Below, piece after piece: positions 1 to 64,000 of a stretch of DNA of 64,000 nt. The stretch comes from Arboricoccus pini. GTDB taxonomy: Bacteria; Pseudomonadota; Alphaproteobacteria; Geminicoccales; Geminicoccaceae. The translations under genes and the position numbers were made by a program. Every line of letters starts with the position of its first letter. The stretch's first letter is position 1. The stretch is taken from positions 1 through 64,000 of the forward strand of contig NZ_FYEH01000016.1 of the NCBI RefSeq assembly GCF_900187945.1, in the 5' to 3' direction. Under the pieces are notes generated by a model. It had not been told where the DNA came from. It ran no database searches and saw only the letters and a program-made list of their open reading frames with translations.

Positions 1-188
1 CCCTGACCCCCGTGCGCGCTTATCTAAGCTGGCTGCGCGGCCAGGTGGCAAAGCTGCAGGATCAGGGCGTGCAGATCGATGCTATCGTCGAGGCGGTGCC
101 GTTGCCGGCTGGCGCCACATGGCTGGTGGCCGAGGATGTGCACCCGCGCAACGTGATCGCGGTCTATAAGGAACTGGAATGGGAGTAG
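1..188 (+). CDS. C-terminal end of a probable quinoprotein relay-system zinc metallohydrolase (5' end outside window)
   Basis: An open frame enters from the left edge (first full codon at base 3) and stops at TAG 186-188, giving about 61 C-terminal residues that end in VYKELEWE. The segment has no complete domain. Its ending (a helix, a loop, then HPRNV followed by YKELE) resembles the C-terminus of SoxH-like metallo-beta-lactamase proteins that accompany PQQ-dependent dehydrogenases. The next gene is a fused SoxYZ-like carrier, the usual neighbour of that hydrolase family. The identity is an inference from context and a short tail, since the catalytic HxHxDH region is not in the window. Confidence 0.5.
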   Translation, partial: LTPVRAYLSWLRGQVAKLQDQGVQIDAIVEAVPLPAGATWLVAEDVHPRNVIAVYKELEWE

Positions 189-229
189 CCCGAGAAGGGG
201 CCGAACCATCTGGATCAGGAGGTTGGGGC

Positions 230-1042
230 ATGCAAAGGCGCCAGGCATTAGCGCTCTCGGCCATGGGGCTCGTGGCCGTGACGAGGCGGGCACGAGGCGA
301 GGATGCGCCGGAGGGAAGCGGCGCCTGGGACGATGTCCGCACCACACTCTTCGACAACCGGCCATCGCAGGCGAACGAGGCGATCGTATCGCTGGATGCA
401 CCCGCTCGGGCCCTCGATGCGTCGGTGGTGCCGATGACCATCAAGCTCGGGCAGCCGGCGGCGGAACAAGATCGCGTCCGCACGATCTGGCTGGTGATCG
501 ACGAGAATCCCGCCCCCGTGGCCGGCATCTTCCACCTGCACGAGGTGAGCTTTGGCGCCAGCATCCAGACCCGCGTGCGGGTGAACAGCTACACGCGGGT
601 CCATGCGATCGCCGAGACCAGTGACGGCCGGCTGTTCGTCTCGGAGCGGTTCGTCAAGGCGGCGGGCGGCTGCTCGGCACCGGCTATGAAGGACCCGGCC
701 GAGGTGGAAGCCCGGCGCGGGCGGATGAAGCTCAAGGAACTGGGCACGTTCGCGGCGGGGCAGCCGAACACGGTCCAGCTCTTGATCAGCCATCCGCAAT
801 ATACCGGCATGCAGATCGACCAGCTCAGCCGCAACTGGATCCCGCCCGACTATCTGCGGCGCATCAACCTCGCCTATGACGGTGCGCCGGTCATGGAGAT
901 CGATGGCGACATCTCGATCGCCGAGGATCCGAGCCTGACCTTCGTCTTCATCCCGCCGCGACCAGGCACGCTCACCGTGGAGGCGACCGACAACAAGTCG
1001 CGAACCTACAAAGGCAGCTTCCCCATGGGCAGCGCCACGTGA
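230..1042 (+). CDS. Quinoprotein dehydrogenase-associated SoxYZ-like fused carrier protein
   Basis: This 270-residue exported protein fuses a SoxY-like domain to a SoxZ-like domain. In the Sox system SoxYZ carries sulfur intermediates on a C-terminal SoxY cysteine; the fused form is found beside PQQ-dependent alcohol dehydrogenases, where its cargo is unknown. I see a signal peptide (about residues 1-23), a SoxY-like beta domain, a GGC motif with Cys148 followed by SAPAMKD, and a SoxZ-like sandwich from about residue 165 ending in TLTVEATDN. The ATG at 230 has AGGAGG at 216-221 in front of it. An in-frame ATG at 179 overlaps the previous stop but lacks a site and would bury the signal peptide. 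It belongs to the relay module with the upstream hydrolase. Confidence 0.85.
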   Translation: MQRRQALALSAMGLVAVTRRARGEDAPEGSGAWDDVRTTLFDNRPSQANEAIVSLDAPARALDASVVPMTIKLGQPAAEQDRVRTIWLVIDENPAPVAGIFHLHEVSFGASIQTRVRVNSYTRVHAIAETSDGRLFVSERFVKAAGGCSAPAMKDPAEVEARRGRMKLKELGTFAAGQPNTVQLLISHPQYTGMQIDQLSRNWIPPDYLRRINLAYDGAPVMEIDGDISIAEDPSLTFVFIPPRPGTLTVEATDNKSRTYKGSFPMGSAT

Positions 1043-1047
1043 CCCGG

Positions 1048-1075
1048 CTCAAGCAGCCCGAAGGGCGGTAGCCGC
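1048..1075. repeat. Solitary copy of the intergenic repeat unit found in tandem at 56073
   Basis: Just after the SoxYZ stop the sequence reads CTCAAGCAGCCCGAAGGGCG and continues GTAGCCGC. This matches the core of the 39-bp tandem units at 56073-56224 with only one or two changes over about 25 bases, including the small GCCC-GAA-GGGC hairpin. Both sites lie directly 3' of a stop codon, so the unit may act in transcript ends or be a dispersed REP-like element. Confidence 0.6.
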
Positions 1076-1091
1076 AAGCACCCGGCTTGCC

Positions 1092-1280
1092 TCATGCGGG
1101 TGGCAGGCTGCAGTTCAGCTTGCGGATCAGCCACTCGGGGTGACTGGCGCTCCATTCGGCGGCTTGGGCCTGCGACTGCCAGAGGCACTGGCTGACGTTT
1201 AAGGCTTGGAACGGGATGTTGAACGTCTCGCAATGGCTGGGCTTGGCGATGAGGCAGGCCAGTACGATCAACTCAACCAT
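1092..1280 (-). CDS. Small conserved protein of unknown function (62 aa)
   Basis: A 62-residue protein begins MVELIVLACL and ends NCSLPPA. It has a short hydrophobic start, three cysteines (in ACLIAKPSHC and near QCLW), and a C-terminal stretch of the form ASHPEWLIRKLNC. I recognise this layout (hydrophobic start, C, QC, a tryptophan-rich HP.W motif) from small uncharacterised proteins common in alphaproteobacteria; no function is known to me. ATG at 1280 has GGAG about 10 bases upstream on its strand. It is divergent from the ABC-type binding protein, and the 40-bp palindrome lies between them. Confidence 0.7.
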   Translation of the reverse strand: MVELIVLACLIAKPSHCETFNIPFQALNVSQCLWQSQAQAAEWSASHPEWLIRKLNCSLPPA

Positions 1281-1341
1281 CTTCACTCCATTTCGACGAT
1301 TCGAGATGTCTAAGGCTCGACTTCGACGATGGCTGCTCTGC

Positions 1342-1381
1342 TGACAAGCATTTTTCGTGGCGCCACGAAAAATGCTTGTCA
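1342..1381. promoter_or_regulatory. Perfect 40-bp palindrome in a divergent intergenic region
   Basis: The left arm TGACAAGCATTTTTCGTGGC is followed without spacer by its exact reverse complement, 40 of 40 bases. It sits between the minus-strand 62-aa gene (start 1280) and the plus-strand binding protein (start about 1456-1486). A symmetric site of this length between divergent promoters could be an operator for a dimeric or tetrameric regulator, a cruciform, or an RNA hairpin in the plus-strand leader. There is no U-run on either side, so an intrinsic terminator is unlikely. Confidence 0.85.
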
Positions 1382-1455
1382 TGCACAATCTGCCGCCCTT
1401 GCCATCATGTTTTGCTTATGACATCCATAAGTCTCTCCAAGAGATGAGGCCGCGA

Positions 1456-2781
1456 ATGCCGACTAAGGGGGGATCGAAGCATGGAATGTCGGCTTTAGTT
1501 CGTCTTGGCACGGGCCCCCTGTCGCGGGGCTCACGTGCCATCTGTCTAGGCGTGGCGCTTCTTGTCACTGGCTCCGGCCTCCTCCGGGCCCAGACACCGC
1601 CTTCGAGCGATACGGCACCGGCCGCCAGCCCGACCAAGCCCGGCCAGGTGAAGCTATCGATCGAGATCGTCTATTTCAGCCGCGAGGAGCGGCCGGTCGA
1701 GTATCTGTCGCTGGCCGAGCCCGTCCTGACCGATGCTGGCCTCCGTGGCGTCGAGCAGGGGATTCGCGATGACCAGACGACCGGCCGCTTCCTCGGCCAC
1801 GCTTATGCGATGTCGACGATCAAGGTGCCGGCCAATGGCGACATAGCGGCGGCCTTCAAGGCGGCGCTGGACAAGGGGCAGCGTTTCTTCGTGGCCGACC
1901 TCAAGAAGGATGATCTTTTGACGATCGCGCCTTTGGCCGATGCCGCGGGTGCCATCGTCTTCAATGCGCGAGCACCCGACGACGACCTCAGGACCGACAT
2001 CTGCCATATCTCGGTTTTCCACACGGCCCTCTCCTACGCCCAGAAGGCTGACGCGTTGGCGCAGTATCTGGTCTGGAAACGCTGGACGCGCTGGTTCCTC
2101 CTTGTGGGCTCGCACCCGGAGGACAAGGCATTCGGCACCGCATTGCGGCGGTCCGCTACGAAGTTTGGCATCAACATCGTCGAGGACCGGACCTACGAGG
2201 ACACAGGGGGCGCCAGGCGAACCGACACCGGTGCCGTGCAGGTGCAAAGGCAGATGCCGATCGTGACGCAAAACGCGGCCACGCATGACGTCGTCGTGGT
2301 TGCCGACGAGAGTGAGGTGTTTGGCGACTACGTGCCCTATCGGACTTGGGACCCTCGGCCTGTGGTCGGGACTTCGGGGTTGGTGCCGACAGCCTGGAGT
2401 CGGGTCACCGAGCAATGGGGCGGCACGCAGATGCAGCGGCGCTTCGAGAAGACGGCGGGGCGGCCGATGAACGAGCGCGACTATGATGCCTGGGTGGCGA
2501 CGCGCGCGTTGGGAGAGGCCGTGACGCGTACCGGCAGTGCCGATCCCGCGACGCTGCATGCCTATCTGGCCTCCGACAAGCTGGAGGTCGGCGCATTCAA
2601 GGGGCAGGGGCTCTCCTTCAGAGCGTGGGACCAGCAAATCCGCGAGCCCATTTTGCTGGTGACGTCGCGCACGCTGGTCTCGGTTTCGCCGCAGGACGAG
2701 TTCCTGCATCAGCGATCGACGCTTGATACGATGGGTTTCGATGAGCCAGAAAGCCGCTGTCGGCTGAACGGGCCGGGATGA
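1456..2781 (+). CDS. ABC-type substrate-binding protein of the PQQ-dependent catabolism type
   Basis: This 441-residue protein resembles periplasmic branched-chain-type binding proteins found next to PQQ alcohol dehydrogenase genes (family known as PQQ_ABC_bind). A long basic n-region is followed by a hydrophobic signal (AICLGVALLVTGSGLL, ending near AQ), then a two-lobed body with VYFSREERPVEYLS near the start and DYDAWVATRALGEAV near the end. Start choice is uncertain. ATG 1456 has GAGG six bases upstream; ATG 1486 would give a more normal signal peptide. The stop overlaps a possible ATG of the next gene (ATGA at 2778). No ATPase or permease for it is present here, so it may act as a sensor or carrier in the relay rather than in transport. 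Confidence 0.8.
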   Translation: MPTKGGSKHGMSALVRLGTGPLSRGSRAICLGVALLVTGSGLLRAQTPPSSDTAPAASPTKPGQVKLSIEIVYFSREERPVEYLSLAEPVLTDAGLRGVEQGIRDDQTTGRFLGHAYAMSTIKVPANGDIAAAFKAALDKGQRFFVADLKKDDLLTIAPLADAAGAIVFNARAPDDDLRTDICHISVFHTALSYAQKADALAQYLVWKRWTRWFLLVGSHPEDKAFGTALRRSATKFGINIVEDRTYEDTGGARRTDTGAVQVQRQMPIVTQNAATHDVVVVADESEVFGDYVPYRTWDPRPVVGTSGLVPTAWSRVTEQWGGTQMQRRFEKTAGRPMNERDYDAWVATRALGEAVTRTGSADPATLHAYLASDKLEVGAFKGQGLSFRAWDQQIREPILLVTSRTLVSVSPQDEFLHQRSTLDTMGFDEPESRCRLNGPG

Positions 2782-2819
2782 ACAGACAAATGTCTTCGAG
2801 CATGCGCAATCGAGAGAAG

Positions 2820-3800
2820 ATGATAAAGTACCGCCTCGGGCTGGGAGTCCTTTGCGGCGCCCTCGGCGCAGGCTTCGCGATGCCGGCCTCGGCCTTCGAG
2901 CTCTTCGTCTCCAACGAGAAGGGCAACACGGTCACCGTCCTGGACGGCGCCACGCTGGCGCGCAAGCAGGACATTCCGGTGGGCCAGCGGCCGCGCGGCA
3001 TCGTCATGGCTCCCGATGGCAAGCATGTCTATATCTGCGCCTCGGACGACGACACCATCCAGGTGATGGACACGCAGACCAAGGAGATCGTGGGCAGCCT
3101 GCCCTCCGGGCCCGATCCGGAGCTGTTGGACGTCTCGCCGGACGGTAAGCTCGTCTATGCCGCCAACGAAGACGACAACATGGTCACCGTGATCGACGTT
3201 GCGAGCGGCAAGGCGCTGGGCGAGATCCCGGTGGGTGTGGAGCCCGAGGGCATGGGCGTCAGCCATGACGGCAAGTGGCTGGTCAACACCTCCGAGACCA
3301 CCAACATGGCCCATTTCATCAACGCCGAGACGCAGGAGATCACCGACAACGTTCTGGTCGACCAGAGGCCGCGTTTCGCGCGCTGGACTGCGGACGATGC
3401 CGAGGTCTGGGTATCCTCCGAGGTCGGCGGGACGGTGGCGGTCATCGATGCCAAGACCCGGCAGATCAAGAAGAAGATCGGCTTTGCCGTGGCGGGTGTG
3501 CCGCAGGAGGCGATCCAGGCCGTGGGTGTTGCGATCACCAAGGATCGCAAATGGGCCTTCGTCGCGCTCGGGCCGGCCAACCGCGTGGCCGTGGTCGACG
3601 CCCAGACGTTCGAGGTCAAGAAATATCTCCTGGTCGGCCAGCGTGTCTGGCACATGGAGTTCAGCCCGGACGAGAAGTTTCTCTACACGACCAACGGTGT
3701 GTCGAACGACATCTCGGTCATCGATGTCGGCGCCCAGGAAGTGACCCAGTCGGTGCAGGTTGGCGAGATGCCCTGGGGCGTTGCCGTTACCCCGCAATGA
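2820..3800 (+). CDS. Seven-bladed YVTN-type beta-propeller protein, PQQ-dependent catabolism-associated
   Basis: A 326-residue exported protein with a clear signal peptide (MIKYRLGLG to MPASA) and seven repeats of the pattern G/N-x-VxVxD, for example GNTVTVLDG, DTIQVMDTQT, NMVTVIDVAS, TVAVIDAKT and NRVAVVDAQT. The family (PQQ_ABC_repeats) co-occurs with PQQ dehydrogenases, probably as a periplasmic scaffold or electron-relay partner; it lacks the tryptophan-docking motifs of PQQ enzymes themselves. ATG 2820 is preceded by GAGAGAAG. An earlier in-frame ATG at 2778 overlaps the upstream stop, which indicates translational coupling but would extend the n-region by 14 residues. It is followed by 302 bases without a convincing gene. 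Confidence 0.82.
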   Translation: MIKYRLGLGVLCGALGAGFAMPASAFELFVSNEKGNTVTVLDGATLARKQDIPVGQRPRGIVMAPDGKHVYICASDDDTIQVMDTQTKEIVGSLPSGPDPELLDVSPDGKLVYAANEDDNMVTVIDVASGKALGEIPVGVEPEGMGVSHDGKWLVNTSETTNMAHFINAETQEITDNVLVDQRPRFARWTADDAEVWVSSEVGGTVAVIDAKTRQIKKKIGFAVAGVPQEAIQAVGVAITKDRKWAFVALGPANRVAVVDAQTFEVKKYLLVGQRVWHMEFSPDEKFLYTTNGVSNDISVIDVGAQEVTQSVQVGEMPWGVAVTPQ

Positions 3801-4102
3801 TCCAAGGATGATGCCGGGCTGCACGAGGTGGCCCCGGCGCCCGTCGTCGGAGCGCGCCTGTCGGCACTTTGCCAACCTTGGGCGACGGGGCGGGAAGGAC
3901 GGCTCTGCACACGCCTAAAGAGGCTTTGCCGAGGCGCATCGCTGGTCAGCCCTGTTCGTCTGTTCTAGGTTCTGGACCCAGGTGACATGGCGGCGGTGCC
4001 CGCGATCCCAGACGTGCTGGGCCGGATTGAGCAAAAGGTTCGGCGTCAGGACGCGGCATCGGGCTTCAGGGGCAGCACCGGATGATCAATCGTATTTAGC
4101 TT
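3801..4102. other. Intergenic stretch with no convincing gene
   Basis: About 302 bases separate the propeller gene from the next exported-protein gene. The only candidate is a 32-codon frame at 3987-4085 starting at ATG after AGGTGAC, with no recognisable similarity. In related clusters ABC ATPase and permease genes follow the propeller; nothing here looks like a remnant of them. A promoter for the 4103 operon is plausible but I cannot mark it. Confidence 0.4.
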
Positions 4103-4786
4103 ATGGTGACTCTTCCGGTGACATTCGCATGCAAGAACGGGCAGCCGGCATCGAGGCGCGCCGGCTGGCGGCCCGTGTTTCTCACGCTAGCCCTGATGAC
4201 GATCCCTCTGGTCGGCGCCAGCGCGCAGCCCGCCACCGATCCCGACTGGCCCTGCGCCCAGCGTCTGGTGCCGGAACTTTCCGCCGCCACGCTCTGGCAG
4301 GGGCCGGAGCTGCCTACGACGCCACCGCCCGCTGACGACGCGACAACGGATCTGGCCGAGCGGCTGATCGATCGCAGTCTGCCCATGGACAAGGCTACCG
4401 AGCTCGTCAACGAAACGGTGAGCGGCACGGCGGCCGCCGAGCGGCGCGCGAAGATGGAAGGGCTTTTCTTAGCCGTCATCGACGTCGCCAACCGGCAACG
4501 CTCCGGCATGATCGAGGGCATCCGCAATTTCGGCCGACGTCAGCACGCCCTGGCCGATCGTATCAATAACGAATCGCGACAAATCCGCGATCTCGAGGCG
4601 CAGGGCACCGATGCGGCCAGCGACGATCTGCCCGGCCTTCGCGAGCAGCATCTATGGGACCTGCGCATTTTCGACGAACGCCAGCACACCGTGCGCCTTG
4701 CCTGCGACGAGCCGGTCCAGGTGGAGCAGCGCAGCTTCGCGCTTGGTCGCGTGATCGCCTCGACATTGAAGGAGCAAGGTCAGTGA
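4103..4786 (+). CDS. Exported protein of unknown function in the PQQ module
   Basis: A 227-residue protein with an N-terminal hydrophobic segment (about residues 25-42, ending near GASAQPA) consistent with a signal peptide. The mature part is mostly charged and predicted helical: LAERLIDRSLPMDKATELV, a central ERRAKMEGLFLAVIDVAN, and a coiled-looking NNESRQIRDLEAQG. Conserved-looking cysteines are PDWPC and RLACDEPV. I do not recognise the family. Its stop TGA (4784-4786) overlaps the GTG start of the next gene, and that gene overlaps a third, so these three proteins are made together. Position between the relay genes and pqqA suggests a periplasmic role tied to quinoprotein oxidation, which is inference. 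Confidence 0.7.
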   Translation: MVTLPVTFACKNGQPASRRAGWRPVFLTLALMTIPLVGASAQPATDPDWPCAQRLVPELSAATLWQGPELPTTPPPADDATTDLAERLIDRSLPMDKATELVNETVSGTAAAERRAKMEGLFLAVIDVANRQRSGMIEGIRNFGRRQHALADRINNESRQIRDLEAQGTDAASDDLPGLREQHLWDLRIFDERQHTVRLACDEPVQVEQRSFALGRVIASTLKEQGQ

Positions 4787-5535
4787 GCGGCTTGAACCAG
4801 GCGATCTCGACGAGGTCGCGGCTCACTGCGGTCATGCTCATGGCGGCCCTTTCCCTGGGCGGCGTGCCAGCGCTGGCAGAGGAAGCCGGCGCGCCGCCGG
4901 CCACGACGGCTGCGCCCGATGAGCCGCCGCCACCCGATCCAGCCTCGGTCACGACTCACCTCTTTGCCCGCAACCTGATGAGCAGCGTGCAAAAGCCCGC
5001 CCACTTCGTCTATGACGTGGCGCGCCTTTCCAAGGGCGAGGCGCCAGTGAAGGGCCATATCCTGATGGATGTGCGCGAGATTGGGCAGGACGGCGTCAAA
5101 TCCGTCTATTTCAAGACCGATGGCGGCTTTGGCCCGTTCGACTTCGGTCCGGTCCAGGCATCGAGTCAAAACCCCGTCGTCATCGTCTACCTGCAGGACG
5201 ACGTCGTCCGGCTGCAGCGTCTGACCGGCGGCTCGCAGCAATATTTCCGCAATCGCATCCGTGCGGCCTTCAACGGTCCGGCGCGGATCGAGCCCGTCGA
5301 GGTCAGCTACAAAGACCGCAAATTCACGGGCGAACGGATGACAATCCTGCCCTTTGCCGGCGATGAGCACCTAAAAGAGCATCCTGAGATCAAGGAGAAG
5401 AGCTACAGCTTTACCGTCGTGCCGGACCTGCCGGGTGGCATCTACTCGATTGCGGCACAGGTCCCCAATCCGAGCGGTGGCGCTCCGGTCGAGGATGGTT
5501 CCATAACGCTGACCGACATGACCCCAGTGGAGTGA
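4783..5535 (+). CDS. Exported protein of unknown function, middle gene of a coupled three-gene block
   Basis: A 250-residue protein starting at GTG 4783, inside GTGA with the previous stop; upstream AAGGAGCAAG is a good ribosome site. A signal peptide (about residues 12-33, ending near ALAEE) is followed by a proline-rich linker (DEPPPPDPAS) and a beta-rich domain containing VRLQRLTGGSQQYFRNRIR and GGIYSIAAQVPNPSGG. No cysteine is apparent in the mature part and I cannot name the family. Downstream overlap (stop 5533-5535, next ATG 5535) makes co-translation likely. It could be an adaptor or assembly factor for a periplasmic dehydrogenase; nothing in the sequence proves it. Confidence 0.72.
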   Translation: MSGLNQAISTRSRLTAVMLMAALSLGGVPALAEEAGAPPATTAAPDEPPPPDPASVTTHLFARNLMSSVQKPAHFVYDVARLSKGEAPVKGHILMDVREIGQDGVKSVYFKTDGGFGPFDFGPVQASSQNPVVIVYLQDDVVRLQRLTGGSQQYFRNRIRAAFNGPARIEPVEVSYKDRKFTGERMTILPFAGDEHLKEHPEIKEKSYSFTVVPDLPGGIYSIAAQVPNPSGGAPVEDGSITLTDMTPVE

Positions 5536-5921
5536 TGAGCTTGCGCCGATTTTCGCCTCTCGCTTTCGTCCCGATGGCCCTTCTTTGCGGTCTGGCGCTG
5601 CCGGCGCCGGTGAAGGCGGCACCGGCCGATTACCCGACCGAGGAACTGGCCGATTACGTGTTTGGCTGCATGGCGGCCAATGGCCAGACCCAGACGGCGC
5701 TGCGCGCTTGCTCGTGTTCGATCGACACGATCGCCGCCAAGCTGCCCTTTGCCGATTATGAGCGGGCCGAGACGGTAATGAGCATGCAGCAGATACCGGG
5801 TGGCGACGATCGCGCCGTGTTGTTTCGAACGCAGCCGCTCCTGCTCGCCATGGTGGATAAGTTGAAGGCAGCCCAGGTCGAGGCCGAGCAGAAATGCTTT
5901 CCAGTCGCCAACGGCAACTGA
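5535..5921 (+). CDS. Small exported cysteine-containing protein of unknown function
   Basis: A 128-residue protein with a strong signal peptide (LAFVPMALLCGLALPAPVKA, cleaved near residue 29) and a mature helical domain with four cysteines: VFGCMAANG, RACSCSID and EQKCFPV. The CxC pair and spacing suggest two disulfides or a metal or haem-free redox site. I recall similar short proteins beside PQQ alcohol dehydrogenase genes, without an assigned function. The chosen start is ATG 5535, overlapping the previous stop as TGATG; a GTG at 5532 is also possible. The LysR gene follows after only 12 bases, so the block may extend into the regulator. Confidence 0.72.
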   Translation: MSLRRFSPLAFVPMALLCGLALPAPVKAAPADYPTEELADYVFGCMAANGQTQTALRACSCSIDTIAAKLPFADYERAETVMSMQQIPGGDDRAVLFRTQPLLLAMVDKLKAAQVEAEQKCFPVANGN

Positions 5922-5933
5922 CCCAGGCCCGCC

Positions 5934-6920
5934 TTGGCCAGCCTCAATCAGCTCAAGATCTTCTGGACCGTCGCCAATAGTCCGTCCTTGACCAAGGCCG
6001 CCAAGCAGCTGGGCCTCTCGCAACCCTCGCTCTCGCAGCAGGTGGCGAAGCTCGAGCAGAGCCTGGGCGGCAAGCTGTTCGATCGCGTCAACAACCAGCT
6101 CATCCTCACCGATGCCGGCCGCTATCTGGTCCGCAGGGCCGAGATCATCCTAAGCGAGGTCGACGAGACCGAGATCGAGATCGCCGCCTTCTTGAATGGC
6201 GGCCGCGGACGCATCGCCGTCGGTTCGCTGGCCTCGCTGGCGCGCACGGTGGTCCCGGATGCGATGCGTCGGCTGGAGGCGCTTAGGCCCGGGATCGAGA
6301 TCGATCTTCATGAGCTCTCGCCGGTTGAGGCCGTCGACCAGCTCTACGGCCGTAACCTGCAGATCGCGCTCTTGTCCTCTTTCTCGCTGGCGCCCAATCG
6401 CAACGCGTTCAGCAAGATCGAGCTTATGGAGGACCAGCTCGTCCTGGCCGTGCCTGCGCATCTCGACATTGACGGCGTGGCCGACCCGGAACGCGATTTG
6501 TCGGTCGAAGGGCGCGACCTGCTGAACCGGACGATCCAGTTCAATTTCGGCAACCAGCAAAACAGCCGTACCGAGGAATGGTATCGCCGGGTGCTGCCTC
6601 GTCACAGGACGGTCGCCTGGTGCCGCTCCTACGAGAGCGCCCTTGCCATGGTCGAGGCGGGGCTCGGAGTCTGCTTGGTCCCGCACATGGCAACGCAGCA
6701 GAACGGTCGGTTGCTCTTCGATGTCAGGCTTTATGCTGTTCCGGGATGGGTGCGGCCAATCGTCGCTCTCGTTTCGCCGCAATATCTCCGCCAGGAGCCG
6801 TTTTCACTGTTCGTGCAAGCGCTGAGGGAGGCGGGCAAGGGCTGCAATCCACCTGCGCTCAGGGCGTGTCCGCCTTTCGTGCTGGACCGCACCGACCAGA
6901 TTGCAAAAAATAAATCTTAG
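5934..6920 (+). CDS. LysR-family transcriptional regulator
   Basis: A 328-residue LysR protein with a TTG start at 5934. The winged helix occupies residues 1-60 (LTKAAKQLGLSQPSLSQQVAKLE is the recognition region), followed by a linker helix and a substrate-binding domain from about residue 90 to 300 (GRIAVGSLASL at its start, AGLGVCLVPHM near the end). The C-terminal 25 residues are longer than usual and contain two cysteines. It lies in the same direction as, and just upstream of, pqqA and 12 bases after an exported protein gene, so control of the PQQ or dehydrogenase genes is likely but unproven. No typical divergent target is present. Confidence 0.88.
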   Translation: MASLNQLKIFWTVANSPSLTKAAKQLGLSQPSLSQQVAKLEQSLGGKLFDRVNNQLILTDAGRYLVRRAEIILSEVDETEIEIAAFLNGGRGRIAVGSLASLARTVVPDAMRRLEALRPGIEIDLHELSPVEAVDQLYGRNLQIALLSSFSLAPNRNAFSKIELMEDQLVLAVPAHLDIDGVADPERDLSVEGRDLLNRTIQFNFGNQQNSRTEEWYRRVLPRHRTVAWCRSYESALAMVEAGLGVCLVPHMATQQNGRLLFDVRLYAVPGWVRPIVALVSPQYLRQEPFSLFVQALREAGKGCNPPALRACPPFVLDRTDQIAKNKS

Positions 6921-7035
6921 CCGAAGGCTCGTCGATAGGGAAACCCTAATGTCGTCGTAGCTGGTGACAGGGTACAGGATGCCCATATGATGACGTGTCG
7001 GGCAGTATCGCCGATACCATTGCAGGGAGAATGAA

Positions 7036-7122
7036 ATGCAGAAGTCAGCTTGGACGGCGCCTAAGGTTGAGACCACGACGGTGAGCATGGAAGTGACCAT
7101 GTATCTGCCGGCGCAGGCCTGA
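7036..7122 (+). CDS. pqqA: PqqA, precursor peptide of pyrroloquinoline quinone
   Basis: A 28-codon gene encoding MQKSAWTAPKVETTTVSMEV followed by TMYLPAQA. PqqA supplies the glutamate and tyrosine that PqqE cross-links and that become PQQ. The pair is visible as Glu19 and Tyr23 (E-V-T-M-Y), with the family pattern W-x-A-P-x-V upstream. GGGAGA at 7024-7029 lies six bases before the ATG, and pqqB begins 38 bases after the stop. The usual Gly before Met-Glu is Ser here, and the tail after Tyr is short (PAQA). Confidence 0.93.
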   Translation: MQKSAWTAPKVETTTVSMEVTMYLPAQA

Positions 7123-7159
7123 GCCTTTCGCGCTAAGCGGCCGCCGGCTTAGGTGAACC

Positions 7160-8089
7160 ATGCACATTATCGTGCTAGGCGCCGCCGCCGGCGGCGGCTT
7201 TCCCCAATGGAATGCCAATTCCGAGGCCTGCCGCCGCGCGCGCGCCGGTGATCCCGCCGCGAGGCCGGCGACCCAGGCCTCGATAGCCCTCTCGGCCGAT
7301 GGCAGGCGCTGGGCGATCATTAATGCCAGCCCCGACCTTCGCGCCCAAATCGAGCGCACGCCCGCCCTTCAGCCGCGTGAGGGGCTGCGCTCCTCGCCCA
7401 TCGCTGCGGTGCTTTTGACGAATGGCGATGTCGATGCCATCGCGGGCCTGCTCAATCTTCGGGAGGGGACGGGGTTCGGCCTCTATGCCCACCCGCTCGT
7501 GCACGGCATCCTCGACCGCAATCAGATCTTCGAGGTCGTGAACCGCTCCATCGTCCCGCGACGGCCGCTTGGCATCGGTGCCGCGCTCATGCTGGGCGAT
7601 GCGGCGGACGCACCCATCGATATCGAGGTCGAAGCCTTCGCCGCGCCCGGCAAGGTGCCGCTTTATGCGGAGGAAGCGGCGGGAGCCGCGCTGGATACGG
7701 CCTCGCTCGCTGGCGAGAGCCTGGGGCTGGAGTTCAAGACCCCTGCCGGGCGGCTCGTCTATCTCGCCAATTGTGCCCGCATCAGCGAGGCGGTGCGACG
7801 TCGCGTCGATGGTGCGGCCATCCTCTTCATGGACGGCACGCTCTGGCGAGACGACGAGATGATCAGGGCCGGCATCGGCACCAAGACCGGGCGGCGCATG
7901 GGGCATGTGTCGATGGATGGCGCCGACGGCGTCATCGAAAGTCTGGCCGGCCTGACGATCGGCCGGCGTATTTTTATTCATGTCAACAACACCAACCCAG
8001 CGCTCCTTGCCGATTCGCCGGAACGGGAAAAGCTGGAAGCTGCCGGCTGGCGTGTGGCCTATGACGGCATGGAGCTCGAGCTTAAATGA
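7160..8089 (+). CDS. pqqB: PqqB, metallo-beta-lactamase-fold PQQ biosynthesis protein
   Basis: A 309-residue MBL-fold protein needed for PQQ production, shown in other bacteria to act as an iron-dependent hydroxylase on the PqqA-derived intermediate. The N-terminal VLGAAAGGGFPQWN, the NASPDLRAQI strand, LTNGDVD at about residue 93 and HVNNTNPALL near the C-terminus are all typical. The residue after the LTNGDVD aspartate is Ala, where classic MBL enzymes have His; I believe other alphaproteobacterial PqqB proteins share this. AGGTG precedes the ATG. The stop overlaps the pqqC start (ATGA). Confidence 0.97.
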   Translation: MHIIVLGAAAGGGFPQWNANSEACRRARAGDPAARPATQASIALSADGRRWAIINASPDLRAQIERTPALQPREGLRSSPIAAVLLTNGDVDAIAGLLNLREGTGFGLYAHPLVHGILDRNQIFEVVNRSIVPRRPLGIGAALMLGDAADAPIDIEVEAFAAPGKVPLYAEEAAGAALDTASLAGESLGLEFKTPAGRLVYLANCARISEAVRRRVDGAAILFMDGTLWRDDEMIRAGIGTKTGRRMGHVSMDGADGVIESLAGLTIGRRIFIHVNNTNPALLADSPEREKLEAAGWRVAYDGMELELK

Positions 8090-8859
8090 CCCTCACCATC
8101 AACGATTTCGCCGATCTTCGCAGCGCCGAAGCACTAGAAGCGGCGCTGCGCGCCATCGGGGCGGAGCGCTACCACAGCAACCACCCCTTCCATCATCTCC
8201 TGCACAGCGGCCAGCTCGACAAGGGCCAGGTGCAGGCCTGGGCATTGAACCGCTGGTACTACCAGTCTCGTATCCCGATGAAAGATGCGGCCTTCATGTC
8301 GCGCGTCGTCGACCCGGATCTGCGCCGGGAGTGGTCGCAGCGTGTGGTCGACCATGACGGCACCAGGGAAGGCGTGGGTGGCGTCACGAAATGGCTGCGG
8401 CTCTGCACGGGGCTCGGGCTCGATGAGGCTTATGTGCGCTCGGAGCAGGGTATCCTCCCAGCCACCAAGTTCGCCGTCGAAGCCTATGTCCATTACGTGC
8501 GCGAGCGCTCCCTTCTGCAGGCGGTAGCCTCTTCGCTGACCGAGCTCTTCTCACCCACGATCATCAAGGATCGGGTGGCAGGCATGCTGAAGCATTATGA
8601 TTTCGTCGACGAGGCGACGCTCGGCTATTTCCAGGCGCGCATCACCCAGGCGCCGCGTGACTCCGATTTCGCGCTGGCCTTCGTCAAGCAGCATGCGCGC
8701 AACGAGGAAGAGCGCCAGCAGGTTTGCGAGGCGTTGCTTTTCAAGTGCGACGTGCTCTGGGCGCAATTGGATGCGCTGCATCACGCCTACGTGCTGGAGG
8801 GTGGCATCCCGCCCGGCGCCTTCGAGCCGGTGCGTGAGCAAGGCAGGGTCGCCGCATGA
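8086..8859 (+). CDS. pqqC: PqqC, pyrroloquinoline-quinone synthase
   Basis: A 257-residue cofactorless oxidase that carries out the last step of PQQ synthesis, ring closure and oxidation of AHQQ by O2. Expected motifs are present: NHPFHHLLHSGQL (about residue 29), WALNRWYYQSRIPMKDA, HDGTREGVGG, and FTELFSP-type SSLTELFSPTI, plus HYDFVDEATLGYFQAR. Length equals the family norm. It overlaps pqqB by four bases and pqqD by four bases (ATGA at both ends), so the three are translated as a unit. Confidence 0.97.
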   Translation: MTLTINDFADLRSAEALEAALRAIGAERYHSNHPFHHLLHSGQLDKGQVQAWALNRWYYQSRIPMKDAAFMSRVVDPDLRREWSQRVVDHDGTREGVGGVTKWLRLCTGLGLDEAYVRSEQGILPATKFAVEAYVHYVRERSLLQAVASSLTELFSPTIIKDRVAGMLKHYDFVDEATLGYFQARITQAPRDSDFALAFVKQHARNEEERQQVCEALLFKCDVLWAQLDALHHAYVLEGGIPPGAFEPVREQGRVAA

Positions 8860-9176
8860 GCGCTGCCCGCACGCCCGTCTGCGAGGACGCGATCGTCAGG
8901 CTCGCGCCCTATGCCCGCCTCAAGGAAGACAAGATTCGCCAATGCATGGTGCTGCTGGCACCCGAGCGCGTGCTCTTCCCCTGCCCGACGACGGTGATGA
9001 TCCTGGAACGTCTGGACGGCAGCTGCACGCTGCGCGCCGTCGTCGATCGCATGGCGGACGAATTCGAGGCGCCGCGCGAGGTGATCGCCGCCGACACGCT
9101 GCGCATGCTGGCCGATCTCGACCGCCAGGCCCTCTTGGACGTCCAGCCCGTGGAGACCGGCCATGCGCGCCACTAG
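8856..9176 (+). CDS. pqqD: PqqD, PqqA-binding chaperone
   Basis: A 106-residue RiPP-recognition protein that delivers PqqA to the radical-SAM enzyme PqqE. The family pattern is clear: an N-terminal beta strand RLAPYARLKEDKIRQC, then LLAPERVLFPCPTTVMILERLDG, then a winged-helix-like part TLRAVVDRMADEFEAPREVI. It is slightly longer than the usual 90 residues because of the C-terminal LLDVQPVETGHARH. It is encoded separately, not fused to PqqC or PqqE as in some relatives. pqqE follows 41 bases later. Confidence 0.95.
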   Translation: MSAARTPVCEDAIVRLAPYARLKEDKIRQCMVLLAPERVLFPCPTTVMILERLDGSCTLRAVVDRMADEFEAPREVIAADTLRMLADLDRQALLDVQPVETGHARH

Positions 9177-9182
9177 GCCGGC

Positions 9183-9226
9183 GCCGATCATGCTGGACCC
9201 CAGGCCGGAGGCCGATCATGCTGGAC
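9183..9226 (+). repeat. 16-bp direct duplication at the pqqD-pqqE junction
   Basis: GCCGATCATGCTGGAC occurs at 9183-9198 and again at 9211-9226, a 28-base offset. Each copy carries an ATG-CTG-GAC start context, but only the second ATG (9218) is in the pqqE frame and only it has CGGAGG correctly spaced at 9206-9211. A small slippage duplication of the start region would explain the 41-base gap between genes that are otherwise overlapping in this operon. Confidence 0.75.
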
Positions 9227-10402
9227 ATTGAACCAGCCGCCCCGCCATCGACGCTCAAGGAACCATGGGGCGAGCCCCCCATGGGCATGCTGGCGGAGCT
9301 CACGCACCGCTGCCCGCTGCAATGCCCCTATTGCTCCAATCCGGTCGAGCTGGAGCGGGTGGCGGGCGAATTGGACGCGGCTGCCTGGAAGCGGGTCTTC
9401 GCCGAGGCGGTCGAGCTGGGTGTCCTGCAGCTTCATCTTTCGGGCGGCGAGCCCACGGTGCGCAAGGATCTGGAGGATCTGGTGGGAGAGGCCTCGCGCC
9501 TCGGGCTCTATACCAACCTGATCACCAGCGGCGTGCTGTTGAGCGAGGCACGTCTTCTGGATTTGAAGCGGGCCGGGCTCGATCATATCCAGCTCAGCCT
9601 CCAGGGGGCGACGGCGCTGACGGGCGATCGCATCGGCCATTACAAAGGCGGGCATGCGAAGAAGCTCGAGCTGGCAAAGGCGATCGGTCGGGCGGGCTTG
9701 CCGCTGACGATCAATGCCGTGGTGCATCGGCAGAATCTCGACGAGCTGGAGGGCTTGATCGATCTGGCGCTTGCTTGCGATGCGCATCGCATCGAGGTGG
9801 CGCATGTGCAGTATTATGGCTGGGCGCTGGCCAATCGTGCCGCGCTGATGCCGACCCGGGCCCAGCTGGAGCGGGCGACTGCCATCGTCGACGATGCCCG
9901 CGTTCGTCATGCCGGCCGGCTGATGGTCGACTATGTCATCCCGGATTATTACGCCAAGCGGCCCAAGCCCTGCATGGGCGGCTGGGCGCGGACCGTCTTG
10001 AACGTAACGCCGTCGGGTGCCGTGCTGCCCTGCCATGCGGCGCAGAGCATCAAGTCGCTGACTTTCCCCAATGTCCAGGATCATGATCTTGCCTGGATCT
10101 GGCAGTCGAGCGAGCCGTTCCAGCGGTTTCGCGGCACGGACTGGATGCCGGAACCTTGCCGTTCCTGCAGTTTCAAGGAGCAGGATTTTGGCGGTTGTCG
10201 CTGTCAGGCGATGGCGCTCACGGGCGATGCCGCCAACACCGATCCGGCCTGCGAATTCTCGCCCTTCCACGACCTTTTGCGGCTGACGGCCGAGGACGAG
10301 GCCGCGAGCGAGCCGCCGGCCTTCACCTATCGCCGGCCACTTGCAAACGCCCCGGCCATGGGCACGCCCGGTCTCGTGGGGGCGACCAAGGGCATGTCAT
10401 GA
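9218..10402 (+). CDS. pqqE: PqqE, radical SAM PqqA peptide cyclase
   Basis: A 394-residue radical SAM enzyme that forms the C-C bond between the glutamate and tyrosine of PqqA. The SAM cluster site is Cys32, Cys36, Cys39 (CPLQCPYC), followed by LSGGEPTVRKDL. The C-terminal SPASM half shows KPCMGGW, VLPCHAAQ, PCRSCSFKEQDFGGCRCQA and PACEFSP, enough for two auxiliary clusters. ATG 9218 is preceded by CGGAGG; the open frame extends far upstream only because pqqC and pqqD are GC-rich. The stop overlaps the ATG of the acetyltransferase. Confidence 0.97.
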   Translation: MLDIEPAAPPSTLKEPWGEPPMGMLAELTHRCPLQCPYCSNPVELERVAGELDAAAWKRVFAEAVELGVLQLHLSGGEPTVRKDLEDLVGEASRLGLYTNLITSGVLLSEARLLDLKRAGLDHIQLSLQGATALTGDRIGHYKGGHAKKLELAKAIGRAGLPLTINAVVHRQNLDELEGLIDLALACDAHRIEVAHVQYYGWALANRAALMPTRAQLERATAIVDDARVRHAGRLMVDYVIPDYYAKRPKPCMGGWARTVLNVTPSGAVLPCHAAQSIKSLTFPNVQDHDLAWIWQSSEPFQRFRGTDWMPEPCRSCSFKEQDFGGCRCQAMALTGDAANTDPACEFSPFHDLLRLTAEDEAASEPPAFTYRRPLANAPAMGTPGLVGATKGMS

Positions 10403-10920
10403 GCGAGGCGGTGGCGCTGCGCCGCGTCCAGGAGGCCGACCGGCCGGAGCTCTTGGCGCTGAACAACGCTCATGCGGTCGAGCTTTCCTATGCCGAGGCC
10501 GATGAATTTGCGCGTCTCCTGGAGATGGCTTTCCTCGCCAGCACGAGCGGAGAGGTCGGCGCGCCCGGGAGCCTCCTTTTGGCGCTCGACCAGGATGCCC
10601 CATGTGATGGCCCGAATTTCCGCTGGTTCAAGGCGCGCTACGCGCGCTTCGTCTATGTCGACCGCATCGTCGTCGCGGCTTCGGCGCCGGGCCGGGGCTT
10701 GGCGGAGCGCCATTATGCCCAGCTTTTCGCGATGGCGGGCAAGGCCGGCCACACCCGCATAGTCTGCGAGGTCAACAGCGACCCGCCGAATCCGATCTCG
10801 GATGCCTTCCATGCCAAGCTGGGCTTCGAGCAGGTGGGCGAGCAATGGCTGTCGGATCGCGACAAGACCGTCCGCTATCTTTGCCGACCCCTTTACTCCG
10901 TCGTCGCCTGCGCGTGTTGA
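10399..10920 (+). CDS. GNAT-family acetyltransferase coupled to pqqE
   Basis: A 173-residue GNAT protein. The acetyl-CoA site is read as VDRIVVAASAPGRGLAERHYAQL, that is V..A...G.GLG-like A-P-G-R-G, near residue 95; the C-terminal part FHAKLGFEQVGEQWLSDRDK is the usual beta-bulge and substrate lid. The ATG at 10399 forms ATGA with the pqqE stop, so it is probably translated with the PQQ genes. Acetyltransferases are not part of the established PQQ pathway, and the substrate is unknown. It may simply be a passenger, or may modify a quinoprotein product or amino-acid side product. Confidence 0.85.
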   Translation: MSEAVALRRVQEADRPELLALNNAHAVELSYAEADEFARLLEMAFLASTSGEVGAPGSLLLALDQDAPCDGPNFRWFKARYARFVYVDRIVVAASAPGRGLAERHYAQLFAMAGKAGHTRIVCEVNSDPPNPISDAFHAKLGFEQVGEQWLSDRDKTVRYLCRPLYSVVACAC

Positions 10921-11118
10921 GCAACGCCGTCTAGGCCGCAGCTGGCAAGGGATGCCGGTTGGGGGCATTGGTCCGGGTGGGCTGACGCCGGGCGACGCAT
11001 GAGACGACTGCGGGGCAGCCAGGAGGCAATGCGGCTGTTCTTCCTGCGCGAGCGGGACTAACGAGTCGCGGTCTGGGGCCTGGAGTCCCACGATGCCACT
11101 CGGGGTTCGAGCGTTCCT

Positions 11119-11481
11119 ATGCTTGGCGATATTGCGCTGCTGTTTGTCTGTCTGCTCGGCGGTGAAAGCGTTCACCGGCTGGCGGGTGTGCCGCTGCCCG
11201 GTTCGATCATCGGCATGGTGCTGCTGTTTGGCTGGCTGGCGCTCGTTAGAAGGTCCCGGCCCGGCCTGAGCTCGGCCACGACGTGGCTGACGGGCCATTT
11301 GTCGGTCATGTTCGTGCCGTCGGCCGTGGGGCTGGTGAACGAGGGGCCAATCCTGTCGCGCTACGGTCTGGCCCTTGCCGTCGCGACGGCGGTCTCGACG
11401 GTGCTGACCTCCGTTGTCACCGTCCTCGTGTTTCGCTGGACCCTCGCCCGCGTCAGCGAGCGAGGCGAGCGCCACGCATGA
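11119..11481 (+). CDS. lrgA: CidA/LrgA-family small membrane protein
   Basis: A 120-residue protein with four predicted membrane helices. It has the family signature VPLPGSIIGMVLLF (about residues 25-38) and the helix-flanking segment VMFVPSAVGLVN. LrgA/CidA proteins are holin-like and work with LrgB in murein hydrolase control or in export of small acids such as pyruvate or glycolate. The stop overlaps the lrgB ATG (ATGA), the normal pairing. No dedicated regulator is adjacent; the preceding 198 bases hold no gene I can support. Confidence 0.9.
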   Translation: MLGDIALLFVCLLGGESVHRLAGVPLPGSIIGMVLLFGWLALVRRSRPGLSSATTWLTGHLSVMFVPSAVGLVNEGPILSRYGLALAVATAVSTVLTSVVTVLVFRWTLARVSERGERHA

Positions 11482-12170
11482 ACGACCTTATGTCCAGCCA
11501 GGTCTTCTGGCTCACCGCGACCCTTGTGGCATTCGCGGCGGCCGATTTCGTCTCGCGTCGCAGCCGGCGGCACCCCTTTTGCCATCCCGTCCTGCTGGCA
11601 ACGCCCGTCCTGATCGCCATCCTCCTGCTCACCGGCACGTCCTATGCGACCTATCTGGAGGCAACGCAGGTCCTTGGCTTCCTGTTGGGGCCGGCGGTGG
11701 TCGGACTGGCGGTCCCGATCTGGGAGCGGCGGGCCTTGATTGGTCGGCTGGCTATGCCGATCGCCGCCGCCCTGGCGGCCGGTTCCTTGACGGCGATCGT
11801 CAGTGCCGTCGGCATCATGATGCTCTTTGGAGCGCCCCGGTCGATCCTGGCCTCGATCGCCCCACGCGCCAGCACGACGCCTGTGGCCATGGAGATGGCC
11901 AGCCAGTTGGGCGGCGTGGCAGCGCTGGCGGCGGTCATCGTCCTTTTCGCCGGCGTGGTGGGGGCGATGACCGCAACGCCCTTGTTCGACGCCTTGAAGA
12001 TCCGGGACTATCGGGCGCGCGGCTTCGCGATCGGTGTCTCGGCGCACGGCTTCGGTGCGGCTCGTGCCTTTCAGGTGGACTCCACGGCGGGAACGTTCGC
12101 CGGGCTGGGCATGGCGCTCAACGCCATCGCCACGGCCTTGCTGCTATCGATCGCCGCGATCCTGGTTTGA
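11478..12170 (+). CDS. lrgB: LrgB-family membrane protein
   Basis: A 230-residue polytopic protein, partner of the LrgA-like protein just upstream. Family features are FLLGPAVVGLAVPIWERR at about residues 66-83, the conserved PRASTTPVAMEM segment, and AHGFGAARAFQVD near the end, where LrgB proteins carry GTAR-like residues before the last helix. Eight or so hydrophobic segments are visible. It starts at ATG 11478 inside the lrgA stop and converges on secA, with 170 bases between the two stops. Confidence 0.92.
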   Translation: MNDLMSSQVFWLTATLVAFAAADFVSRRSRRHPFCHPVLLATPVLIAILLLTGTSYATYLEATQVLGFLLGPAVVGLAVPIWERRALIGRLAMPIAAALAAGSLTAIVSAVGIMMLFGAPRSILASIAPRASTTPVAMEMASQLGGVAALAAVIVLFAGVVGAMTATPLFDALKIRDYRARGFAIGVSAHGFGAARAFQVDSTAGTFAGLGMALNAIATALLLSIAAILV

Positions 12171-12340
12171 CGAAGTCGGGCCCGCCAATTGGACCGGGCT
12201 CCGTCGCTCGCGCCGACCGTCGAGCAAGTCTGCGGCTCGTGATATCCGGTCGATCGGTGCCCTCGGCGGGGTTGCGCCGTCCAAGCTGACCGCACGTCGC
12301 GTCGGACCCTTGCCGCAGCCTTAAAGCTTGAGGCGGCGCC

Positions 12341-15001
12341 TCAGGCGAGGCGGCCGTGGCACTGTTTGTATTTCTTGCCCGAGCCGCAGGGGCAAAGTGC
12401 GTTGCGCGGCGTGCGGCCCCAGGTCGAGGGATCGTTCAGATCGAGCTCGGCATCGCCGGTACCGTCGGCCATGGCCAGCATGCGCGGCCTGGGTGCCTCG
12501 GCCACCGGTGGTGGCGGCGGTGGGGCCGGCTCGGGAGTATGGATCTGCAGATTGGAGAGGACTTGGGTGATCGTGTAACGCAGGTTGGAGAGCAGGGCCT
12601 CGAACAGCTTGAAGGCCTCGCGCTTATATTCCATCAGCGGATCGCGCTGGCCGTAGCCGCGCAGATGAATGCCCTGGCGCAGATGGTCGAGGTGGAGGAG
12701 ATGCTCCTTCCACTGATGATCGAGCACCTGCAAGAGGAGGCTCTTTTCGGCCATGCGCATCATCTCGGCGCCGTAGAGCGCTTCCTTTTGCGCCATGTGG
12801 GCGTCACTCTGCTCGACCAGGCGCTCCTTGATCGCCTGGTCGCCGATGCCTTCCTCGGCGGCCCAGTCCTCGATCGGCAGGTCCAGGCCAATATAGCGCC
12901 TCACGTCCTCCTTGAGGCCCTCCGTGTCCCATTGCTCGGGATAGGCGTTCTCGGGAATGTGCTTTCTTAAGATCTCGTCCAGCACCTGATGGCGCATCTC
13001 GGTGACGTCCTCGTGGACGTTCGGAGCCGAGATCATCTCGAGGCGCTGCTCATAGACGACCTTGCGCTGGTCGTTCATCACGTCGTCGTATTTGAGGAGC
13101 TGCTTCCGGATCTCGAAATTGCGCGCCTCGACCTTTTGCTGCGCCTTTTCCAAAGCCTTGTTGATCCAAGGATGAACGATGGCCTCGCCTTCCTTCAGGC
13201 CCAGGCGTTTTAGCATCGAGTCCATACGCTCGGAGCCGAAGATCTTCATCAGATCGTCATCGAGCGAGAGGAAGAACTTGGAGCGCCCATTATCGCCCTG
13301 GCGGCCGGAGCGGCCGCGCAGCTGGTTGTCGATGCGCCGGCTCTCATGGCGCTCGGTGCCGATGACGAAGAGGCCGCCCAGCGCCTTGACCTTCTGGCGT
13401 TCGGCCTCGACCTCGGCTCGGATGAGCTGCGCCTGCGTCGAATTCGCCTGATCCGCCGGCAGCTCCTGCTCGATGCGCATCTCGGCGTTGCCGCCCAGCT
13501 GGATGTCCGTGCCGCGGCCCGCCATGTTGGTGGCGATCGTCACGGCACCGACCCTGCCCGCCTGGGCGACGATGAAGGCCTCCTGCTCGTGATGCTTGGC
13601 ATTTAGGATCTGGTGCGGAACGCCCTTCTTCTTGAGAAGCTCGGAGAGCACCTCGGACTTTTCGATCGACACGGTGCCGACCAGGACCGGCTGGCCGCGC
13701 TTTTGCGCCACCTCGATCTCGCTGGCGATGGCTTCGTTCTTCTCGCGGCCGGTCCGGTAGACCTCGTCGTCCTCATCCTTGCGGGCGACGGCCACGTGGG
13801 TCGGCACCTCGATCACCTCGAGCCGGTAGATCTCGCCGAATTCGGCGGCCTCGGTCTTGGCCGTGCCGGTCATGCCTGAGAGCTTGTGATAGAGGCGAAA
13901 ATAATTCTGGAAGGTAATCGAGGCCAGGGTCTGATTCTCGGCCTGGATCGTCACCTTCTCCTTGGCCTCGATCGCCTGATGCAGACCATCGGAATAGCGT
14001 CGGCCCTGCATCATGCGGCCGGTGAACTCGTCGACGATGATGACCTCGTCGTTCCTGACGAGGTAATGCACATCGCGTTGGAACAGCTTGTGGGCGCGGA
14101 GTGCTTGCTGGACATGGTGGACCAGCGTGACGTTCTCGATGTCGTAGACATTCTCGGACTTGAGCAGATCCGTGCCCGCCAGGATCTCCTGCAGCCGCTC
14201 CTGGCCTGCCTCGGTAAGTGAGACCGAGCGCTGCTTCAAGTCGATCTCGTAGTCAGCCGCGCCAAGCGCCGGTATCAGCTTGTCGACCGTCTTATAGAGC
14301 TCGGAGCTGTCGTCCGAGGGGCCGCTGATGATGAGCGGCGTCCTCGCCTCGTCGATCAGGATGCTGTCCACCTCGTCGACGATGGCGAAGTGATGGCCGC
14401 GCTGGACCATTTGCTCCCTCGACATCTTCATATTGTCGCGAAGGTAGTCAAAGCCCAGCTCATTGTTGGTGGCATAGGTGATGTCGGCCGCATAGGCTTC
14501 GCGCCTGGCCGTCTCGTCCATCATCGGTACGACGACGCCGACCGTGAGGCCGAGGAAATTATGCACCCGCCCCATCCAGGCGGAATCGCGTTTGGCCAGA
14601 TAGTCGTTGACGGTGACGACGTGGACGCCTTTGCCCGGCAGGGCGTTCAGATAAGCAGCCAGCGTTGAGACCAGGGTCTTGCCCTCGCCAGTCTTCATCT
14701 CGGCGATGCTGCCGCGATTGAGCACCATGCCGCCTATCAGCTGGACGTCGTAATGCCGCTGACCCAGGACTCGCTTGGCCGCCTCCCGCACCGTGGCGAA
14801 TGCTTCCGGCAGCAGGTCATCCAGCGTCTCGCCCTTCGCCAGCCGTGCCCGGAATTCACCCGTCTTCGCCCTGAGCTGCTCGTCGGAGAGCGCCTCGAAT
14901 TCCGGCTCCTTGGCATTGATCGCCTGGACCTCGCGCCGCAACGATTTGATGACGCGATCATTGGCTGAGCCGAGGAACCGCTTCGTGATGAAGCCGAACA
15001 T
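12341..15001 (-). CDS. secA: SecA, preprotein translocase ATPase
   Basis: An 886-residue SecA, the motor that drives secretory proteins through SecYEG. It has the DEAD motor with [13 protein letters not shown] (about residue 103), [16 protein letters not shown], the [13 protein letters not shown] region, and [13 protein letters not shown] in motor domain 2. A proline-rich linker ([13 protein letters not shown]) leads to the C-terminal zinc finger [14 protein letters not shown] that binds SecB. The start [16 protein letters not shown] is the standard one. It is monocistronic here. A short hairpin TGAGGC-GGC-GCCTCA spans its stop codon (12329-12343) without a U-run. Confidence 0.98.
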
Positions 15002-15245
15002 GTTGGAGGGATCCTTAAGGGCAGCGGCGGGAGACGAGCGGCGGACGGCCTTTTGCGACGTGCCGTCAGATAGGCATTCAAGGAGGGAGTGTCAACGAAA
15101 GGCACACGGCCTGCCTAAAACGTAGCCGCCACACGACCATGATCGACCACGCCCTGGTCCATTCAAGCTACCGCGCTTGACGCCGTCCTCATGTGGCGCG
15201 AACCATGCATCAACATCAAGCAAAGCGCCTCCTGGGAGAGCTCGG

Positions 15246-16031
15246 ATGAAGCTTGTCGTCGCTACCTGTGCCGCCGTTCTGGCCCTGGCACTCAACACCG
15301 TCAGCCCGCTGCAGGCCAAGGAATGGAAAACGGTGCGCGTCGGCCTCGAGGGCGATTATCCGCCCTTCAGCTCGGTGGGCCCGGATGGCAAGATCGTCGG
15401 TTGGGAGGTCGATTACATGAACCTCCTCTGTGAGCACATGAAGGTCAAATGCACGCCCGTGCAGCAGGATTTCGACGGCATGATCCCGGCCCTCCAGGCG
15501 CCCAAGTTCGATGCGATCATGGCCTCGATGTCGATCACCGACGTTCGCAAGAAGCAGATTGCCTTCTCGGTTTCCTACTACAACACGCCAACCCGCTTCG
15601 TCGCCAAGAAGGGGGCTAATATCGAGATCAGCCCGGCCGGCCTGAAGGGCAAGAAGATCGGCGTGCAGCGCTCGACCATCCAGGACAATTACCTCACCGA
15701 TAATTATGCCAGCGTCGCCGAGATCGTCCGCTACGGCTCCCAGGACGACATGTTCCTTGATCTCGTGGCCGGTCGCCTCGACCTCGGCCTGGGCGACAGC
15801 CTGCAGATCAGTGATGGCTTCATCAAGACTGATCGCGGCAAGGATTTCGAGATGATCGGCCCCAATCTGACCGATAGCAAATGGTTCGGCGACGGCGTCG
15901 GCGTCGGCCTGAGGAAGCAGGACGACGATCTCAAGAAGATGTTTGACACGGCCATCGCCGAGACCTTGAAGGACGGCAGCTATCAAGCACTCGAGAAGAA
16001 GTATTTCGATATCGACATCTATGGCGGCTGA
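15246..16031 (+). CDS. Periplasmic amino-acid binding protein (lysine/arginine/histidine type)
   Basis: A 261-residue type-II binding protein with signal peptide MKLVVATCAAVLALALNTV, cleaved near LQAKE. The mature start VRVGLEGDYPPFSSVGPDGKIVGWEVDY is the family 3 signature; QQDFDGMIPALQAPKFDAIMASMSIT and the ligand-contact segment YGSQDDMFLDLVAGRLD fit basic amino-acid binders such as ArgT and HisJ. ATG 15246 follows GGGAGAGCTCGG; an earlier frame from 15177 lacks a signal. Two permease genes follow on the same strand. The ATPase lies inverted 1.7 kb further on. A closely related second binding protein is at 19582. Confidence 0.9.
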   Translation: MKLVVATCAAVLALALNTVSPLQAKEWKTVRVGLEGDYPPFSSVGPDGKIVGWEVDYMNLLCEHMKVKCTPVQQDFDGMIPALQAPKFDAIMASMSITDVRKKQIAFSVSYYNTPTRFVAKKGANIEISPAGLKGKKIGVQRSTIQDNYLTDNYASVAEIVRYGSQDDMFLDLVAGRLDLGLGDSLQISDGFIKTDRGKDFEMIGPNLTDSKWFGDGVGVGLRKQDDDLKKMFDTAIAETLKDGSYQALEKKYFDIDIYGG

Positions 16032-16079
16032 GGGCGCCTTGATGGCCCCTCGGCTACCGAGCCCGGCCGCGCGTAGCTG

Positions 16080-16787
16080 ATGGGCAGCCTCATCGACCTC
16101 AAGGGCTATGGGTGGTCCATCCTGGTCGAGGGCACAGCGCTCACCGTCGAGGTGGCGCTGGCCTCGCTGGCCCTCTCCGTCATTTTGGGCATCCTCGGGG
16201 CCGCCGCCAAGCTGTCGGGCCGGCGGGTCCTCATGGGCATCGCCACTTTCTATACGACCCTCATCCGCAGTGTCCCCGACCTCGTCTTGATGCTGCTCCT
16301 CTTCTTTGGCGGCCAAACCCTGATCAACTGGGCGGCGCCGAAGTTCGGCTATGAGGATTATATCGACATCGACCCCTTCATGGCCGGTGTCCTTGTCATC
16401 GGCTTCATGTTCGGCGCCTACATGACCGAAAGCTTCAGGGGTGCCTTGATCGCGATCCCGCGCGGGCAGATCGAGGCGGCGCGGGCGTATGGCATGTCGC
16501 CGCTCCTCCTCTTTCGGCGCATCACCCTGCCGCAGATGATCCGCCTGGCGCTGCCCAGCTTCGGCAATAACTGGATGGTGCTTCTCAAGACAACGGCCCT
16601 GGTCTCGGTCATCGGTCTCGACGACATGGTGCACCGCGCGGGCTCGGCCGCCGGTGCGACGCGCCAGCCCTTCACCTTCTATCTGGTCGTGGCGGTGGAC
16701 TATCTGGTCCTGACGACGATCTCGGTCCTGGTCTTGAACTGGCTGGCCCGCCGCTATGACCGGGGCTATGCGAGGCGGAGCCCATGA
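16080..16787 (+). CDS. Polar amino-acid ABC transporter permease (HisQ type)
   Basis: A 235-residue inner-membrane permease with five to six helices. The EAA loop is EAARAYGMSPLLLFRRITLPQ (about residues 137-157), which contacts the ATPase. The HisM/HisQ signature LIRSVPDLVLMLLLFF is also present. It starts at ATG 16080, 48 bases after the binding protein stop. The partner permease begins 77 bases downstream. The C-terminus is arginine-rich (RRYDRGYARRSP). Confidence 0.92.
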   Translation: MGSLIDLKGYGWSILVEGTALTVEVALASLALSVILGILGAAAKLSGRRVLMGIATFYTTLIRSVPDLVLMLLLFFGGQTLINWAAPKFGYEDYIDIDPFMAGVLVIGFMFGAYMTESFRGALIAIPRGQIEAARAYGMSPLLLFRRITLPQMIRLALPSFGNNWMVLLKTTALVSVIGLDDMVHRAGSAAGATRQPFTFYLVVAVDYLVLTTISVLVLNWLARRYDRGYARRSP

Positions 16788-16864
16788 AGTCGGAAGAGCG
16801 TGGAGCCGCCCCGGCCGTCGCCCGCCTCATTGCTCGTCTTACCGCCAATGGAGCGTGACTGAGG

Positions 16865-17596
16865 ATGGACGGCGGAACCCTGCAGGCCAGCATCCTGCAA
16901 TTCTTCGACTACCAGGTTATCATCGACAATTGGCAGCTCTATCTCTCGGGCGTCTTCGTAACCCTGCAACTGACGGCCCTCTCCTTGATCCTGGGCTTCG
17001 TCCTTGCCGTCCCGATGTCGATCATGCTGACCTCGAGGAAGCCCTGGGTCTGGATGCCCGTCTGGCTCTATGTCTATTGCTTTCGCGGAACGCCGCTTCT
17101 GATCCAGCTTTTCCTTCTTTATTATGGCGCAGGCCAGTTCGCCTTCATTCGCGAGGGATTTCTATGGCCGTTCCTGCGCGAGGCATGGTTTTGCGCCATC
17201 ATTGCCATGGGGCTGAACACGGCAGCCTATCAGGCGGAAATCTTCAGAGGTGCGATCGCCACGACGCCGCGCGGCGAGATCGAGGCGGCGCGTGCCTTCG
17301 GCATGAGCCCCTTTCGGCTCTATAGCCGTATCATTCTGCCCTCGTCCTTTCGCCGCGCTTTGCCTGCCTATGTGAACGAGGTCATCTTCTCGCTGCAGTC
17401 GACCTCGCTTGCGAGTCTCGTCACGCTGATCGACATCACCGGCGCTGCCCGGATCGTGAACAGCCGCTACTACACGCCCTACGAGGCGTTCCTGTCGGCG
17501 GCCGTGCTCTATCTGGTCATCACTTTCGTCATCATCTGGCTGGCTGGCGGCCTCGAGCGGCGCTGGAACGTGCATCTGGCCCGCCCCACGTCCTAG
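16865..17596 (+). CDS. Polar amino-acid ABC transporter permease (HisM type)
   Basis: A 243-residue permease, the second membrane subunit of the transporter. It has the signature FRGTPLLIQLFLLYYG at about residue 77, the EAA loop EIEAARAFGMSPFRLYSRI, and a late segment STSLASLVTLIDITGAARIVNS typical of HisM. The ATG at 16865 follows CTGAGG. No ATPase follows on this strand; the next gene is a YjbQ-family protein. The transporter probably uses the ATPase encoded at 18521-19303 on the other strand. Confidence 0.92.
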   Translation: MDGGTLQASILQFFDYQVIIDNWQLYLSGVFVTLQLTALSLILGFVLAVPMSIMLTSRKPWVWMPVWLYVYCFRGTPLLIQLFLLYYGAGQFAFIREGFLWPFLREAWFCAIIAMGLNTAAYQAEIFRGAIATTPRGEIEAARAFGMSPFRLYSRIILPSSFRRALPAYVNEVIFSLQSTSLASLVTLIDITGAARIVNSRYYTPYEAFLSAAVLYLVITFVIIWLAGGLERRWNVHLARPTS

Positions 17597-17728
17597 CCAG
17601 GACGGCGGCGCCGCCCTTTTCACGCAATCGTGCGTGGCATCCTTGCCCGGTTGCGGCGCGTCCTTGAGGTCTCAGGCGTTAAACGCATGCCCCCTCGCGA
17701 GGGGCCGGCCAGGTTCTTAGGAGGCGAC

Positions 17729-18148
17729 GTGCAGCAGAAGGTTCACGAACTGTCGGTGGCGACTCAGGGAAAGGGACTTTTCGACATCACGCCTGCGGTC
17801 ACCCGCTGGGTCAGCGCGCAAGGCCTGACGACGGGCCTCCTCACCCTTTTTTGCCGCCATACGTCAGCCTCGCTCCTGATCCAGGAAAATGCCGACCCGG
17901 ACGTCCGGACCGACATTCTCGCTTATTTCGAGCGTCTGGCACCGGAAGATCCACGCCGCTACGTGCATAGCATCGAGGGGCCGGACGATATGCCGGCCCA
18001 TCTGCGCGTCGCGCTGACTCAGGTCCAGCTCTCGATTCCCCTCATGGGCGGCCGGCTGGCCCTTGGCACCTGGCAGGGCATCTATCTCTTCGAGCATCGC
18101 TGCCACTCGCAGAACCGCCGCATCGCGCTTCATCTGCTGGGCGATTAG
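17729..18148 (+). CDS. YjbQ / UPF0047 family protein
   Basis: A 139-residue protein of the YjbQ family (secondary thiamine-phosphate synthase-like, function still weakly defined). It carries the hallmarks LFCRHTSASLLIQENADPDV (with the conserved H and E near the active pocket), EGPDDMPAHL, and the C-terminal GTWQGIYLFEHR. GTG 17729 has an excellent TAGGAGG eight bases upstream; longer readings from 17630 lack a site. It stands between the transporter permeases and the decayed VOC gene and has no obvious functional link to either. Confidence 0.9.
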   Translation: MQQKVHELSVATQGKGLFDITPAVTRWVSAQGLTTGLLTLFCRHTSASLLIQENADPDVRTDILAYFERLAPEDPRRYVHSIEGPDDMPAHLRVALTQVQLSIPLMGGRLALGTWQGIYLFEHRCHSQNRRIALHLLGD

Positions 18149-18328
18149 TGGCGACCCGGGAGCGCATGCGCACGATCAGCATTGCTGGAGCGGGTGGCTC
18201 CCTTCGTCATCCGCTCCTCCAGACGATCCAGGGACGGCTGTGGGCGCATTTCGGCCATGGATCGGGTTCCCTTGCGCGGTAGGGTGGGTCGCGACGTCCC
18301 AGCCCTTGGTCGCCGCTGACCTCCAGCG

Positions 18329-18520
18329 TCAAGCCGTGGCGTAGCAGACGGCCTGCAGCTTGTTACCGTCCGGGTCGCGGGCATAGGCGGCGTAGTAATC
18401 GTCGCCGTAATGCGGCCTCGGGCCGGGCTCGCTGGCGGAGCTCCCGCCCAGGCGAAGGGCTGCTTCATGGAGGCGATGGAGCAGCGCGATGCGCGGTAGC
18501 CGCAGGAAACCGCAATAACC
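18329..18520 (-). pseudogene. C-terminal remnant of a glyoxalase/VOC-family protein
   Basis: The minus strand from 18520 to the TGA at 18331-18329 reads about 60 residues ending PRPHYGDDYYAAYARDPDGN then KLQAVCYATA. This is the C-terminal half of a vicinal-oxygen-chelate protein: an ALRLGG helix end, RPHY, the YY-A strand and the RDPDGNK turn with the metal-side Glu position replaced by Gln (LQAVC for the usual IEAVC). The frame is closed at its upstream edge by the TAA of the ATPase gene, so there is no start codon and no N-terminal domain. The gene has been truncated, probably by the event that placed the ATPase here. Confidence 0.75.
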
Positions 18521-19303
18521 TTATCCGCCCTGACGGTAGCGCTCCAGGAACTGGATCAGGCGCGGGGAGCGGGGATTATTGAAGAGTTCCTGTGGCGGGC
18601 CTTCCTCCTCGATCAGGCCCTGGTGCAGGAAGATGACGCGGTTCGCGACATCGCGGGCAAAGCTCATCTCATGCGTGACGACGATCATGGTGCGCCCTTC
18701 GTCGGCGAGATCGCGCATGACCTTCAAGACCTCGCCGACGAGCTCGGGGTCGAGGGCGGAGGTGGGCTCGTCGAAGAGGAGGACGGTCGGGTCCATGGCG
18801 AGGGCCCGGGCGATGGCGACGCGCTGCTGCTGGCCGCCCGAGAGAAAGCCGGGATATTGCGCGTCGCGGCCGGAGAGGCCGACCTTGGCGAGCAGGGCCT
18901 GGGCCCGATCTATGGCATCGCGCCTCGACATGCCCAGAACATGGACGGGGGCTTCGATGACGTTTTGAAGGACGGTCATGTGGGCCCAGAGATTGAACTG
19001 CTGGAAGACCATGCCAAGTCGGGTGCGCATTCTTTCCAGCTGCTTGCGGTCGGCGGCCTGGAGCTGGCCCCCCTGGCCCGGTTTGAGGTCAATTTCCTCG
19101 CCGTCGACGATGATGCGACCTTTGTCGGGGTGCTCCAGGAGGTTGATGCAGCGCAGGAACGTGCTCTTGCCGGAACCCGAGGCGCCCAGCATGGCGATGA
19201 CTTCGCCTTTGTGGGCGGTGATGCTCAGGCCCTTTAGGACCTCCATCTTGCCGAAGCTCTTGTGGATATCGACGGTGCGAAGGGCTTCTTGGGCGTGCTG
19301 CAA
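18521..19303 (-). CDS. Polar amino-acid ABC transporter ATP-binding protein (HisP type)
   Basis: A 260-residue ATPase. Walker A is GASGSGKST (about residue 40), the Q-loop is MVFQQFNLW, the signature is [15 protein letters not shown], Walker B is [12 protein letters not shown] and the H-loop is VVTHEM. The insertion [21 protein letters not shown] is typical of histidine/ornithine transporter ATPases. The start is TTG at 19303 with AGGA nine bases upstream. It is inverted relative to the permeases (16080, 16865) and divergent from the second binding protein (19582), whose promoter region it shares. It is the only ATPase of this type here and probably serves both binding proteins. Confidence 0.92.
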
Positions 19304-19581
19304 CGGCGGGCATCCTGCTCTTGATCGGTCAGCGAGCGTGCGGTGCGTGTTGCTTGAGGGTCAAGTCGTCCTGGCATCTGCCGGGGCGCGGGCGAGGAAG
19401 AATGACCCTGCGGCAATGAATGAAGGCATGACGCGCGCTTGGACAGACGCACGCGAATCCTTCTGTGACTTTCACCGCGCACTTTGCTAGCTGACGGTGC
19501 CCCAAGCAAGAAACGCGCAGGCTGGACCGGGAACAGGCCGGTCTTTGGTGATTGGGCAAAGATCGCGCTCGTTGGAGAAGC

Positions 19582-20445
19582 ATGATGAACAGCAGAAATT
19601 TATGGGCGGCCCTGGTCTTCGTGGCCGCCATCGGCCAGCCGGCCCTGGCGGAGGCCGCGGGCAAGGTTATGGCCAAGCCGGCGGCGAAGGCGGCACCGGC
19701 CGCTGGCGAGACATCCATGATGACGGGGGGCGATCCCAAGTGGCCGGTGGCCAAGGTGGGCTTGGATGGCACCTTTCCGCCCTTCAGCACGGTCGATGCC
19801 AAGGGTGTGGTCAAGGGCTTCGATCCCGACATGGCGCGAGCGATCTGCGAGCAGATGCAGGTGCGCTGCAAATTCATGCGTATCGACAACATGGCGGATG
19901 CGATCCCCGATCTGCAGGCCGGCAAGTACGATGCGATCGTGGCCTCGATGTCGATGACCGCCTGGCGGCGCAGCCAGGTCGACTTCACCAACAAATATTA
20001 TCAGCCGCCCGCCAAGTTCATCGCCAAGGAGGGGACCAAGATCGATTTCGCCAATCTGTCGGGTCAGCGCATCGCCGTGCAGCGTAATTCTCTGCATGAC
20101 AAATATCTAAGCGCCGTCCTGGCGGCAAAGACGACGGTCCTGCGCTACCAGACGCTGGAGGAGGCGGAGGCGGCGCTGCGAGCGGCCAAGGCCGATCTGG
20201 TGCTGGGCGATTCGCTGGCCCTGCAGGAAGGTTTTCTTTCGACCAAAGACGGACGGGGTTATGCCTTTGTCGGGCCCGATCTGGCGAGCGAGCAATGGTT
20301 CGGCAGTGGTGCCGGCATCGCGGTTCGCAAGGGCGACACGGCGTTGCGCGACCAGATCAACCAGGCGATCGCAAAGGTGCGGGCCTCGGGTCAGTATCAG
20401 GCGATCGCCAACCGCTATTTTGCCTTCAACATCTATGGCAGCTAG
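19582..20445 (+). CDS. Second periplasmic amino-acid binding protein (lysine/arginine/histidine type)
   Basis: A 287-residue paralogue of the binding protein at 15246. The signal peptide (AALVFVAAIGQPALA) is followed by an unusual alanine, lysine and proline-rich linker of about 25 residues (KVMAKPAAKAAPAAGETS) before the normal start KVGLDGTFPPFSTVDAKGVV. Ligand-side segments DAIPDLQAGKYDAIVASMSMT and YQTLEEAEAALRAAKADLVL match. ATG 19582 (or 19585) follows GGAGAAG. It is divergent from the ATPase. Differences in the pocket from the first copy suggest a different preferred amino acid, which is inference. Confidence 0.9.
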   Translation: MMNSRNLWAALVFVAAIGQPALAEAAGKVMAKPAAKAAPAAGETSMMTGGDPKWPVAKVGLDGTFPPFSTVDAKGVVKGFDPDMARAICEQMQVRCKFMRIDNMADAIPDLQAGKYDAIVASMSMTAWRRSQVDFTNKYYQPPAKFIAKEGTKIDFANLSGQRIAVQRNSLHDKYLSAVLAAKTTVLRYQTLEEAEAALRAAKADLVLGDSLALQEGFLSTKDGRGYAFVGPDLASEQWFGSGAGIAVRKGDTALRDQINQAIAKVRASGQYQAIANRYFAFNIYGS

Positions 20446-20557
20446 GGGCGGCTCCTGGGATTGATAGGCAGGTGACAGCGGCCGATGGCGAGCCACATCG
20501 ACGCCTGGATGGGTGCTCCAGGTCGAGCGTTCAGCCGGTAGCCTCGAGGATGGGCGG

Positions 20558-21448
20558 ATGTGGGCGGTGGCGCGGATCGGGAGGAGGATGCCCTGGTACG
20601 ATCAGGGTGGCCGGTTTTCGGGCCTGAAGCTGGCAACGTTGCTCTGCCTCCTGGCACCGGCTGTCTGGGTGCTCCTGCAGATCCCCTTGGAGTTGCTCGA
20701 GCCGCGGCCGGTGACGCTGGCGATACACGCGACGGGGCTTTGGGCGATCCGATTCCTGCTCCTGACCCTCTTCGTCACGCCCTGCCGGCGGATTTTCCTC
20801 TGGCCCCGCGTCTTCATTCTCAGGCGCATGCTGGGCCTCTCGGTGCTGGCCTACGCGCTTGGCCATTTTTGCCTCTTCATCGTCGACAAGGCCTTCGATC
20901 TCGGCGTCGTCGCGAACGAACTGGTCCTGCGCTATTATCTGACGATCGGCCTCCTGGCGCTCTTCTTCCTCATCGCCCTTGGGGTCACCTCGACCGACTT
21001 GGCGCTGCGTCGGATGGGCATCCGGCGCTGGCGGCGGCTGCATGGGCTGGTCTATCCGGCCCTCTTTTTGGCCCTCGTTCATTTTTTCATGCAGTCGAAG
21101 CTGGACGTGACGCAGCCGACCCTGCTGACCGGTCTCGCCCTCTGGCTCATGCTCTATCGTCTGGTCGATCGGCGCTTTGGGCGACAGCGGGCTCTGGGGC
21201 CGGTCTGGCTGTTGTCTTTGACAGTCGCGACCACGGCGCTGACGGCGCTGGGGGAGGCGCTTTATTATCATCTGGCGATAGGTGCGCCGGCGATCTTGGT
21301 ACTACGCGCCAATCTCAGTCTCGGCCCTGCCGGCTGGCGACCGGCGCTCATCGTTACCCTCTCGGGGTTGGCCGTCGTCATCGTGGCGACGCTGCGCCGG
21401 CTGGCCAGGCACGCGGCCCGGCCGATGGATGGGGGGCTCCCGCAATAA
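20558..21448 (+). CDS. msrQ: MsrQ-like haem-binding membrane protein (YedZ family)
   Basis: A protein of about 296 residues with six to eight membrane helices. MsrQ passes electrons from the quinone pool to the periplasmic methionine sulfoxide reductase MsrP. Likely haem ligands are the histidines in YALGHFCLF, RLHGLVYP and LALVHFF; ATGLWAIRFLLLTLFVTPCRR and PRVFILRRMLGL are family features. Start choice lies between ATG 20558 and ATG 20588 (the latter abuts GGAGGAGG too closely). The C-terminus is about 80 residues longer than E. coli MsrQ and adds one or two helices. No msrP lies beside it in the window. Confidence 0.82.
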   Translation: MWAVARIGRRMPWYDQGGRFSGLKLATLLCLLAPAVWVLLQIPLELLEPRPVTLAIHATGLWAIRFLLLTLFVTPCRRIFLWPRVFILRRMLGLSVLAYALGHFCLFIVDKAFDLGVVANELVLRYYLTIGLLALFFLIALGVTSTDLALRRMGIRRWRRLHGLVYPALFLALVHFFMQSKLDVTQPTLLTGLALWLMLYRLVDRRFGRQRALGPVWLLSLTVATTALTALGEALYYHLAIGAPAILVLRANLSLGPAGWRPALIVTLSGLAVVIVATLRRLARHAARPMDGGLPQ

Positions 21449-21545
21449 TGGTGACCCGCCGAGACCGGCTGATGTCGCTTTTGGCGCGGCTGGCCATCTT
21501 TCGTCCTGGCCGGAGCGCTGCTAGGTTCTGCCCGCATCGCGAGAT

Positions 21546-21620
21546 TGGGGCGTCGCCAAGCGGTAAGGCACCGGATTTTGATTCCGGCATTCGTAGGTTC
21601 GAATCCTACCGCCCCAGCCA
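21546..21620 (+). tRNA. tRNA-Gln (anticodon TTG)
   Basis: A 75-base cloverleaf. The acceptor stem TGGGGCG pairs with CGCCCCA (21610-21616), the anticodon stem CCGGA/TCCGG encloses the loop TTTTGAT with anticodon TTG at 21578-21580, and the T-arm GTAGG-TTCGAAT-CCTAC is perfect. The discriminator is G and CCA is encoded. The U-A first pair (T1-A72) is a glutamine identity feature. Confidence 0.97.
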
Positions 21621-22412
21621 TACCTTCCCATGATCCATGTTGCTCGACGATATCCGGGACTTAAGGTTCTGGTGTGGGCAGAATTGACATGTTCTCTATC
21701 CGTCGAGACCGTTGCCCGAGTTGGCTAGCACTGAGCGGTCGCGCTCCCTTTGCGAGGCCTGCCGGTCGCCGGAGCCGAGGTTGGCTTGTGCGAGAAGCTG
21801 CTGATACGCCCGCTGGGTGAGCCTTCATCTCGATTTTCATGGCGGCGCTGGGGTTGAGCTACGTTCTCCAGTTCCGATAGTGCAAAGCGCGGGCTCGGTC
21901 GGCCGTTGCGTGCCGCCGTTATTTCCCGGCATTTTGCGGTATGGCAACATGGTCATGCCGATCCGGCGGCTGGTCGCCTTCATCGTCACGTTCGGCATGA
22001 GTCCTCGGCCTTTGGTACTTCTTGATGCGCACGGTCACCGGCCGGGCGATACGCGCGGCGGCGCGGAACCAGACAGGCGCCGCCCTGCAGGGCATCAGCA
22101 GGCCAGTTCGCCCCCACGATGGGTAGTCTTGATCGTGCTCCTCATCCTGGCCTCCGCCCGGCCTGCTGGGCCGCCGCGAATGACGACGACGACGGCGGCT
22201 TTGTTGCCACTGGGGTTCCGTCATTACTGGCAGACGGTCATCCTCCTCCTCGGCATCACCGCGACGGTGCTGCTGGACCATCGGCTGATCACGACGATGG
22301 ACGGTCTCTCCCATGGGACTTGGCGTCTATGCCATGACGCTGATGACGATATCGGGCGGCCTGTCATCGAGGGCGCGGCAAGGCTATCTGGCCTCTAGGC
22401 CAGGAGACAGCC
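21621..22412. other. 792-base region without a supported gene; possible decayed membrane-protein gene
   Basis: No intact gene is convincing. A plus-strand frame at 21817-22398 contains two hydrophobic runs (VVLIVLLILASA and FRHYWQTVILLLGITATVLL), and a different frame just downstream (about 22316-22398) reads GLGVYAMTLMTISGGL. That suggests a membrane protein broken by a frameshift. I cannot name a parent family, and composition alone could produce these runs. The stretch lies between tRNA-Gln and the MocR regulator, a plausible site for insertion and loss. Confidence 0.35.
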
Positions 22413-23873
22413 TCAGACGAAGGAGACGATCGAGGAGGACGGCGTCTCCATGATCGAGCGCAGTTTGCGCAGGCTGAGGCGCAGATCCTCGTGCCGGTCG
22501 ACGCCGCCAAGGCAGAGCCTTACCCCCAAGGGCGCGAGAGTGGCGTTCACGGAATCGGGCGGCGAGACCAGAATGCCGTTGCTGTGTGCAGCGAAATAGA
22601 AGCTGGCGCTTGTCCAATCCTCGCCGAGATTGAGCCAGACATGATTGCCTGGGCTGGGGTTTGGCAACTCCTCACGCACATGCCCGCTCAGTTCTTCTTG
22701 GAAGATCTTGTAGCGCGCGCGGGCTTCCGTCCGGCTCGCGGCGATCACGTCTTGCAGCGCGCCGGACTTTATCATCCGGCTTGCTGCTTCCACCAGAAAG
22801 GACGAGCTCATCCAGCTGGTCGCATGGAGGAAGAGAATGGCGCGATCCATCAAAGCCGGCGGAATGACCGCCATGCCGACCCGGAATGCCGGCAGGAGGC
22901 ATTTGGAGAAGCTCTCGATATAAATCGTCTGGTCGGGCAGAAGCTCGGCAAAGGAAATCGGCGCGGTCTCGGCGAAAAATCCATAGACATTGTCTTCGAT
23001 GATCATCAGCCGGTGGCGTTCCGCCACCTTGGCGATGGCCCGTCGGCGCGCCTCGCTCATGGTCCTTGCCGTCGGCGTCTGCAGGGTCGGCATCAGATAG
23101 ACGCAGTGGATGTCATAGGCGCCGCAGGCCTCGTCCAGGGCCTCGGGGAGCATGCCTTGTGCGTCCATGGCAATGCCGGTCAGCCCGATATTGTTAACAT
23201 CCGCCACCGCCTTGAAGCCGAAATAGGTGAGGGCGTCCGTGGCGACGCTCTGGCCAGGTTTCGTCGACAGTCGGATAGCGATGTCGATGGCGTGCTGCGC
23301 GCCGTTGCAGATGATCAGCTGATCGGGACTGGGCTTGAAGGACTGCCTTGCCATCCAGCCGGCGATGACTTCCCGGTGCTCGGGACGCCCCTGATGCTGA
23401 TGGTAGGCAAAAAGTTCCTCTAGATAGGGAGAGTTCAGGGTTTCTTGCATAGCGCGCTGCAAGGTCTCGAGCTGTGAGTGGCGCGGCGGCTGGTTCAAGC
23501 CCAGATTGATGAAATCGGCATTACGTGCCAATGGCGGCTTGGGTGCGGCCTTGCCGATCGCGAAGGTGCCCTGGCCCACATGGCTTGAGAGGTAGCCTCG
23601 GCTTTGTGCCTCGCGATAAGCCTTGCTGACCGTGCCAATGCTGAGGCCGAGGTCGCGCGCAAGATCGCGATGCGGCGGCAGGCGGTCGCCCGGGCGCAGC
23701 CGGCCACTTTCGATATCCGTGCTCAGGGCCTGAACCAGGGAAAGGTAGGGCGGCAGCTTATTGTCGAGTTTGGTGGGATGCCAGAGCGAACCGGAAGATG
23801 CTGATGTATTGTCGGCTTGTTTCTGTTTAGGATTCAGCGTCATTCCAGTTCCGATGTCGTCCGCGCCCTTCAT
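22413..23873 (-). CDS. MocR-type (GntR/aminotransferase fusion) transcriptional regulator
   Basis: A 486-residue protein with an N-terminal GntR winged helix (residues 40-105, SLVQALSTDIESGRLRPGDR, RDLARDLGLSIGTVSKAYRE) joined to a fold-type-I aminotransferase-like domain. The PLP lysine is visible in IESFSKCLLPAFRVGM, and the Asp and Asn of the cofactor pocket in MIIEDNVYG. MocR proteins sense PLP adducts or amino compounds and control adjacent genes. The start may be ATG 23873 or the internal ATG 23843. A 12-base direct repeat brackets the start. Likely targets are the oxidase operon at 24686 or the lost GMC gene. Confidence 0.92.
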   Translation of the reverse strand: MKGADDIGTGMTLNPKQKQADNTSASSGSLWHPTKLDNKLPPYLSLVQALSTDIESGRLRPGDRLPPHRDLARDLGLSIGTVSKAYREAQSRGYLSSHVGQGTFAIGKAAPKPPLARNADFINLGLNQPPRHSQLETLQRAMQETLNSPYLEELFAYHQHQGRPEHREVIAGWMARQSFKPSPDQLIICNGAQHAIDIAIRLSTKPGQSVATDALTYFGFKAVADVNNIGLTGIAMDAQGMLPEALDEACGAYDIHCVYLMPTLQTPTARTMSEARRRAIAKVAERHRLMIIEDNVYGFFAETAPISFAELLPDQTIYIESFSKCLLPAFRVGMAVIPPALMDRAILFLHATSWMSSSFLVEAASRMIKSGALQDVIAASRTEARARYKIFQEELSGHVREELPNPSPGNHVWLNLGEDWTSASFYFAAHSNGILVSPPDSVNATLAPLGVRLCLGGVDRHEDLRLSLRKLRSIMETPSSSIVSFV

Positions 23874-23896
23874 TTTAAACTACATGATGTATTGTC
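23802..23896. promoter_or_regulatory. 12-bp direct repeat around the MocR gene start (candidate operator)
   Basis: TGATGTATTGTC occurs at 23802-23813, within the 5' codons of the MocR gene, and again at 23885-23896, just upstream of its first ATG. The copies are identical, in the same orientation and 83 bases apart. MocR/PdxR/TauR-type regulators are known to bind direct repeats near their own promoters, so this is a reasonable autoregulatory site. The upstream copy is next to AT-rich TTTAAA sequence. Confidence 0.45.
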
Positions 23897-24170
23897 TTAG
23901 GTCAATTCGCGCGGCGCTGGCAGCACGCTCGGCAAGGTCAGGCCTGATTTGATCAAACCGGCCGCTTCCTCACCGATCTTGAAGGTGGCGGCATCCGTGT
24001 TGGCTGAGACAATGCGCGGCATAATCGATGCGTCTTTGGCCCGCAATCCTCGACGCCGCCGGCCTTGAGGTGATCGCCGACCACGAACTGCGGATCGCTC
24101 TATCTTGCAGGTCCCGAGCGGATGATAGGTGGTATCTGCGCTCACCCACCTGCCTTGAGAAGGACGGCCC
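23897..24170 (-). pseudogene. C-terminal remnant of a GMC-family (choline dehydrogenase-like) oxidoreductase
   Basis: The minus strand reads TTYHPLGTCKI, then after a frame change DPQFVVGDHLKAGGVED, then back to the first frame KDASIMPRIVSANTDAATFK and IGEEAAGLI. These are in order the active-site HP-GTC motif, the DP..V.D..L.V.GV connector and the DASIMP...N..A FAD-binding end of GMC oxidoreductases. The middle segment is in another frame, so at least two indels are present, and no N-terminal FAD-binding part is visible upstream. The stop is TAA at 23899-23897. The gene is dead; it lies directly upstream of the MocR gene in the same direction. Confidence 0.8.
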
Positions 24171-24685
24171 GCGTCAGCGCACATGACCCCTTGAGGGCGG
24201 CGCCCGATACGTGTCTTTCGCGGCCCATGGTCAGCCTCTCCGCTCCTGTCGCGTCCCCGCCCTACCGGCCGGTAATTTCAACATGAGATGCAAAGCCGGC
24301 CGCACGCCCTCGACATTGACAATGCTACGCAAAGAGGATCATTGTCGTACGTCATATGGTTCATTGAGACATGACAATAACTTTGCGCGCAACCACGGAA
24401 GCACGGAATTATCAGGTCGCGTCGTTCCGGACGGTCGGGCTGGCCAGCCTGAATGTGCTGAGATTGAAGATATGGCAACGCATGGGGCGGCCGCATGACT
24501 GGTCTGACCGAGGTCTTCGCGCTTGTCGTTACGCATGCGGCGGGACAGCAAGTCCTGGGCATCGTGAGCGGCATCTGCCCGCGTGCGGCCGAAGTGTCCT
24601 AGGGCGGCATGGCGCCAACCGTTTTCATAAGGCCGCAGCAAATGCCAGATCCCTGCACCGCCGCACGCTGATCGGGTCATAATCA
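24171..24685. other. Intergenic stretch with no supported gene
   Basis: About 515 bases between the GMC remnant and the oxidase gene. It holds a 35-codon frame at 24495-24602 (start MTGLTEVFALVVTHAAG) that I cannot assign and no clear ribosome site. An AT-richer patch around 24320-24410 may contain the promoter of the oxidase operon. Part of this stretch could be further decayed GMC sequence, but I see no motif to prove it. Confidence 0.35.
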
Positions 24686-25972
24686 ATGGCGTGGTCCAAT
24701 ACCAAGAGTGTGCCGCCAGCAAGCGGCGCCGGGCGGCGGGTTGTTGTCATCGGCGCGGGAGCCGTGGGCGTCTGCTGCGCCAACTACCTGGTGCGCGCGG
24801 GCTTCGATGTCACCGTGATCGATACGGTCGAGCCAGGCAGCAGCGGCCAGTGCTCCTACGGCAATGCCGGCGGCCTCTCGCCCGGCTCCTGCATTCCGAA
24901 CGCCATGCCCGGCATCATCAAGGAAGTGCCTGGCATGCTGCTCGATCCCGAAGGGCCGATCAGCCTTCGCTTGATGGACGTGCCGCACGCCTTGCCCTGG
25001 CTGATGCGCTTTCTCTGGTCCAGCCGCCGCCGCCGGGTCGAGGAAGTCGCCGATGCGATGATCGCGCTCAACCGCCATACGTTCGAGAGTTACGATCCGC
25101 TCGTCCGCGAGGCGCAATGCGCGGACCTGATCAGTCATCGCGGTCAGCTCATCGTCTATGAGGACCTGGAGGGGCCCGCGAAATCGGCGCTGTCCGTGGG
25201 CATGCGCCGCGCGCGCGGCGTCAAGGTCGAGATCTTGAACGCAAGTCAGATCCGCGAGCTCGAACCGGCCATAAGCTCCGACTACAAGGCGGCCGTCTAT
25301 CTGCCCGAACAAGGCCAGTGCGCCAATCCGGGGCGTATGGTCGCCAGTCTCTGGCGCTTGGCTGTCGCCAAGGGGGTGCGACTGCATCGCGCCAAGGCCA
25401 AAGGTTTCGTCCTGGGTGGCAGCGGTGTGCGAGCAGTCGCCACCGACAACGGCTCGATCGAGGCGGATCACTTCGTCGTCGCCGCCGGCGCCTTTTCCGG
25501 CCCCTTCGCCCAACAGCTGGGGGTACGTGTGCCTTTGATCTGCGAGCGTGGCTATCACGTCGTGATCGAGGGCGACGGCACGGGCCTGCGGGTGCAGACG
25601 AATTCGGCCTCGCGCAAATTCGTGGCTGCGCCCATGGAAGACGGCCTGCGCCTATCCGGGACGGTCGAGTTCGCAAGGCCGGGCACCGGACCCCGCTGGG
25701 AACGCGCCGCCATCCTGGTCCGTCAGGGTCAGCACATGTTTCCCGGCATCGACACATCGCGGGTGCGTCGCTGGATGGGCAACCGGCCCGGAACGCCTGA
25801 CAGCATCCCGGTCATCGAGCGGACGGCGCGCCACCCCAACGTCATCTTGGCATTCGGCCACGGTCACCAAGGCCTGATCGGCGCCTCGACCACCGGACGG
25901 CTCGTGACCGAGCTAGCGGAAGGGCGGCCCACGATGATCGACCTCACACCTTATCAATCGAGCCGGTTCTGA
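24686..25972 (+). CDS. FAD-dependent D-amino-acid dehydrogenase-like oxidoreductase (DAO/DadA family)
   Basis: A 428-residue flavoprotein. The dinucleotide fold is VVVIGAGAVGVCCANYLVRAG at about residue 19 with the acidic ribose-binding DTVEPG after it. SSGQCSYGNAGGLSPGSCIP is the DadA-like second motif, and the C-terminal GNRPGTPDSIPVIERT and GHGHQGLIGASTTGRLV complete the FAD site. Such enzymes oxidise D-amino or imino acids and pass electrons to quinone. It opens a run of four same-strand genes ending with an aldolase. The substrate is unknown. Confidence 0.88.
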   Translation: MAWSNTKSVPPASGAGRRVVVIGAGAVGVCCANYLVRAGFDVTVIDTVEPGSSGQCSYGNAGGLSPGSCIPNAMPGIIKEVPGMLLDPEGPISLRLMDVPHALPWLMRFLWSSRRRRVEEVADAMIALNRHTFESYDPLVREAQCADLISHRGQLIVYEDLEGPAKSALSVGMRRARGVKVEILNASQIRELEPAISSDYKAAVYLPEQGQCANPGRMVASLWRLAVAKGVRLHRAKAKGFVLGGSGVRAVATDNGSIEADHFVVAAGAFSGPFAQQLGVRVPLICERGYHVVIEGDGTGLRVQTNSASRKFVAAPMEDGLRLSGTVEFARPGTGPRWERAAILVRQGQHMFPGIDTSRVRRWMGNRPGTPDSIPVIERTARHPNVILAFGHGHQGLIGASTTGRLVTELAEGRPTMIDLTPYQSSRF

Positions 25973-26010
25973 CGCGCGCCGATTTATTTTTCTGCTTCTT
26001 GGAGCTCTTT

Positions 26011-27447
26011 ATGTACGACGAAAAAATCCAACTGCTGATCGACGGCGTCTGGCGCGAGGGAAGCGAGGGCAAGTCACAGCCGTTGGTCAATCCGGCAACA
26101 GGTGAGGAGATGGCGAGCGTCCCGCATGCGAGCTCCGCTGATCTCGACGAAGCGCTTGCCGCAGCAGACAAGGGCTTTCGCGTCTGGAAGTCGATGACGG
26201 CAATCGAGCGCTATCGCATCATGATGAAGGCCGCCGACCTCATCGACGCGGACCTTGAGCGCATCGCACGCCTCCTCACGATGGAGAATGGCAAGCCGTT
26301 GGTTGAGTCGCGCGGCGAGGTTGCTTTCTCGGCCGACGCCACGCGCTGGTACGCGGAAGAGGGCAAGCGCGCCTATGGCCGCATCGTCCCCGGGCGCATA
26401 GCTAACCAGCGCCAGATCGTCCTCAAGGAGCCGGTCGGCGTCGTTGCCGCCTTCGCCGCTTGGAACTTCCCGGCCTCGAATGTCATCCGCAAGGTCGCCG
26501 GTGCCCTGGGTGCTGGCTGCTCGATCATTCTCAAGACGGCCGAGGAAACACCCGGCACCGCGGTCGCGTTCGCGCGCTGTTTTGAAAAGGCGGGCGTGCC
26601 GGCAGGTGTCATCAATCTCGTCTTCGGCGTGCCTGATGAGGTCTCCAGCCATCTTCTGGCCTCGCCGATCCCAAAGAAGGTCTCGCTCACCGGCTCGACC
26701 GCCGTCGGCAAGCTCTTGCAGCAGCGGGCTGCCGAGACCTTGAAGCGCTGCACGATGGAGCTTGGTGGCCATGCGCCTGTCATCGTGCATCACGATGCCG
26801 ACGTCGAGCTTGCCGTCGCGACCTTGGCAGCCGCGAAGTTCCGCAATGCCGGTCAGGTCTGCACGTCGCCCACCCGTTTCTTCGTTCACGAGACCATCTA
26901 TGGACGGTTTCTCGAGCTGTTCGTCGCGCGCGTGGCGCAGCTCAAGATCGGCAATGGCCTGGATGCCGACACCCAGATGGGGCCAATGATTGCCGCTCGC
27001 CGGCTGGACGCCATCCAGAGCCTCGTCGACGACGCGGTCGGCAAGGGCGCTCGCCTGTTGACGGGCGGCAAGTCGCTGGGCGGCAAAGGCTTCTTCTATG
27101 CACCGACCGTGCTCGCCGACGTACCCGACAATGCGCGCATCATGCAAGAGGAGCCCTTCGGCCCGGTCGCATCATTCCAGTCGTTCAGCACGTTCGACGA
27201 CGTGATTGCCCGTGCCAACGCGACGCCCTATGGGCTGGCTTCCTTCGTCTTCACGACCAGCGGCGCGCTGGCGCATCAAACGGAACTTGCCCTGGACGCA
27301 GGCATGGTCGGCGTCAACAATACCGCCATCTCGACCCCTGAGACGCCCTTTGGCGGCGTCAATGCGTCGGGTTATGGCTCGGAGAGCGGCATCGAGGGCC
27401 TCGAGGCGTTCCAGCGGGTCAAGACGGTATCGGAAATCTTTCCGTGA
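26011..27447 (+). CDS. NAD(P)-dependent succinate-semialdehyde dehydrogenase-family aldehyde dehydrogenase
   Basis: A 478-residue aldehyde dehydrogenase. Visible elements are AAWNFPASNVIRKVAGALGAGC (oxyanion Asn), the general-base Glu in CTMELGGHAPVIV, the nucleophile Cys in RNAGQVCTSP (about residue 287), and the late EEPFGPVASF. Overall it is closest to succinate- or 2-oxoglutarate-semialdehyde dehydrogenases. ATG 26011 follows TTGGAGC; a TTG at 25999 would add four residues. It is 38 bases after the oxidase gene and clearly part of the same run. Confidence 0.93.
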   Translation: MYDEKIQLLIDGVWREGSEGKSQPLVNPATGEEMASVPHASSADLDEALAAADKGFRVWKSMTAIERYRIMMKAADLIDADLERIARLLTMENGKPLVESRGEVAFSADATRWYAEEGKRAYGRIVPGRIANQRQIVLKEPVGVVAAFAAWNFPASNVIRKVAGALGAGCSIILKTAEETPGTAVAFARCFEKAGVPAGVINLVFGVPDEVSSHLLASPIPKKVSLTGSTAVGKLLQQRAAETLKRCTMELGGHAPVIVHHDADVELAVATLAAAKFRNAGQVCTSPTRFFVHETIYGRFLELFVARVAQLKIGNGLDADTQMGPMIAARRLDAIQSLVDDAVGKGARLLTGGKSLGGKGFFYAPTVLADVPDNARIMQEEPFGPVASFQSFSTFDDVIARANATPYGLASFVFTTSGALAHQTELALDAGMVGVNNTAISTPETPFGGVNASGYGSESGIEGLEAFQRVKTVSEIFP

Positions 27448-27474
27448 TCGCTTGTCGACCTGTGGACCGCGCCT

Positions 27475-28884
27475 ATGGGGTCATGGAACATGTCTGAAGA
27501 CGGCAATTCGACCTTCAAGGTGCTGGTAGCCGATCTCATGGCTCTGGCGCCGGGGGCGGATGGTCAGGCGGACCCGACACCCTTTCGCCACTATGTCGAG
27601 ACCGTGGGCGGCCGTTTCCATGCGGGCGGCTACAGCGATGCTGTCGGCCTGGAGCCGGGGCGCGTCCATTTCTTCTACCGACCCGAACTCAGCCGCGAGG
27701 AGGACCTTCTGGCTGAGGCCGGCGATGGCCGATATGACGCGATCATCGCCGCCGCCACGGTCATTCCGGCCGGCACCCGCTTCGCCTTCGGTGGCGTGCG
27801 CATAGGTGCCGGCACCGGCAATATGCGCTCGGAAAGCTGGGGCGGGGGGGACGGACGCGGCGGCACGGCCGCGTTGATGAACACGCCCGGCATGAATTCC
27901 CGTGCCACCGCTCAGATGGTCATCAAGGCACTCCTGCGCCGTCGTCCCGATCTGCCGTTCGAGGCTCTGCACGACCGCGTCATGCGCGGCGAATTTGATA
28001 CCGGCCGCGATCTGGGAGCCTATGCCACGACGAAGCTGGAAGGCCAGACAATGGCCATTCTGGGTTACGGCAATATCGGCCGCGAGGTCGCACGGCTGGC
28101 GGCGGCCTTCGGCATGAAGGTGCGCATCCATGCGCGCGCCAGGCATCGTGTCTGGATCGAATCGGAAGGCTTTGCCTTTGCCGCTACCCCGGCGGATGCG
28201 CTCCTTGATGCTGATGTCGTGAGCGTCCACCTGGGACTGGGGCCCGTTGATCCCGCGCGTAACGTTCCGGTGAATGTGGGTTTTGTCGGCGAGGCGATGC
28301 TTGAGCGCGTCGCCCCCGGCGCCATGCTGATCAATTTCGACCGCGGCGAGGTTGTCGACACGCCGGCCCTGGAGCGCGCGCTGGCGTCCGGACGCATCGG
28401 CCAGCTGGCCGTCGATGCCGATATCTTTTTGGACAGAGGCGGCAAGGCAACGGGTCCGCTTGCTCCTTATCTGCCGCTGGCAAGGCGCTTTGGCGATCGC
28501 GTGCTCCTGCTGCCGCATGCCGTTGCCGATACCGACCATCCAACCCGTCTGGCGGGCGCGCGTCTGGCCGTGGATCTCATCCTGGACCTGCTGAAGAACC
28601 GCCGCGTGCATAATCTCGTGGGCGATCTTCCCGCTGGCTTTGTCGATGGCGGGCCGGCGCGGCCGCGGGACATCGGCTCGGTTTCAACGGCGATCCTTGC
28701 GAGCCTCGGTCAAGAGGGAGCGCACCTGGCTGAATATGCCAGCGTGATCACCTCGTTCTACGGGGCCGCTGCCGGCGACAGGGTTCAGGCGACTACCGCG
28801 AGCTTTTCCGAGGCGGTCATGGCGGGCAACCGCCTGACGGCCAAACTGCGTGATCTCGGGCTGCTGGGGCCGTTCCAGGAGTGA
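27475..28884 (+). CDS. Divergent D-isomer-specific 2-hydroxyacid dehydrogenase
   Basis: A 469-residue protein, longer than the usual 320-400. The NAD fold is TMAILGYGNIGREVARLAAAFG at about residue 190, the catalytic Arg is in LINFDRGEVVD, and LPHAVADTDHP holds the position of the catalytic His. The catalytic Glu position is not obvious. The N-terminal domain carries an unusual glycine-rich stretch (MRSESWGGGDGRGG) and about 90 C-terminal residues follow the normal end. It may have an atypical or regulatory role, or act on a sugar-derived acid. The start may be ATG 27475 or 27490. It sits between the aldehyde dehydrogenase and the aldolase. Confidence 0.82.
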   Translation: MGSWNMSEDGNSTFKVLVADLMALAPGADGQADPTPFRHYVETVGGRFHAGGYSDAVGLEPGRVHFFYRPELSREEDLLAEAGDGRYDAIIAAATVIPAGTRFAFGGVRIGAGTGNMRSESWGGGDGRGGTAALMNTPGMNSRATAQMVIKALLRRRPDLPFEALHDRVMRGEFDTGRDLGAYATTKLEGQTMAILGYGNIGREVARLAAAFGMKVRIHARARHRVWIESEGFAFAATPADALLDADVVSVHLGLGPVDPARNVPVNVGFVGEAMLERVAPGAMLINFDRGEVVDTPALERALASGRIGQLAVDADIFLDRGGKATGPLAPYLPLARRFGDRVLLLPHAVADTDHPTRLAGARLAVDLILDLLKNRRVHNLVGDLPAGFVDGGPARPRDIGSVSTAILASLGQEGAHLAEYASVITSFYGAAAGDRVQATTASFSEAVMAGNRLTAKLRDLGLLGPFQE

Positions 28885-29010
28885 GAGAGCCGATGCGAGC
28901 GGCGCTGGCCTCGAGGTCCGCGCCGCCTCGCCGTCATTTCTACGGCACGAAAGCAATCATCATTTTGTGCCGTCTTCCGAAGATTTCCATAGGAACTGGA
29001 GAGCGAAACA

Positions 29011-29802
29011 ATGCGGACTAATAATGCGCGCGTTGCCTGGAAAGAGAAAAAGAGCGTCTATAACGGCTGGCTGATGATCCCTTCTTCTGTGTCGGCCGAG
29101 CAGATGGCGCGCCAGGGCTGGGACAGCGTCACGATCGATATGCAGCACGGCATGATCGACTATTCCGACGCGTTGCGGATGTTGCAGGCGATCTCGGTCA
29201 CCGATGCCACGCCCTTCGTCCGCGTTCCCTCCCTGGAATCGGGCATTGTCGGCAAGATGCTCGATGCCGGCGCCTATGGCATCATCTGCCCGATGGTGAA
29301 CACGCGCGAGCAGTGCGAGTATTTCGTCCGCAGCTGCCGCTACGCACCTGTCGGCCATCGCAGCATGGGGCCGGTGCGCGCCACAATGTATGGCGGTCCA
29401 GATTACGCCACCTACGCCAACGAGACCGTCATCGCCATGGCGATGATCGAGACCCGCGAGGCCATGGATAATCTCGATGAGATTCTATCCACGCCGGGTC
29501 TCGATGCCATCTTTGTCGGCCCCTCGGATCTGTCCGTGTCGATGGGTTACAAGCCCGGCTTCGATCCGCGCTTTCCGGAAGTCTATGCGGCGATCGAACG
29601 GGTTGCCGAGGCCTGCAAGCGCCACGGCGTCGTCGCTGGCATCCATACCGGGACGGTCGAATACACGCGCGAGATGGAGGCGCTGGGTTACCAGTTCTTC
29701 GCTTTCCTGAGCGAGTTCCGCTTCATGTCCATGGCCGGCAACAAGTTCCTTTCGGAACTGCGTGCCGAGGCCCCCAAGACCGCCGATCCCAAGAGCTATT
29801 GA
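29011..29802 (+). CDS. HpcH/HpaI-family aldolase
   Basis: A 263-residue class II aldolase that splits 2-keto-3-deoxy or 4-hydroxy-2-oxo acids to pyruvate plus an aldehyde. Motifs in order: DMQHGMIDY (catalytic His), RVPSLESGIVGKMLDAGAYGIICPMV, GPVRATMYGG (Arg), AMIETREAMDN (metal-binding Glu) and FVGPSDLSVSMGY (metal-binding Asp). It ends the four-gene run. The aldehyde released would suit the aldehyde dehydrogenase two genes upstream. AACTGGAGAGCGAAAC supplies a reasonable ribosome site. Confidence 0.92.
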   Translation: MRTNNARVAWKEKKSVYNGWLMIPSSVSAEQMARQGWDSVTIDMQHGMIDYSDALRMLQAISVTDATPFVRVPSLESGIVGKMLDAGAYGIICPMVNTREQCEYFVRSCRYAPVGHRSMGPVRATMYGGPDYATYANETVIAMAMIETREAMDNLDEILSTPGLDAIFVGPSDLSVSMGYKPGFDPRFPEVYAAIERVAEACKRHGVVAGIHTGTVEYTREMEALGYQFFAFLSEFRFMSMAGNKFLSELRAEAPKTADPKSY

Positions 29803-30210
29803 TGGCTCGGGGCCGCTGACGGGATGCGGCCCCGGTTCGTGCGGCGGCAGCGACCTGGCGGCCCTGATTGCTAGGCCGGGACGATCGAACAATGGTCCCG
29901 GGCCGTGCCTCTGGCGGTCGTATTGGGCCCCTCAGGGATCGTTGATCCAGCGGTTCTCGCGGCGTGTGCCCCTATGGCTCCCGTCGGGAACCGGACGTTC
30001 CAAGGTGCGATTCCGCCGATGATTCCCCGCGGTTCGTCAAGGCTCGGGCAGACCGGCGTCGCCGCGAATGCCTGTTGCATGACCTTGCCCAAAAAGGCGG
30101 GTTCCTCGGTTTGGCGTCAGACTTTTCGAGAAAGATGTCGACGCGGTTATCGTTTTCGTAACGGATATCAATTCGGCGGTGTCGGGCAGCGGACGGCCAA
30201 TGCGAGCGCG
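29803..30210. other. Intergenic stretch with no supported gene
   Basis: About 408 bases follow the aldolase. Neither strand gives a frame with family features. A moderately AT-rich patch at about 30140-30175 could hold a promoter, but the neighbour on the right (30534-30211) is transcribed leftward, so this region is where two transcripts converge. I see no strong terminator hairpin. Confidence 0.35.
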
Positions 30211-30534
30211 TCAGTTCGGCTTGTCGCGTCCCGATCGGACAGCTGTGGGTTGCGTCCGTCCGGCATTGGAAGCCGCCAGCCGCATATTGTCTTCCTGCGT
30301 CTTGATGAAGTCGAAGAGACCTTCGGCCAGTTGGCGCGCGCCTTTGACCGGCATGGCGAGGCGCCCGACGACCACGCGATTGAGCGAGCTTGGCGACGTC
30401 GAGTGGTTCACCTTGGGGGCCGCGAAGGTGATGTAAACGACACCCTCATGAGCGAAAAATCCGACGGCATCCGCCGCGAACAGCTCGGGTGCATTGGGAT
30501 TATCGACCAAGGGAACGGCTGGCGGCTTCGTCAA
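30211..30534 (-). CDS. Conserved small protein of unknown function (107 aa)
   Basis: The protein begins MTKPPAVPLVDNPNAPELFA and continues DAVGFFAHEGVVYITFA, with a conserved-looking middle KVNHSTSPSSLNRVVVGRLAMP and a helical end ARQLAEGLFDFIKTQ. I recognise this pattern (NPxAPExFA, VVGRLxMPxxGAxxLAxGLxDFL) from uncharacterised alphaproteobacterial proteins; it may fold like DUF3467-type small domains. No partner genes are near. It has no signal or membrane segment. Its 5' neighbour is a methyltransferase on the same strand, 165 bases away. Confidence 0.75.
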   Translation of the reverse strand: MTKPPAVPLVDNPNAPELFAADAVGFFAHEGVVYITFAAPKVNHSTSPSSLNRVVVGRLAMPVKGARQLAEGLFDFIKTQEDNMRLAASNAGRTQPTAVRSGRDKPN

Positions 30535-30699
30535 CGGTCACATTCCTTACTGCGGCGTCAGAAATGTGTAGCACGGCGGATTGGATTTTCTCGCCCATCA
30601 CGCGTATCCTGGTAGGATTATAGCTATTTCAGGTTAGGATAGCGATCACTACACCGCGCGCCGATCACTGCGGCGCCGTGCACGCGCGGCCCTAGGCCA

Positions 30700-31512
30700 T
30701 CAAGCGGTCTTGCGGGCCACGTAATGCAGGCAGTCGACGTCTTCCAGTTCGACCCGGCCAAGGGCCGGGCTTCCGGTGACGTTGTCGAAGCAGGCCTCCA
30801 CGACAAAGCCGTGCTGCTCCAATTCGCCGATTTGCTCGCTGAGCGATGTGTAGCGGCCAATCAGCCCGCAGAAATGCGCGGCGATCGGCCGAAGCGACGT
30901 CTTCTCGGTCTCCCGCACCAAGCTGCGGCTCTGTTGCATGTTGCGCAGACTGACCAAAGTTTCCCTCACCCAGCGCAGGAGGAGGTTCGGTTGCAAGACT
31001 TCCGCCGAGCTGGGTAGCCGGAGGAGCCTGCGGTCGGACCGCCCCTCATGGTTAAGAGAGGAGAAGCAAAAGAGGCCGCCCGGTTCGAGGACACGATGGA
31101 CCTCCCGCAAGATCTGCGAGCGACCGGTGTCGCCCACTGAATCGATGCCGTTATAGCTGAAGCTGACCAATCCGAACGTGCCATCGGCGAAGTCAAGCCT
31201 GCGGGCATCCATCTCACGAAGATCCACGCCCGGATGATTTTCCTGCGCGCGACGCAGTAAGGCCGGCGTGTAGTCGATGCCGACATAGGCGGAGGAGAAT
31301 GCCCGCATCATCGGGACCGTACGCCCCCCGCCGACGCCGATATCGAGCAGCGGACCATGGGCACCGACCGCCCGCGCATAGTCGAAACAGGCGCGTTCGC
31401 CCGGGTCCAGCCAGCCCGTGACGCTGCCATACTCTTTGACCACCCGGGAGTCGCCATAGGTACGTCTGTTGATCCGGTCGATCTCGTATTCCGCAGGATC
31501 TGTCGACCTCAT
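30700..31512 (-). CDS. Class I SAM-dependent methyltransferase
   Basis: A 270-residue methyltransferase. SAM motif I is PLLDIGVGGGRTVPMM (about residue 55), the acidic residue after strand 2 is in VGIDYTPALL, motif II is DARRLDFADGTFGLVSFSYNGID and motif III is VLEPGGLFCFSS. The C-terminal 100 residues are variable and would set substrate choice. I cannot tell the substrate. It is flanked by an unknown small protein and a cation antiporter and looks monocistronic. The start is ATG 31512. Confidence 0.88.
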   Translation of the reverse strand: MRSTDPAEYEIDRINRRTYGDSRVVKEYGSVTGWLDPGERACFDYARAVGAHGPLLDIGVGGGRTVPMMRAFSSAYVGIDYTPALLRRAQENHPGVDLREMDARRLDFADGTFGLVSFSYNGIDSVGDTGRSQILREVHRVLEPGGLFCFSSLNHEGRSDRRLLRLPSSAEVLQPNLLLRWVRETLVSLRNMQQSRSLVRETEKTSLRPIAAHFCGLIGRYTSLSEQIGELEQHGFVVEACFDNVTGSPALGRVELEDVDCLHYVARKTA

Positions 31513-31809
31513 TGCGCCGCACCTGTCGTTCGATCTTGTGTCAAGCGAACCCGTTCGTGCGGTTGGGTGGAAAGAGTGATGGCCGGAATCTCGGTCTTCT
31601 TACAACTTAAGGTGCAACCCGGCCGCGTCGACCACGTGACTGCTTGTCCACAGGCTCGGGGATAGAGTTGGGGATACCGCATTGAATGACGGCTGTTACC
31701 CACTCTGTAAAAGAGCGCACCACGCACCAGACCAAATTGTAGCATGAGCCGCGAGAAAATTCCATTTGTGGTTGACGCCGACGTCTTGATCAGGACCAGC
31801 AGCCCGGGA

Positions 31810-33108
31810 TCATGACCCGTTTTCGTGAGGTCCGGCATGGGGCGCGCCCAAACCAGTCGTAAGGCCTTGGCGCCCGTGCGGCTGACGACCTTGGACCAGC
31901 TCGAACAATGGAGCCGCCATCAAGGTCGTCAAGATCGTCATTACAACGAGAATAGCAAAAAAAGTCGGTCCGACCAGTCCGCGTTGCAGGCCGATATTAA
32001 TGATGATGAGTTCCATCAGGCCGCGGGCGTTCATGAGCGCGCCGATGCCGAGCGCGGTCCGACCGTCCTGGCCCGTCAGCCGCGCCGCGGCCCAGCAGGC
32101 GCCGCCTTTAGCAAGTATGGAGGCGGCTAAGATGGCGAGGCTGACGAAGACGAGACTGCTGTCGCTCACCAGGAAGAGCTGCGTATTCAGGCCGGAGAAG
32201 GTGAAGAAGCAGGGCAGCAGGACGATGACCGTGAAGGGCTCTAACTGGTGCCGCAGCGTGTCGCTAAAGCGTCCCTTCGGCATGGCGACGCCTAAGAGGA
32301 AACCGCCAAAGACAGCATGCATGCCGACCCAGTCCATCGTGAAGGCCGCGAGCATGAAGAGGCCCAGGGCTATGGCGAGCTCGAGCTCGCCCAAGGTGCC
32401 GGTGCGCTCGAGCCGGCGGCCGAGCGGCGCCAGGAGCCGTGGCCCCAGCCAGAGCACGACCAGCGCGAAGATGCTGGCACCGCTGACCGCCTTGACGACG
32501 ACGAGCGGCCCGTCGCCGAATGTTGCGAGGACAATGGCAAGAATGATCCACGCGCCGGCATCGTCGATCGCGCCGGCCGCCAGCGCCAGCATGCCCAGCG
32601 GGCTGTCCGACAAGCCGCGCTCGTGGATGATGCGCGCAAGCATGGGAAAGGCGGTGATCGAGATGCAGGCGCCCAGGAACAGGGTCGCCTGCATAACCGT
32701 CAGCTGCGGCGCGAATAGACCCGGATGCCCCATCAGCCAGGGCGTCATCAAGATCGCAACGAGGAACGGCGCGGCTATTCCCGAGAGCGAGACGACGCCC
32801 GCACTCATGATCCGCGTGCGGAATTCGTCGCTCCGAAACCCAAGGCCCACCAGGAACATATAGAGACCGACGCCCAGCTGGGCGGCGACATAGAGCACAC
32901 CCCTGGCCTCGGGCGGAAAGATCGTTGCCTGCAAGCTAGGTGCGAACAAGCCCAGGAGGGATGGACCGAGAACAACACCGGCCATCATTTCGCCCACAAC
33001 CTGCGGCTGGCCCAGGAAGCGCCGTGCTAGCCATCCGACGAATCGACAGGTCGCGATGATCACAAATAGTTCGAGGAAAAAAATGACACTGAGTTGAGCC
33101 GGCGACAT
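31810..33108 (-). CDS. CPA2-family cation/proton antiporter (KefB/NapA type)
   Basis: A 432-residue membrane protein with about 12 hydrophobic segments. The Na+/H+ exchanger fold is supported by the early QPQVVGEMMAGVVLGPSLLG and the two adjacent aspartates in AAGAIDDAGAWIILAI (about residue 160), the ion-binding pair of electrogenic CPA2 members. MNARGLMELIIINIGL near the end is also typical. There is no C-terminal TrkA-N domain, so it is not a full Kef channel. ATG 33108 is preceded by GGGGAT; the frame remains open to 33213 but without a site. Confidence 0.9.
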   Translation of the reverse strand: MSPAQLSVIFFLELFVIIATCRFVGWLARRFLGQPQVVGEMMAGVVLGPSLLGLFAPSLQATIFPPEARGVLYVAAQLGVGLYMFLVGLGFRSDEFRTRIMSAGVVSLSGIAAPFLVAILMTPWLMGHPGLFAPQLTVMQATLFLGACISITAFPMLARIIHERGLSDSPLGMLALAAGAIDDAGAWIILAIVLATFGDGPLVVVKAVSGASIFALVVLWLGPRLLAPLGRRLERTGTLGELELAIALGLFMLAAFTMDWVGMHAVFGGFLLGVAMPKGRFSDTLRHQLEPFTVIVLLPCFFTFSGLNTQLFLVSDSSLVFVSLAILAASILAKGGACWAAARLTGQDGRTALGIGALMNARGLMELIIINIGLQRGLVGPTFFAILVVMTILTTLMAAPLFELVQGRQPHGRQGLTTGLGAPHAGPHENGS

Positions 33109-33364
33109 GGCATCCCCAAGAAATATCCTGCCGCCATGCGTATCCTGTCCTGAGGGAATGACAAGGATCGTGGGATAGGCGCGCTGGCCTGTCGGCAATG
33201 ACCGGGCCGCCATCGACGTCGATCAGAGGGATGCCAGCCGGCTGGGCGAACGCGCTACCGCCCAGATCGAACAGGATGATCGATGGGAGCGGGAGGTCGC
33301 AGAAGTCAGCCCGATCGCGTCACGCTGCGACAGGCTGGTCGAGCTCGGCCGGCCAAGGGGATGA

Positions 33365-34381
33365 TCAGGCCGGATCGGCATCGACCGAGGCGGTGAGCGC
33401 GGCCTCGGCGTCGAACCATGCGACGAAGCGATCCAGACCCGTCGCCAGGTCGGTGCGCGGCTGCCAGTCGAGGTCGCGGCGCGTGGCTTCAATGTCGGCC
33501 ATCGTCGTCTCTACGTCTCCCGGCTGCATCGGTGCTAGCTCGATCCGGGCTGACTGCCCGAGCGCTGCTTCCAGGAGGCGGACGAAGGTACGAAGCTCGA
33601 CCGGATCGGCATGGCCCAGATTATAGAGGCGATGGGGCACGGGCAGGCTCGTGGGTGGTCGCGCCAGCGCCTGCAAGACGCCCTCGACGATATCGTCCAC
33701 ATAGGTGAAGTCGCGACGCATGCGCCCCTGGTTATAGAGCCGGATCGGCCGGTTCCGCCGGATCGCGGCGGCAAAGCGCCAATAGGCCATGTCCGGCCGG
33801 CCCCAGGGACCATAGACGGTGAAGAAGCGCAGGCCGGTCTGCGGGATGCCATAGAGGCTGGCATAGCTCTGGCTCAAGAGCTCGTCGCAACGCTTGGTAG
33901 CGGCATAGAGCGAAACGGGGCACTCGACGGGGTCGCCCACGGCGAAGGGCACCTTCTCGTTGCCGCCATAGACCGAGCTGGAGCTCGCATAGACCAGATG
34001 GGTGAGGGCCGGCAGGTGATGCCGGCAGAGCTCGAGGATCACCATGTGGCCCACGAGATTGCTTTGGACGTAGGCGAAGGGGTCGGCAAGCGAATGGCGG
34101 ACGCCGGCCTGGGCTGCCAGATGCACGACGGACGAGACGCTGGCGCCGTGCGCGCGGCCGATATGCTCCATCGCCTGGCGATCGGCGATGTCGCCGGCCA
34201 TGAAGGTGAAGCCCTTCCGGGCGTTGAGCCTTGCAAGGCGCGCCTCCTTCAGGCGAGGCGTGTAATAGGCGTTCATGTCGTCGACACCGATGACTTCGGC
34301 CCCGGCCTTCAGTAGGGCCAGGCACACATGCATGCCGATGAACCCGGCAGCGCCGGTTACCAGAACGCTCAACGACCTCAT
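33365..34381 (-). CDS. NAD-dependent nucleotide-sugar epimerase (UDP-glucuronate 4-epimerase-like)
   Basis: A 338-residue extended SDR. The NAD motif is VTGAAGFIGMHV, the catalytic Tyr-Lys pair is in SLYAATKRCDELL with the Ser/Thr in YASSSSVYGG, and FFTVYGPWGRPDMA plus RDFTYVDDIVEG are signatures of UDP-glucuronate 4-epimerases. It would make UDP-galacturonate for surface polysaccharide. No glycosyltransferase genes are close. The start is ATG 34381. Confidence 0.92.
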   Translation of the reverse strand: MRSLSVLVTGAAGFIGMHVCLALLKAGAEVIGVDDMNAYYTPRLKEARLARLNARKGFTFMAGDIADRQAMEHIGRAHGASVSSVVHLAAQAGVRHSLADPFAYVQSNLVGHMVILELCRHHLPALTHLVYASSSSVYGGNEKVPFAVGDPVECPVSLYAATKRCDELLSQSYASLYGIPQTGLRFFTVYGPWGRPDMAYWRFAAAIRRNRPIRLYNQGRMRRDFTYVDDIVEGVLQALARPPTSLPVPHRLYNLGHADPVELRTFVRLLEAALGQSARIELAPMQPGDVETTMADIEATRRDLDWQPRTDLATGLDRFVAWFDAEAALTASVDADPA

Positions 34382-34697
34382 TCTCCCGCATTGGCATAAG
34401 CCGGCCCCATCGGGCGCGGCCGTCCAAGTATAGCGGCTGGCCCGGCGCGCGTCGCCCGGCGTCGCTCACCCTGACTGGAGCATGGCTGTGACACCAGCCC
34501 AGATCGTTGGGGGCTCGGCCGCACATTGCAGCCGTGATCTTGCAAAGGAACCTAGGCCATGCGGCGGATAGCTTGGATGCCGCGCTTGAAACACGCCGGC
34601 CGTGGGGGCCGCTACGTCACCAGTTGGACATCGACGGCCGGTCAGATCGTGCCGGAATGACTCGAGGCGCTGGCCGGCCCTCAGGAGCGGCGGTGGA
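34382..34697. other. Intergenic stretch with no supported gene
   Basis: 316 bases between two minus-strand genes. A 33-codon plus-strand frame at 34559-34660 follows AAAGGAA but has no similarity I recognise. Nothing else of note is visible. Confidence 0.35.
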
Positions 34698-36668
34698 TCA
34701 GCGCGTGCAGCAAGCCGCATGGCGGCTGGCGCCGTTGGTCTGCGCTGGGAGATCCATGCAGGGATTTTGGTCGAAGAAGCCGCTCGGGACCAGTTTAAAG
34801 CCGGTCGTGATCACCGGCTGGACGGGGAAATCCTCCGGGCGCGGCTGGTGGTGCAGGCCAAAGACGTGCCAGGCTACGATGTCCTGGCCAGCCAGCGGCC
34901 GATCCTTGGCTACATAGCTGGGCAGGCCTTCCTCGCCCGTGGAATGGTTCACATAGTCGCCGGTCGGATAGCGTTCCTCGGGGTCGAAGGCGGTGACCCA
35001 GAGCTGCTTCTGCATGAAAGCGGCCCGCTTGCCCGAATAGGAGCGGGGCTGGAAGAAGGGAGTGAGCGCGTCGCCCGCATGCAGCTTGTAGCCGGTGGGC
35101 TCGCCCACTTGGTTGAGCTTGTTCGGGTTGATGAACTTCCAACTGCGCATCGTCGCCTGATTGATCGTTCGTTGCGCCTCCGATTCACGCTCCAGTACGC
35201 GGCCTTGTTGATAGAAGGCGTTGCCCCACGGATTGGTCGGTCCCTCGGGCTCGGCGAAGGTTTCGAGCTCGACCACGGAGTTGCACTCGCCATCGATCGC
35301 CAGATCCATGCGCACGCAGAAGGCGTGCTGGTGGATCTGGCCCTGCACGCCCGGCACGACCTCCTGGGCGTATTTGTCCTTCTGGCCCGGCTGGCTGGCC
35401 GCCGTGTTGATCATGCCGGTGGCCTTCATCTCGAACTCGATGGTGCCATCCAGATAGAGATACCAATATGAGCCATACTCGTAATTGCCGACCGTCGAGA
35501 TCGAGGAGATGACAAGGCGTCGGTTGCGGCGCACCTCGGCGCGCTCTGTGCGAAAATCCGTGTGCTTCCAGAGGATACCCGCATCCTCCTCGTGGATGCA
35601 GATCGCATTGTCGATCTTGTAGGGATTGCCCGACATGTCGTTCAGCCAGGCATCCAGATACTGGATGGCGCCAAGGCAATCGCAGCCGAGCGTCAAGGGG
35701 TTCGCCAGGGAGCCCAGGCCGTACTCGCCGATGTCGAAGACGTTCTTGCGGAAATGGCCGCCGTTGGGCGAACCGTAGGGTACCACCATCTCGGCCAGCG
35801 AGAGGCGATAGAAGGTGGGCCTCCCGTCATAGCGTAGATCGTGCAGTGTCAAGCCCTCGCGCGCATTGAAGCCGATCAGTACTTGCCATTTGTGCCAGGT
35901 GATCACCCGCCCATCCAAGGCGAAGCTGACCCCTTCGGGCTGGACGATGTCGATGGGCTTGAGCGTCTCGACCGTCTTGGTCTGAAAGCGGGTCTCGTAA
36001 TTATATTCGGTCGTCGGTACCGGGACCACGCCATGGTCGTCGACGCGCAGGATCTCCCAGGTCTTGATGTCGAGGACGGCGCAGATGCCCTCCAGGGGAT
36101 GGGCGTAGAGATTATCGTCCTCGCGCATCCGCACCCAGGCGAACGTATGGCAAAGATGGCGGCCTTCCTCGCCCGGCAGCCCGAAGCTGCCGGCCGACCA
36201 GGGATCGACGCAGACCAGGCTCATGTCGGTGACGCCACGCTGGGCGCAGGCCGCGATGAAGGCCGGATCGGCCTTCACGACGTCCTCGATCTTGACGAAC
36301 TCCTCGAGCTTGATCATCGGCCGGGCGGTCGGCAGATGGCTGAGCCCGGTGACTTCGCCAAGGTCGAGCGAGACGGTCAGCCGGTAGACACCGATCTTGC
36401 CGGCGCGAAACACATTGACCCTGGCCTGGCGGGCAAAGGCGTGGCCCTGCCGGAAGGCGCGCACCTCGGCCTTTGGCGGCTCCAGCAGCTCGATGGTTTC
36501 GAAATGGAAGGGGCCGTCCAGCTCGAGATGGCCCCGGACGATTTCTGCCGCTCGCGCGATCTCGGCAGGCGTCAATGGCTCCAGGGGGTGCCTCGGCGCC
36601 GCGACCTCCGGAATGTCCCCGGCACAGCAGCCGCGCGCTGTCGCGACGACGACATCTTCATCCAGCAT
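34698..36668 (-). CDS. Copper-containing primary amine oxidase
   Basis: A 656-residue copper amine oxidase that converts primary amines, O2 and water to aldehyde, ammonia and H2O2. The topaquinone precursor Tyr lies in TVGNYEYGSYW; copper ligands are the HxH of GQIHQHAFCVRMD and a late His in HVFGLHHQPRPEDFP; the catalytic base region YAHPLEGICAVLD is present. It has no signal peptide, so it is likely cytoplasmic as in Arthrobacter enzymes. ATG 36668 has GGAGG seven bases upstream and is preferred over GTG 36680. It is followed downstream by nothing co-directional for 316 bases; an AEC transporter lies upstream on the same strand. Confidence 0.95.
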   Translation of the reverse strand: MLDEDVVVATARGCCAGDIPEVAAPRHPLEPLTPAEIARAAEIVRGHLELDGPFHFETIELLEPPKAEVRAFRQGHAFARQARVNVFRAGKIGVYRLTVSLDLGEVTGLSHLPTARPMIKLEEFVKIEDVVKADPAFIAACAQRGVTDMSLVCVDPWSAGSFGLPGEEGRHLCHTFAWVRMREDDNLYAHPLEGICAVLDIKTWEILRVDDHGVVPVPTTEYNYETRFQTKTVETLKPIDIVQPEGVSFALDGRVITWHKWQVLIGFNAREGLTLHDLRYDGRPTFYRLSLAEMVVPYGSPNGGHFRKNVFDIGEYGLGSLANPLTLGCDCLGAIQYLDAWLNDMSGNPYKIDNAICIHEEDAGILWKHTDFRTERAEVRRNRRLVISSISTVGNYEYGSYWYLYLDGTIEFEMKATGMINTAASQPGQKDKYAQEVVPGVQGQIHQHAFCVRMDLAIDGECNSVVELETFAEPEGPTNPWGNAFYQQGRVLERESEAQRTINQATMRSWKFINPNKLNQVGEPTGYKLHAGDALTPFFQPRSYSGKRAAFMQKQLWVTAFDPEERYPTGDYVNHSTGEEGLPSYVAKDRPLAGQDIVAWHVFGLHHQPRPEDFPVQPVITTGFKLVPSGFFDQNPCMDLPAQTNGASRHAACCTR

Positions 36669-36776
36669 CGCATCCTCCACCCCGATGAACGCCGCAGACC
36701 CTGCCGCGACGGCCTTCCTTCATCTTTCAGTCAGACAAAAAGATGAAGCAAAAGCGGTGCCAGGAACGGGCAGATT

Positions 36777-37712
36777 TCAAGCGGCCCAGGCGAGATAAAA
36801 GCTGATCGTCAAGACGGAGGCGATCGTCGAGGCAAGCACAACGTTGGAGGTGACGCCGGCCTCGCGACCGTAGAATTCGGCCAGCATGAAGGGGCCCGTC
36901 CCGGTCGGCAGTGCCGCCAGCAGGACGGCCGTGTGGGCAAGCAAGGGCGACAGGCCGAACACAGTGGTCGCGAGCACCCAGGTGGCAATCGGCTGCAGGA
37001 CGAGCTTGAAGCCGACGAGGAGGGCAGCCCCGCTGATATCCTGTCCTTGCCTCTCCCGCTTGGCCGCCAGGAAGAGGCCCAGCGCCACCAGCGCGCAAGG
37101 CGAGGCGGCCCCGCCCAGGAGCTTTAAGAAGCTTTCCGCCGGTGCCGGGACGCTCAGGCCGGCGAGCGGGACGATGGCGCCCAGGACCGGGGCGACGAGC
37201 AGGGGATTGCGGCCAAGCGAGGCTCCCACCTTCATGAAGAGATGGGCAGGCCGCCTTTCGCTCTGCAGCCCCGTCTCTATCAGGATGATGGCGACCGCGA
37301 AGAGGAGGCAGACCGTGATGATGGTGGCGATCATGGTGGGCGCCAGCGCCTCTTGCCCGAGGGTCAAGAAGACCAGGGGAAAGCCGATGAAGCCGGTATT
37401 GGCGTAGCCGGCGTTGAGCCCGTCGATGGCGGCATCCGCCAGATGCCGAGGCCGATGCAGCCGGACGAATACGGTCAAGCAGAAGACGAGGGTGGAACCG
37501 AGCCCGAAAGCCAGGATGAAGCCGGGCTGCCAGACGTCGCTCCAGCGCGTGTGGGCGACGATGTCGAAGAGCAGGGCCGGGAGGGCCAGATAGACCACGA
37601 AGCGGTTGAGTTCCGTCGTGGCGCCCGGTCCGAGCACGCCCGTCCGGCGGGCCAGCCAGCCGGCGAAGATCAGCGCGAAGATGGGCAGGATGATGGTGAA
37701 CGTCGAGAGCAT
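36777..37712 (-). CDS. AEC-family (auxin efflux carrier-like) transporter
   Basis: A 311-residue protein with ten hydrophobic segments in two groups of five. FVVYLALPALLFDIVAHT, NAGYANTGFIGFPLVFLTLG (the N-x-G-F-x-G-x-P turn) and ALPTGTGPFMLAEFYG are characteristic. Members carry malate, malonate or other carboxylates. It is divergent from a LysR gene 95 bases away, the usual arrangement for LysR-controlled acid transporters. It may form a unit with the amine oxidase gene about 110 bases downstream. Confidence 0.88.
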   Translation of the reverse strand: MLSTFTIILPIFALIFAGWLARRTGVLGPGATTELNRFVVYLALPALLFDIVAHTRWSDVWQPGFILAFGLGSTLVFCLTVFVRLHRPRHLADAAIDGLNAGYANTGFIGFPLVFLTLGQEALAPTMIATIITVCLLFAVAIILIETGLQSERRPAHLFMKVGASLGRNPLLVAPVLGAIVPLAGLSVPAPAESFLKLLGGAASPCALVALGLFLAAKRERQGQDISGAALLVGFKLVLQPIATWVLATTVFGLSPLLAHTAVLLAALPTGTGPFMLAEFYGREAGVTSNVVLASTIASVLTISFYLAWAA

Positions 37713-37807
37713 GTCAAAGCCGATCGTCTTTGGAGATGGCAGACTAGGCGCCCGCTATGATATCATCCAATGCTGTTTTCCGGCTCCACTCATGCCGATT
37801 TGGTATC
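37713..37807. promoter_or_regulatory. Divergent AEC-LysR control region
   Basis: This 95-base gap holds a 10-base palindrome ATGATATCAT (37757-37766) and a related GGTATCATG close to the LysR start (about 37802-37810). Both carry TATCAT. LysR regulators commonly bind such spaced half-sites between their gene and the target; a T-N11-A match was not rigorously searched. Confidence 0.4.
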
Positions 37808-38713
37808 ATGCTCGACATCCGACAGATGCGCTATTTCGTGGCCCTCGCCGAGACGCTGCATTTCGGGCGCGCGGCGCAGCGCCTGCATATCAGCCAGCCG
37901 CCCCTCAGCCGGCAGATCTCGGCGCTCGAGAAAGAGCTGGGCGTCAGTCTCCTGGAACGTCACTCTCGGCATGCGACGCTGACCCATGCCGGCCGCCGTT
38001 TCCTGGACGACGCCCGCATCGTCCTGGCCTCCTTCGATCAGGCCTGCAAGAATGCAAGGCTGGCGCAACGGGGCGAGCTCGGCGAGCTTTCGATCGGCTT
38101 TATGATGCATGCCGCCCACACGGTCCTGCCGAGCTTGGCGCGGCGCTACATGGCAAGACACCCGCAGGTCCACCTCCAGCTGCGCGAGGTCATCCCGGGG
38201 ACCCTTGCCGATGCCACCCTGACCGGCCGTTTCGATGCCGCGATCATGTTCGACCCCGGTCCCATGCGCGGCCTAGAGGCGCACACCATTCATCGCGAGC
38301 ATCTGTGCCTGGCGCTGCATGCGGACCATCCTCTGGCCAGCCATGCCCTGATCCGCGCGGCAGACCTCAAGGGCGAGGACCTGATCGCGACACCGGCCGA
38401 GGTGGCGCCCAAGCTCTGGGAAGCGATAAGCGGGTATTGCCGCTCCGGTGGGTTCGAGCCCAGCGTCAAGCTCGAGGTTCAACTGCAGCAGACGATCGTC
38501 AGCCTCGTCGCCGAAGATTTGGGCGTCGCGTTGGTACCGCAGTCGATGCACAAGCTGGGCATCGCCAACGTGCTCTTTCGCGAGCTCGACGATGCGCCGA
38601 TGATCGAGCATGTCCTTGTCTGGCAGCCGGGCAATCTCAATCCCGCGCTGCGGCCCTTCCTCGCAGCGGCGGGCATCGATCAGCCCAAAGGCCATGTTCC
38701 CGTCAATCCCTAG
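37808..38713 (+). CDS. LysR-family transcriptional regulator
   Basis: A 301-residue LysR protein. The winged helix (residues 1-60, MRYFVALAETLHFGRAAQRL and HISQPPLSRQISALEKE) is of the BenM/CatM-like class. The effector domain has GELSIGFMMHAAHTVLP at its start and SLVAEDLGVALVPQSM near its end. ATG 37808 is the only start that gives the standard MLDIRQMRYF beginning. It is divergent from the AEC transporter and is probably its regulator. Confidence 0.92.
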   Translation: MLDIRQMRYFVALAETLHFGRAAQRLHISQPPLSRQISALEKELGVSLLERHSRHATLTHAGRRFLDDARIVLASFDQACKNARLAQRGELGELSIGFMMHAAHTVLPSLARRYMARHPQVHLQLREVIPGTLADATLTGRFDAAIMFDPGPMRGLEAHTIHREHLCLALHADHPLASHALIRAADLKGEDLIATPAEVAPKLWEAISGYCRSGGFEPSVKLEVQLQQTIVSLVAEDLGVALVPQSMHKLGIANVLFRELDDAPMIEHVLVWQPGNLNPALRPFLAAAGIDQPKGHVPVNP

Positions 38714-39132
38714 ATGGAGGAGTCAGGTGTTCGCCCTGGCGCATCGCCGGTCGCACCCTGACGGCGGTGATCCGGGGCGGCGCGCGGCAGGCAGAGGAAG
38801 TCCGCATCCTCAATCTCGCTCCAGGTCATGGCCAGCCAGTAGCCCGGCTGCCCGGGGGGGAGGATGTCGAGCGGTGTATGAAAGCTGTGGCAAAGCATGA
38901 AAGGCGGGTGGCCGCCGCAGCCGTCATCGCCGCTGATCGATTGGCCCTGGCCGTCGACGCAGCCATAGAGGTGGAAATCCCGCTGGCAGAGCTCCGCCGC
39001 GTGGCGTATGGCCTCAAGTGGGCCGCTGAATGCCAGCAGCACGGGATAGTCCTTGCCGCGCAGTATATAATGGACGAGGCCGTTACCAGCCCTGGCCGAT
39101 CGCTCGACCGGCCGCAGGATTGTCTGGGACAA
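38710..39132 (-). CDS. Protein of unknown function (140 aa)
   Basis: A 140-residue frame with ordered-looking content: an N-terminal LRPVERSARAGNGLVHYILR then GKDYPVLLAFSGPLEAIRHAAELC, a glycine and histidine-rich middle GDDGCGGHPPFMLCHSFH, and DILPPGQPGYWLAMTWSE before a disordered tail. I do not recognise the family. It has three to four cysteines and no signal peptide. Its stop lies four bases from the LysR stop on the other strand. Coding is likely because the antisense frame is poor, but this is not certain. Confidence 0.55.
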   Translation of the reverse strand: MSQTILRPVERSARAGNGLVHYILRGKDYPVLLAFSGPLEAIRHAAELCQRDFHLYGCVDGQGQSISGDDGCGGHPPFMLCHSFHTPLDILPPGQPGYWLAMTWSEIEDADFLCLPRAAPDHRRQGATGDAPGRTPDSSI

Positions 39133-39206
39133 GTGCCTTCCTCCGTTATCACGGGCATCGAGGGCGTCCGATCATGTAAAGATGCGGCAAAAGAGTGAAG
39201 GTACCG

Positions 39207-39719
39207 TTAAGGCTGAGGCTTGTCGGCGTCGCCGCAGCCGAGAAGCCGGCGGATGCTCGCCAGCAACTGGGAAGGCGTGAACGGTTTGTGCATCACGATG
39301 TCGAATGGAAAGACGCTGTAGCGTTCCGCCAGCGCGTCGGGCCGGCCGGTGATGATGATCACAGGCGCGCCAGGATGCCGGGCGCGAAAATGCCGTGCCA
39401 CCTCGACACCGTCGCGACTACCCGGCATGTGAAAGTCGGTGACCAGGACGGCAAAGCGCTCGGGCGCTGCGTCGATGAGGGCGATCGCCTCCTCGCCATT
39501 GGCAGCCTCGTGGCAGTCAAAGCCCTCGAAACTCAACTCCTCGGTCACCATCAGGCGAATGAGGACTTCATCTTCCACCACGAGGACGGGTCCGATGGAC
39601 GTTGAATTTCTCCTTGAACTCTTAACGATCCGCTGCGCGTCGGAGACGAGGGTCGAGAGACCGTCGTCGCACCGGCCGCCAGCGTGGCCGCGTCGCCAAA
39701 TTTCCACCGCGGGGGACAT
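39207..39719 (-). CDS. Single-domain response regulator (CheY-like receiver)
   Basis: The C-terminal 120 residues form a receiver domain: VLVVEDEVLIRLMV (acidic pocket), the phospho-acceptor Asp in VLVTDFHMPGSRDG, the Thr in VIIITGRPDA and the Lys in IVMHKPFTP. There is no output domain. The start is unclear. ATG 39719 adds an atypical 45-residue arginine-rich lead without a ribosome site, while a strong AAGGAG (39609-39614) sits seven bases before an ACG at 39602 exactly where the domain should begin. The true protein may be about 131 residues from a non-AUG codon. No histidine kinase is adjacent. Confidence 0.8.
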   Translation of the reverse strand: MSPAVEIWRRGHAGGRCDDGLSTLVSDAQRIVKSSRRNSTSIGPVLVVEDEVLIRLMVTEELSFEGFDCHEAANGEEAIALIDAAPERFAVLVTDFHMPGSRDGVEVARHFRARHPGAPVIIITGRPDALAERYSVFPFDIVMHKPFTPSQLLASIRRLLGCGDADKPQP

Positions 39720-39846
39720 GGCCGCGACGCTGCCCGCCACCGCTACGAGTGAGTTAGGCCACCCCATACGCCGACGTCAGGCCCATCACTCGAAGGGCTT
39801 CCGGTTGTGAGGCCTGCTCGCGCGATTGTGAGGGGAGCATAGCAGC

Positions 39847-40617
39847 ATGGGAACGTCTCTCGATGCTCCGAATGACCGCATGAGCGATACCGTCTTTCCG
39901 CCGCCGGGCGTCGGCGGCCTCCGGCTCATCGGCGACGTGCATGGCGAGATAGAGCTTTTGGCGTCACGCCTCGACGAAGCGGACCGAATGGGCCTGGCGG
40001 TTCTTCTCCTGGGCGACCTCGTCGATCGCGGCCCGGACAGCGTCGCGGTGGTCCGGCTGGTTCTGGCGAGGGCTGAGGCGGGCATGCTCGACATGGTGCC
40101 GGGCAATCACGACGACAAACTCTGGCGCCACGTGGCCGGCCGCCCGGTCGACACCGATGGCGAGATCGGGCAGACCCTTGCGGCTTTTGCCAACGCGTTT
40201 GATGGTCAGGCTTTGCTCCGGCGCTTTGCGGCCTTCGTCGGAACCCGGCCGCTTTGGCGCCGCGTGGGTGATCTCTTCTGCGTCCATGCGGGCTTTGCGC
40301 CGGCCATGCTGGCGGAAAAATCGCCGCCGACCCTGCGCGATACGCCAGCGCGGCTGCGACCGCTGCGCCACACGGCGCTCTACGGTGCCGGGCCCATGAT
40401 CGGCGGCCGGGTCATGCGAAGCTATGACTGGATCGACACCATCCCCAACGGCCTCGTCGTCGTGATCGGCCACGACATCGTCTCGCGCCAGACGATCGTC
40501 ATGCGCGAGGGACGGGCAGGGGGCCGGCTGATCCATCTCGACACGGGCGCCGCCACTGGCGGCATTCTTTCCCATCTCGACATCGACATGCCATCTCAGA
40601 CCGGCAAGAAAGCCTGA
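39847..40617 (+). CDS. Metallophosphoesterase of the PPP serine/threonine phosphatase type
   Basis: A 256-residue phosphatase with the three PPP signatures GDVHGEIE, LGDLVDRGPDS and VPGNHDDKL, plus the later VIGHDIVSR and FCVHAGFAP histidines that complete the two-metal site. Bacterial members act on phosphoproteins or dinucleoside polyphosphates. It starts at ATG 39847 after GGGGAGC, and its last 22 bases overlap the 3' end of the kinase gene on the other strand. The single-domain response regulator is divergent from it. Confidence 0.9.
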   Translation: MGTSLDAPNDRMSDTVFPPPGVGGLRLIGDVHGEIELLASRLDEADRMGLAVLLLGDLVDRGPDSVAVVRLVLARAEAGMLDMVPGNHDDKLWRHVAGRPVDTDGEIGQTLAAFANAFDGQALLRRFAAFVGTRPLWRRVGDLFCVHAGFAPAMLAEKSPPTLRDTPARLRPLRHTALYGAGPMIGGRVMRSYDWIDTIPNGLVVVIGHDIVSRQTIVMREGRAGGRLIHLDTGAATGGILSHLDIDMPSQTGKKA

Positions 40618-41516
40618 AGCTCGGCCAGTGTGCCATAGGATTTCTGCGTGCCGCGTCGCGTGATCGAATGCGCGGCATAGCGGGCGGCCGTCTTCAGCGC
40701 GTCTTCGACCGGCAGGCCATCGCAGAGAAAATGCGCGAAGCTGCCGATGAAGGCATCGCCCGCACCTGTCGTGTCGACCGGCGTCACCTTCAAGGGTTCG
40801 ATGAACAGCGTACGGTCGGCCTCGAAGAGGAGCGCCCCCTTGCCGCCCATCGTGACGATGACGGTGCCGATGCCCTTGGCCATCAGCGATCGGGCGGCGG
40901 CCTCGGTGGACTCCCTGCTGTCCACCTTCATGCCCGAAAGGATGGCGAGCTCGGTCTCGTTTGGCACGAGGAAGCTCACGTCCTTGATGCGCTCGGGATC
41001 GAGGCTGTCGACGGCCGGGGCGGGGTTCAAGAGCGTGCGCACGCCAGCTTCCTTCGCCCAGGCGATGACGTGGTAGACGGTCTCGACCGGGATCTCCATC
41101 TGCATGAGAATAAGGTCGGCTTTGGCAAGCTCGGCCGCCGCTTTGTCGACGTCCTTGGGCTTCAGCTCGTTATTGGCCCCCTTGATGATGAGGATCGAGT
41201 TCTCGCCCGAGGGCTCGACGAAGATGGGGGCAACGCCACTCGAGAGGCCCTCGACGATGCCCACGTGCCGCGTGTCGATACCATTCGCCTTGAAATTCTC
41301 GAGCGTGGCCTTGCCGAACGTGTCGTCGCCCACCTTGGTTATCATGAGGACGTCGCTGCCGAGCCTTGCTGCCGCGACCGCCTGGTTGGCGCCCTTGCCG
41401 CCATGGCCCATCTCGAAGCGAGGCGCCTCCAGGGTCTCGCCAGCAACCGGCATGCGATCCAGGTAGGTGACAAGGTCCACCATGTTGCTGCCGACGACGG
41501 CGATGAGACCGGCCAT
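40596..41516 (-). CDS. Ribokinase-family sugar kinase (ribokinase or deoxyribokinase)
   Basis: A 306-residue PfkB kinase. The N-terminal GHGGKGANQAVAAARLG is the sugar-binding signature, and TPVDTTGAGDAFIGSFAH holds the catalytic Asp and anion hole; LLNPAPA and VPNETELAILSG are typical of ribokinase. It is the last gene of a sugar operon that also contains deoC and a mutarotase-like protein, so phosphorylation of 2-deoxyribose at O5 is at least as likely as ribose. The two kinases cannot be separated by eye. It ends antisense to the phosphatase gene. Confidence 0.9.
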   Translation of the reverse strand: MAGLIAVVGSNMVDLVTYLDRMPVAGETLEAPRFEMGHGGKGANQAVAAARLGSDVLMITKVGDDTFGKATLENFKANGIDTRHVGIVEGLSSGVAPIFVEPSGENSILIIKGANNELKPKDVDKAAAELAKADLILMQMEIPVETVYHVIAWAKEAGVRTLLNPAPAVDSLDPERIKDVSFLVPNETELAILSGMKVDSRESTEAAARSLMAKGIGTVIVTMGGKGALLFEADRTLFIEPLKVTPVDTTGAGDAFIGSFAHFLCDGLPVEDALKTAARYAAHSITRRGTQKSYGTLAELQAFLPV

Positions 41517-41528
41517 GTGCTTTATCCT

Positions 41529-42629
41529 TTAAAGCGCTTGAATGTGGGCCTGGGCCCTCTCGGCCATCGCGGCATCGAGATAGCCAAGCCTGACCTTGAA
41601 CCCCGCTGTGGCGTTGCCGGCCAGGCTGCGCACGTTGCCCTTGCGCTGCTCGGCGGCATAACCCTCGGGCTCGCAGGTCGAAGGCAGGGCGATGGCGCAG
41701 ACCGACTGGTCGCTATTGGCGAGGATCCAGCGGACCGTCTTGGGGAACTGGTCCGGATCATAGGCGATCGAGAAGCCGTCGCCTTCGCGTCGGCGCAGCA
41801 TGACATGGGTCAGCCCCAGCGTGTCCCGTCCCAAGCCCTCGAGATAGAAGCATTGCTCGGGATCATAGCGTTCGGGCTCGTCCAGGACGGCACTCCTGGA
41901 GGGATCTGCCGCGAGTTCGTCGATGAAGGCAAGGTAAGCGGGATTGGGACGCACATGCGCCGGCACGGCAAGGCGGACCCTGGTCCGCTCCGGTGTGAAG
42001 GGGGCTGGCTGGATGATCCGGCCGCCCGGCGCATAGGCGAAATTCACATGCGCCATGTACATGAGGTCCATGGGCTGGGCGGAGAGGTTGGTGACCTCGA
42101 GCTCGATCGTAAAGAGCGTCGAATCCGGGCGCAGCGTGACCCGCGGCCGGGCGGCGTAATGGGCGCCGAAGCCCATGACATATTCATAGAGTCCCGTGAC
42201 CGCGAGATAGGGGCCCTCGCCGTCATGACCGGTCTCGAGGCCGGCTTCGTCCATGGCGGCTGTCGCGAACTCGCCATGCGCCTCGTGATCGTCCTCAGGC
42301 GCCGGAACACCGTTGCGCAGAAGGCCGCTGTGGAAGGCAAAGCAGCCATAGGTCTCGGCGATCGAGCGGGCCGGTCGGGGGGCCTTGAACATGTTCTTCA
42401 TGGTGAGATCGACGCCATCGAAGATCGCGTCCCAGATGATCTGGCCCATGAAGGGCAGCACGACCAGATGGCCCCGGTCGTTGGCGATCTGGATGGCCTC
42501 GACGCCGGTCGGGTAGCGGAAGATCGATGCCCGCAGCCCTCGGGTCTGCAGAATGACGCGCGCATGCTCGTTGAAGAAGGTGCGCTCGAGCCTGACACTG
42601 GTAATCATGCCGCTGATCCAATCTCTCAT
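41529..42629 (-). CDS. DUF4432 aldose-epimerase-like protein
   Basis: A 366-residue protein with a galactose-mutarotase-like beta fold. Segments are VEAIQIANDRGHLVVLPFMGQIIWD, ETYGCFAFHSGLLRNG, and a middle HGEFATAAMDEAGLE with the catalytic-type histidine, then YMAHVNFAYAPGG. Proteins of this type occur in deoxyribose and pentose operons (DeoX/DeoM role), where they speed conversion of sugar anomers. ATG 42629 gives the natural start MRDWISGMIT; upstream frame to 42692 overlaps the permease gene. It is between the permease and the kinase. Confidence 0.8.
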   Translation of the reverse strand: MRDWISGMITSVRLERTFFNEHARVILQTRGLRASIFRYPTGVEAIQIANDRGHLVVLPFMGQIIWDAIFDGVDLTMKNMFKAPRPARSIAETYGCFAFHSGLLRNGVPAPEDDHEAHGEFATAAMDEAGLETGHDGEGPYLAVTGLYEYVMGFGAHYAARPRVTLRPDSTLFTIELEVTNLSAQPMDLMYMAHVNFAYAPGGRIIQPAPFTPERTRVRLAVPAHVRPNPAYLAFIDELAADPSRSAVLDEPERYDPEQCFYLEGLGRDTLGLTHVMLRRREGDGFSIAYDPDQFPKTVRWILANSDQSVCAIALPSTCEPEGYAAEQRKGNVRSLAGNATAGFKVRLGYLDAAMAERAQAHIQAL

Positions 42630-42666
42630 TCCTGTCGCCGGGCCACCCTTACCTTGAGCCGCCTTT

Positions 42667-43653
42667 CTAACGTCCTCTGGCGCGATATGCATTGAGGGCG
42701 ATGACGGCGATCAGGAAGGCGCCCCAGATGAAGTCGATCAGATGGTTGGAAAATCGCAGGATCTGGAAGCCTGAGGAGAGCAGCATCAAGGCGGTCACGG
42801 CGATCGTCACGCCAAGGACGCTGCCCCGCCCGCCGGCCGGATTGGTGCCGCCCAGAACCGCCACCAGCACCGCCTGCAGGAGATAGGACGTGCCATAGTC
42901 CGATTTCGCGGCGTTCGTGCGGCCCGAGAGGAGGATGCCGGCCATCGAGGCCAGCACGCCCGAGAGCATGTAGGAGAAAAGGATCATCCTGGCGTTGCGC
43001 AGGCCGGCGAAGACCGCGGCCTTGGGGTTGGTGCCGATCAGCATGAGCTTCACGCCAAAGCTGGTCCGGCTCAGCATGAAGGCGATCAGGAGTGCTACGA
43101 CGATGAAGATCAGGAGAGGCAGGGGCACGCCCAGGAGCTTGCCGTTGCCGATGAAGCCCCAGCCGGGCGGAAAGCCGACGATGGCCGGGCCGCCGGTCAG
43201 AACGACGGCGAAGCCGGTGAAGAGCTGGCCCGTGCCGAGTGTCGCCAGGATCGGCGTGATCTTGAGGCGCGAGATCAAGAGCCCGTTCAGTGTGCCGGCC
43301 AGAAGGCCGGTCGACATCGCGATGAGGACGGCCAAAGTGAGCCGGATCGCGGCGTAGGCCAGGCTGGCGTCCGGGGTGGCTGGCATGACTTTCAGGAAGA
43401 AGACGCCGGCCAGGATGCCCGAGAGGTTGGCGATGCCGACGACGGAGAGATCGATGCCGCCGGTCAGCATCGCGATCATCATGGCGATCGAGATGATGCC
43501 AAGTTCGGGCGCGATGAAGGCCAGCGATTCGAAATTATAGTAGCGCAGGAAGCGGGGGCTGGCCCAGCTCATCGCCAGGAAGACGATGAGCGTGATGATG
43601 ACCAGCTGGATGATCGTCTCGTGCGTCTTGGCGAAGCTCGTGATCTTCTGCAT
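42667..43653 (-). CDS. Sugar ABC transporter permease (RbsC type), second copy
   Basis: A 328-residue permease with about nine helices. GIISIAMMIAMLTGGIDLSVVGIANLSG and TPILATLGTGQLFTGFAVVLTGGP are the RbsC-family signatures, as are AAVFAGLRNARMILFSYMLSG (ATPase-contact loop) and VLGGTNPAGGRGSVLG. It differs clearly from the neighbouring copy, so the membrane part is a heterodimer. Only three bases separate it from that gene. Confidence 0.93.
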   Translation of the reverse strand: MQKITSFAKTHETIIQLVIITLIVFLAMSWASPRFLRYYNFESLAFIAPELGIISIAMMIAMLTGGIDLSVVGIANLSGILAGVFFLKVMPATPDASLAYAAIRLTLAVLIAMSTGLLAGTLNGLLISRLKITPILATLGTGQLFTGFAVVLTGGPAIVGFPPGWGFIGNGKLLGVPLPLLIFIVVALLIAFMLSRTSFGVKLMLIGTNPKAAVFAGLRNARMILFSYMLSGVLASMAGILLSGRTNAAKSDYGTSYLLQAVLVAVLGGTNPAGGRGSVLGVTIAVTALMLLSSGFQILRFSNHLIDFIWGAFLIAVIALNAYRARGR

Positions 43654-43656
43654 GGG

Positions 43657-44622
43657 TCAGGCTCCGAGCTTCTTGCGATCGCGCAGCGCGGTCAGCGCCG
43701 TTGCCACGATGATGATCAGGCCCACGGCCACGAGCTGCCAGGTGGTCTCGATGCCGAGGATGATCAGGCTGTTCTTGACCATCACCAGCATGAACACGCC
43801 AAGCAGCGTGCCGATCACGCTGCCCCGGCCACCGAAGATCGAGGCGCCGCCCAGGACGACCGCCGCGATCACGTCGAGCTCAAGGCCGATGAAGTCGCGC
43901 GGATTGGCCAGCCAGCTCATGGAGCTGTGCAGGAGGCCGGCGAACCCGGCCAGCGCCCCCGCCAGCGCATAGACGACGAAGATCGTCTTGCGGGTATCGA
44001 AGCCCACGCGCGAGGCGCTCTCAGGGTCGCCACCATAGGCATAAATCGAGCGGCCGAGCATGGTCCGGGTCAGGAACAGATGCACGAGGATGGCCAGGGC
44101 CAGGTAGATGAAGAGCATGACCGTGAGCGAGGCGCCGCCCAGGTTGATGACCGTCCGGCCGAAGGCGATGAGGCTCTGCGGCATACGGTCGATATTGACG
44201 ATGCTGGTGCCGACGACGCCATTGAGGAGCCCGCGCACGATGCTGGCCGTTCCCAGCGTCACGATCAAAGGGATCATCTTGAAGGTGCGGATGAAGAAGG
44301 CGTTCATGAGGCCAAGAAGGAGGCCGATCAGCGTCGCCGCGATGAAGGGCAGGATCACGCCCTCATAGCCCAGTCCCACCATGGCGCGGACCGTCAGATA
44401 CATGGCGGCCACGGCGAAGGCCGGGAACGACACGTCGATGCCGCCAGAGATCATCACCGTGAGGACGCCCAGCGCCATGATGCCGATGACGACGTTTTGG
44501 CGCAGCAGGCTGAAGAGGTTCTCGAGGTTCCAAAAGGCGGGGTTGATCAGGCCGATGATGATCATCGCCAGGATCAGGATGAGGGCGATGACGACCTCGG
44601 AGCGAGCAAGGAGCCTCTTCAT
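43657..44622 (-). CDS. Sugar ABC transporter permease (RbsC type), first copy
   Basis: A 321-residue permease. It carries GIMALGVLTVMISGGIDVSFPAFAVAAMYL, LGTASIVRGLLNG, GGDPESASRVGFDTRKTIFVVYALAGALAG (coupling loop) and VLGGASIFGGRGSVIG. Its start overlaps the stop of the ATPase gene by one base, so the two are coupled. Confidence 0.93.
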   Translation of the reverse strand: MKRLLARSEVVIALILILAMIIIGLINPAFWNLENLFSLLRQNVVIGIMALGVLTVMISGGIDVSFPAFAVAAMYLTVRAMVGLGYEGVILPFIAATLIGLLLGLMNAFFIRTFKMIPLIVTLGTASIVRGLLNGVVGTSIVNIDRMPQSLIAFGRTVINLGGASLTVMLFIYLALAILVHLFLTRTMLGRSIYAYGGDPESASRVGFDTRKTIFVVYALAGALAGFAGLLHSSMSWLANPRDFIGLELDVIAAVVLGGASIFGGRGSVIGTLLGVFMLVMVKNSLIILGIETTWQLVAVGLIIIVATALTALRDRKKLGA

Positions 44623-46118
44623 CAGCGCAGCGCCTTCAGCTTGGCGGCGAGCTGGTCTTCGTTGACCGATGCCGAGGCCAGGGTCTCAACGATCGCCCCC
44701 TTGTGCATAAGAAGGATCCGGTTGCTGTTGTGCACGAGCTCGGGCAGGTCGTCGGAGATCATCAGGATCGAAAGTCCCCGCTCGCGGGCGAGTGCGCGAA
44801 GCTGCTTGTGGATGAGCTCCTTGGAGCCCACGTCGACGCCCACGGTCGGGCCGTTCAAGATGAGGATCTTGGGCCCGGTCAGGAGCCAGCGGCCGATCAG
44901 GACCCGCTGGGCGTTGCCGCCCGAGAGCTGGATCACCGGACGGACGACGTCGGGTGTCGCCACCTGCATTTCGTCCACGGTCTTGAGGCTGGCCTCCCGT
45001 ATTTGCCCCGATTGGAGAAGCAGTCCACGCGTCAGCCTGTCCAGGATCGAGGCGCAGAAGTTGCGCTCGATCGACTGGGTGAGGAAAAGCCCCTCGGTCA
45101 GCCGGTCCTCGGGCACGTAGGCGATGCCGGCCTCGATGGCCTCCTCCACGCTCCGGGGGTTGACCTTGACGCCATCGATGCGGATCTCGCCCTCATGGTC
45201 GGGGCGCATGCCGAAAAGTGCCGTCGCCAGCTCCGTTCGTCCGGCACCAAGGAGGCCGGCCAGGCCGACGATCTCGCCCGCCTGGATGGCAAAACTGGTG
45301 GGCTCGACGATGCCCGGTACGGCCAGCCCTTCGACCTCCAGGCGCGGCATGGCCATGGTGTCGCCCGTCCATTCGAAGGCCGACTGGTCGATGTCACGGC
45401 CGGTCATGTGACGGGTGATGCTGGCCTCGTCGAATTCGGCGGTCGGCCCCTCGGCTACCTTGCGGCCGTTTCTAAAGACGGTGATGCGCTCGGAGATTTC
45501 GAGCATCTCGCGCATCTTGTGGCTGACGAAGAGAACGGCGATGCCCTTTGCCTGGATGTCACGGACGATCTTGAAGAGGGCGTCCACCTCACGGCCGGTG
45601 AGTGCCGTGGTGGGCTCGTCCATGATGATAAGGCGGACATCGGCCATCAAAGCGCGAGCGATGGCGACCAGCTGGCGCTGCGCGGTCGAGAGGCTGCCCA
45701 CTTCCGCATCCAGGTCGATGTCGATGCCAAGGCGCGCCAGCGCCTGTCGCCCGAGCTCGCGCACGCGGCTCCAGGCAACGGTCTTCCTGTTCTCGTGAAG
45801 AAGCGTGTTGAGCGCCAGGTTCTCCGCTACCTTGAGGTTCGGGAAGAGCGAGAAATCCTGGTAGATCACCTGCACGCCGGCGGCGATCGCCTCCTTCGGC
45901 GTCAGATGCGGCCGCGCGCGTCCGCCGATCCTGACCTCGCCGCCATCGGCGCGGTAGACGCCGGCGATGAGCTTGATGAGCGTCGACTTGCCCGAGCCGT
46001 TCTCACCGGCCAGGCAGTGAATCTCACCAGCGTTCAGCGTAAAGTCGATCTTGTCCAACGCCAGCACGCCGGCGAAGCGCTTCGTCGCCTGGCGAAGCTC
46101 GATGAAGGCATCCGGCAT
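44622..46118 (-). CDS. Sugar ABC transporter ATP-binding protein (RbsA type)
   Basis: A 498-residue double ATPase. Domain 1 has Walker A GENGSGKST, signature LSTAQRQLVAIARAL and Walker B LIIMDEPTTALTG. Domain 2 has the degenerate Walker A LLGAGRTEL and LSGGNAQRVLIGRWL, then ILNGPTVGVDVG. This one-competent, one-degenerate arrangement is usual for RbsA and MglA. ATG 46118 follows AAGAG; GTG 46124 is an alternative. Permease genes follow directly. Confidence 0.94.
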   Translation of the reverse strand: MPDAFIELRQATKRFAGVLALDKIDFTLNAGEIHCLAGENGSGKSTLIKLIAGVYRADGGEVRIGGRARPHLTPKEAIAAGVQVIYQDFSLFPNLKVAENLALNTLLHENRKTVAWSRVRELGRQALARLGIDIDLDAEVGSLSTAQRQLVAIARALMADVRLIIMDEPTTALTGREVDALFKIVRDIQAKGIAVLFVSHKMREMLEISERITVFRNGRKVAEGPTAEFDEASITRHMTGRDIDQSAFEWTGDTMAMPRLEVEGLAVPGIVEPTSFAIQAGEIVGLAGLLGAGRTELATALFGMRPDHEGEIRIDGVKVNPRSVEEAIEAGIAYVPEDRLTEGLFLTQSIERNFCASILDRLTRGLLLQSGQIREASLKTVDEMQVATPDVVRPVIQLSGGNAQRVLIGRWLLTGPKILILNGPTVGVDVGSKELIHKQLRALARERGLSILMISDDLPELVHNSNRILLMHKGAIVETLASASVNEDQLAAKLKALR

Positions 46119-46177
46119 CGGCACTCTTCTGTTCTTGCAAGGAAAAAGCGGTGCCGGCCGGCACCGCCCAAGCGGGC

Positions 46178-47251
46178 TTAGAAGTTATAGTTGGCCATGT
46201 CGTCCTTGGTGACGCCGACCCAGCCCTGGCCGTAGAGGATGTTGGCGGCCGCATTCGCCGGCGTCTTCAGGCTCGTATAACCCTCAAGGCCAAGATCGAG
46301 ACCAGCCTTGATCTGATCTTTCTTGCCAGAGAGTGCCATGACCGCCAGCGCGTTCATGGCATAGCCGGCGACGGCGGGGTCCCAGAACTGGATATAGGCG
46401 ATGTCGCCGTTCTTGAGATACTCGCCGGCCACCGAGACCAGGCCCGTCCCCGCGAAGAAGATCTTGCCCGCCAGCTTCTTCTCGGCGATCAGCCGCCCGG
46501 CGCCGGCCGAGGTCGGCATCGGTCCGCCGAGAATGCCTTTGAGATCCGGATAGGCGGTCAGCGTCTCGGCCAGCTTGTTGTAGTCGGTGGCCGCGTCGTC
46601 ATAGGTCTCCAGGCGGTTGGTCGCCTGGGACATGTCGGGGAAGTTTTCCTTCTGGTAGGCGACGGCGCCGTCGATCCATTCGTTTTGCGATTGCGAGGTC
46701 AGGCTGCCGACCGTGGCCACGTACTTGCCCTTGCCGCCCATCTGCTGGCCAAGATGCTTCATGAGCTCGGCACCATAGGCGCGGTTGTCGAAGGCCTCGA
46801 GGATGTAGTCGGCGTTCTTGAGGTTCGAGGCCTCGTGGGCGATCACGACGATGCCGCGATCGCGCGCCTTTTGCAGCACGGGCTCCACCGCCTCGACCGA
46901 GAAGGGCACGATGCAGATGGCATCGACGCCCTGGGCGATCAGGTTCTCGACCAGTTGTACCTGCTGGGCGGCGTCCGCCTGGGAGGGGCCGACCATCCAG
47001 GTGTCGTGGCCGGTGTCGGTGGCGAACTGCTTCACGCCGCCGCGCATCCGATCGAACCAGGCAATGCCGTCGACCTTGACGACCGTGGCGATCGAATAGG
47101 ACTTGCCCGCGCCATCGCTCGTGATGTCCTTGGAGACTTTGGAGGCATTGACGATGCCGTCTGCCGCAAAGGCCGGCCTCGCGCGCATGATCGCCGTCCC
47201 GCCGAGCAGGCCAGCTGCCATCAGTCCGAGAGTGGTCCGTCGTTTCATCAT
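46178..47251 (-). CDS. Periplasmic sugar-binding protein (ribose/AI-2 type)
   Basis: A 357-residue binding protein. Signal peptide MKRRTTLGLMAAGLLGGTAI with a twin-arginine-like start is cleaved near PAFAADG. The mature part has VVKVDGIAWFDRMRGGVKQFATDTG, AQQVQLVENLIAQGVDAICIVPFSVEAVEP and HEASNLKNADYILEAFDN, typical of type-I pentose binders. ATG 47251/47248 follows GGGAGGACTA. It is 61 bases downstream of deoC and upstream of the ATPase. Confidence 0.92.
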   Translation of the reverse strand: MMKRRTTLGLMAAGLLGGTAIMRARPAFAADGIVNASKVSKDITSDGAGKSYSIATVVKVDGIAWFDRMRGGVKQFATDTGHDTWMVGPSQADAAQQVQLVENLIAQGVDAICIVPFSVEAVEPVLQKARDRGIVVIAHEASNLKNADYILEAFDNRAYGAELMKHLGQQMGGKGKYVATVGSLTSQSQNEWIDGAVAYQKENFPDMSQATNRLETYDDAATDYNKLAETLTAYPDLKGILGGPMPTSAGAGRLIAEKKLAGKIFFAGTGLVSVAGEYLKNGDIAYIQFWDPAVAGYAMNALAVMALSGKKDQIKAGLDLGLEGYTSLKTPANAAANILYGQGWVGVTKDDMANYNF

Positions 47252-47312
47252 TAGTCCTCCCATGCCGACGCCGCACTTCGCGGCAGCCGTGCAGATCTTC
47301 TTGAAGTCCGGC

Positions 47313-47999
47313 CTAGTAGTCGCTGGCGGCAGCACTCGTGGCGGTCACGATGGCCACGCTGGCGCTGGCGCCTATGCGGGTGGCCCCGGCCGCGATCATC
47401 GCCTTCGCGTCCTCTAGCGTGCGCACGCCGCCCGAGGCCTTGACCCCCATGCTCGGGCCAACCGTGGCACGCATGAGGGCGATGTCGGCGACCGTGGCGC
47501 CGGCCTTGGAAAAACCGGTCGAGGTCTTGACGAAATCAGCCCCGGCCGCCTTGGCGGCAAGACATGCCGCCCGTTTCTCGTCGTCGGTAAGCAGGCAGGT
47601 CTCGATGATCACCTTCAAGACCGCCTGAGGCACGGCCGCGCGCACGGTGTCGATGTCAGCCTTGAGATCATCCAGCCGGCCGTCCTTCAGAGCGCCGATG
47701 TCGATGACCATATCGATTTCGGCCGCGCCGTCCGCCACGGCCCGGCTGGCTTCCAGCGCCTTTTGCGCCGCGCCCGAGGCGCCAAGCGGAAAGCCGATCA
47801 CGGCGCAGGTCAGAACCTCGCTGCCGGCCAGCGCCTTGGCAACACCCGCCACGTGGACGCCATTCACACAGACCGATTTGAAGCCGTGTTGCCTGGCCTC
47901 GGCACAGTAGGCCAGCACCTCCTCGGTCCGGGCTTCGGGCTTGAGGATCGTGTGATCGATATAGGCGGCGATCTCGCCAGCTTTCAGCTGTGCGCTCAT
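47313..47999 (-). CDS. deoC: Deoxyribose-phosphate aldolase
   Basis: A 228-residue class I aldolase that splits 2-deoxyribose 5-phosphate into glyceraldehyde 3-phosphate and acetaldehyde. The Schiff-base lysine is in [11 protein letters not shown]; the second lysine is in [20 protein letters not shown] and [14 protein letters not shown] are typical. It is the first gene of the operon and diverges from the DeoR regulator. Its presence at the head of the operon is the main reason to propose deoxyribose as substrate. Confidence 0.95.
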
Positions 48000-48144
48000 C
48001 GGTCTGGCATCCTGTCTCCGTCGGCTGCGACGCCGGCGGACTGTTATTATCTTAACATTTCTTGTGAAGATCCTTCCAACAATCCGCCGTTTTCGTCAAG
48101 CTTAGGCAGTAACCGAATGTCACCCGAGCATACTCAAAGGGCCC
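48000..48144. promoter_or_regulatory. Divergent deoC-DeoR control region
   Basis: A 145-base gap with an AT-rich core at 48042-48072 that contrasts with the surrounding GC-rich sequence. It includes ATCTT (48049-48053) and its inverted partner AAGAT (48067-48071) around AACATTTCTTGTG. Promoters for both directions and an operator for the DeoR protein are expected here. The operator is a guess from position and symmetry. Confidence 0.45.
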
Positions 48145-48876
48145 ATGGCTTCGTTCAACGGCGATGATACCAGACAGGGGCGCTCGAGCCCGACCGAGCG
48201 GCTGGCGCGGCTGGCGCAGGCGGTCCGCCTCGACGGCGTCATGCGCCTGAGGGACGCGGCGGCTCTGCTCGGTGTCTCGGAAATGACCGTGCGCCGCGAT
48301 CTCAAGCATCCGCTGTCGCCCTTTGCCTATCTGGGCGGCTATATCGTGGCGGCACCGGATACCGAGACGCCCTATTCGATCGACACGGAAAAGGACGTGC
48401 ACGCGCGCGCCAAGGCCAAGGCCTGTGCCAAAGCCCTCTCATTGGTCCGGCCGGACGAGACAATCTTCATCGATTGCGGCACGACGCTGCCGCATCTGGC
48501 GGTGGGGCTTTCCCAGGGCATGCCACTTACCGTCGTCACCTACGCGCTCAACATCGCCGAGCGGCTGGCGGGTCGGCCGAGCATCAGGCTGATCCTCCTG
48601 GGCGGTGTCTACGAGCCGGCGTCCGCCTCCTTCGCGGCGGGGCCGCAACTGGCTCTGCTCGACCAGTTGGGCGTGACCAAGGCCTTCATCTCAGCCGGCG
48701 GCCTGCATCCCGAGCGCGGCGCCACATGCTCGAACTTTCACGAGGTGCCGGTGAAGCAAAAGGCCCTCGCGGTCGCGCTCGAGACCCATCTCGTCATCGA
48801 TCGCAGCAAGGAGGGCCTGGTTCGTCCGGCCTGGTTCGCACCTGCGGATGCTTTTACCAGCATCATCAGCGCCTGA
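48145..48876 (+). CDS. DeoR-family transcriptional repressor
   Basis: A 243-residue regulator. The DeoR helix-turn-helix is RLRDAAALLGVSEMTVRRDLKH (residues 34-55); the C-terminal sugar-phosphate-sensing domain has TIFIDCGTTLPHLAVGL, LILLGGVYEPASASFAGP-like and DQLGVTKAFISAGGLHPERG. It faces away from deoC and the transporter operon and probably represses it until a phosphorylated sugar binds. It fits the role of DeoQ in enterobacterial deoxyribose regulons. Confidence 0.93.
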   Translation: MASFNGDDTRQGRSSPTERLARLAQAVRLDGVMRLRDAAALLGVSEMTVRRDLKHPLSPFAYLGGYIVAAPDTETPYSIDTEKDVHARAKAKACAKALSLVRPDETIFIDCGTTLPHLAVGLSQGMPLTVVTYALNIAERLAGRPSIRLILLGGVYEPASASFAAGPQLALLDQLGVTKAFISAGGLHPERGATCSNFHEVPVKQKALAVALETHLVIDRSKEGLVRPAWFAPADAFTSIISA

Positions 48877-48965
48877 AGCGTTTTGCTGGTTGGTCGAGTG
48901 TTGAAGCCGTGGCATGAGGAGAGGTGTTGCTTCCTCTTTCGCCAACCATGCAAGGAGACAATGCC

Positions 48966-49160
48966 ATGGCCTACAAGTTCGAGATCCACAAGGACAAGAA
49001 GGGCGAGTTTCGCGTCCGTTTCATTGCCTCGAACGGCCAGACCGTCTGGGTGACAGAAGGCTACACCGCCAAGGAGTCTGCCCAGAATGCGATCCGCTCG
49101 ATCCAGGAGCACGGTCCCAAGGCCGAGATCGTCGATTCAACCTTGGTCAAAGAGGCCTGA
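48966..49160 (+). CDS. DUF1508 (YegP-like) small protein
   Basis: A 64-residue protein with one DUF1508 repeat: YKFEIHKDKKGEFRVRFIAS then NGQTVWVTEGYTAKESAQNA. The family is small, beta-rich and cytoplasmic with no proven function. ATG 48966 has AAGGAG eight bases upstream. The gene stands alone between DeoR and the cyanase. Confidence 0.88.
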   Translation: MAYKFEIHKDKKGEFRVRFIASNGQTVWVTEGYTAKESAQNAIRSIQEHGPKAEIVDSTLVKEA

Positions 49161-49186
49161 AACGGCCTCCTCGACCTGTTTCCAGC

Positions 49187-49672
49187 CTATTCCTCCTTGT
49201 AGCCCAAGGTCGGGTTGTTGCCCGTGGCACCATAATATTTGTAGGGCAGGAACTTGCCCGACATGGTGATCTTGACCCGATCCCCCTTGGGATCGGGCTC
49301 ACGCTCAAGCTCGAAGTCGAAATCGATGGCCGACATGATGCCGTCGCCGAACTCCTCCTGGATGAGCTCCTTCCAGGTCGTGCCATAGACCATGACGAGT
49401 TCGTAGAAACGATAGACCAGCGGGTCGGTGGGCGGCATCGGGCAGGAGCCGCGATAGGGCGCCTCGTTGAGAAGGCGACCCTCGGCCTCGCTCAGCCCGA
49501 ATAGACGCACCGCCTCGGCGACCTGCGGCTTGGTCAGCTTCATCTGCCCAAGGATCGCTGCCGTGACCAGAACAGGCGACGAGCCGCCGATCGTCTGGCA
49601 AATATGCGCCCAGCTCCAGCCCTTCTCGCGTTTGATGTCGAGCAGCTTTTCGGTGAGATCGGCACGCTGCAT
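49187..49672 (-). CDS. cynS: Cyanate hydratase (cyanase)
   Basis: A 161-residue enzyme that turns cyanate and bicarbonate into ammonia and CO2. The catalytic Arg and Glu lie in LVYRFYELVMVYGTTW and the Ser in GDGIMSAIDFDF; the N-terminal helix bundle LLDIKREKGWSWAHICQTIGG is normal. The C-terminus is a little long (YYGATGNNPTLGYKEE). ATG 49672 has GGAGG six bases upstream and is preferred over 49723. The monooxygenase gene ends 66 bases before it on the same strand, so the two may be co-transcribed. No cynR or cynT is nearby. Confidence 0.95.
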   Translation of the reverse strand: MQRADLTEKLLDIKREKGWSWAHICQTIGGSSPVLVTAAILGQMKLTKPQVAEAVRLFGLSEAEGRLLNEAPYRGSCPMPPTDPLVYRFYELVMVYGTTWKELIQEEFGDGIMSAIDFDFELEREPDPKGDRVKITMSGKFLPYKYYGATGNNPTLGYKEE

Positions 49673-49738
49673 GAGGTCCTCCATGGTGGCCGGTGGTCGG
49701 CCGTTGATTGCCGCGCCCACCATGCCACAGACAGAGTC

Positions 49739-51544
49739 TCAGGCTAAATGGTGGGCTGGTGTCATACCATAGACTGGAGTTGGGATGCCCTCCATCCGCG
49801 CCTTCAACTGCAGCGAGAGAAACTGGGAGTAATGGCGTGCCTGGTGCAGGTTGCCGCCTTGGAACCAGAGACCCTCCTGCTGGGTGGGCTTCCACATGTT
49901 GCGCTGCTCGCCCTCCCAGGGGCCGGGGTCCTTGGTCGTAGCCGAACCTAAGCCCCAGCATTTGCCAACCTTGTCCGCCACCTCCTGCGAGATCAGCCGG
50001 GCGGCCCAGCCATTCATCGAGCCATAGCCCGTGGCATAGACGATGAGGTCGGCCGGCAGCTCGGTGCCGTCGGTGAGGACGACCGAATCCTCGGTGATAT
50101 GGTCGACACCGACGCGGCTTTTCAGCTTGATCTTGCCGTCCGCCACCAGGTCCGAGGCACCGACATCGATATAGTAGCCCGAGCCGCGCCGGAGATACTT
50201 CATCGAGAGGCCGGATTCGTCGTCGCCGAAATCGAGCATGAAGCCCGCCTTCGTCAGCCGGTCGTAGAGATCGGCATCCTCCTTCTTGATCACCTCGTAG
50301 ATCGGGATCTGGCCGCGATGCATGATCCGATAGGGCATCGAGGCGGCCAGGAGGTCGGCCTTGTCGGTGGTGATGCCGCGCTCCAGCGCATCCTCCGAGT
50401 AGAGCACGCCCGTGCCGTATTTGAAGAGCGAGCGCGACGTGACGACGTGCGTGGAGGAGCGCTGCACCATCGTCACGTCGGCGCCATGCTCCCAAAGATC
50501 GGCGGCGATGTCATGGGCCGAATTATTGGCGCCGATGACGACGCATTTCTTGCCGCGATAGGCCTCGCCGCTCGGATGCTGGCTCGAATGGTGCTGGACG
50601 CCCTTGAAGCGCTCGGCACCCTTGATCTTCGGCACGTTGGGTACGCCCGACATGCCGGTCGCCAGGACGAGCTGCCTTGGACGGAGCGTGACCTCCTTGC
50701 CGTCCTTCTCGACGACGACGCTCCAGGTCTTCGCTGCCTCGTCGAAGCTGGCCTTCTTGCAGGTGGTGCTGCCCCAGAAATTCAGCTCCATGACCCGGGC
50801 ATACATTTCGAGCCAGTCGCCCATCTTGTCCTTGGGCGTGTAGACCGGCCAATCGTCCGGGAAGGGCAGATAAGGCATGTGGTCGTACCAGACCGGGTCA
50901 TGCAGGCAGAGCGACTTGTAGCGGCTGCGCCACTGGTCGCCCGGCCGAGGGTATTTATCGACGATGATGGTCGGCACGCCCAGGCGGCGCAGCCGGGCGC
51001 CCAGTGCCAGGCCGCCCTGGCCGCCGCCGACGATCAGGACATAGGGATCCTTGGTGGTGCCGAGCTCGGCCCGTTCGGCCTCGAGCTTTTCCCGCCAGTT
51101 CTTGCGGCCGGGATGGACACCGTGCTCGGCGCCCATGATGCGGCGCCGGCCCTTCTTCTCCTCATGGCCCTTGAGCTCGGTCATGGTGGAAAGCAGCGTG
51201 AAGGCCTTGTCGCCCTTCAGCCGGAGATGGCCAAGGCCTCGTGCGACCTCGGTCTCGAAGGTGAACCAGCCCTCGACGATGCCGTCTTTCTCGCTGGCGG
51301 TATCGGTCCGGCGGAACTGCCGGGGTTTTGCTTGGCCGAGCGTGGCATCCAGCATGGCCTCCACGCCGGCTGGACCTTCGACCGTGATGATATTCCAGCT
51401 GAAGGCGACAAGGTCGCGCCAGAAGCTTTCGGTCGCCTCGAACATCGCCGCCGCCGCCTTGGCGTCGCCTCGTTCCAAGGCGTCGCCGAACGATGCGAGC
51501 CAAGCGTCAACGCGCGCGGCGGCGCCCTCGCTCACGAGATCCAT
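49739..51544 (-). CDS. Flavin-containing monooxygenase with N-terminal NTF2-like domain
   Basis: A 601-residue protein. Residues 1-130 look like a SnoaL/NTF2-type domain (VDAWLASFGDALERGDAKAA, FWRDLVAFSWNI, DGIVEGWFTFET). The rest is a flavin monooxygenase: FAD motif IVGGGQGGLALGARLRRLG with DKYPRPGDQWR, and the NADP motif VIGANNSAHDIAADLWEHG; the variant FMO fingerprint region is VKGVQHHSSQHPSG-like. ATG 51544 follows GGGAGG five bases upstream. It precedes cyanase by 66 bases. Such enzymes oxygenate N, S or ketone substrates; the substrate here is unknown. Confidence 0.9.
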   Translation of the reverse strand: MDLVSEGAAARVDAWLASFGDALERGDAKAAAAMFEATESFWRDLVAFSWNIITVEGPAGVEAMLDATLGQAKPRQFRRTDTASEKDGIVEGWFTFETEVARGLGHLRLKGDKAFTLLSTMTELKGHEEKKGRRRIMGAEHGVHPGRKNWREKLEAERAELGTTKDPYVLIVGGGQGGLALGARLRRLGVPTIIVDKYPRPGDQWRSRYKSLCLHDPVWYDHMPYLPFPDDWPVYTPKDKMGDWLEMYARVMELNFWGSTTCKKASFDEAAKTWSVVVEKDGKEVTLRPRQLVLATGMSGVPNVPKIKGAERFKGVQHHSSQHPSGEAYRGKKCVVIGANNSAHDIAADLWEHGADVTMVQRSSTHVVTSRSLFKYGTGVLYSEDALERGITTDKADLLAASMPYRIMHRGQIPIYEVIKKEDADLYDRLTKAGFMLDFGDDESGLSMKYLRRGSGYYIDVGASDLVADGKIKLKSRVGVDHITEDSVVLTDGTELPADLIVYATGYGSMNGWAARLISQEVADKVGKCWGLGSATTKDPGPWEGEQRNMWKPTQQEGLWFQGGNLHQARHYSQFLSLQLKARMEGIPTPVYGMTPAHHLA

Positions 51545-51737
51545 GTTGCCTCCCTGAAAAGGCTCTTGATCATGGATCGCCATTGATAGCGATCCTTTAG
51601 GCTTGGCAGTTTCGCAGCCTTGCGGCCCCCCGTCCAGCCGAGCGCGCCCGTCCATCGGCTGCGACCAAGTCGCCCATTTTGGCCCTTGGCGGCTTTGAGA
51701 ACTTTCCCACGTGGTAAGGTTCCGTCAGATTGGATCG

Positions 51738-52139
51738 ATGCGACAGTCTCGATCCTGGGCGGAGAAGGGTGACGCGCGTCGGTTGGGCGCGCTGGCGCTA
51801 GCCTATGCCTTCATCCTCCAGATCCTGGCGGCCGGCTTTGTCACCACCCTGGTGCCGGCCGGGGCGGCTGGCATCTTCATCTGTGGCGAGCACGCCCTGC
51901 ACGGCCTGCCGGGTGCCGATGCCAGGCTGTCACCCGACGGGCCAGCCAAGGCCAGTCCCTGCCTGCCCTGTCCCTTCTGCGTGGCCCATCTGGGTACCCT
52001 GCCGACGGTCGGCGACCGCATGATCCAGCGTCGTGCCGCCATTGTCGCCGCCCCCTCGTCACGGCCCTATCTGGTCCGTGCCGGTTACACCACGGCGCCG
52101 CCAACACCGCCGCGCGGCCCACCCTACAGCCTGATCTGA
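51738..52139 (+). CDS. DUF2946-like protein
   Basis: A 133-residue protein with one N-terminal hydrophobic segment (ALAYAFILQILAAGFVTTLV) and a CLPCPFCVAH cysteine cluster in the middle, then a proline-rich end (TAPPTPPRGPPYS). DUF2946 proteins of this form are found beside copper or other metal uptake genes and may bind metal outside the membrane. The cysteines and histidine are the likely ligands. It is 86 bases upstream of the PepSY-type membrane gene and in the same direction. The start could also be 51711. Confidence 0.75.
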   Translation: MRQSRSWAEKGDARRLGALALAYAFILQILAAGFVTTLVPAGAAGIFICGEHALHGLPGADARLSPDGPAKASPCLPCPFCVAHLGTLPTVGDRMIQRRAAIVAAPSSRPYLVRAGYTTAPPTPPRGPPYSLI

Positions 52140-52225
52140 AGCCGACCGGGCGGTTGCCCGGCTTCGACGATGCGCAGCCTTGGGCTTGCCGCATCCGCCT
52201 TCATCCCTTGTCGGGATCGTCGATC

Positions 52226-53632
52226 ATGCAAGTCGTCTCCTCCGCCCGGGCCCTCGGTCCGGCGCCGCTGGGTGCCGTTTATCGCGCCGTATGGCGCTGG
52301 CATTTCTATGCCGGGCTCCTGGTTATCCCCTTCCTCATACTCTTGGCCGTAACCGGTGGGCTCTATCTCTTCCACAAGGAGATCGACGCCGTCGTCCATG
52401 CGAACCTCCTACGCGTCCAGCCCGGCACCGGGCCGGGCCTCGCGCCATCGGCTCTTGTGGCCAACGCGCAAAGGGCCGTGCCCGGGACCCCCTTGACCTA
52501 CGTTACGCCGGGCGATCCCGGGGCCGCCGCGGCGGTCGGCATCCGGACCCCGGAGGGCACGCATCGTCTTGTCTATCTCGATCCGGCGGACGGGCGGGTG
52601 CTCGGCAGCATCGGGCCGAAATCGACGGTCATGGGTATCGTTCGCCAATTGCACAGCCTGGCCTTCTTTGGTGTCTGGCCACCTTACGTGATCGAGATCG
52701 TTGGCGGCTGGACCGTCGTCCTGGTCCTGACCGGCCTTTATCTCTGGTGGCCGCGCGGCGGCCGCAAAGGCGGCGTCGTCAGCCTGCGCGGCACGCCGAC
52801 CAAGCGCATCTTCTGGCGCGATCTCCATGCGGTAAGTGGCCTTCTTGCCGCAATCTTCCTGGCGTTCCTGGCCGTCACGGGTATGCCCTGGTCGAGCTTT
52901 TGGGGTGGTCAGACGCACCGCCTCGTCGCCGCCGCCGGCATCGGCTTTCCAGCCGGCGCCTGGGGCGACGCGCCGTCATCGAGCCTGCCGCTTCAAGCCG
53001 TGGCAGCCGACGTGGGCTGGACGATGCAGACGTCCCCGGTCCCGCTCTCGAGTGGCCATCATCAAGGTGCGCCGACGAAGGAGGGAACGCCAGCCGATTT
53101 GCCGACCTCGATCGGCCTGGACGCGGCCGTGGCGATCTTCAACGAGGCGGGCCTAGAGCGCGGCTATGCCGTGGCGCTGCCGCAGACGGCTGAGGGGGTC
53201 TATAGCGGGACGGTCTACCCGGCAGACCTCGCCAAGGAGCGGGCTATCCATCTCGACCAGTATACCGGCCGGAAGCTGATCGACGTCGCCTTTGCCGATT
53301 ATGGCTGGGGCGGCAAGGCGATTGAGTGGGGGGTCAACGTTCATATGGGCCAGGAATTCGGCCGGCTGAACCAGATCGTGCTGGCGCTGGCCTGCGTGCT
53401 CGTCATCGTCATGGCAGTGGGTGCCCTGGTCATGTGGTGGAAGCGGCGGCCGCCCGGATCCCTGGCGGCCCCACCCTGGCCCTCGGACCGTCGACCGGTC
53501 GTCGCCGTGACGGCCATCCTGTTCGTCCTCGGCCTGGTCTATCCACTGACCGGCATATCAATGTTGGCGATCCTGGCCGTCGATCTTATCGGCCACCATA
53601 TGCTGGCGGCACGTGCCGCCAGCGCTGCTTAG
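52226..53632 (+). CDS. PepSY-associated TM-helix protein (PiuB-like)
   Basis: A 468-residue membrane protein with four main helices. WRWHFYAGLLVIPFLILLAVTG, LVYLDPADGRVLG (PepSY strand), IVRQLHSLAFFG, RDLHAVSGLLAAIFLAFLAVTG and the final TGISMLAILAVDLI are all family features; histidines at helix ends may hold haem. The family is linked to iron reduction and uptake, and here it sits in a copper context. It is coupled to the CopC-fusion gene 10 bases downstream. The start is ATG 52226. Confidence 0.9.
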   Translation: MQVVSSARALGPAPLGAVYRAVWRWHFYAGLLVIPFLILLAVTGGLYLFHKEIDAVVHANLLRVQPGTGPGLAPSALVANAQRAVPGTPLTYVTPGDPGAAAAVGIRTPEGTHRLVYLDPADGRVLGSIGPKSTVMGIVRQLHSLAFFGVWPPYVIEIVGGWTVVLVLTGLYLWWPRGGRKGGVVSLRGTPTKRIFWRDLHAVSGLLAAIFLAFLAVTGMPWSSFWGGQTHRLVAAAGIGFPAGAWGDAPSSSLPLQAVAADVGWTMQTSPVPLSSGHHQGAPTKEGTPADLPTSIGLDAAVAIFNEAGLERGYAVALPQTAEGVYSGTVYPADLAKERAIHLDQYTGRKLIDVAFADYGWGGKAIEWGVNVHMGQEFGRLNQIVLALACVLVIVMAVGALVMWWKRRPPGSLAAPPWPSDRRPVVAVTAILFVLGLVYPLTGISMLAILAVDLIGHHMLAARAASAA

Positions 53633-53642
53633 GGAAAGAAGA

Positions 53643-54452
53643 ATGGCCGCCAAGCCCAACCATCTCCGTCATGCGCTTCCGCTGCTGGCATTCCTCCTGC
53701 CGGCGACGGCCCAGGCTCATGCGCATCTGCAATCCGCCACGCCCGCCGACGGCGCCACGGTCCAGGCAGCGCCTGAGGACATCGTCCTGCAATTCAGTGA
53801 GGGCATCGAGCCAGCGCTAAGCCGAGTTTCCATTACCGGTCCGGACGGCAAGGCCGTCGCCACCACAATCAAGGTCGACGCGGGCGATCCCTCGCGCCTG
53901 CACATCGTACCGGCCCAGCCTTTGCAGGCGGGCGGCCAGACCCTGGCTTGGCGGCTCGTCTCGGCCGACACGCATCGTGTGCAGGGCAGCCTGCGCTTCG
54001 AGATCGCCGGCGGGCCGGCCGCGAAGGTGGGCAAGATCTCGATCCTGGAGCCGCATGCCCTGGCGACGGCGCCGCACCAGCCAACCGGCGCTGCCTATAT
54101 GACGATCGTCAATGACGGTGAAACACCCGACCGTCTGATCGCGGTCGCTACAAACGTCGCGAAGTCGGCCTCGCTGCACCGCTCGGCCGCCGACGACGCT
54201 GGTGTCATGACCATGGGCCCGCTTGAGGACGGTCTCGAGATCCCCGCCCACGGTCGCGCCGAGCTTGCCCCTGGTGGCGTGCATGTCATGCTTGAGGGGT
54301 TGGCGGCGGGATTGAAGGCGGGTCAGGTCCTGACGATCGAGCTCACTTTCGCACAAGCCGGCCGGACCACGCTGCTCGTTCCGGTGCAGGCTCTGGGCGG
54401 CGGTCGATCGGCGATGCAGAGCGGCATGCCGACGCAGCCCGGCACCCCCTGA
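53643..54452 (+). CDS. CopC - PCu(A)C fusion, periplasmic copper-binding protein
   Basis: A 269-residue exported protein joining two copper domains. After the signal peptide (LLAFLLPATAQA) comes CopC: HAHLQSATPADGATVQ with the N-terminal His ligand, and SADTHRVQGSLRFE with the second His. From about residue 135 a PCu(A)C chaperone domain follows: YMTIVNDGETPDRL, LHRSAADDAGVMTM and PGGVHVMLEGL, the H..M and HxM copper(I) ligands. CopC binds Cu(II) and PCu(A)C loads Cu(I) into cytochrome oxidase. The fusion would pass copper within one protein. ATG 53643 follows GGGAAAGAAGA. Confidence 0.92.
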   Translation: MAAKPNHLRHALPLLAFLLPATAQAHAHLQSATPADGATVQAAPEDIVLQFSEGIEPALSRVSITGPDGKAVATTIKVDAGDPSRLHIVPAQPLQAGGQTLAWRLVSADTHRVQGSLRFEIAGGPAAKVGKISILEPHALATAPHQPTGAAYMTIVNDGETPDRLIAVATNVAKSASLHRSAADDAGVMTMGPLEDGLEIPAHGRAELAPGGVHVMLEGLAAGLKAGQVLTIELTFAQAGRTTLLVPVQALGGGRSAMQSGMPTQPGTP

Positions 54453-54458
54453 ACGGCC

Positions 54459-54809
54459 TCAAGCACAGCTCTGCCGCGCGGCCAGTTCCTTCAGCGTGTT
54501 GGCAAAGGCTTCGAGGCAATCGACCAACTCGATTTCCTGGACGAAATCCTGGGGCTCGTCGAGGTCGATTGCCTCGAGCAGCTTGACGATACGGTTGATC
54601 TCGAGGTCGAGGGTTTCGAATTTGGCCTCGTTTGGAAGGCCCAGCTGTATGCGAAGATGCTCAAGGGTGGTCACTGCTTCGTTTCGCATCTGATCCAACT
54701 GCATAAGCTTCTGGTTGAGATTTTCCTGGAGCCGAGCCGCTATACGTGGGTGCACAGACCCTCTCCCCCGAACGGTCATCATTGGCAGATTATGATTGGC
54801 ATTCGGCAT
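54459..54809 (-). CDS. Small helical protein of unknown function (116 aa)
   Basis: A 116-residue protein predicted mostly helical: RIAARLQENLNQKLMQLDQMR, TLEHLRIQLGL, and an acidic end AIDLDEPQDFVQEIELVDCLE. The first 20 residues are basic and glycine-rich. No motif is recognised. It is 42 bases downstream of a sigma-region-4-like gene on the same strand and may be its partner, for example as a binding or anti-sigma-like protein; this is speculation from position. It converges on the CopC-fusion gene. Confidence 0.65.
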   Translation of the reverse strand: MPNANHNLPMMTVRGRGSVHPRIAARLQENLNQKLMQLDQMRNEAVTTLEHLRIQLGLPNEAKFETLDLEINRIVKLLEAIDLDEPQDFVQEIELVDCLEAFANTLKELAARQSCA

Positions 54810-54850
54810 GGGGACGAGACGCCCCTAGGCCTCTGTCGTATTGGGATATT

Positions 54851-55285
54851 CTAATTTCTTGTATCTTTCTCACTATTTTCCGGCTCGTATCCAGACAGGC
54901 TCCGGAGCTTGGCCCGGACCGTCTCTGCCGGGATCGACCACAGGTCGCCGATCGTCTCGGGCGTGAGTTCCAGGAGCGTGGCCGCGAGGAACAGACGGCG
55001 CTCTTCCAGGCCCAGGGCCGCCAGCCGATCGACGCGCGGGTCGTTCGACGGCGGTGGCCGGTGGTTGGGATCGAGGCCCTGGTCGATCGCCCGCAGCATA
55101 GCCAGGCGAAATTGGCCAAGGGTCGGTGCTGCCTCGTATAGCATGGCCGTACTGGTCTCGATCGTCGCCGACTCGAAGGCCGCCTGCCCTGCCTCCTGGC
55201 CCAGAAGCAGGATCGCGTAGGCCTGGATCGCCTTCATCTCGGCGGTCAGCGGGTCGTCCACGTCGTCCACCTCGTCGCTTCCCAT
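54851..55285 (-). CDS. Small protein with sigma-70 region-4-like helix-turn-helix
   Basis: A 144-residue protein. The N-terminal half is acidic (DEVDDVDDPLTAEM) and helical. The C-terminal half reads LAALGLEERRLFLAATLLEL followed by TPETIGDLWSIPAETVRAKLRSL, which copies the pattern of sigma factor region 4 (L..L....R..F.L..LE..T...IG..... VR..L). There is no region 2, so it is not a full sigma factor. It could be a DNA-binding or RNA-polymerase-binding adaptor of the PhyR type without a receiver. It is followed by the 116-aa gene. Confidence 0.7.
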   Translation of the reverse strand: MGSDEVDDVDDPLTAEMKAIQAYAILLLGQEAGQAAFESATIETSTAMLYEAAPTLGQFRLAMLRAIDQGLDPNHRPPPSNDPRVDRLAALGLEERRLFLAATLLELTPETIGDLWSIPAETVRAKLRSLSGYEPENSEKDTRN

Positions 55286-55643
55286 GTCGAGATCTTCCTG
55301 GGGTACCGGGCCTTCATGAACTGTCGCCCCTGAACGCGCCCGGCGCGGATCCGCAAGGGGGATAGGGCGGCGATGCAGGCCTTCAAGGTTGAAATGGTCG
55401 TGGCAGACCTAGCTCTCGCCAGGCTGATCTTCGCATCTGCGCAACGCGCCAAGGATAGCATGATCGAGGCCCATCGCGTCCAGGATCCGCGGTTCACTCG
55501 GGCATCGGCGGCGAGGCGATGAGCTTGATGCGCATCAAAAGACGGTCGATCGACTATTAAGCGCGTGTCAGGGACCATTCGGGGTTGCCGCCGGGGGCAT
55601 CTTGTGGTTGTGATCCGGCCTTCATGAAACGGGGGCGACGCAA
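55286..55643. other. Intergenic stretch with no supported gene
   Basis: 358 bases between the divergent sigma-like gene and the lipoprotein gene. Both promoters should lie here. No frame shows family features on either strand. Confidence 0.4.
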
Positions 55644-56069
55644 ATGAAGGCGAAGTTAATTTTCCTATTTCTCGCCGCGGCGATGCTCAATGGCTGCGCC
55701 CATCGAGGCGGCGAGAGTGATCAGGCCTCGGCGTCCAATTCGACATCCGGCAGCCGGACGGTCGTCATGTCGAACGGCGAGGAAGGCGAGATCATCGGCA
55801 CGCCGGCACCCGGCAGCAAATTTTCGAAGATCCAGCTCAACATGAGCCGCCGGCAGGTCGAGAGCCTGATCGGGCCTCCCGATGACGAAACCGGCCATTT
55901 GACCGGCAAGGCCTTCATCCCGTTCTTCTTCGGTGGCGATTCGTATCGCACGGAGGCCTTTTATAAGGGCGAGGGCCAGCTGACCTACTCGCCGCGCAGC
56001 ATTGGCGCCGAGCCCAACCAGTTGATCAAGATGGAGGTCAACCCGGCCGCCACCGGCTTCTCGGAATAA
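55644..56069 (+). CDS. BamE/SmpA-like lipoprotein
   Basis: A 141-residue outer-membrane-type lipoprotein with signal and lipobox LFLAAAMLNGCAH (lipidated Cys18). After a serine-rich linker comes a short SmpA/BamE-like domain: KIQLNMSRRQVESLIGPPDD with the characteristic M...V...G.P turn, then FFFGGDSYRTEAFYKGEGQLTY. BamE itself helps the outer-membrane assembly complex; this protein is probably a paralogue with unknown task. It is followed directly by four 39-bp repeats. Confidence 0.82.
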   Translation: MKAKLIFLFLAAAMLNGCAHRGGESDQASASNSTSGSRTVVMSNGEEGEIIGTPAPGSKFSKIQLNMSRRQVESLIGPPDDETGHLTGKAFIPFFFGGDSYRTEAFYKGEGQLTYSPRSIGAEPNQLIKMEVNPAATGFSE

Positions 56070-56072
56070 CCG

Positions 56073-56224
56073 CTCAAGTAGCCCGAAGGGCGATAGCGTC
56101 GAGAAAGCGGGCTCAAGTAGCCCGAAGGGCGATAGCGCCGGAAAAGCGCACTCAAGTAGCCTGAAGGGCGGTAGCGCCGGAAAAGCCGGCTTAAGCGTCT
56201 CGAAGGCGATAGCGCCGCATACGA
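56073..56224. repeat. Four tandem 39-bp repeat units
   Basis: Units start at 56073, 56112, 56151 and 56190, exactly 39 bases apart. The first three read CTCAAGTAGCCCGAAGGGCG (or near-identical) followed by ATAGCGYCGRRAAAGCGSR; the fourth is more diverged (CTTAAGCGTCTCGAAGGCGA). Each unit carries a small GCCC-GAA-GGGC hairpin. They begin four bases after the lipoprotein stop and end at a strong hairpin. A single related unit lies at 1048-1075, so this is a dispersed, locally amplified element. Confidence 0.85.
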
Positions 56225-56256
56225 GTTGAGCGGCAGTCGGAGAACTGCCGCTCAAC
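56225..56256. terminator. Bidirectional hairpin between convergent genes
   Basis: GTTGAGCGGCAGT (56225-56237) and ACTGCCGCTCAAC (56244-56256) form a perfect 13-bp stem with a 6-base loop. It lies between the lipoprotein and BenE stops and overlaps the BenE TGA. Neither side has a U-run, but placement and strength favour a transcript-ending or mRNA-protecting role. Confidence 0.65.
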
Positions 56257-57451
56257 TTCGGCCGAGCCGGTTCAGGCCCACGAGGACCCCGCCGGCGATG
56301 AGACCCCAGAAAGCGGCGCCGATGCCCAGCACGGCGACGCCGGACGCAGCGGTGACGAAGGTGACGATAGCGGGCACCCTGTCGTCCTCGCGCACGAGCG
56401 CACCCATCAGGGCGCTGGCCAGGCTGGCGAGCAAAGCAAGACCGGCCACGGTCTGGATCAAAACGGGCGGGGCCGAGGCGATGAAGGCCGCGGCGAGACC
56501 GGCGAAGAGGCCAAAGACGATATAGGTGCCGCCAAGCGCGATCGAGGCGATCCAGCGGCGGTTGGCATCAGGATGCGCCTCCGGGCCGGCGCAAAGGGCC
56601 GCTGTGATCGCCGCCAGGTTCACGGTCATGCCGCCGACGGGGGCCGCGAGAATGCTGGCGAGGCCCGTCCAGACGAAGAGGGAGCCGATCGGCGGATGGT
56701 AGCCATTGCCATTCAAGACGGCCAGGCCCGGTACGTTCTGCGAGGCCATTGTGACGATGAAGAGCGGCAGCGCGATGTTGACGACGGCACCCAGATCGAA
56801 GCCCGGGACAACGAGGACCGGCACAGGCCAGACATGAGTCAGCGTCGCGGCCGGCAGGGTGGTCGACAGGCCAATGACAATGGCCGCCACCAGCACCGTG
56901 ACGGGCACGGCATAGCGTCTGGCAAAGCGCCAGGCCAGCGCCCAGGCAATGATGATCGGCAGGGCCAGATGCGGCATGGCGCCAAGCGCGTGCACCGGAG
57001 CTAGGCAGAGGTCGAGGAGGACGCCGGCCAGCATGGCGGCGGCGAGGCTGCGCGGAATGGCGGCCACGGCCTCGCCGAAACCGCGCCAGAGGCCGGCTAT
57101 GACGATGAGCAGGCCCGTTAGCATGAAGGCGCCGACGGTGACCGGAAAACCGCCGGCCGGCGTGCCGGTGGCGATCAGAAGGACGGCGCCGGGCGTTGAC
57201 CAGGCGATGCTGATCGGCATGCGCAGGCGCAGGCTGAGGGCGATCGAGGCTACGCCCTGGATCAGGCAAACAGCCATCAGGCCCGCCGCCGCCTCCAGTG
57301 GCGTGGCACCCGCCGCCCGCAGGCCCTGGAGGACGATCGTGAAGGCGCTGGCGAAGCCGACGACGGCAGCGAGCGCCCCTGCGGCCAGCGGCTGCAGGGC
57401 GTCGCCCGAGGGCGTCATCCCTCCCTCGCCGGCAAGAGCCTCGCGCATCAT
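56252..57451 (-). CDS. benE: BenE-family benzoate/H+ symporter
   Basis: A 399-residue transporter with 11-12 hydrophobic segments. AAVVGFASAFTIVLQGLRAAGATP, LSLRLRMPISIAWSTPGAVLLI, TMASQNVPGLAVLNGNGYHPP and APVGGMTVNLAAITAALCAGPEAHPD are diagnostic of BenE. It takes up benzoate or related aromatic acids with protons. ATG 57451 follows AAGGAG six bases upstream. No benzoate degradation gene is in the window, so the substrate may be different. Confidence 0.92.
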   Translation of the reverse strand: MMREALAGEGGMTPSGDALQPLAAGALAAVVGFASAFTIVLQGLRAAGATPLEAAAGLMAVCLIQGVASIALSLRLRMPISIAWSTPGAVLLIATGTPAGGFPVTVGAFMLTGLLIVIAGLWRGFGEAVAAIPRSLAAAMLAGVLLDLCLAPVHALGAMPHLALPIIIAWALAWRFARRYAVPVTVLVAAIVIGLSTTLPAATLTHVWPVPVLVVPGFDLGAVVNIALPLFIVTMASQNVPGLAVLNGNGYHPPIGSLFVWTGLASILAAPVGGMTVNLAAITAALCAGPEAHPDANRRWIASIALGGTYIVFGLFAGLAAAFIASAPPVLIQTVAGLALLASLASALMGALVREDDRVPAIVTFVTAASGVAVLGIGAAFWGLIAGGVLVGLNRLGRS

Positions 57452-57833
57452 TGTCTTCTCCTTGGCTTCGTTTCTTCTCCTGCCATCGACCCGCGGCGTT
57501 CGGCAATGGCGCAGCCCGAAGCAGCGACCGTCCTCAAGGCCGACAACCGACACTCGCCCGGGACTTCCAGCCGGACAAAGACGATCTGGCTTCTGGCCCG
57601 GGATCGCTTCGTTAAGACACCTTATGGGCGGGGCGGTTAAGTCGGAGTCCTCGATCGTCGTCGATGCGGGCGTCTTCGTTTCGACGGTCGTTTTTGCGAC
57701 GGGGGGCAATTCATCGCAACGTCCGATGCAGCGATCGGCGGCGTATCCCGTCGGCTGATCGCCGTAAGCGCGCCTCGCTGGCGCTGGATGAGAAGCTCTT
57801 AGCCTCCCTACGACCCTGGCCTTGCCTTGACGG
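57452..57833. other. Intergenic stretch with no supported gene
   Basis: 382 bases between BenE and a zinc peptidase gene, both on the minus strand. The open frame of BenE continues upstream through much of it but with no ribosome site or conserved motif. A BenE promoter is expected here. Confidence 0.4.
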
Positions 57834-58901
57834 TCAGCCGGTGGTTCCAGCGGGTGTGTGAACGATCTTGTGGATGTAGCCGAGCTTCGTGATCACCGGC
57901 GGTGAGAGGACGAAGGGGTATAGGTCCTGGAGGCCCATGGCGCGGTTCAGGCTGTTGACCGCGTAGGTCAGCGGCAGCCAGGCATCGATCAGCGTCTCGA
58001 CTCGCCGGACCTTGTGAGGGTCGAAATCGATTTCAGTCTCGACATCCATGGCATCGGGAGCGATCGAGATGCCAAAGGCGCTGGCCATCTCCAGCGTATC
58101 CACGATGTGGAGATAGTGAGCCCAGGTCTCAGCGAAGTCTTCCCAGGGATGCATGGTAGCATAGGAACTGACGAAGCTGTTTTGCCAGTCGGGCGGCGCG
58201 CCTTCGTTGTAGTGGCGCTGGATCGCCTGGCCGTAATCCTGCGTGTCGTCGCCGAAGATGGCGCGGCATGCTTCGAGATCGTTCCGGTCGCGGACCAATT
58301 TGTCCCAATAATAATGGCCGACCTCATGGCGGAAATGGCCGAGCAGGGTGCGATAGGGCTCGTTCATCTGCGCGCGCAGCGCCTCGCGCTCTGCATCGTC
58401 GGCCTCGGTCAGCGAAATGGTGATGAGACCGTTGTCGTGGCCGGTCATGACCTTGGGCGCCGAGGGATCGGGGGGATCGGCCAGGAAGTCGAAGACGAGA
58501 GGTTCGGGGTCGCCGCTGCCGGGGGTTGGACGCGGCAGATTCAGTTTCAAGACAGAGTACATAAGGCGCCGTTTGGCGGCCTCGAGATTTTGCCAGCGGC
58601 CGTGGAAGTCCGCATTGGAGAGATCGGGGATCGTCTGATTGTGCTGGCAGGCGAGACACAAGGGACTGTCGCCTTCGAGAGGCACCATCCAGTTGCAGCC
58701 CTGCAACTCCCAGTTCGCGCAGAAACGGTAGCGACTCTCGGGCGACTTGTTAGCTAGCGCGATCCAGTTGGCACCGTCGGGCTCGACGGCGCTCATTTCG
58801 CCCAGATCTGGAAGGTAGCCGAGCTTGTGACCGCATTTCTCGCAGAGCGTGTTCTCAAAGAAAAGCGTCTGACCGCAATGCTGGCATTTGAAGAGTTTCA
58901 T
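57834..58901 (-). CDS. Putative zinc-binding metallopeptidase with N-terminal zinc ribbons
   Basis: A 355-residue cytoplasmic protein. It opens with CQHCGQTLFFENTLCEKCGHKLGYLP (two CxxC knuckles) and has further CxxC-like cysteines in NWELQGCNWM and LCLACQHNQT. The peptidase signature HFRHEVGHYYWDKLV supplies HExxH-like H-E-V-G-H, and EDFAETWAHYLHI the downstream Glu ligand. This domain order matches an uncharacterised metallopeptidase family common in proteobacteria. It has no signal peptide. Confidence 0.88.
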   Translation of the reverse strand: MKLFKCQHCGQTLFFENTLCEKCGHKLGYLPDLGEMSAVEPDGANWIALANKSPESRYRFCANWELQGCNWMVPLEGDSPLCLACQHNQTIPDLSNADFHGRWQNLEAAKRRLMYSVLKLNLPRPTPGSGDPEPLVFDFLADPPDPSAPKVMTGHDNGLITISLTEADDAEREALRAQMNEPYRTLLGHFRHEVGHYYWDKLVRDRNDLEACRAIFGDDTQDYGQAIQRHYNEGAPPDWQNSFVSSYATMHPWEDFAETWAHYLHIVDTLEMASAFGISIAPDAMDVETEIDFDPHKVRRVETLIDAWLPLTYAVNSLNRAMGLQDLYPFVLSPPVITKLGYIHKIVHTPAGTTG

Positions 58902-59088
58902 TCATGGAAACCTTGAAAGGAACGCGTGGCGATAAACAAACGCCCTTGTTCTTGGTTCCCTTGATCTGGCACCGCCATGAGCCGGAGGGGGCGAGCGCGT
59001 GAGAAAGGCTCCGCGGCGCGGTTTCGCCTGGAGCGGAATCGAACTAGGCACGAGCGAGGTGAAGTGATCAGCAGGAAGGAGGGATGCC

Positions 59089-59880
59089 TTGGCCGAGGCC
59101 CTGTTATTAGCGCCTGACGAACCGTCGCCCGTACGTCACCTGAGGCCGGATGGCAGTTCGCCCTTCGTCTTCACCTGTGACCATGCCGACCGGCTGATCC
59201 CGCGTCGGCTCGGCAGGCTGGGTCTGGAGGAGACGGAGATCGCTCGCCACATCGGCTGGGACATCGGCATCTGGGAGGTCGGGCTGATCCTGGCCGCACG
59301 CTTCGATGCGCCATTGATCGGTCAGGGTTATTCGCGGCTGGTGATCGACTGCAACCGGCCGCCGGAGGTGCAAAGCTCGATCCCAGAGATTTCCGAGAGC
59401 ACGGTCATCCCGGGTAACCTTCACCTTAGCGACCATGATCGGCAACGGCGCCAGAATGAGATCTTCGAGCCCTATCACGCCGTTATCGCCGACGCGCTAG
59501 AGGCCCGCCGGCTGGCCGGGCGACGGACGATCTTGGTGGCACTGCACAGTTTCACGCCGGTTTTCAAGGATGTGCCCCGGCCCTGGGAGATAGGGCTTCT
59601 GTTCCATCGTGACCGCCGGCTGGCCGATCGGCTGCTGCCCTGGCTACGCCACCGTCACGACATCAAGACGCCCGTGGGCGAGAACGAGCCCTACGCCGTC
59701 AGCGACGAGACCGACTACACGATCCCCGTGCATGGCGAGGGGCGGGGCCTGCCGCACGTCGCGGTCGAGATCCGCCAGGATCTGCTCTTGGAGCCAGTTG
59801 GTCAGCGACGCTGGGCCGGGCTTTTCGGCGACGCCTTGACCGAGGCCCTGGCGCTCATGCCCACAGACGGGCCTCCTTGA
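59089..59880 (+). CDS. N-formylglutamate amidohydrolase-family protein
   Basis: A 263-residue hydrolase. The family motifs are VFTCDHADRLIPRRLGRLGL, HIGWDIGIWEVGLILAARFDAPL, YSRLVIDCNRPP and VALHSFTPVF, with zinc-binding and catalytic His/Glu residues in them. Members release glutamate from N-formylglutamate at the end of histidine breakdown, but many paralogues lie outside hut operons as here. It starts at TTG 59089 behind AAGGAGGG. Its end overlaps the TetR gene by 26 bases on the opposite strand. Confidence 0.9.
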   Translation: MAEALLLAPDEPSPVRHLRPDGSSPFVFTCDHADRLIPRRLGRLGLEETEIARHIGWDIGIWEVGLILAARFDAPLIGQGYSRLVIDCNRPPEVQSSIPEISESTVIPGNLHLSDHDRQRRQNEIFEPYHAVIADALEARRLAGRRTILVALHSFTPVFKDVPRPWEIGLLFHRDRRLADRLLPWLRHRHDIKTPVGENEPYAVSDETDYTIPVHGEGRGLPHVAVEIRQDLLLEPVGQRRWAGLFGDALTEALALMPTDGPP

Positions 59881-60502
59881 AGCTGTCCTTGCCCTCGACC
59901 AGATTGGCGACGATCTCGGGCGGCGCCTTCTCCGGCAAGGAGTCGACTAGGCAATGCTGTGCCATGTAGGCGATCTGGACGAGGAGCCGATCGACGGGCA
60001 GCGAGGTGATCTGCGGCAGCTTTAGAACGTAACGGGTGATCGCCACGCCCAGGATCTGTGAGCAGAGAAAACCCGCCCGCTCCATCAGTTCATCAGGCGG
60101 ACAGATGGGGCGGAAGGCTGCCAGGACCTGAGTGCGGAACAGTTCGTGCATCCTCATGCGCGCATGCTCGTTGGTGGTCGAGGCGCGCAGAAGGACAGTC
60201 ATTGTATCGTTATGGTCGCTGCCTTCCCACTTGGCGACGAAGTGGCTGGCAATGGTCATGCCGATCTGATCGCGCGGCAATTTGGTGAGGTCGGGAATGC
60301 GAAGGTCGAAGCTGGCGGCAGCCGCAAGCAGGCCTTCCTTGCTGCCGTAATAGCGCATGACCATCGAGGGATCGATGCCGGCGTCGCGCGCGATGTTGCG
60401 GATGGTCGCTCCCTCATAGCCGTGCTCCGCGAAGTGTCGTCGTGCCTGCCAAAGAATGCGGGCTCGTGATTCTGCGGAGCGCTGCGTGAATGCCATGGCC
60501 AT
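59855..60502 (-). CDS. TetR-family transcriptional regulator
   Basis: A 215-residue regulator. The TetR helix-turn-helix is ILWQARRHFAEHGYEGATIRNIARDAGIDPSMV in two parts: residues 15-30 and ATIRNIARDAGIDPSMVMRYY. The effector-binding half is helical, with HARMRMHELFRTQVLAAF. It is divergent from the BrkB gene (62 bases beyond its start region), whose expression it may control together with the MFS gene downstream. Confidence 0.92.
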   Translation of the reverse strand: MAMAFTQRSAESRARILWQARRHFAEHGYEGATIRNIARDAGIDPSMVMRYYGSKEGLLAAAASFDLRIPDLTKLPRDQIGMTIASHFVAKWEGSDHNDTMTVLLRASTTNEHARMRMHELFRTQVLAAFRPICPPDELMERAGFLCSQILGVAITRYVLKLPQITSLPVDRLLVQIAYMAQHCLVDSLPEKAPPEIVANLVEGKDSFKEARLWA

Positions 60503-60663
60503 CGTCTCCCTAACGTCACGCCGTTCGAAGTTTTGGGTTCGCTCTCGCCTGCCATCATGCGTTGGCTTTTACGACGCAGCAAGCAGAATGCGATGCAACT
60601 GGATCACGTGTGACCTTGTTGCTGCGGCCCACGCTTGTCGGCGGGGGCTTTGAGTCTATCCTA

Positions 60664-61695
60664 ATGAACGAGACTTCATGGAGTATGCATTATTTGGCCG
60701 GTTTAGCGACAGGTGACCCGCACGGCCGCGATGCCGACGCCCCGACTCGCATTCCCCTCCGGGGTTGGTGGGACATAGCCTTCAGGATATGGCGAAACAT
60801 CGGCGAGGACCGGCTGCTTTCCGTCGCTGCCGGCATGACCTTCTATACGCTCTTGGCGATCTTTCCCGCGATCGCTGCCTTCGTCTCGCTCTATGGTCTT
60901 CTAGCCAGCGGCCAGTCGGTCGAGGGCACGCTCGACTATCTGCGCGGCGTGCTGCCGCCCGATGCGCTCGACCTTCTGGCAGATCAGATGCGTCGCCTCG
61001 TCTCGCAAGATAACAGCGCCTTGAGTCTGGGCTTCTTCATCAGCCTCGGGTTCTCACTTTGGAGCTCCAATGCCAGCATGAAGGCGCTCTTCGATGCATT
61101 GAGCATCGTCTATCATGAGAGGGAAAAGCGCGGTTTCTTCCTGTTGACGGGGCTGTCCTTGACCATGACGCTGGGCGGCCTTCTCTTCATCATCCTGGCC
61201 TTGAGCTGCGTCGTCGTCTTGCCGATCGTCCTCAGCTTCGTCGGGCTTGGCTTTGTCACCGAATGGGTGATGCGACTGATCCGCTGGCCGCTTCTCTTCG
61301 CGGCAGGGTGTCTGTTCTTGACCTTTGTCTACCGTTACGGGCCGTCACGCCGGCCGGCCAAGTGGAGATGGATAAGCCTTGGCAGCATCGTGGCGGTCCT
61401 GCTCTGGATCATCGCCTCGATGGCCTTTTCCTACTATGTCGCCAATTTCGGCAGCTATAACAGGACTTACGGCTCGCTGGGCGCCGTCGTCGGCTTCATG
61501 ACCTGGATCTGGATTTCCTCGATCATCATCTTGATCGGTGCGGAGCTCAATGCTGAGATCGAGCATCAGACCAGCGTCGACAGCACGATCGGCAAAGACC
61601 GGCCGTTGGGCGAGCGCGGTGCCACCATGGCGGATTCGATCGGCCCCACGGCCGGCGAGGTTGGTAAGTCCGAACAATCTTTGCAACAGAGCTGA
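60664..61695 (+). CDS. YihY/BrkB-family membrane protein
   Basis: A 343-residue protein with six hydrophobic segments. AAGMTFYTLLAIFPAIAAFVSLY is the family signature; RRPAKWRWISLGSIVAVLLWIIASMAFSYYV and GFMTWIWISSIIILIGAELNAEIE are typical of the C-terminal half. Function is unknown; it is not the RNase BN once proposed. The start may be ATG 60664 or 60685. The MFS gene follows 13 bases later. Confidence 0.9.
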   Translation: MNETSWSMHYLAGLATGDPHGRDADAPTRIPLRGWWDIAFRIWRNIGEDRLLSVAAGMTFYTLLAIFPAIAAFVSLYGLLASGQSVEGTLDYLRGVLPPDALDLLADQMRRLVSQDNSALSLGFFISLGFSLWSSNASMKALFDALSIVYHEREKRGFFLLTGLSLTMTLGGLLFIILALSCVVVLPIVLSFVGLGFVTEWVMRLIRWPLLFAAGCLFLTFVYRYGPSRRPAKWRWISLGSIVAVLLWIIASMAFSYYVANFGSYNRTYGSLGAVVGFMTWIWISSIIILIGAELNAEIEHQTSVDSTIGKDRPLGERGATMADSIGPTAGEVGKSEQSLQQS

Positions 61696-61708
61696 CGCAG
61701 GCGCGGCG

Positions 61709-62881
61709 ATGCAAGCTAACGCGATCCCTTTCCGCGCTATGGCGGCGATCCTCTCGGCCCTTCTGGCCTCCTTTCTTGGCATCGGTCTAGCCCGCTTTGC
61801 GTATACGCCGCTGGTGCCAGTCCTGATCAGTGCTGGCTGGTTCAAGGCCAGCGCCACCGCCTATCTTGGGGCGGCCAATCTCCTGGGCTATCTTTCGGGT
61901 GCGCTGCTCTCGCGGCAGCTCGGCCGCCGACTGCGGCCGGCCTTGGCCCTGCGCGGCCTGATGCTTTTGGCGACGGCTTCCTTCTTTGCCTGCAGCGCCC
62001 CGGCGAGCTTCCTCTGGTTTTTCCTTTGGCGCTTTCTCTCTGGCGTGGCCGGCGGTGCCATCATGGCCCTGGCGGCCCTGGCCGTGCTGCCGGAGGTGGG
62101 ACCCGAGCGGCGTGGTCTGGCGGGCGGCCTGATCTTCATGGGCGTGGGATTGGGCATAGCGCTATCCGCCATGGCGATGCCGTTCCTTCTCAGCCAGGGA
62201 TTGCAATTCACCTGGCTGACCCTGGGTGGCGTCGCCCTCCTGGCCACGCTGCTCGCCTGGTTCGGCTGGCCGGCCGACGTGCCGGCCGACGCGACCCCAG
62301 ACAGCGATGGCGCCAGGCTGTCGCTGCCGCTTCACGCCCTGTTGCTCGAATACGGCATGATCGCCTTTGGCATCGTGCCGCATATTCTCTTTCTCGTCGA
62401 TTTCGTGGCGCGTGGCCTGGGGCGCGGGCTTGCCGCTGGTGCCGGTTGCTGGCTGGCCTTTGGCCTCGGCGCGCTGGCTGGCCCGGTCCTGGCGGGACGC
62501 TTGGCCGATCGTATCGGCTTTGCCCGTGCCCTTCGCCTGGGTCTCGGTCTCCAGGCCTTGGCGGTGGCCCTCGTCACCCTCAGCCAGAGGCAACCGGCCC
62601 TCTACCTCTCCGCCGTCCTGGCCGGTGCCTTTACCCCTGGCGTGGTGCCCCTCGTCCTGGGGCGGGTGCAGGAACTGACCGCGGGTCATGCCGCGGCCGG
62701 GAGCCGGGCCTGGCGGCTATCGACGATCGCCTATGCGCTGGGCCAGGCGGTGGCCGCCTATGTCTTCTCCTATCTCTTCGCCAAGACGGGCAGCCACGAG
62801 CTTCTTTTTCTCCTGGGCAGCCTGACCCTGGCGGCGGCGCTCCTCATCGACCTTGCGGCAAGCCGTCGCTCAGTCGCCTGA
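61709..62881 (+). CDS. YbfB/YjiJ-family MFS transporter
   Basis: A 390-residue 12-helix transporter. [22 protein letters not shown] (helix 1) and [23 protein letters not shown] are the DUF1228/YbfB signatures. [19 protein letters not shown] is the mid-protein MFS loop. ATG 61709 follows the BrkB stop closely, so the two probably share an mRNA. The substrate is unknown. Its stop overlaps the antisense FGGY kinase stop by 12 bases. Confidence 0.9.
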
Positions 62882-64000
62882 GGCTGTCTCCCGCATCAGC
62901 TCTCGATAGGCCATCTGGTCCTCGTGCAGCCGCTTGAAGACGGCATATTTGGCGTCGTGATAGGCAGCTACGGCATCGCTCGCCGGCTCGATCAGGGCGC
63001 CGGGCGCGCTCATGCCCGCCATGGCGATCTCGATCGAGGGATAGAGGCCGCCTGCAACCGCACCCAGGATAGCGCTGCCGAGCAGGACGGCCTCGGGTTC
63101 CTTCGGCAGGGCGATCCGGCAATGACAGGCATCGGCATGTTCGCGCAGGAAGACAGGGTTCTTGGTGCCGCCACCGCAGGCCGTGATCGTGTCGATCGTG
63201 TAGCCTTGCTCTCCCATGGTCTCGATGATGTGGCGCGTGCCGTAGGCGATGGCCTGGATGGTGGCCAGATAGAGCAGAGCCAGGTCATCGCCGTTAGCGT
63301 GGAGTTGCAGGCCGGAGATGGCGCCGCGCAGCGTGGCATCGGCGCGCGGTGAGCGGTTGCCGTGGAAATCGGCATCGACGTGCAGTCGTTCGGTGAGCTT
63401 GGCCGGGAAGGGGACAGCGGCGGCCAGCTTCTCCAGCCGGGCGTTCAGCCGCTGATAGATCGTGATCCCTTCCGCGTCGGCCGCCTTCTTCTCGGCGGCA
63501 TAGGCCGCATGAGTCGACACCACATGGTCGATGAGGCTGCCGGTCGCCGACTGGCCACCTTCGTTCAGCCACATGCCAGGCACCATGGCCGAGTAGTAGG
63601 GCCCCCAGACGCCGGGCACGAAGCGGGGCTCGCGGCTGACCGCCATGTGGCAGGAGGATGTGCCGCCCACCAGGGCCACACGCTGCTCCAGGCCCTTCTG
63701 GTCGACCGGCTGGCCGTCGATGGCGGCGCCGATTACGCCAAGCCCGCCCGCATGTGCGTCGATGGCGGAGACGCCGACGGGGATGCCGGCCGGCAGGCCC
63801 AGCTCGGCGGCGGCCCGCGTGCTCAGGCCCTCGCCGACGACGCCGCCCAACGGACGCACCTCGGTCCCCAGGCGGGCAAAGCCCTCGTCGGCCAGATCGC
63901 CCAGGCCGATGGCGCGAAAATAGTTCTCGTCCCAGCGATCCTCGTGGCCGAGATAGGTCCATTTGCAGACCGTCGAGCACAAGGAGCGCGAGGTGGCCCC
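62870..64000 (-). CDS. FGGY-family pentulose kinase (D-ribulokinase-like), 5' end outside window
   Basis: About 376 C-terminal residues of a sugar kinase; the frame runs off the right edge and begins there [18 protein letters not shown], matching pentulose kinases. [24 protein letters not shown] holds the phosphate-binding turn of the second domain, [16 protein letters not shown] is diagnostic of the D-ribulokinase group, and [18 protein letters not shown] is the ATP-binding signature. It would phosphorylate a ketopentose such as ribulose. The gene is complete at its 3' end, TGA 62872-62870. Confidence 0.93.

Follow-up and report, generated by a model that had tools for sequence, protein, structure and literature searches.

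Three exported protein families encoded beside pqqABCDE with a probable accessory role in lanthanide-dependent methanol oxidation by XoxF

Near the start of the window (the whole stretch of 64,000 nucleotides that was analysed, which begins contig C10 of a 4.07 Mb genome), three overlapping genes for exported proteins, here called A, B and C, lie between quinoprotein-associated genes and a lysR-pqqABCDE operon. The question raised by this locus is what these proteins do there; it bears on how lanthanide methanol dehydrogenases are supplied with PQQ and metal in the periplasm. A preliminary description had treated the proteins as being of unknown function. That wording was too strong, since homologues with mutant phenotypes exist in Methylorubrum extorquens AM1 (PMC7391723). 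The analysis described here makes it quite probable that A, B and C are accessory proteins for the oxidation of methanol by lanthanide-dependent XoxF.

Gene layout, family membership and predicted structures

The coupled arrangement noted in the preliminary description was present in the sequence: a GTGA overlap joins A to B, the start codon of B being GTG, and a TGATG overlap joins B to C. Each of the three N-termini has a hydrophobic stretch that was judged by eye to be a signal peptide, as had been claimed, and the neighbouring genes were confirmed by TIGR and Pfam matches (Table 1). The start codon of A is uncertain, with several in-frame GTG codons available. Relatives of the three overlapping reading frames were found at approximately 20-66% identity across dozens of genomes, showing that these are genuine genes and not random frames. 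Searches of A, B, C and all members of their alignments against Pfam, NCBIfam and PDB sequences gave nothing consistent. The truncated reading frame at the contig start was 51% identical by tblastn to residues 254-314 of a relative in genome G014 (family TIGR04559); a SoxH-like metallohydrolase and a SoxYZ-like carrier are both encoded alongside the trio.

Table 1. Features of the first part of the window, with the evidence for each assignment.
Feature	Coordinates	Strand	Evidence
Quinoprotein relay zinc metallohydrolase 2 (SoxH-like), 3' end, cut by contig start	3..188	+	tblastn
Quinoprotein dehydrogenase-associated SoxYZ-like carrier	179..1042	+	TIGR04557, 246 bits
PQQ_ABC_bind periplasmic binding protein (LutA/PedA1-like)	1357..2781	+	TIGR03863, 461 bits
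PQQ-dependent catabolism-associated beta-propeller (PedA2-like)	2778..3800	+	TIGR03866, 496 bits
Gene A, exported LutG-family protein, 227 aa	4103..4786	+	profile A1; W49, P50, C51 and C201 invariant in the family alignment
Gene B, exported Orf7 (META1p1747) family, 250 aa, predicted LolA/RseB-like fold	4783..5535	+	synteny, model, Foldseek/VIA
Gene C, exported small helical Orf6 (META1p1746) family, 128 aa, four invariant cysteines	5535..5921	+	
LysR-type regulator	5934..6920	+	Pfam LysR_substrate, HTH_1
pqqA precursor peptide, 28 aa, EVTMY motif by eye	7036..7122	+	translation
pqqB	7160..8089	+	TIGR02108, 372 bits
pqqC	8086..8859	+	TIGR02111, 368 bits
pqqD	8856..9176	+	TIGR03859, 53 bits, above cut-off
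pqqE, start codon picked by eye	9218..10402	+	TIGR02109, 566 bits

Profile A1, built on the family of gene A, matched the genes that occupy the LutG position behind pedB-pedC in eight genomes, with E values from 7e-67 to 4e-43. In Methylorubrum salsuginis (locus L149) the matched gene (E 3.3e-66) lies behind the TIGR03861 permease, at the end of a series comprising TIGR03863, TIGR03866, two small genes, the TIGR03864 ATPase and that permease, an order that fits lutA to lutG of M. extorquens AM1. A relative of A was also found behind pedC in seven further genomes, from Methylobacterium, Ancylobacter, Bosea, Methylopila, Azorhizobium and Pseudoxanthobacter.

For B and C, the reference point was the AM1 locus, in which xoxF1 (1740), orf6 (1746), orf7 (1747) and pqqE (1748) are numbered in this order (PMC7391723). 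In M. salsuginis (locus L090), B and C lie behind pqqB-pqqC-pqqE, with xoxF on the opposite strand, and this order is that of AM1 reversed. Because both sequence and gene order matched, A was assigned to the LutG family, at a rearranged position, B to the Orf7 family and C to the Orf6 family; in each case the link to AM1 runs through M. salsuginis and its synteny rather than through the AM1 sequences.

Within the A1 alignment, one LutG-family member matched Metal_resist (6e-6) and one matched ZraP (2.5e-4), which is a weak hint that A may be akin to periplasmic metal-sensing helical proteins. This identity was set aside and not built upon because the remaining members of the family gave no such match.

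The AlphaFold model of B (pLDDT 84, pTM 0.75) consists of strands and a central helix pair; in the models of both B and C the N-terminal stretch is of low confidence. Foldseek and VIA-align matched residues 52-250 of B to LprG, LppX, RseB, MucB, LolA and VioE with Foldseek probabilities of 0.9-1.0 and VIA Z-scores of 7 to 9. Since the Foldseek TM-scores of these matches were low, at approximately 0.3, the likeness was read as one of fold class only. B is thus predicted to be a LolA/RseB-like half-barrel with a helical lid, a fold that by itself specifies no ligand. The model of C comprises five helices, with a core pLDDT above 85; Foldseek and VIA returned no fold match for it (best Z 4.7), a result that does not in itself indicate a new fold. 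The alignment of C showed that C45, C59, C61 and C121 are invariant, which bears out the four cysteines, including a CxC pair, that had been noted earlier; one further cysteine lies in the signal peptide.

Conservation of the trio with XoxF, PQQ genes and the SoxYZ-like carrier

The company kept by these genes was determined with 80 named loci fetched from the genome collection using C alone as the query. B was present in 76 of these loci, the SoxYZ-like gene in 59, pqqC in 46, xoxF in 30 and A in 27, and not one of the 80 lacked every other gene of the module. Over 86 named loci, C came after B in 80, and in 69 of the loci scored the B stop and the C start overlap by 4 or 1 bases. All 30 of the PQQ dehydrogenases within reach of C carried WD[YF]D (30/30 in the named loci). 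This motif is the lanthanide signature of PQQ dehydrogenases and includes the extra aspartate that serves as a lanthanide ligand.

Two genome samples were then counted, in neither of which kinship between genomes was taken into account. Among 31 genomes of the order, A was found in exactly the 20 that encode a strong PQQ dehydrogenase match (above 440 bits); 18 of these 20 also have B and 19 have C, and neither of the two genes occurred in any other of the 31. Of 290 genomes sampled evenly across the class, 19 have C by raw counts (a PQQ dehydrogenase is encoded in 18 of these and the SoxYZ-like carrier in 17), 17 have A (15 with the dehydrogenase) and 11 have B (10 with it). In eight class genomes no B was found beside C, as determined with the profile on DNA and, for the rest of each genome, by a filtered search, and the B-C pair is therefore not obligatory. 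About one third of the genomes with a high-scoring XoxF-like dehydrogenase lacked C. One 1.4 Mb genome (G135; L169, L170, L172) encodes the trio, the carrier and the complete ABC transporter, with no strong PQQ dehydrogenase match. Conservation of these families together with XoxF and the SoxYZ-like carrier extends over the Alphaproteobacteria and reaches some Beta- and Gammaproteobacteria. The preliminary description would have been contradicted by homologues scattered away from pqq or quinoprotein genes; they were instead tightly tied to pqq, the SoxYZ-like gene and xoxF.

The association with the carrier raises an alternative, which we consider rather doubtful: that C, and perhaps B, belongs to a thiol relay in which the CxC pair and other cysteines of C would exchange disulfide or sulfane sulfur with three partners: the SoxYZ-like carrier, the SoxH-like metallohydrolase and a CXXCW rhodanese. 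Such a relay would support XoxF, for example by maintaining its vicinal disulfide or through removal of a product. C adjoins the SoxYZ-like gene convergently in 48 of the 86 named loci. TIGR04557 carriers of at least 220 bits were found in 17 of the 290 class genomes, all 17 of which have C, although this threshold was picked post hoc and at the curated cut-off C is present in 17 of 26 carrier genomes; only two class genomes had C without a carrier at 220 bits or more. The invariance of all four cysteines of C also fits such an exchange, but these residues may simply pair into two disulfides that stabilise the small helical fold. Furthermore, genome G022 encodes the trio and xoxF, while no fused carrier was found in it by profile, and many Methylobacterium genomes keep B-C with pqqE rather than with the carrier.

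The XoxF of the present genome is encoded elsewhere, at C7:81764-83365, close to the end of contig C7; it carries WDYD and is adjoined by a xoxG-like cytochrome gene and xoxJ. The very end of C7 (L146:12169-12447) encodes residues 32-69 of the metallohydrolase of which the window encodes residues 254-314, leaving approximately 180 codons missing between the two. As these are the two ends of one gene, the contigs were inferred to adjoin across a gap of approximately 550 bases, and the module probably continues from the window into xoxF. In relatives the linkage of the trio to xoxF is direct: a single contig of G025 carries xoxF, the metallohydrolase gene, SoxYZ, the binding protein and propeller genes, A, B, C, lysR and pqq.

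Two other observations were made on this genome. On C7, a 472-aa reading frame (L146:8098-9516) combines XoxJ (TIGR03871) with the PQQ CXXCW rhodanese-like protein (TIGR03865) as a fusion. Contig C9 (L148) carries a calcium-type mxaF (WDFA) with mxaJ-like and other mxa-like genes, so that, with xoxF on C7, both types of methanol dehydrogenase are encoded.

According to the preliminary description, the position of the trio is usually held by ABC ATPase and permease genes that are absent here. The usual occupancy was verified in L152, L103, L105, L108, L161, L163, L170 and L171. The absence held for this position and not for the genome as a whole, since the pair (homologues of PedB and PedC) is located on contig C27. 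Thus A does not directly follow the ABC genes in this genome, a position that is kept in eight others and in G003 (L152), which belongs to the same family. The C27 homologues (L147:8100-9887) scored next best to DrrA/DrrB and NodI, which are ABC-2 exporter types, in contrast to the description of the system as a lanthanide importer.

Proposed role in lanthanide-dependent methanol oxidation

M. extorquens AM1 grows poorly on methanol plus La3+ when lutG, orf6 or orf7 is deleted or hit by a transposon (PMC7391723). Under these conditions the wild type grew at 0.16 per h, the orf6 mutant at 0.03 per h, the orf7 mutant at 0.08 per h after a 9 h lag and the lutG mutant at 0.03 per h after a 12 h lag, compared to approximately 0.04 per h for xoxF1 xoxF2, xoxG and xoxJ mutants; orf6 and orf7 were required only when La3+ was supplied (PMC7391723). 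By these growth rates, a mutant lacking orf6 resembles one lacking XoxF. A accompanies the ABC transporter, at the LutG position, and B-C accompany pqq, SoxYZ and xoxF. The earlier suggestion that the trio serves a PQQ dehydrogenase was thus upheld, with the dehydrogenase being of the lanthanide XoxF type; its corollary that the three act as one complex was not, as A and B-C travel apart, and the idea that they pass on the electrons or product of the dehydrogenase found no support.

Since the rate of the orf6 mutant equals that of XoxF-less strains and B-C lie with pqq, xoxF and the carrier rather than with the transporter, a role in making or activating XoxF was favoured for B and C. We put forward tentatively, as a possibility that falls somewhat short of an even expectation, that B and C act in XoxF maturation or activation. 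The half-barrel of B would bind a hydrophobic or extended ligand; candidates are PQQ, a chelated lanthanide and part of the apo-XoxF chain. The four-cysteine protein C would act alongside B as periplasmic lanthanide-PQQ XoxF is made or activated. A probably works with the lanthanide ABC transporter; it would assist the separately encoded LutEF/PedBC proteins, which would be fed by the binding protein and the propeller. A more specific version is less likely than this general role: B and C would together constitute a periplasmic factor dedicated to loading or activating lanthanide-PQQ XoxF, with C exchanging thiols with the SoxYZ-like carrier. If true, this coupling of a LolA-like carrier to a four-cysteine protein would be a type of quinoprotein maturation machinery not described before. 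The evidence for the identity and pathway of the trio is strong; the biochemical steps are proposed.

That all three proteins instead bind periplasmic Ln3+ or a lanthanophore for delivery to XoxF or the ABC transporter is unlikely in our estimation. The common La3+ defect of the lutG, orf6 and orf7 mutants (PMC7391723) is consistent with such trafficking, as is the position of A behind the permease of a transporter required for lanthanide-dependent growth. In the named loci, however, B and C rarely adjoin transporter genes, their invariant residues include no acidic metal-binding cluster, and the orf6 mutant grows at the rate of XoxF-less mutants whereas lutE and lutF mutants show no growth. 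A generic periplasmic role in envelope stress or lipoprotein carriage, linked to this module by chance, would suit a fold class that includes RseB, MucB, LolA and LppX, but is highly improbable given that none of the 80 named loci lacked the module genes, that presence tracks the PQQ dehydrogenase and the carrier over 290 genomes and that orf6 and orf7 are required only with La3+ (PMC7391723).

The question of periplasmic supply becomes directly testable with three unnamed families that are tied to lanthanide-specific mutants, to conservation with XoxF and the carrier, and to a predicted LolA-like fold. As A, B and C have no Pfam or NCBIfam model, they also provide markers for lanthanide-using methylotrophs.

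Comparison with known systems

A literature search for further work on orf6 or orf7, or for a link between LolA and methanol dehydrogenase, found only PMC7391723. The superfamily of periplasmic carriers and sensors that comprises LolA, LolB, RseB, LppX and LprG shares its fold with the model of B, and no sequence similarity was found between B and these families. PedA1A2BC of Pseudomonas putida is a lanthanide transporter to whose families the binding protein, propeller, ATPase and permease belong (PMC6839425). The binding protein and propeller encoded in the window represent PedA1 and PedA2; the transporter genes are split here, with the PedB and PedC homologues on C27, and the P. putida ped cluster as published names no homologue of LutG, Orf6 or Orf7 (PMC12997753).

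The closest parallels are those with M. extorquens AM1. A shares export, the WPC and C..P motifs and the profile match with LutG (MexAM1_META1p1784) of the lut cluster; it differs in lying directly 3' of the binding protein and propeller genes and in being joined to B and C, with the ATPase and permease on another contig. B and C share with Orf7 and Orf6 (META1p1747 and META1p1746), which are encoded near pqqE and xoxF1, the same order, translational coupling and the neighbours seen in the Methylorubrum locus L090. When compared to the Methylobacterium forms, B is only approximately 24-28% identical and C approximately 45%, and B-C precede lysR-pqqABCDE here whereas in AM1 they lie behind pqqE. 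Contiguous A-B-C was seen only in the family of the window among the loci examined, in 15 of 18 genomes with B. The families themselves are known from the AM1 mutants; what is unusual is the merged operon that joins A to B-C.
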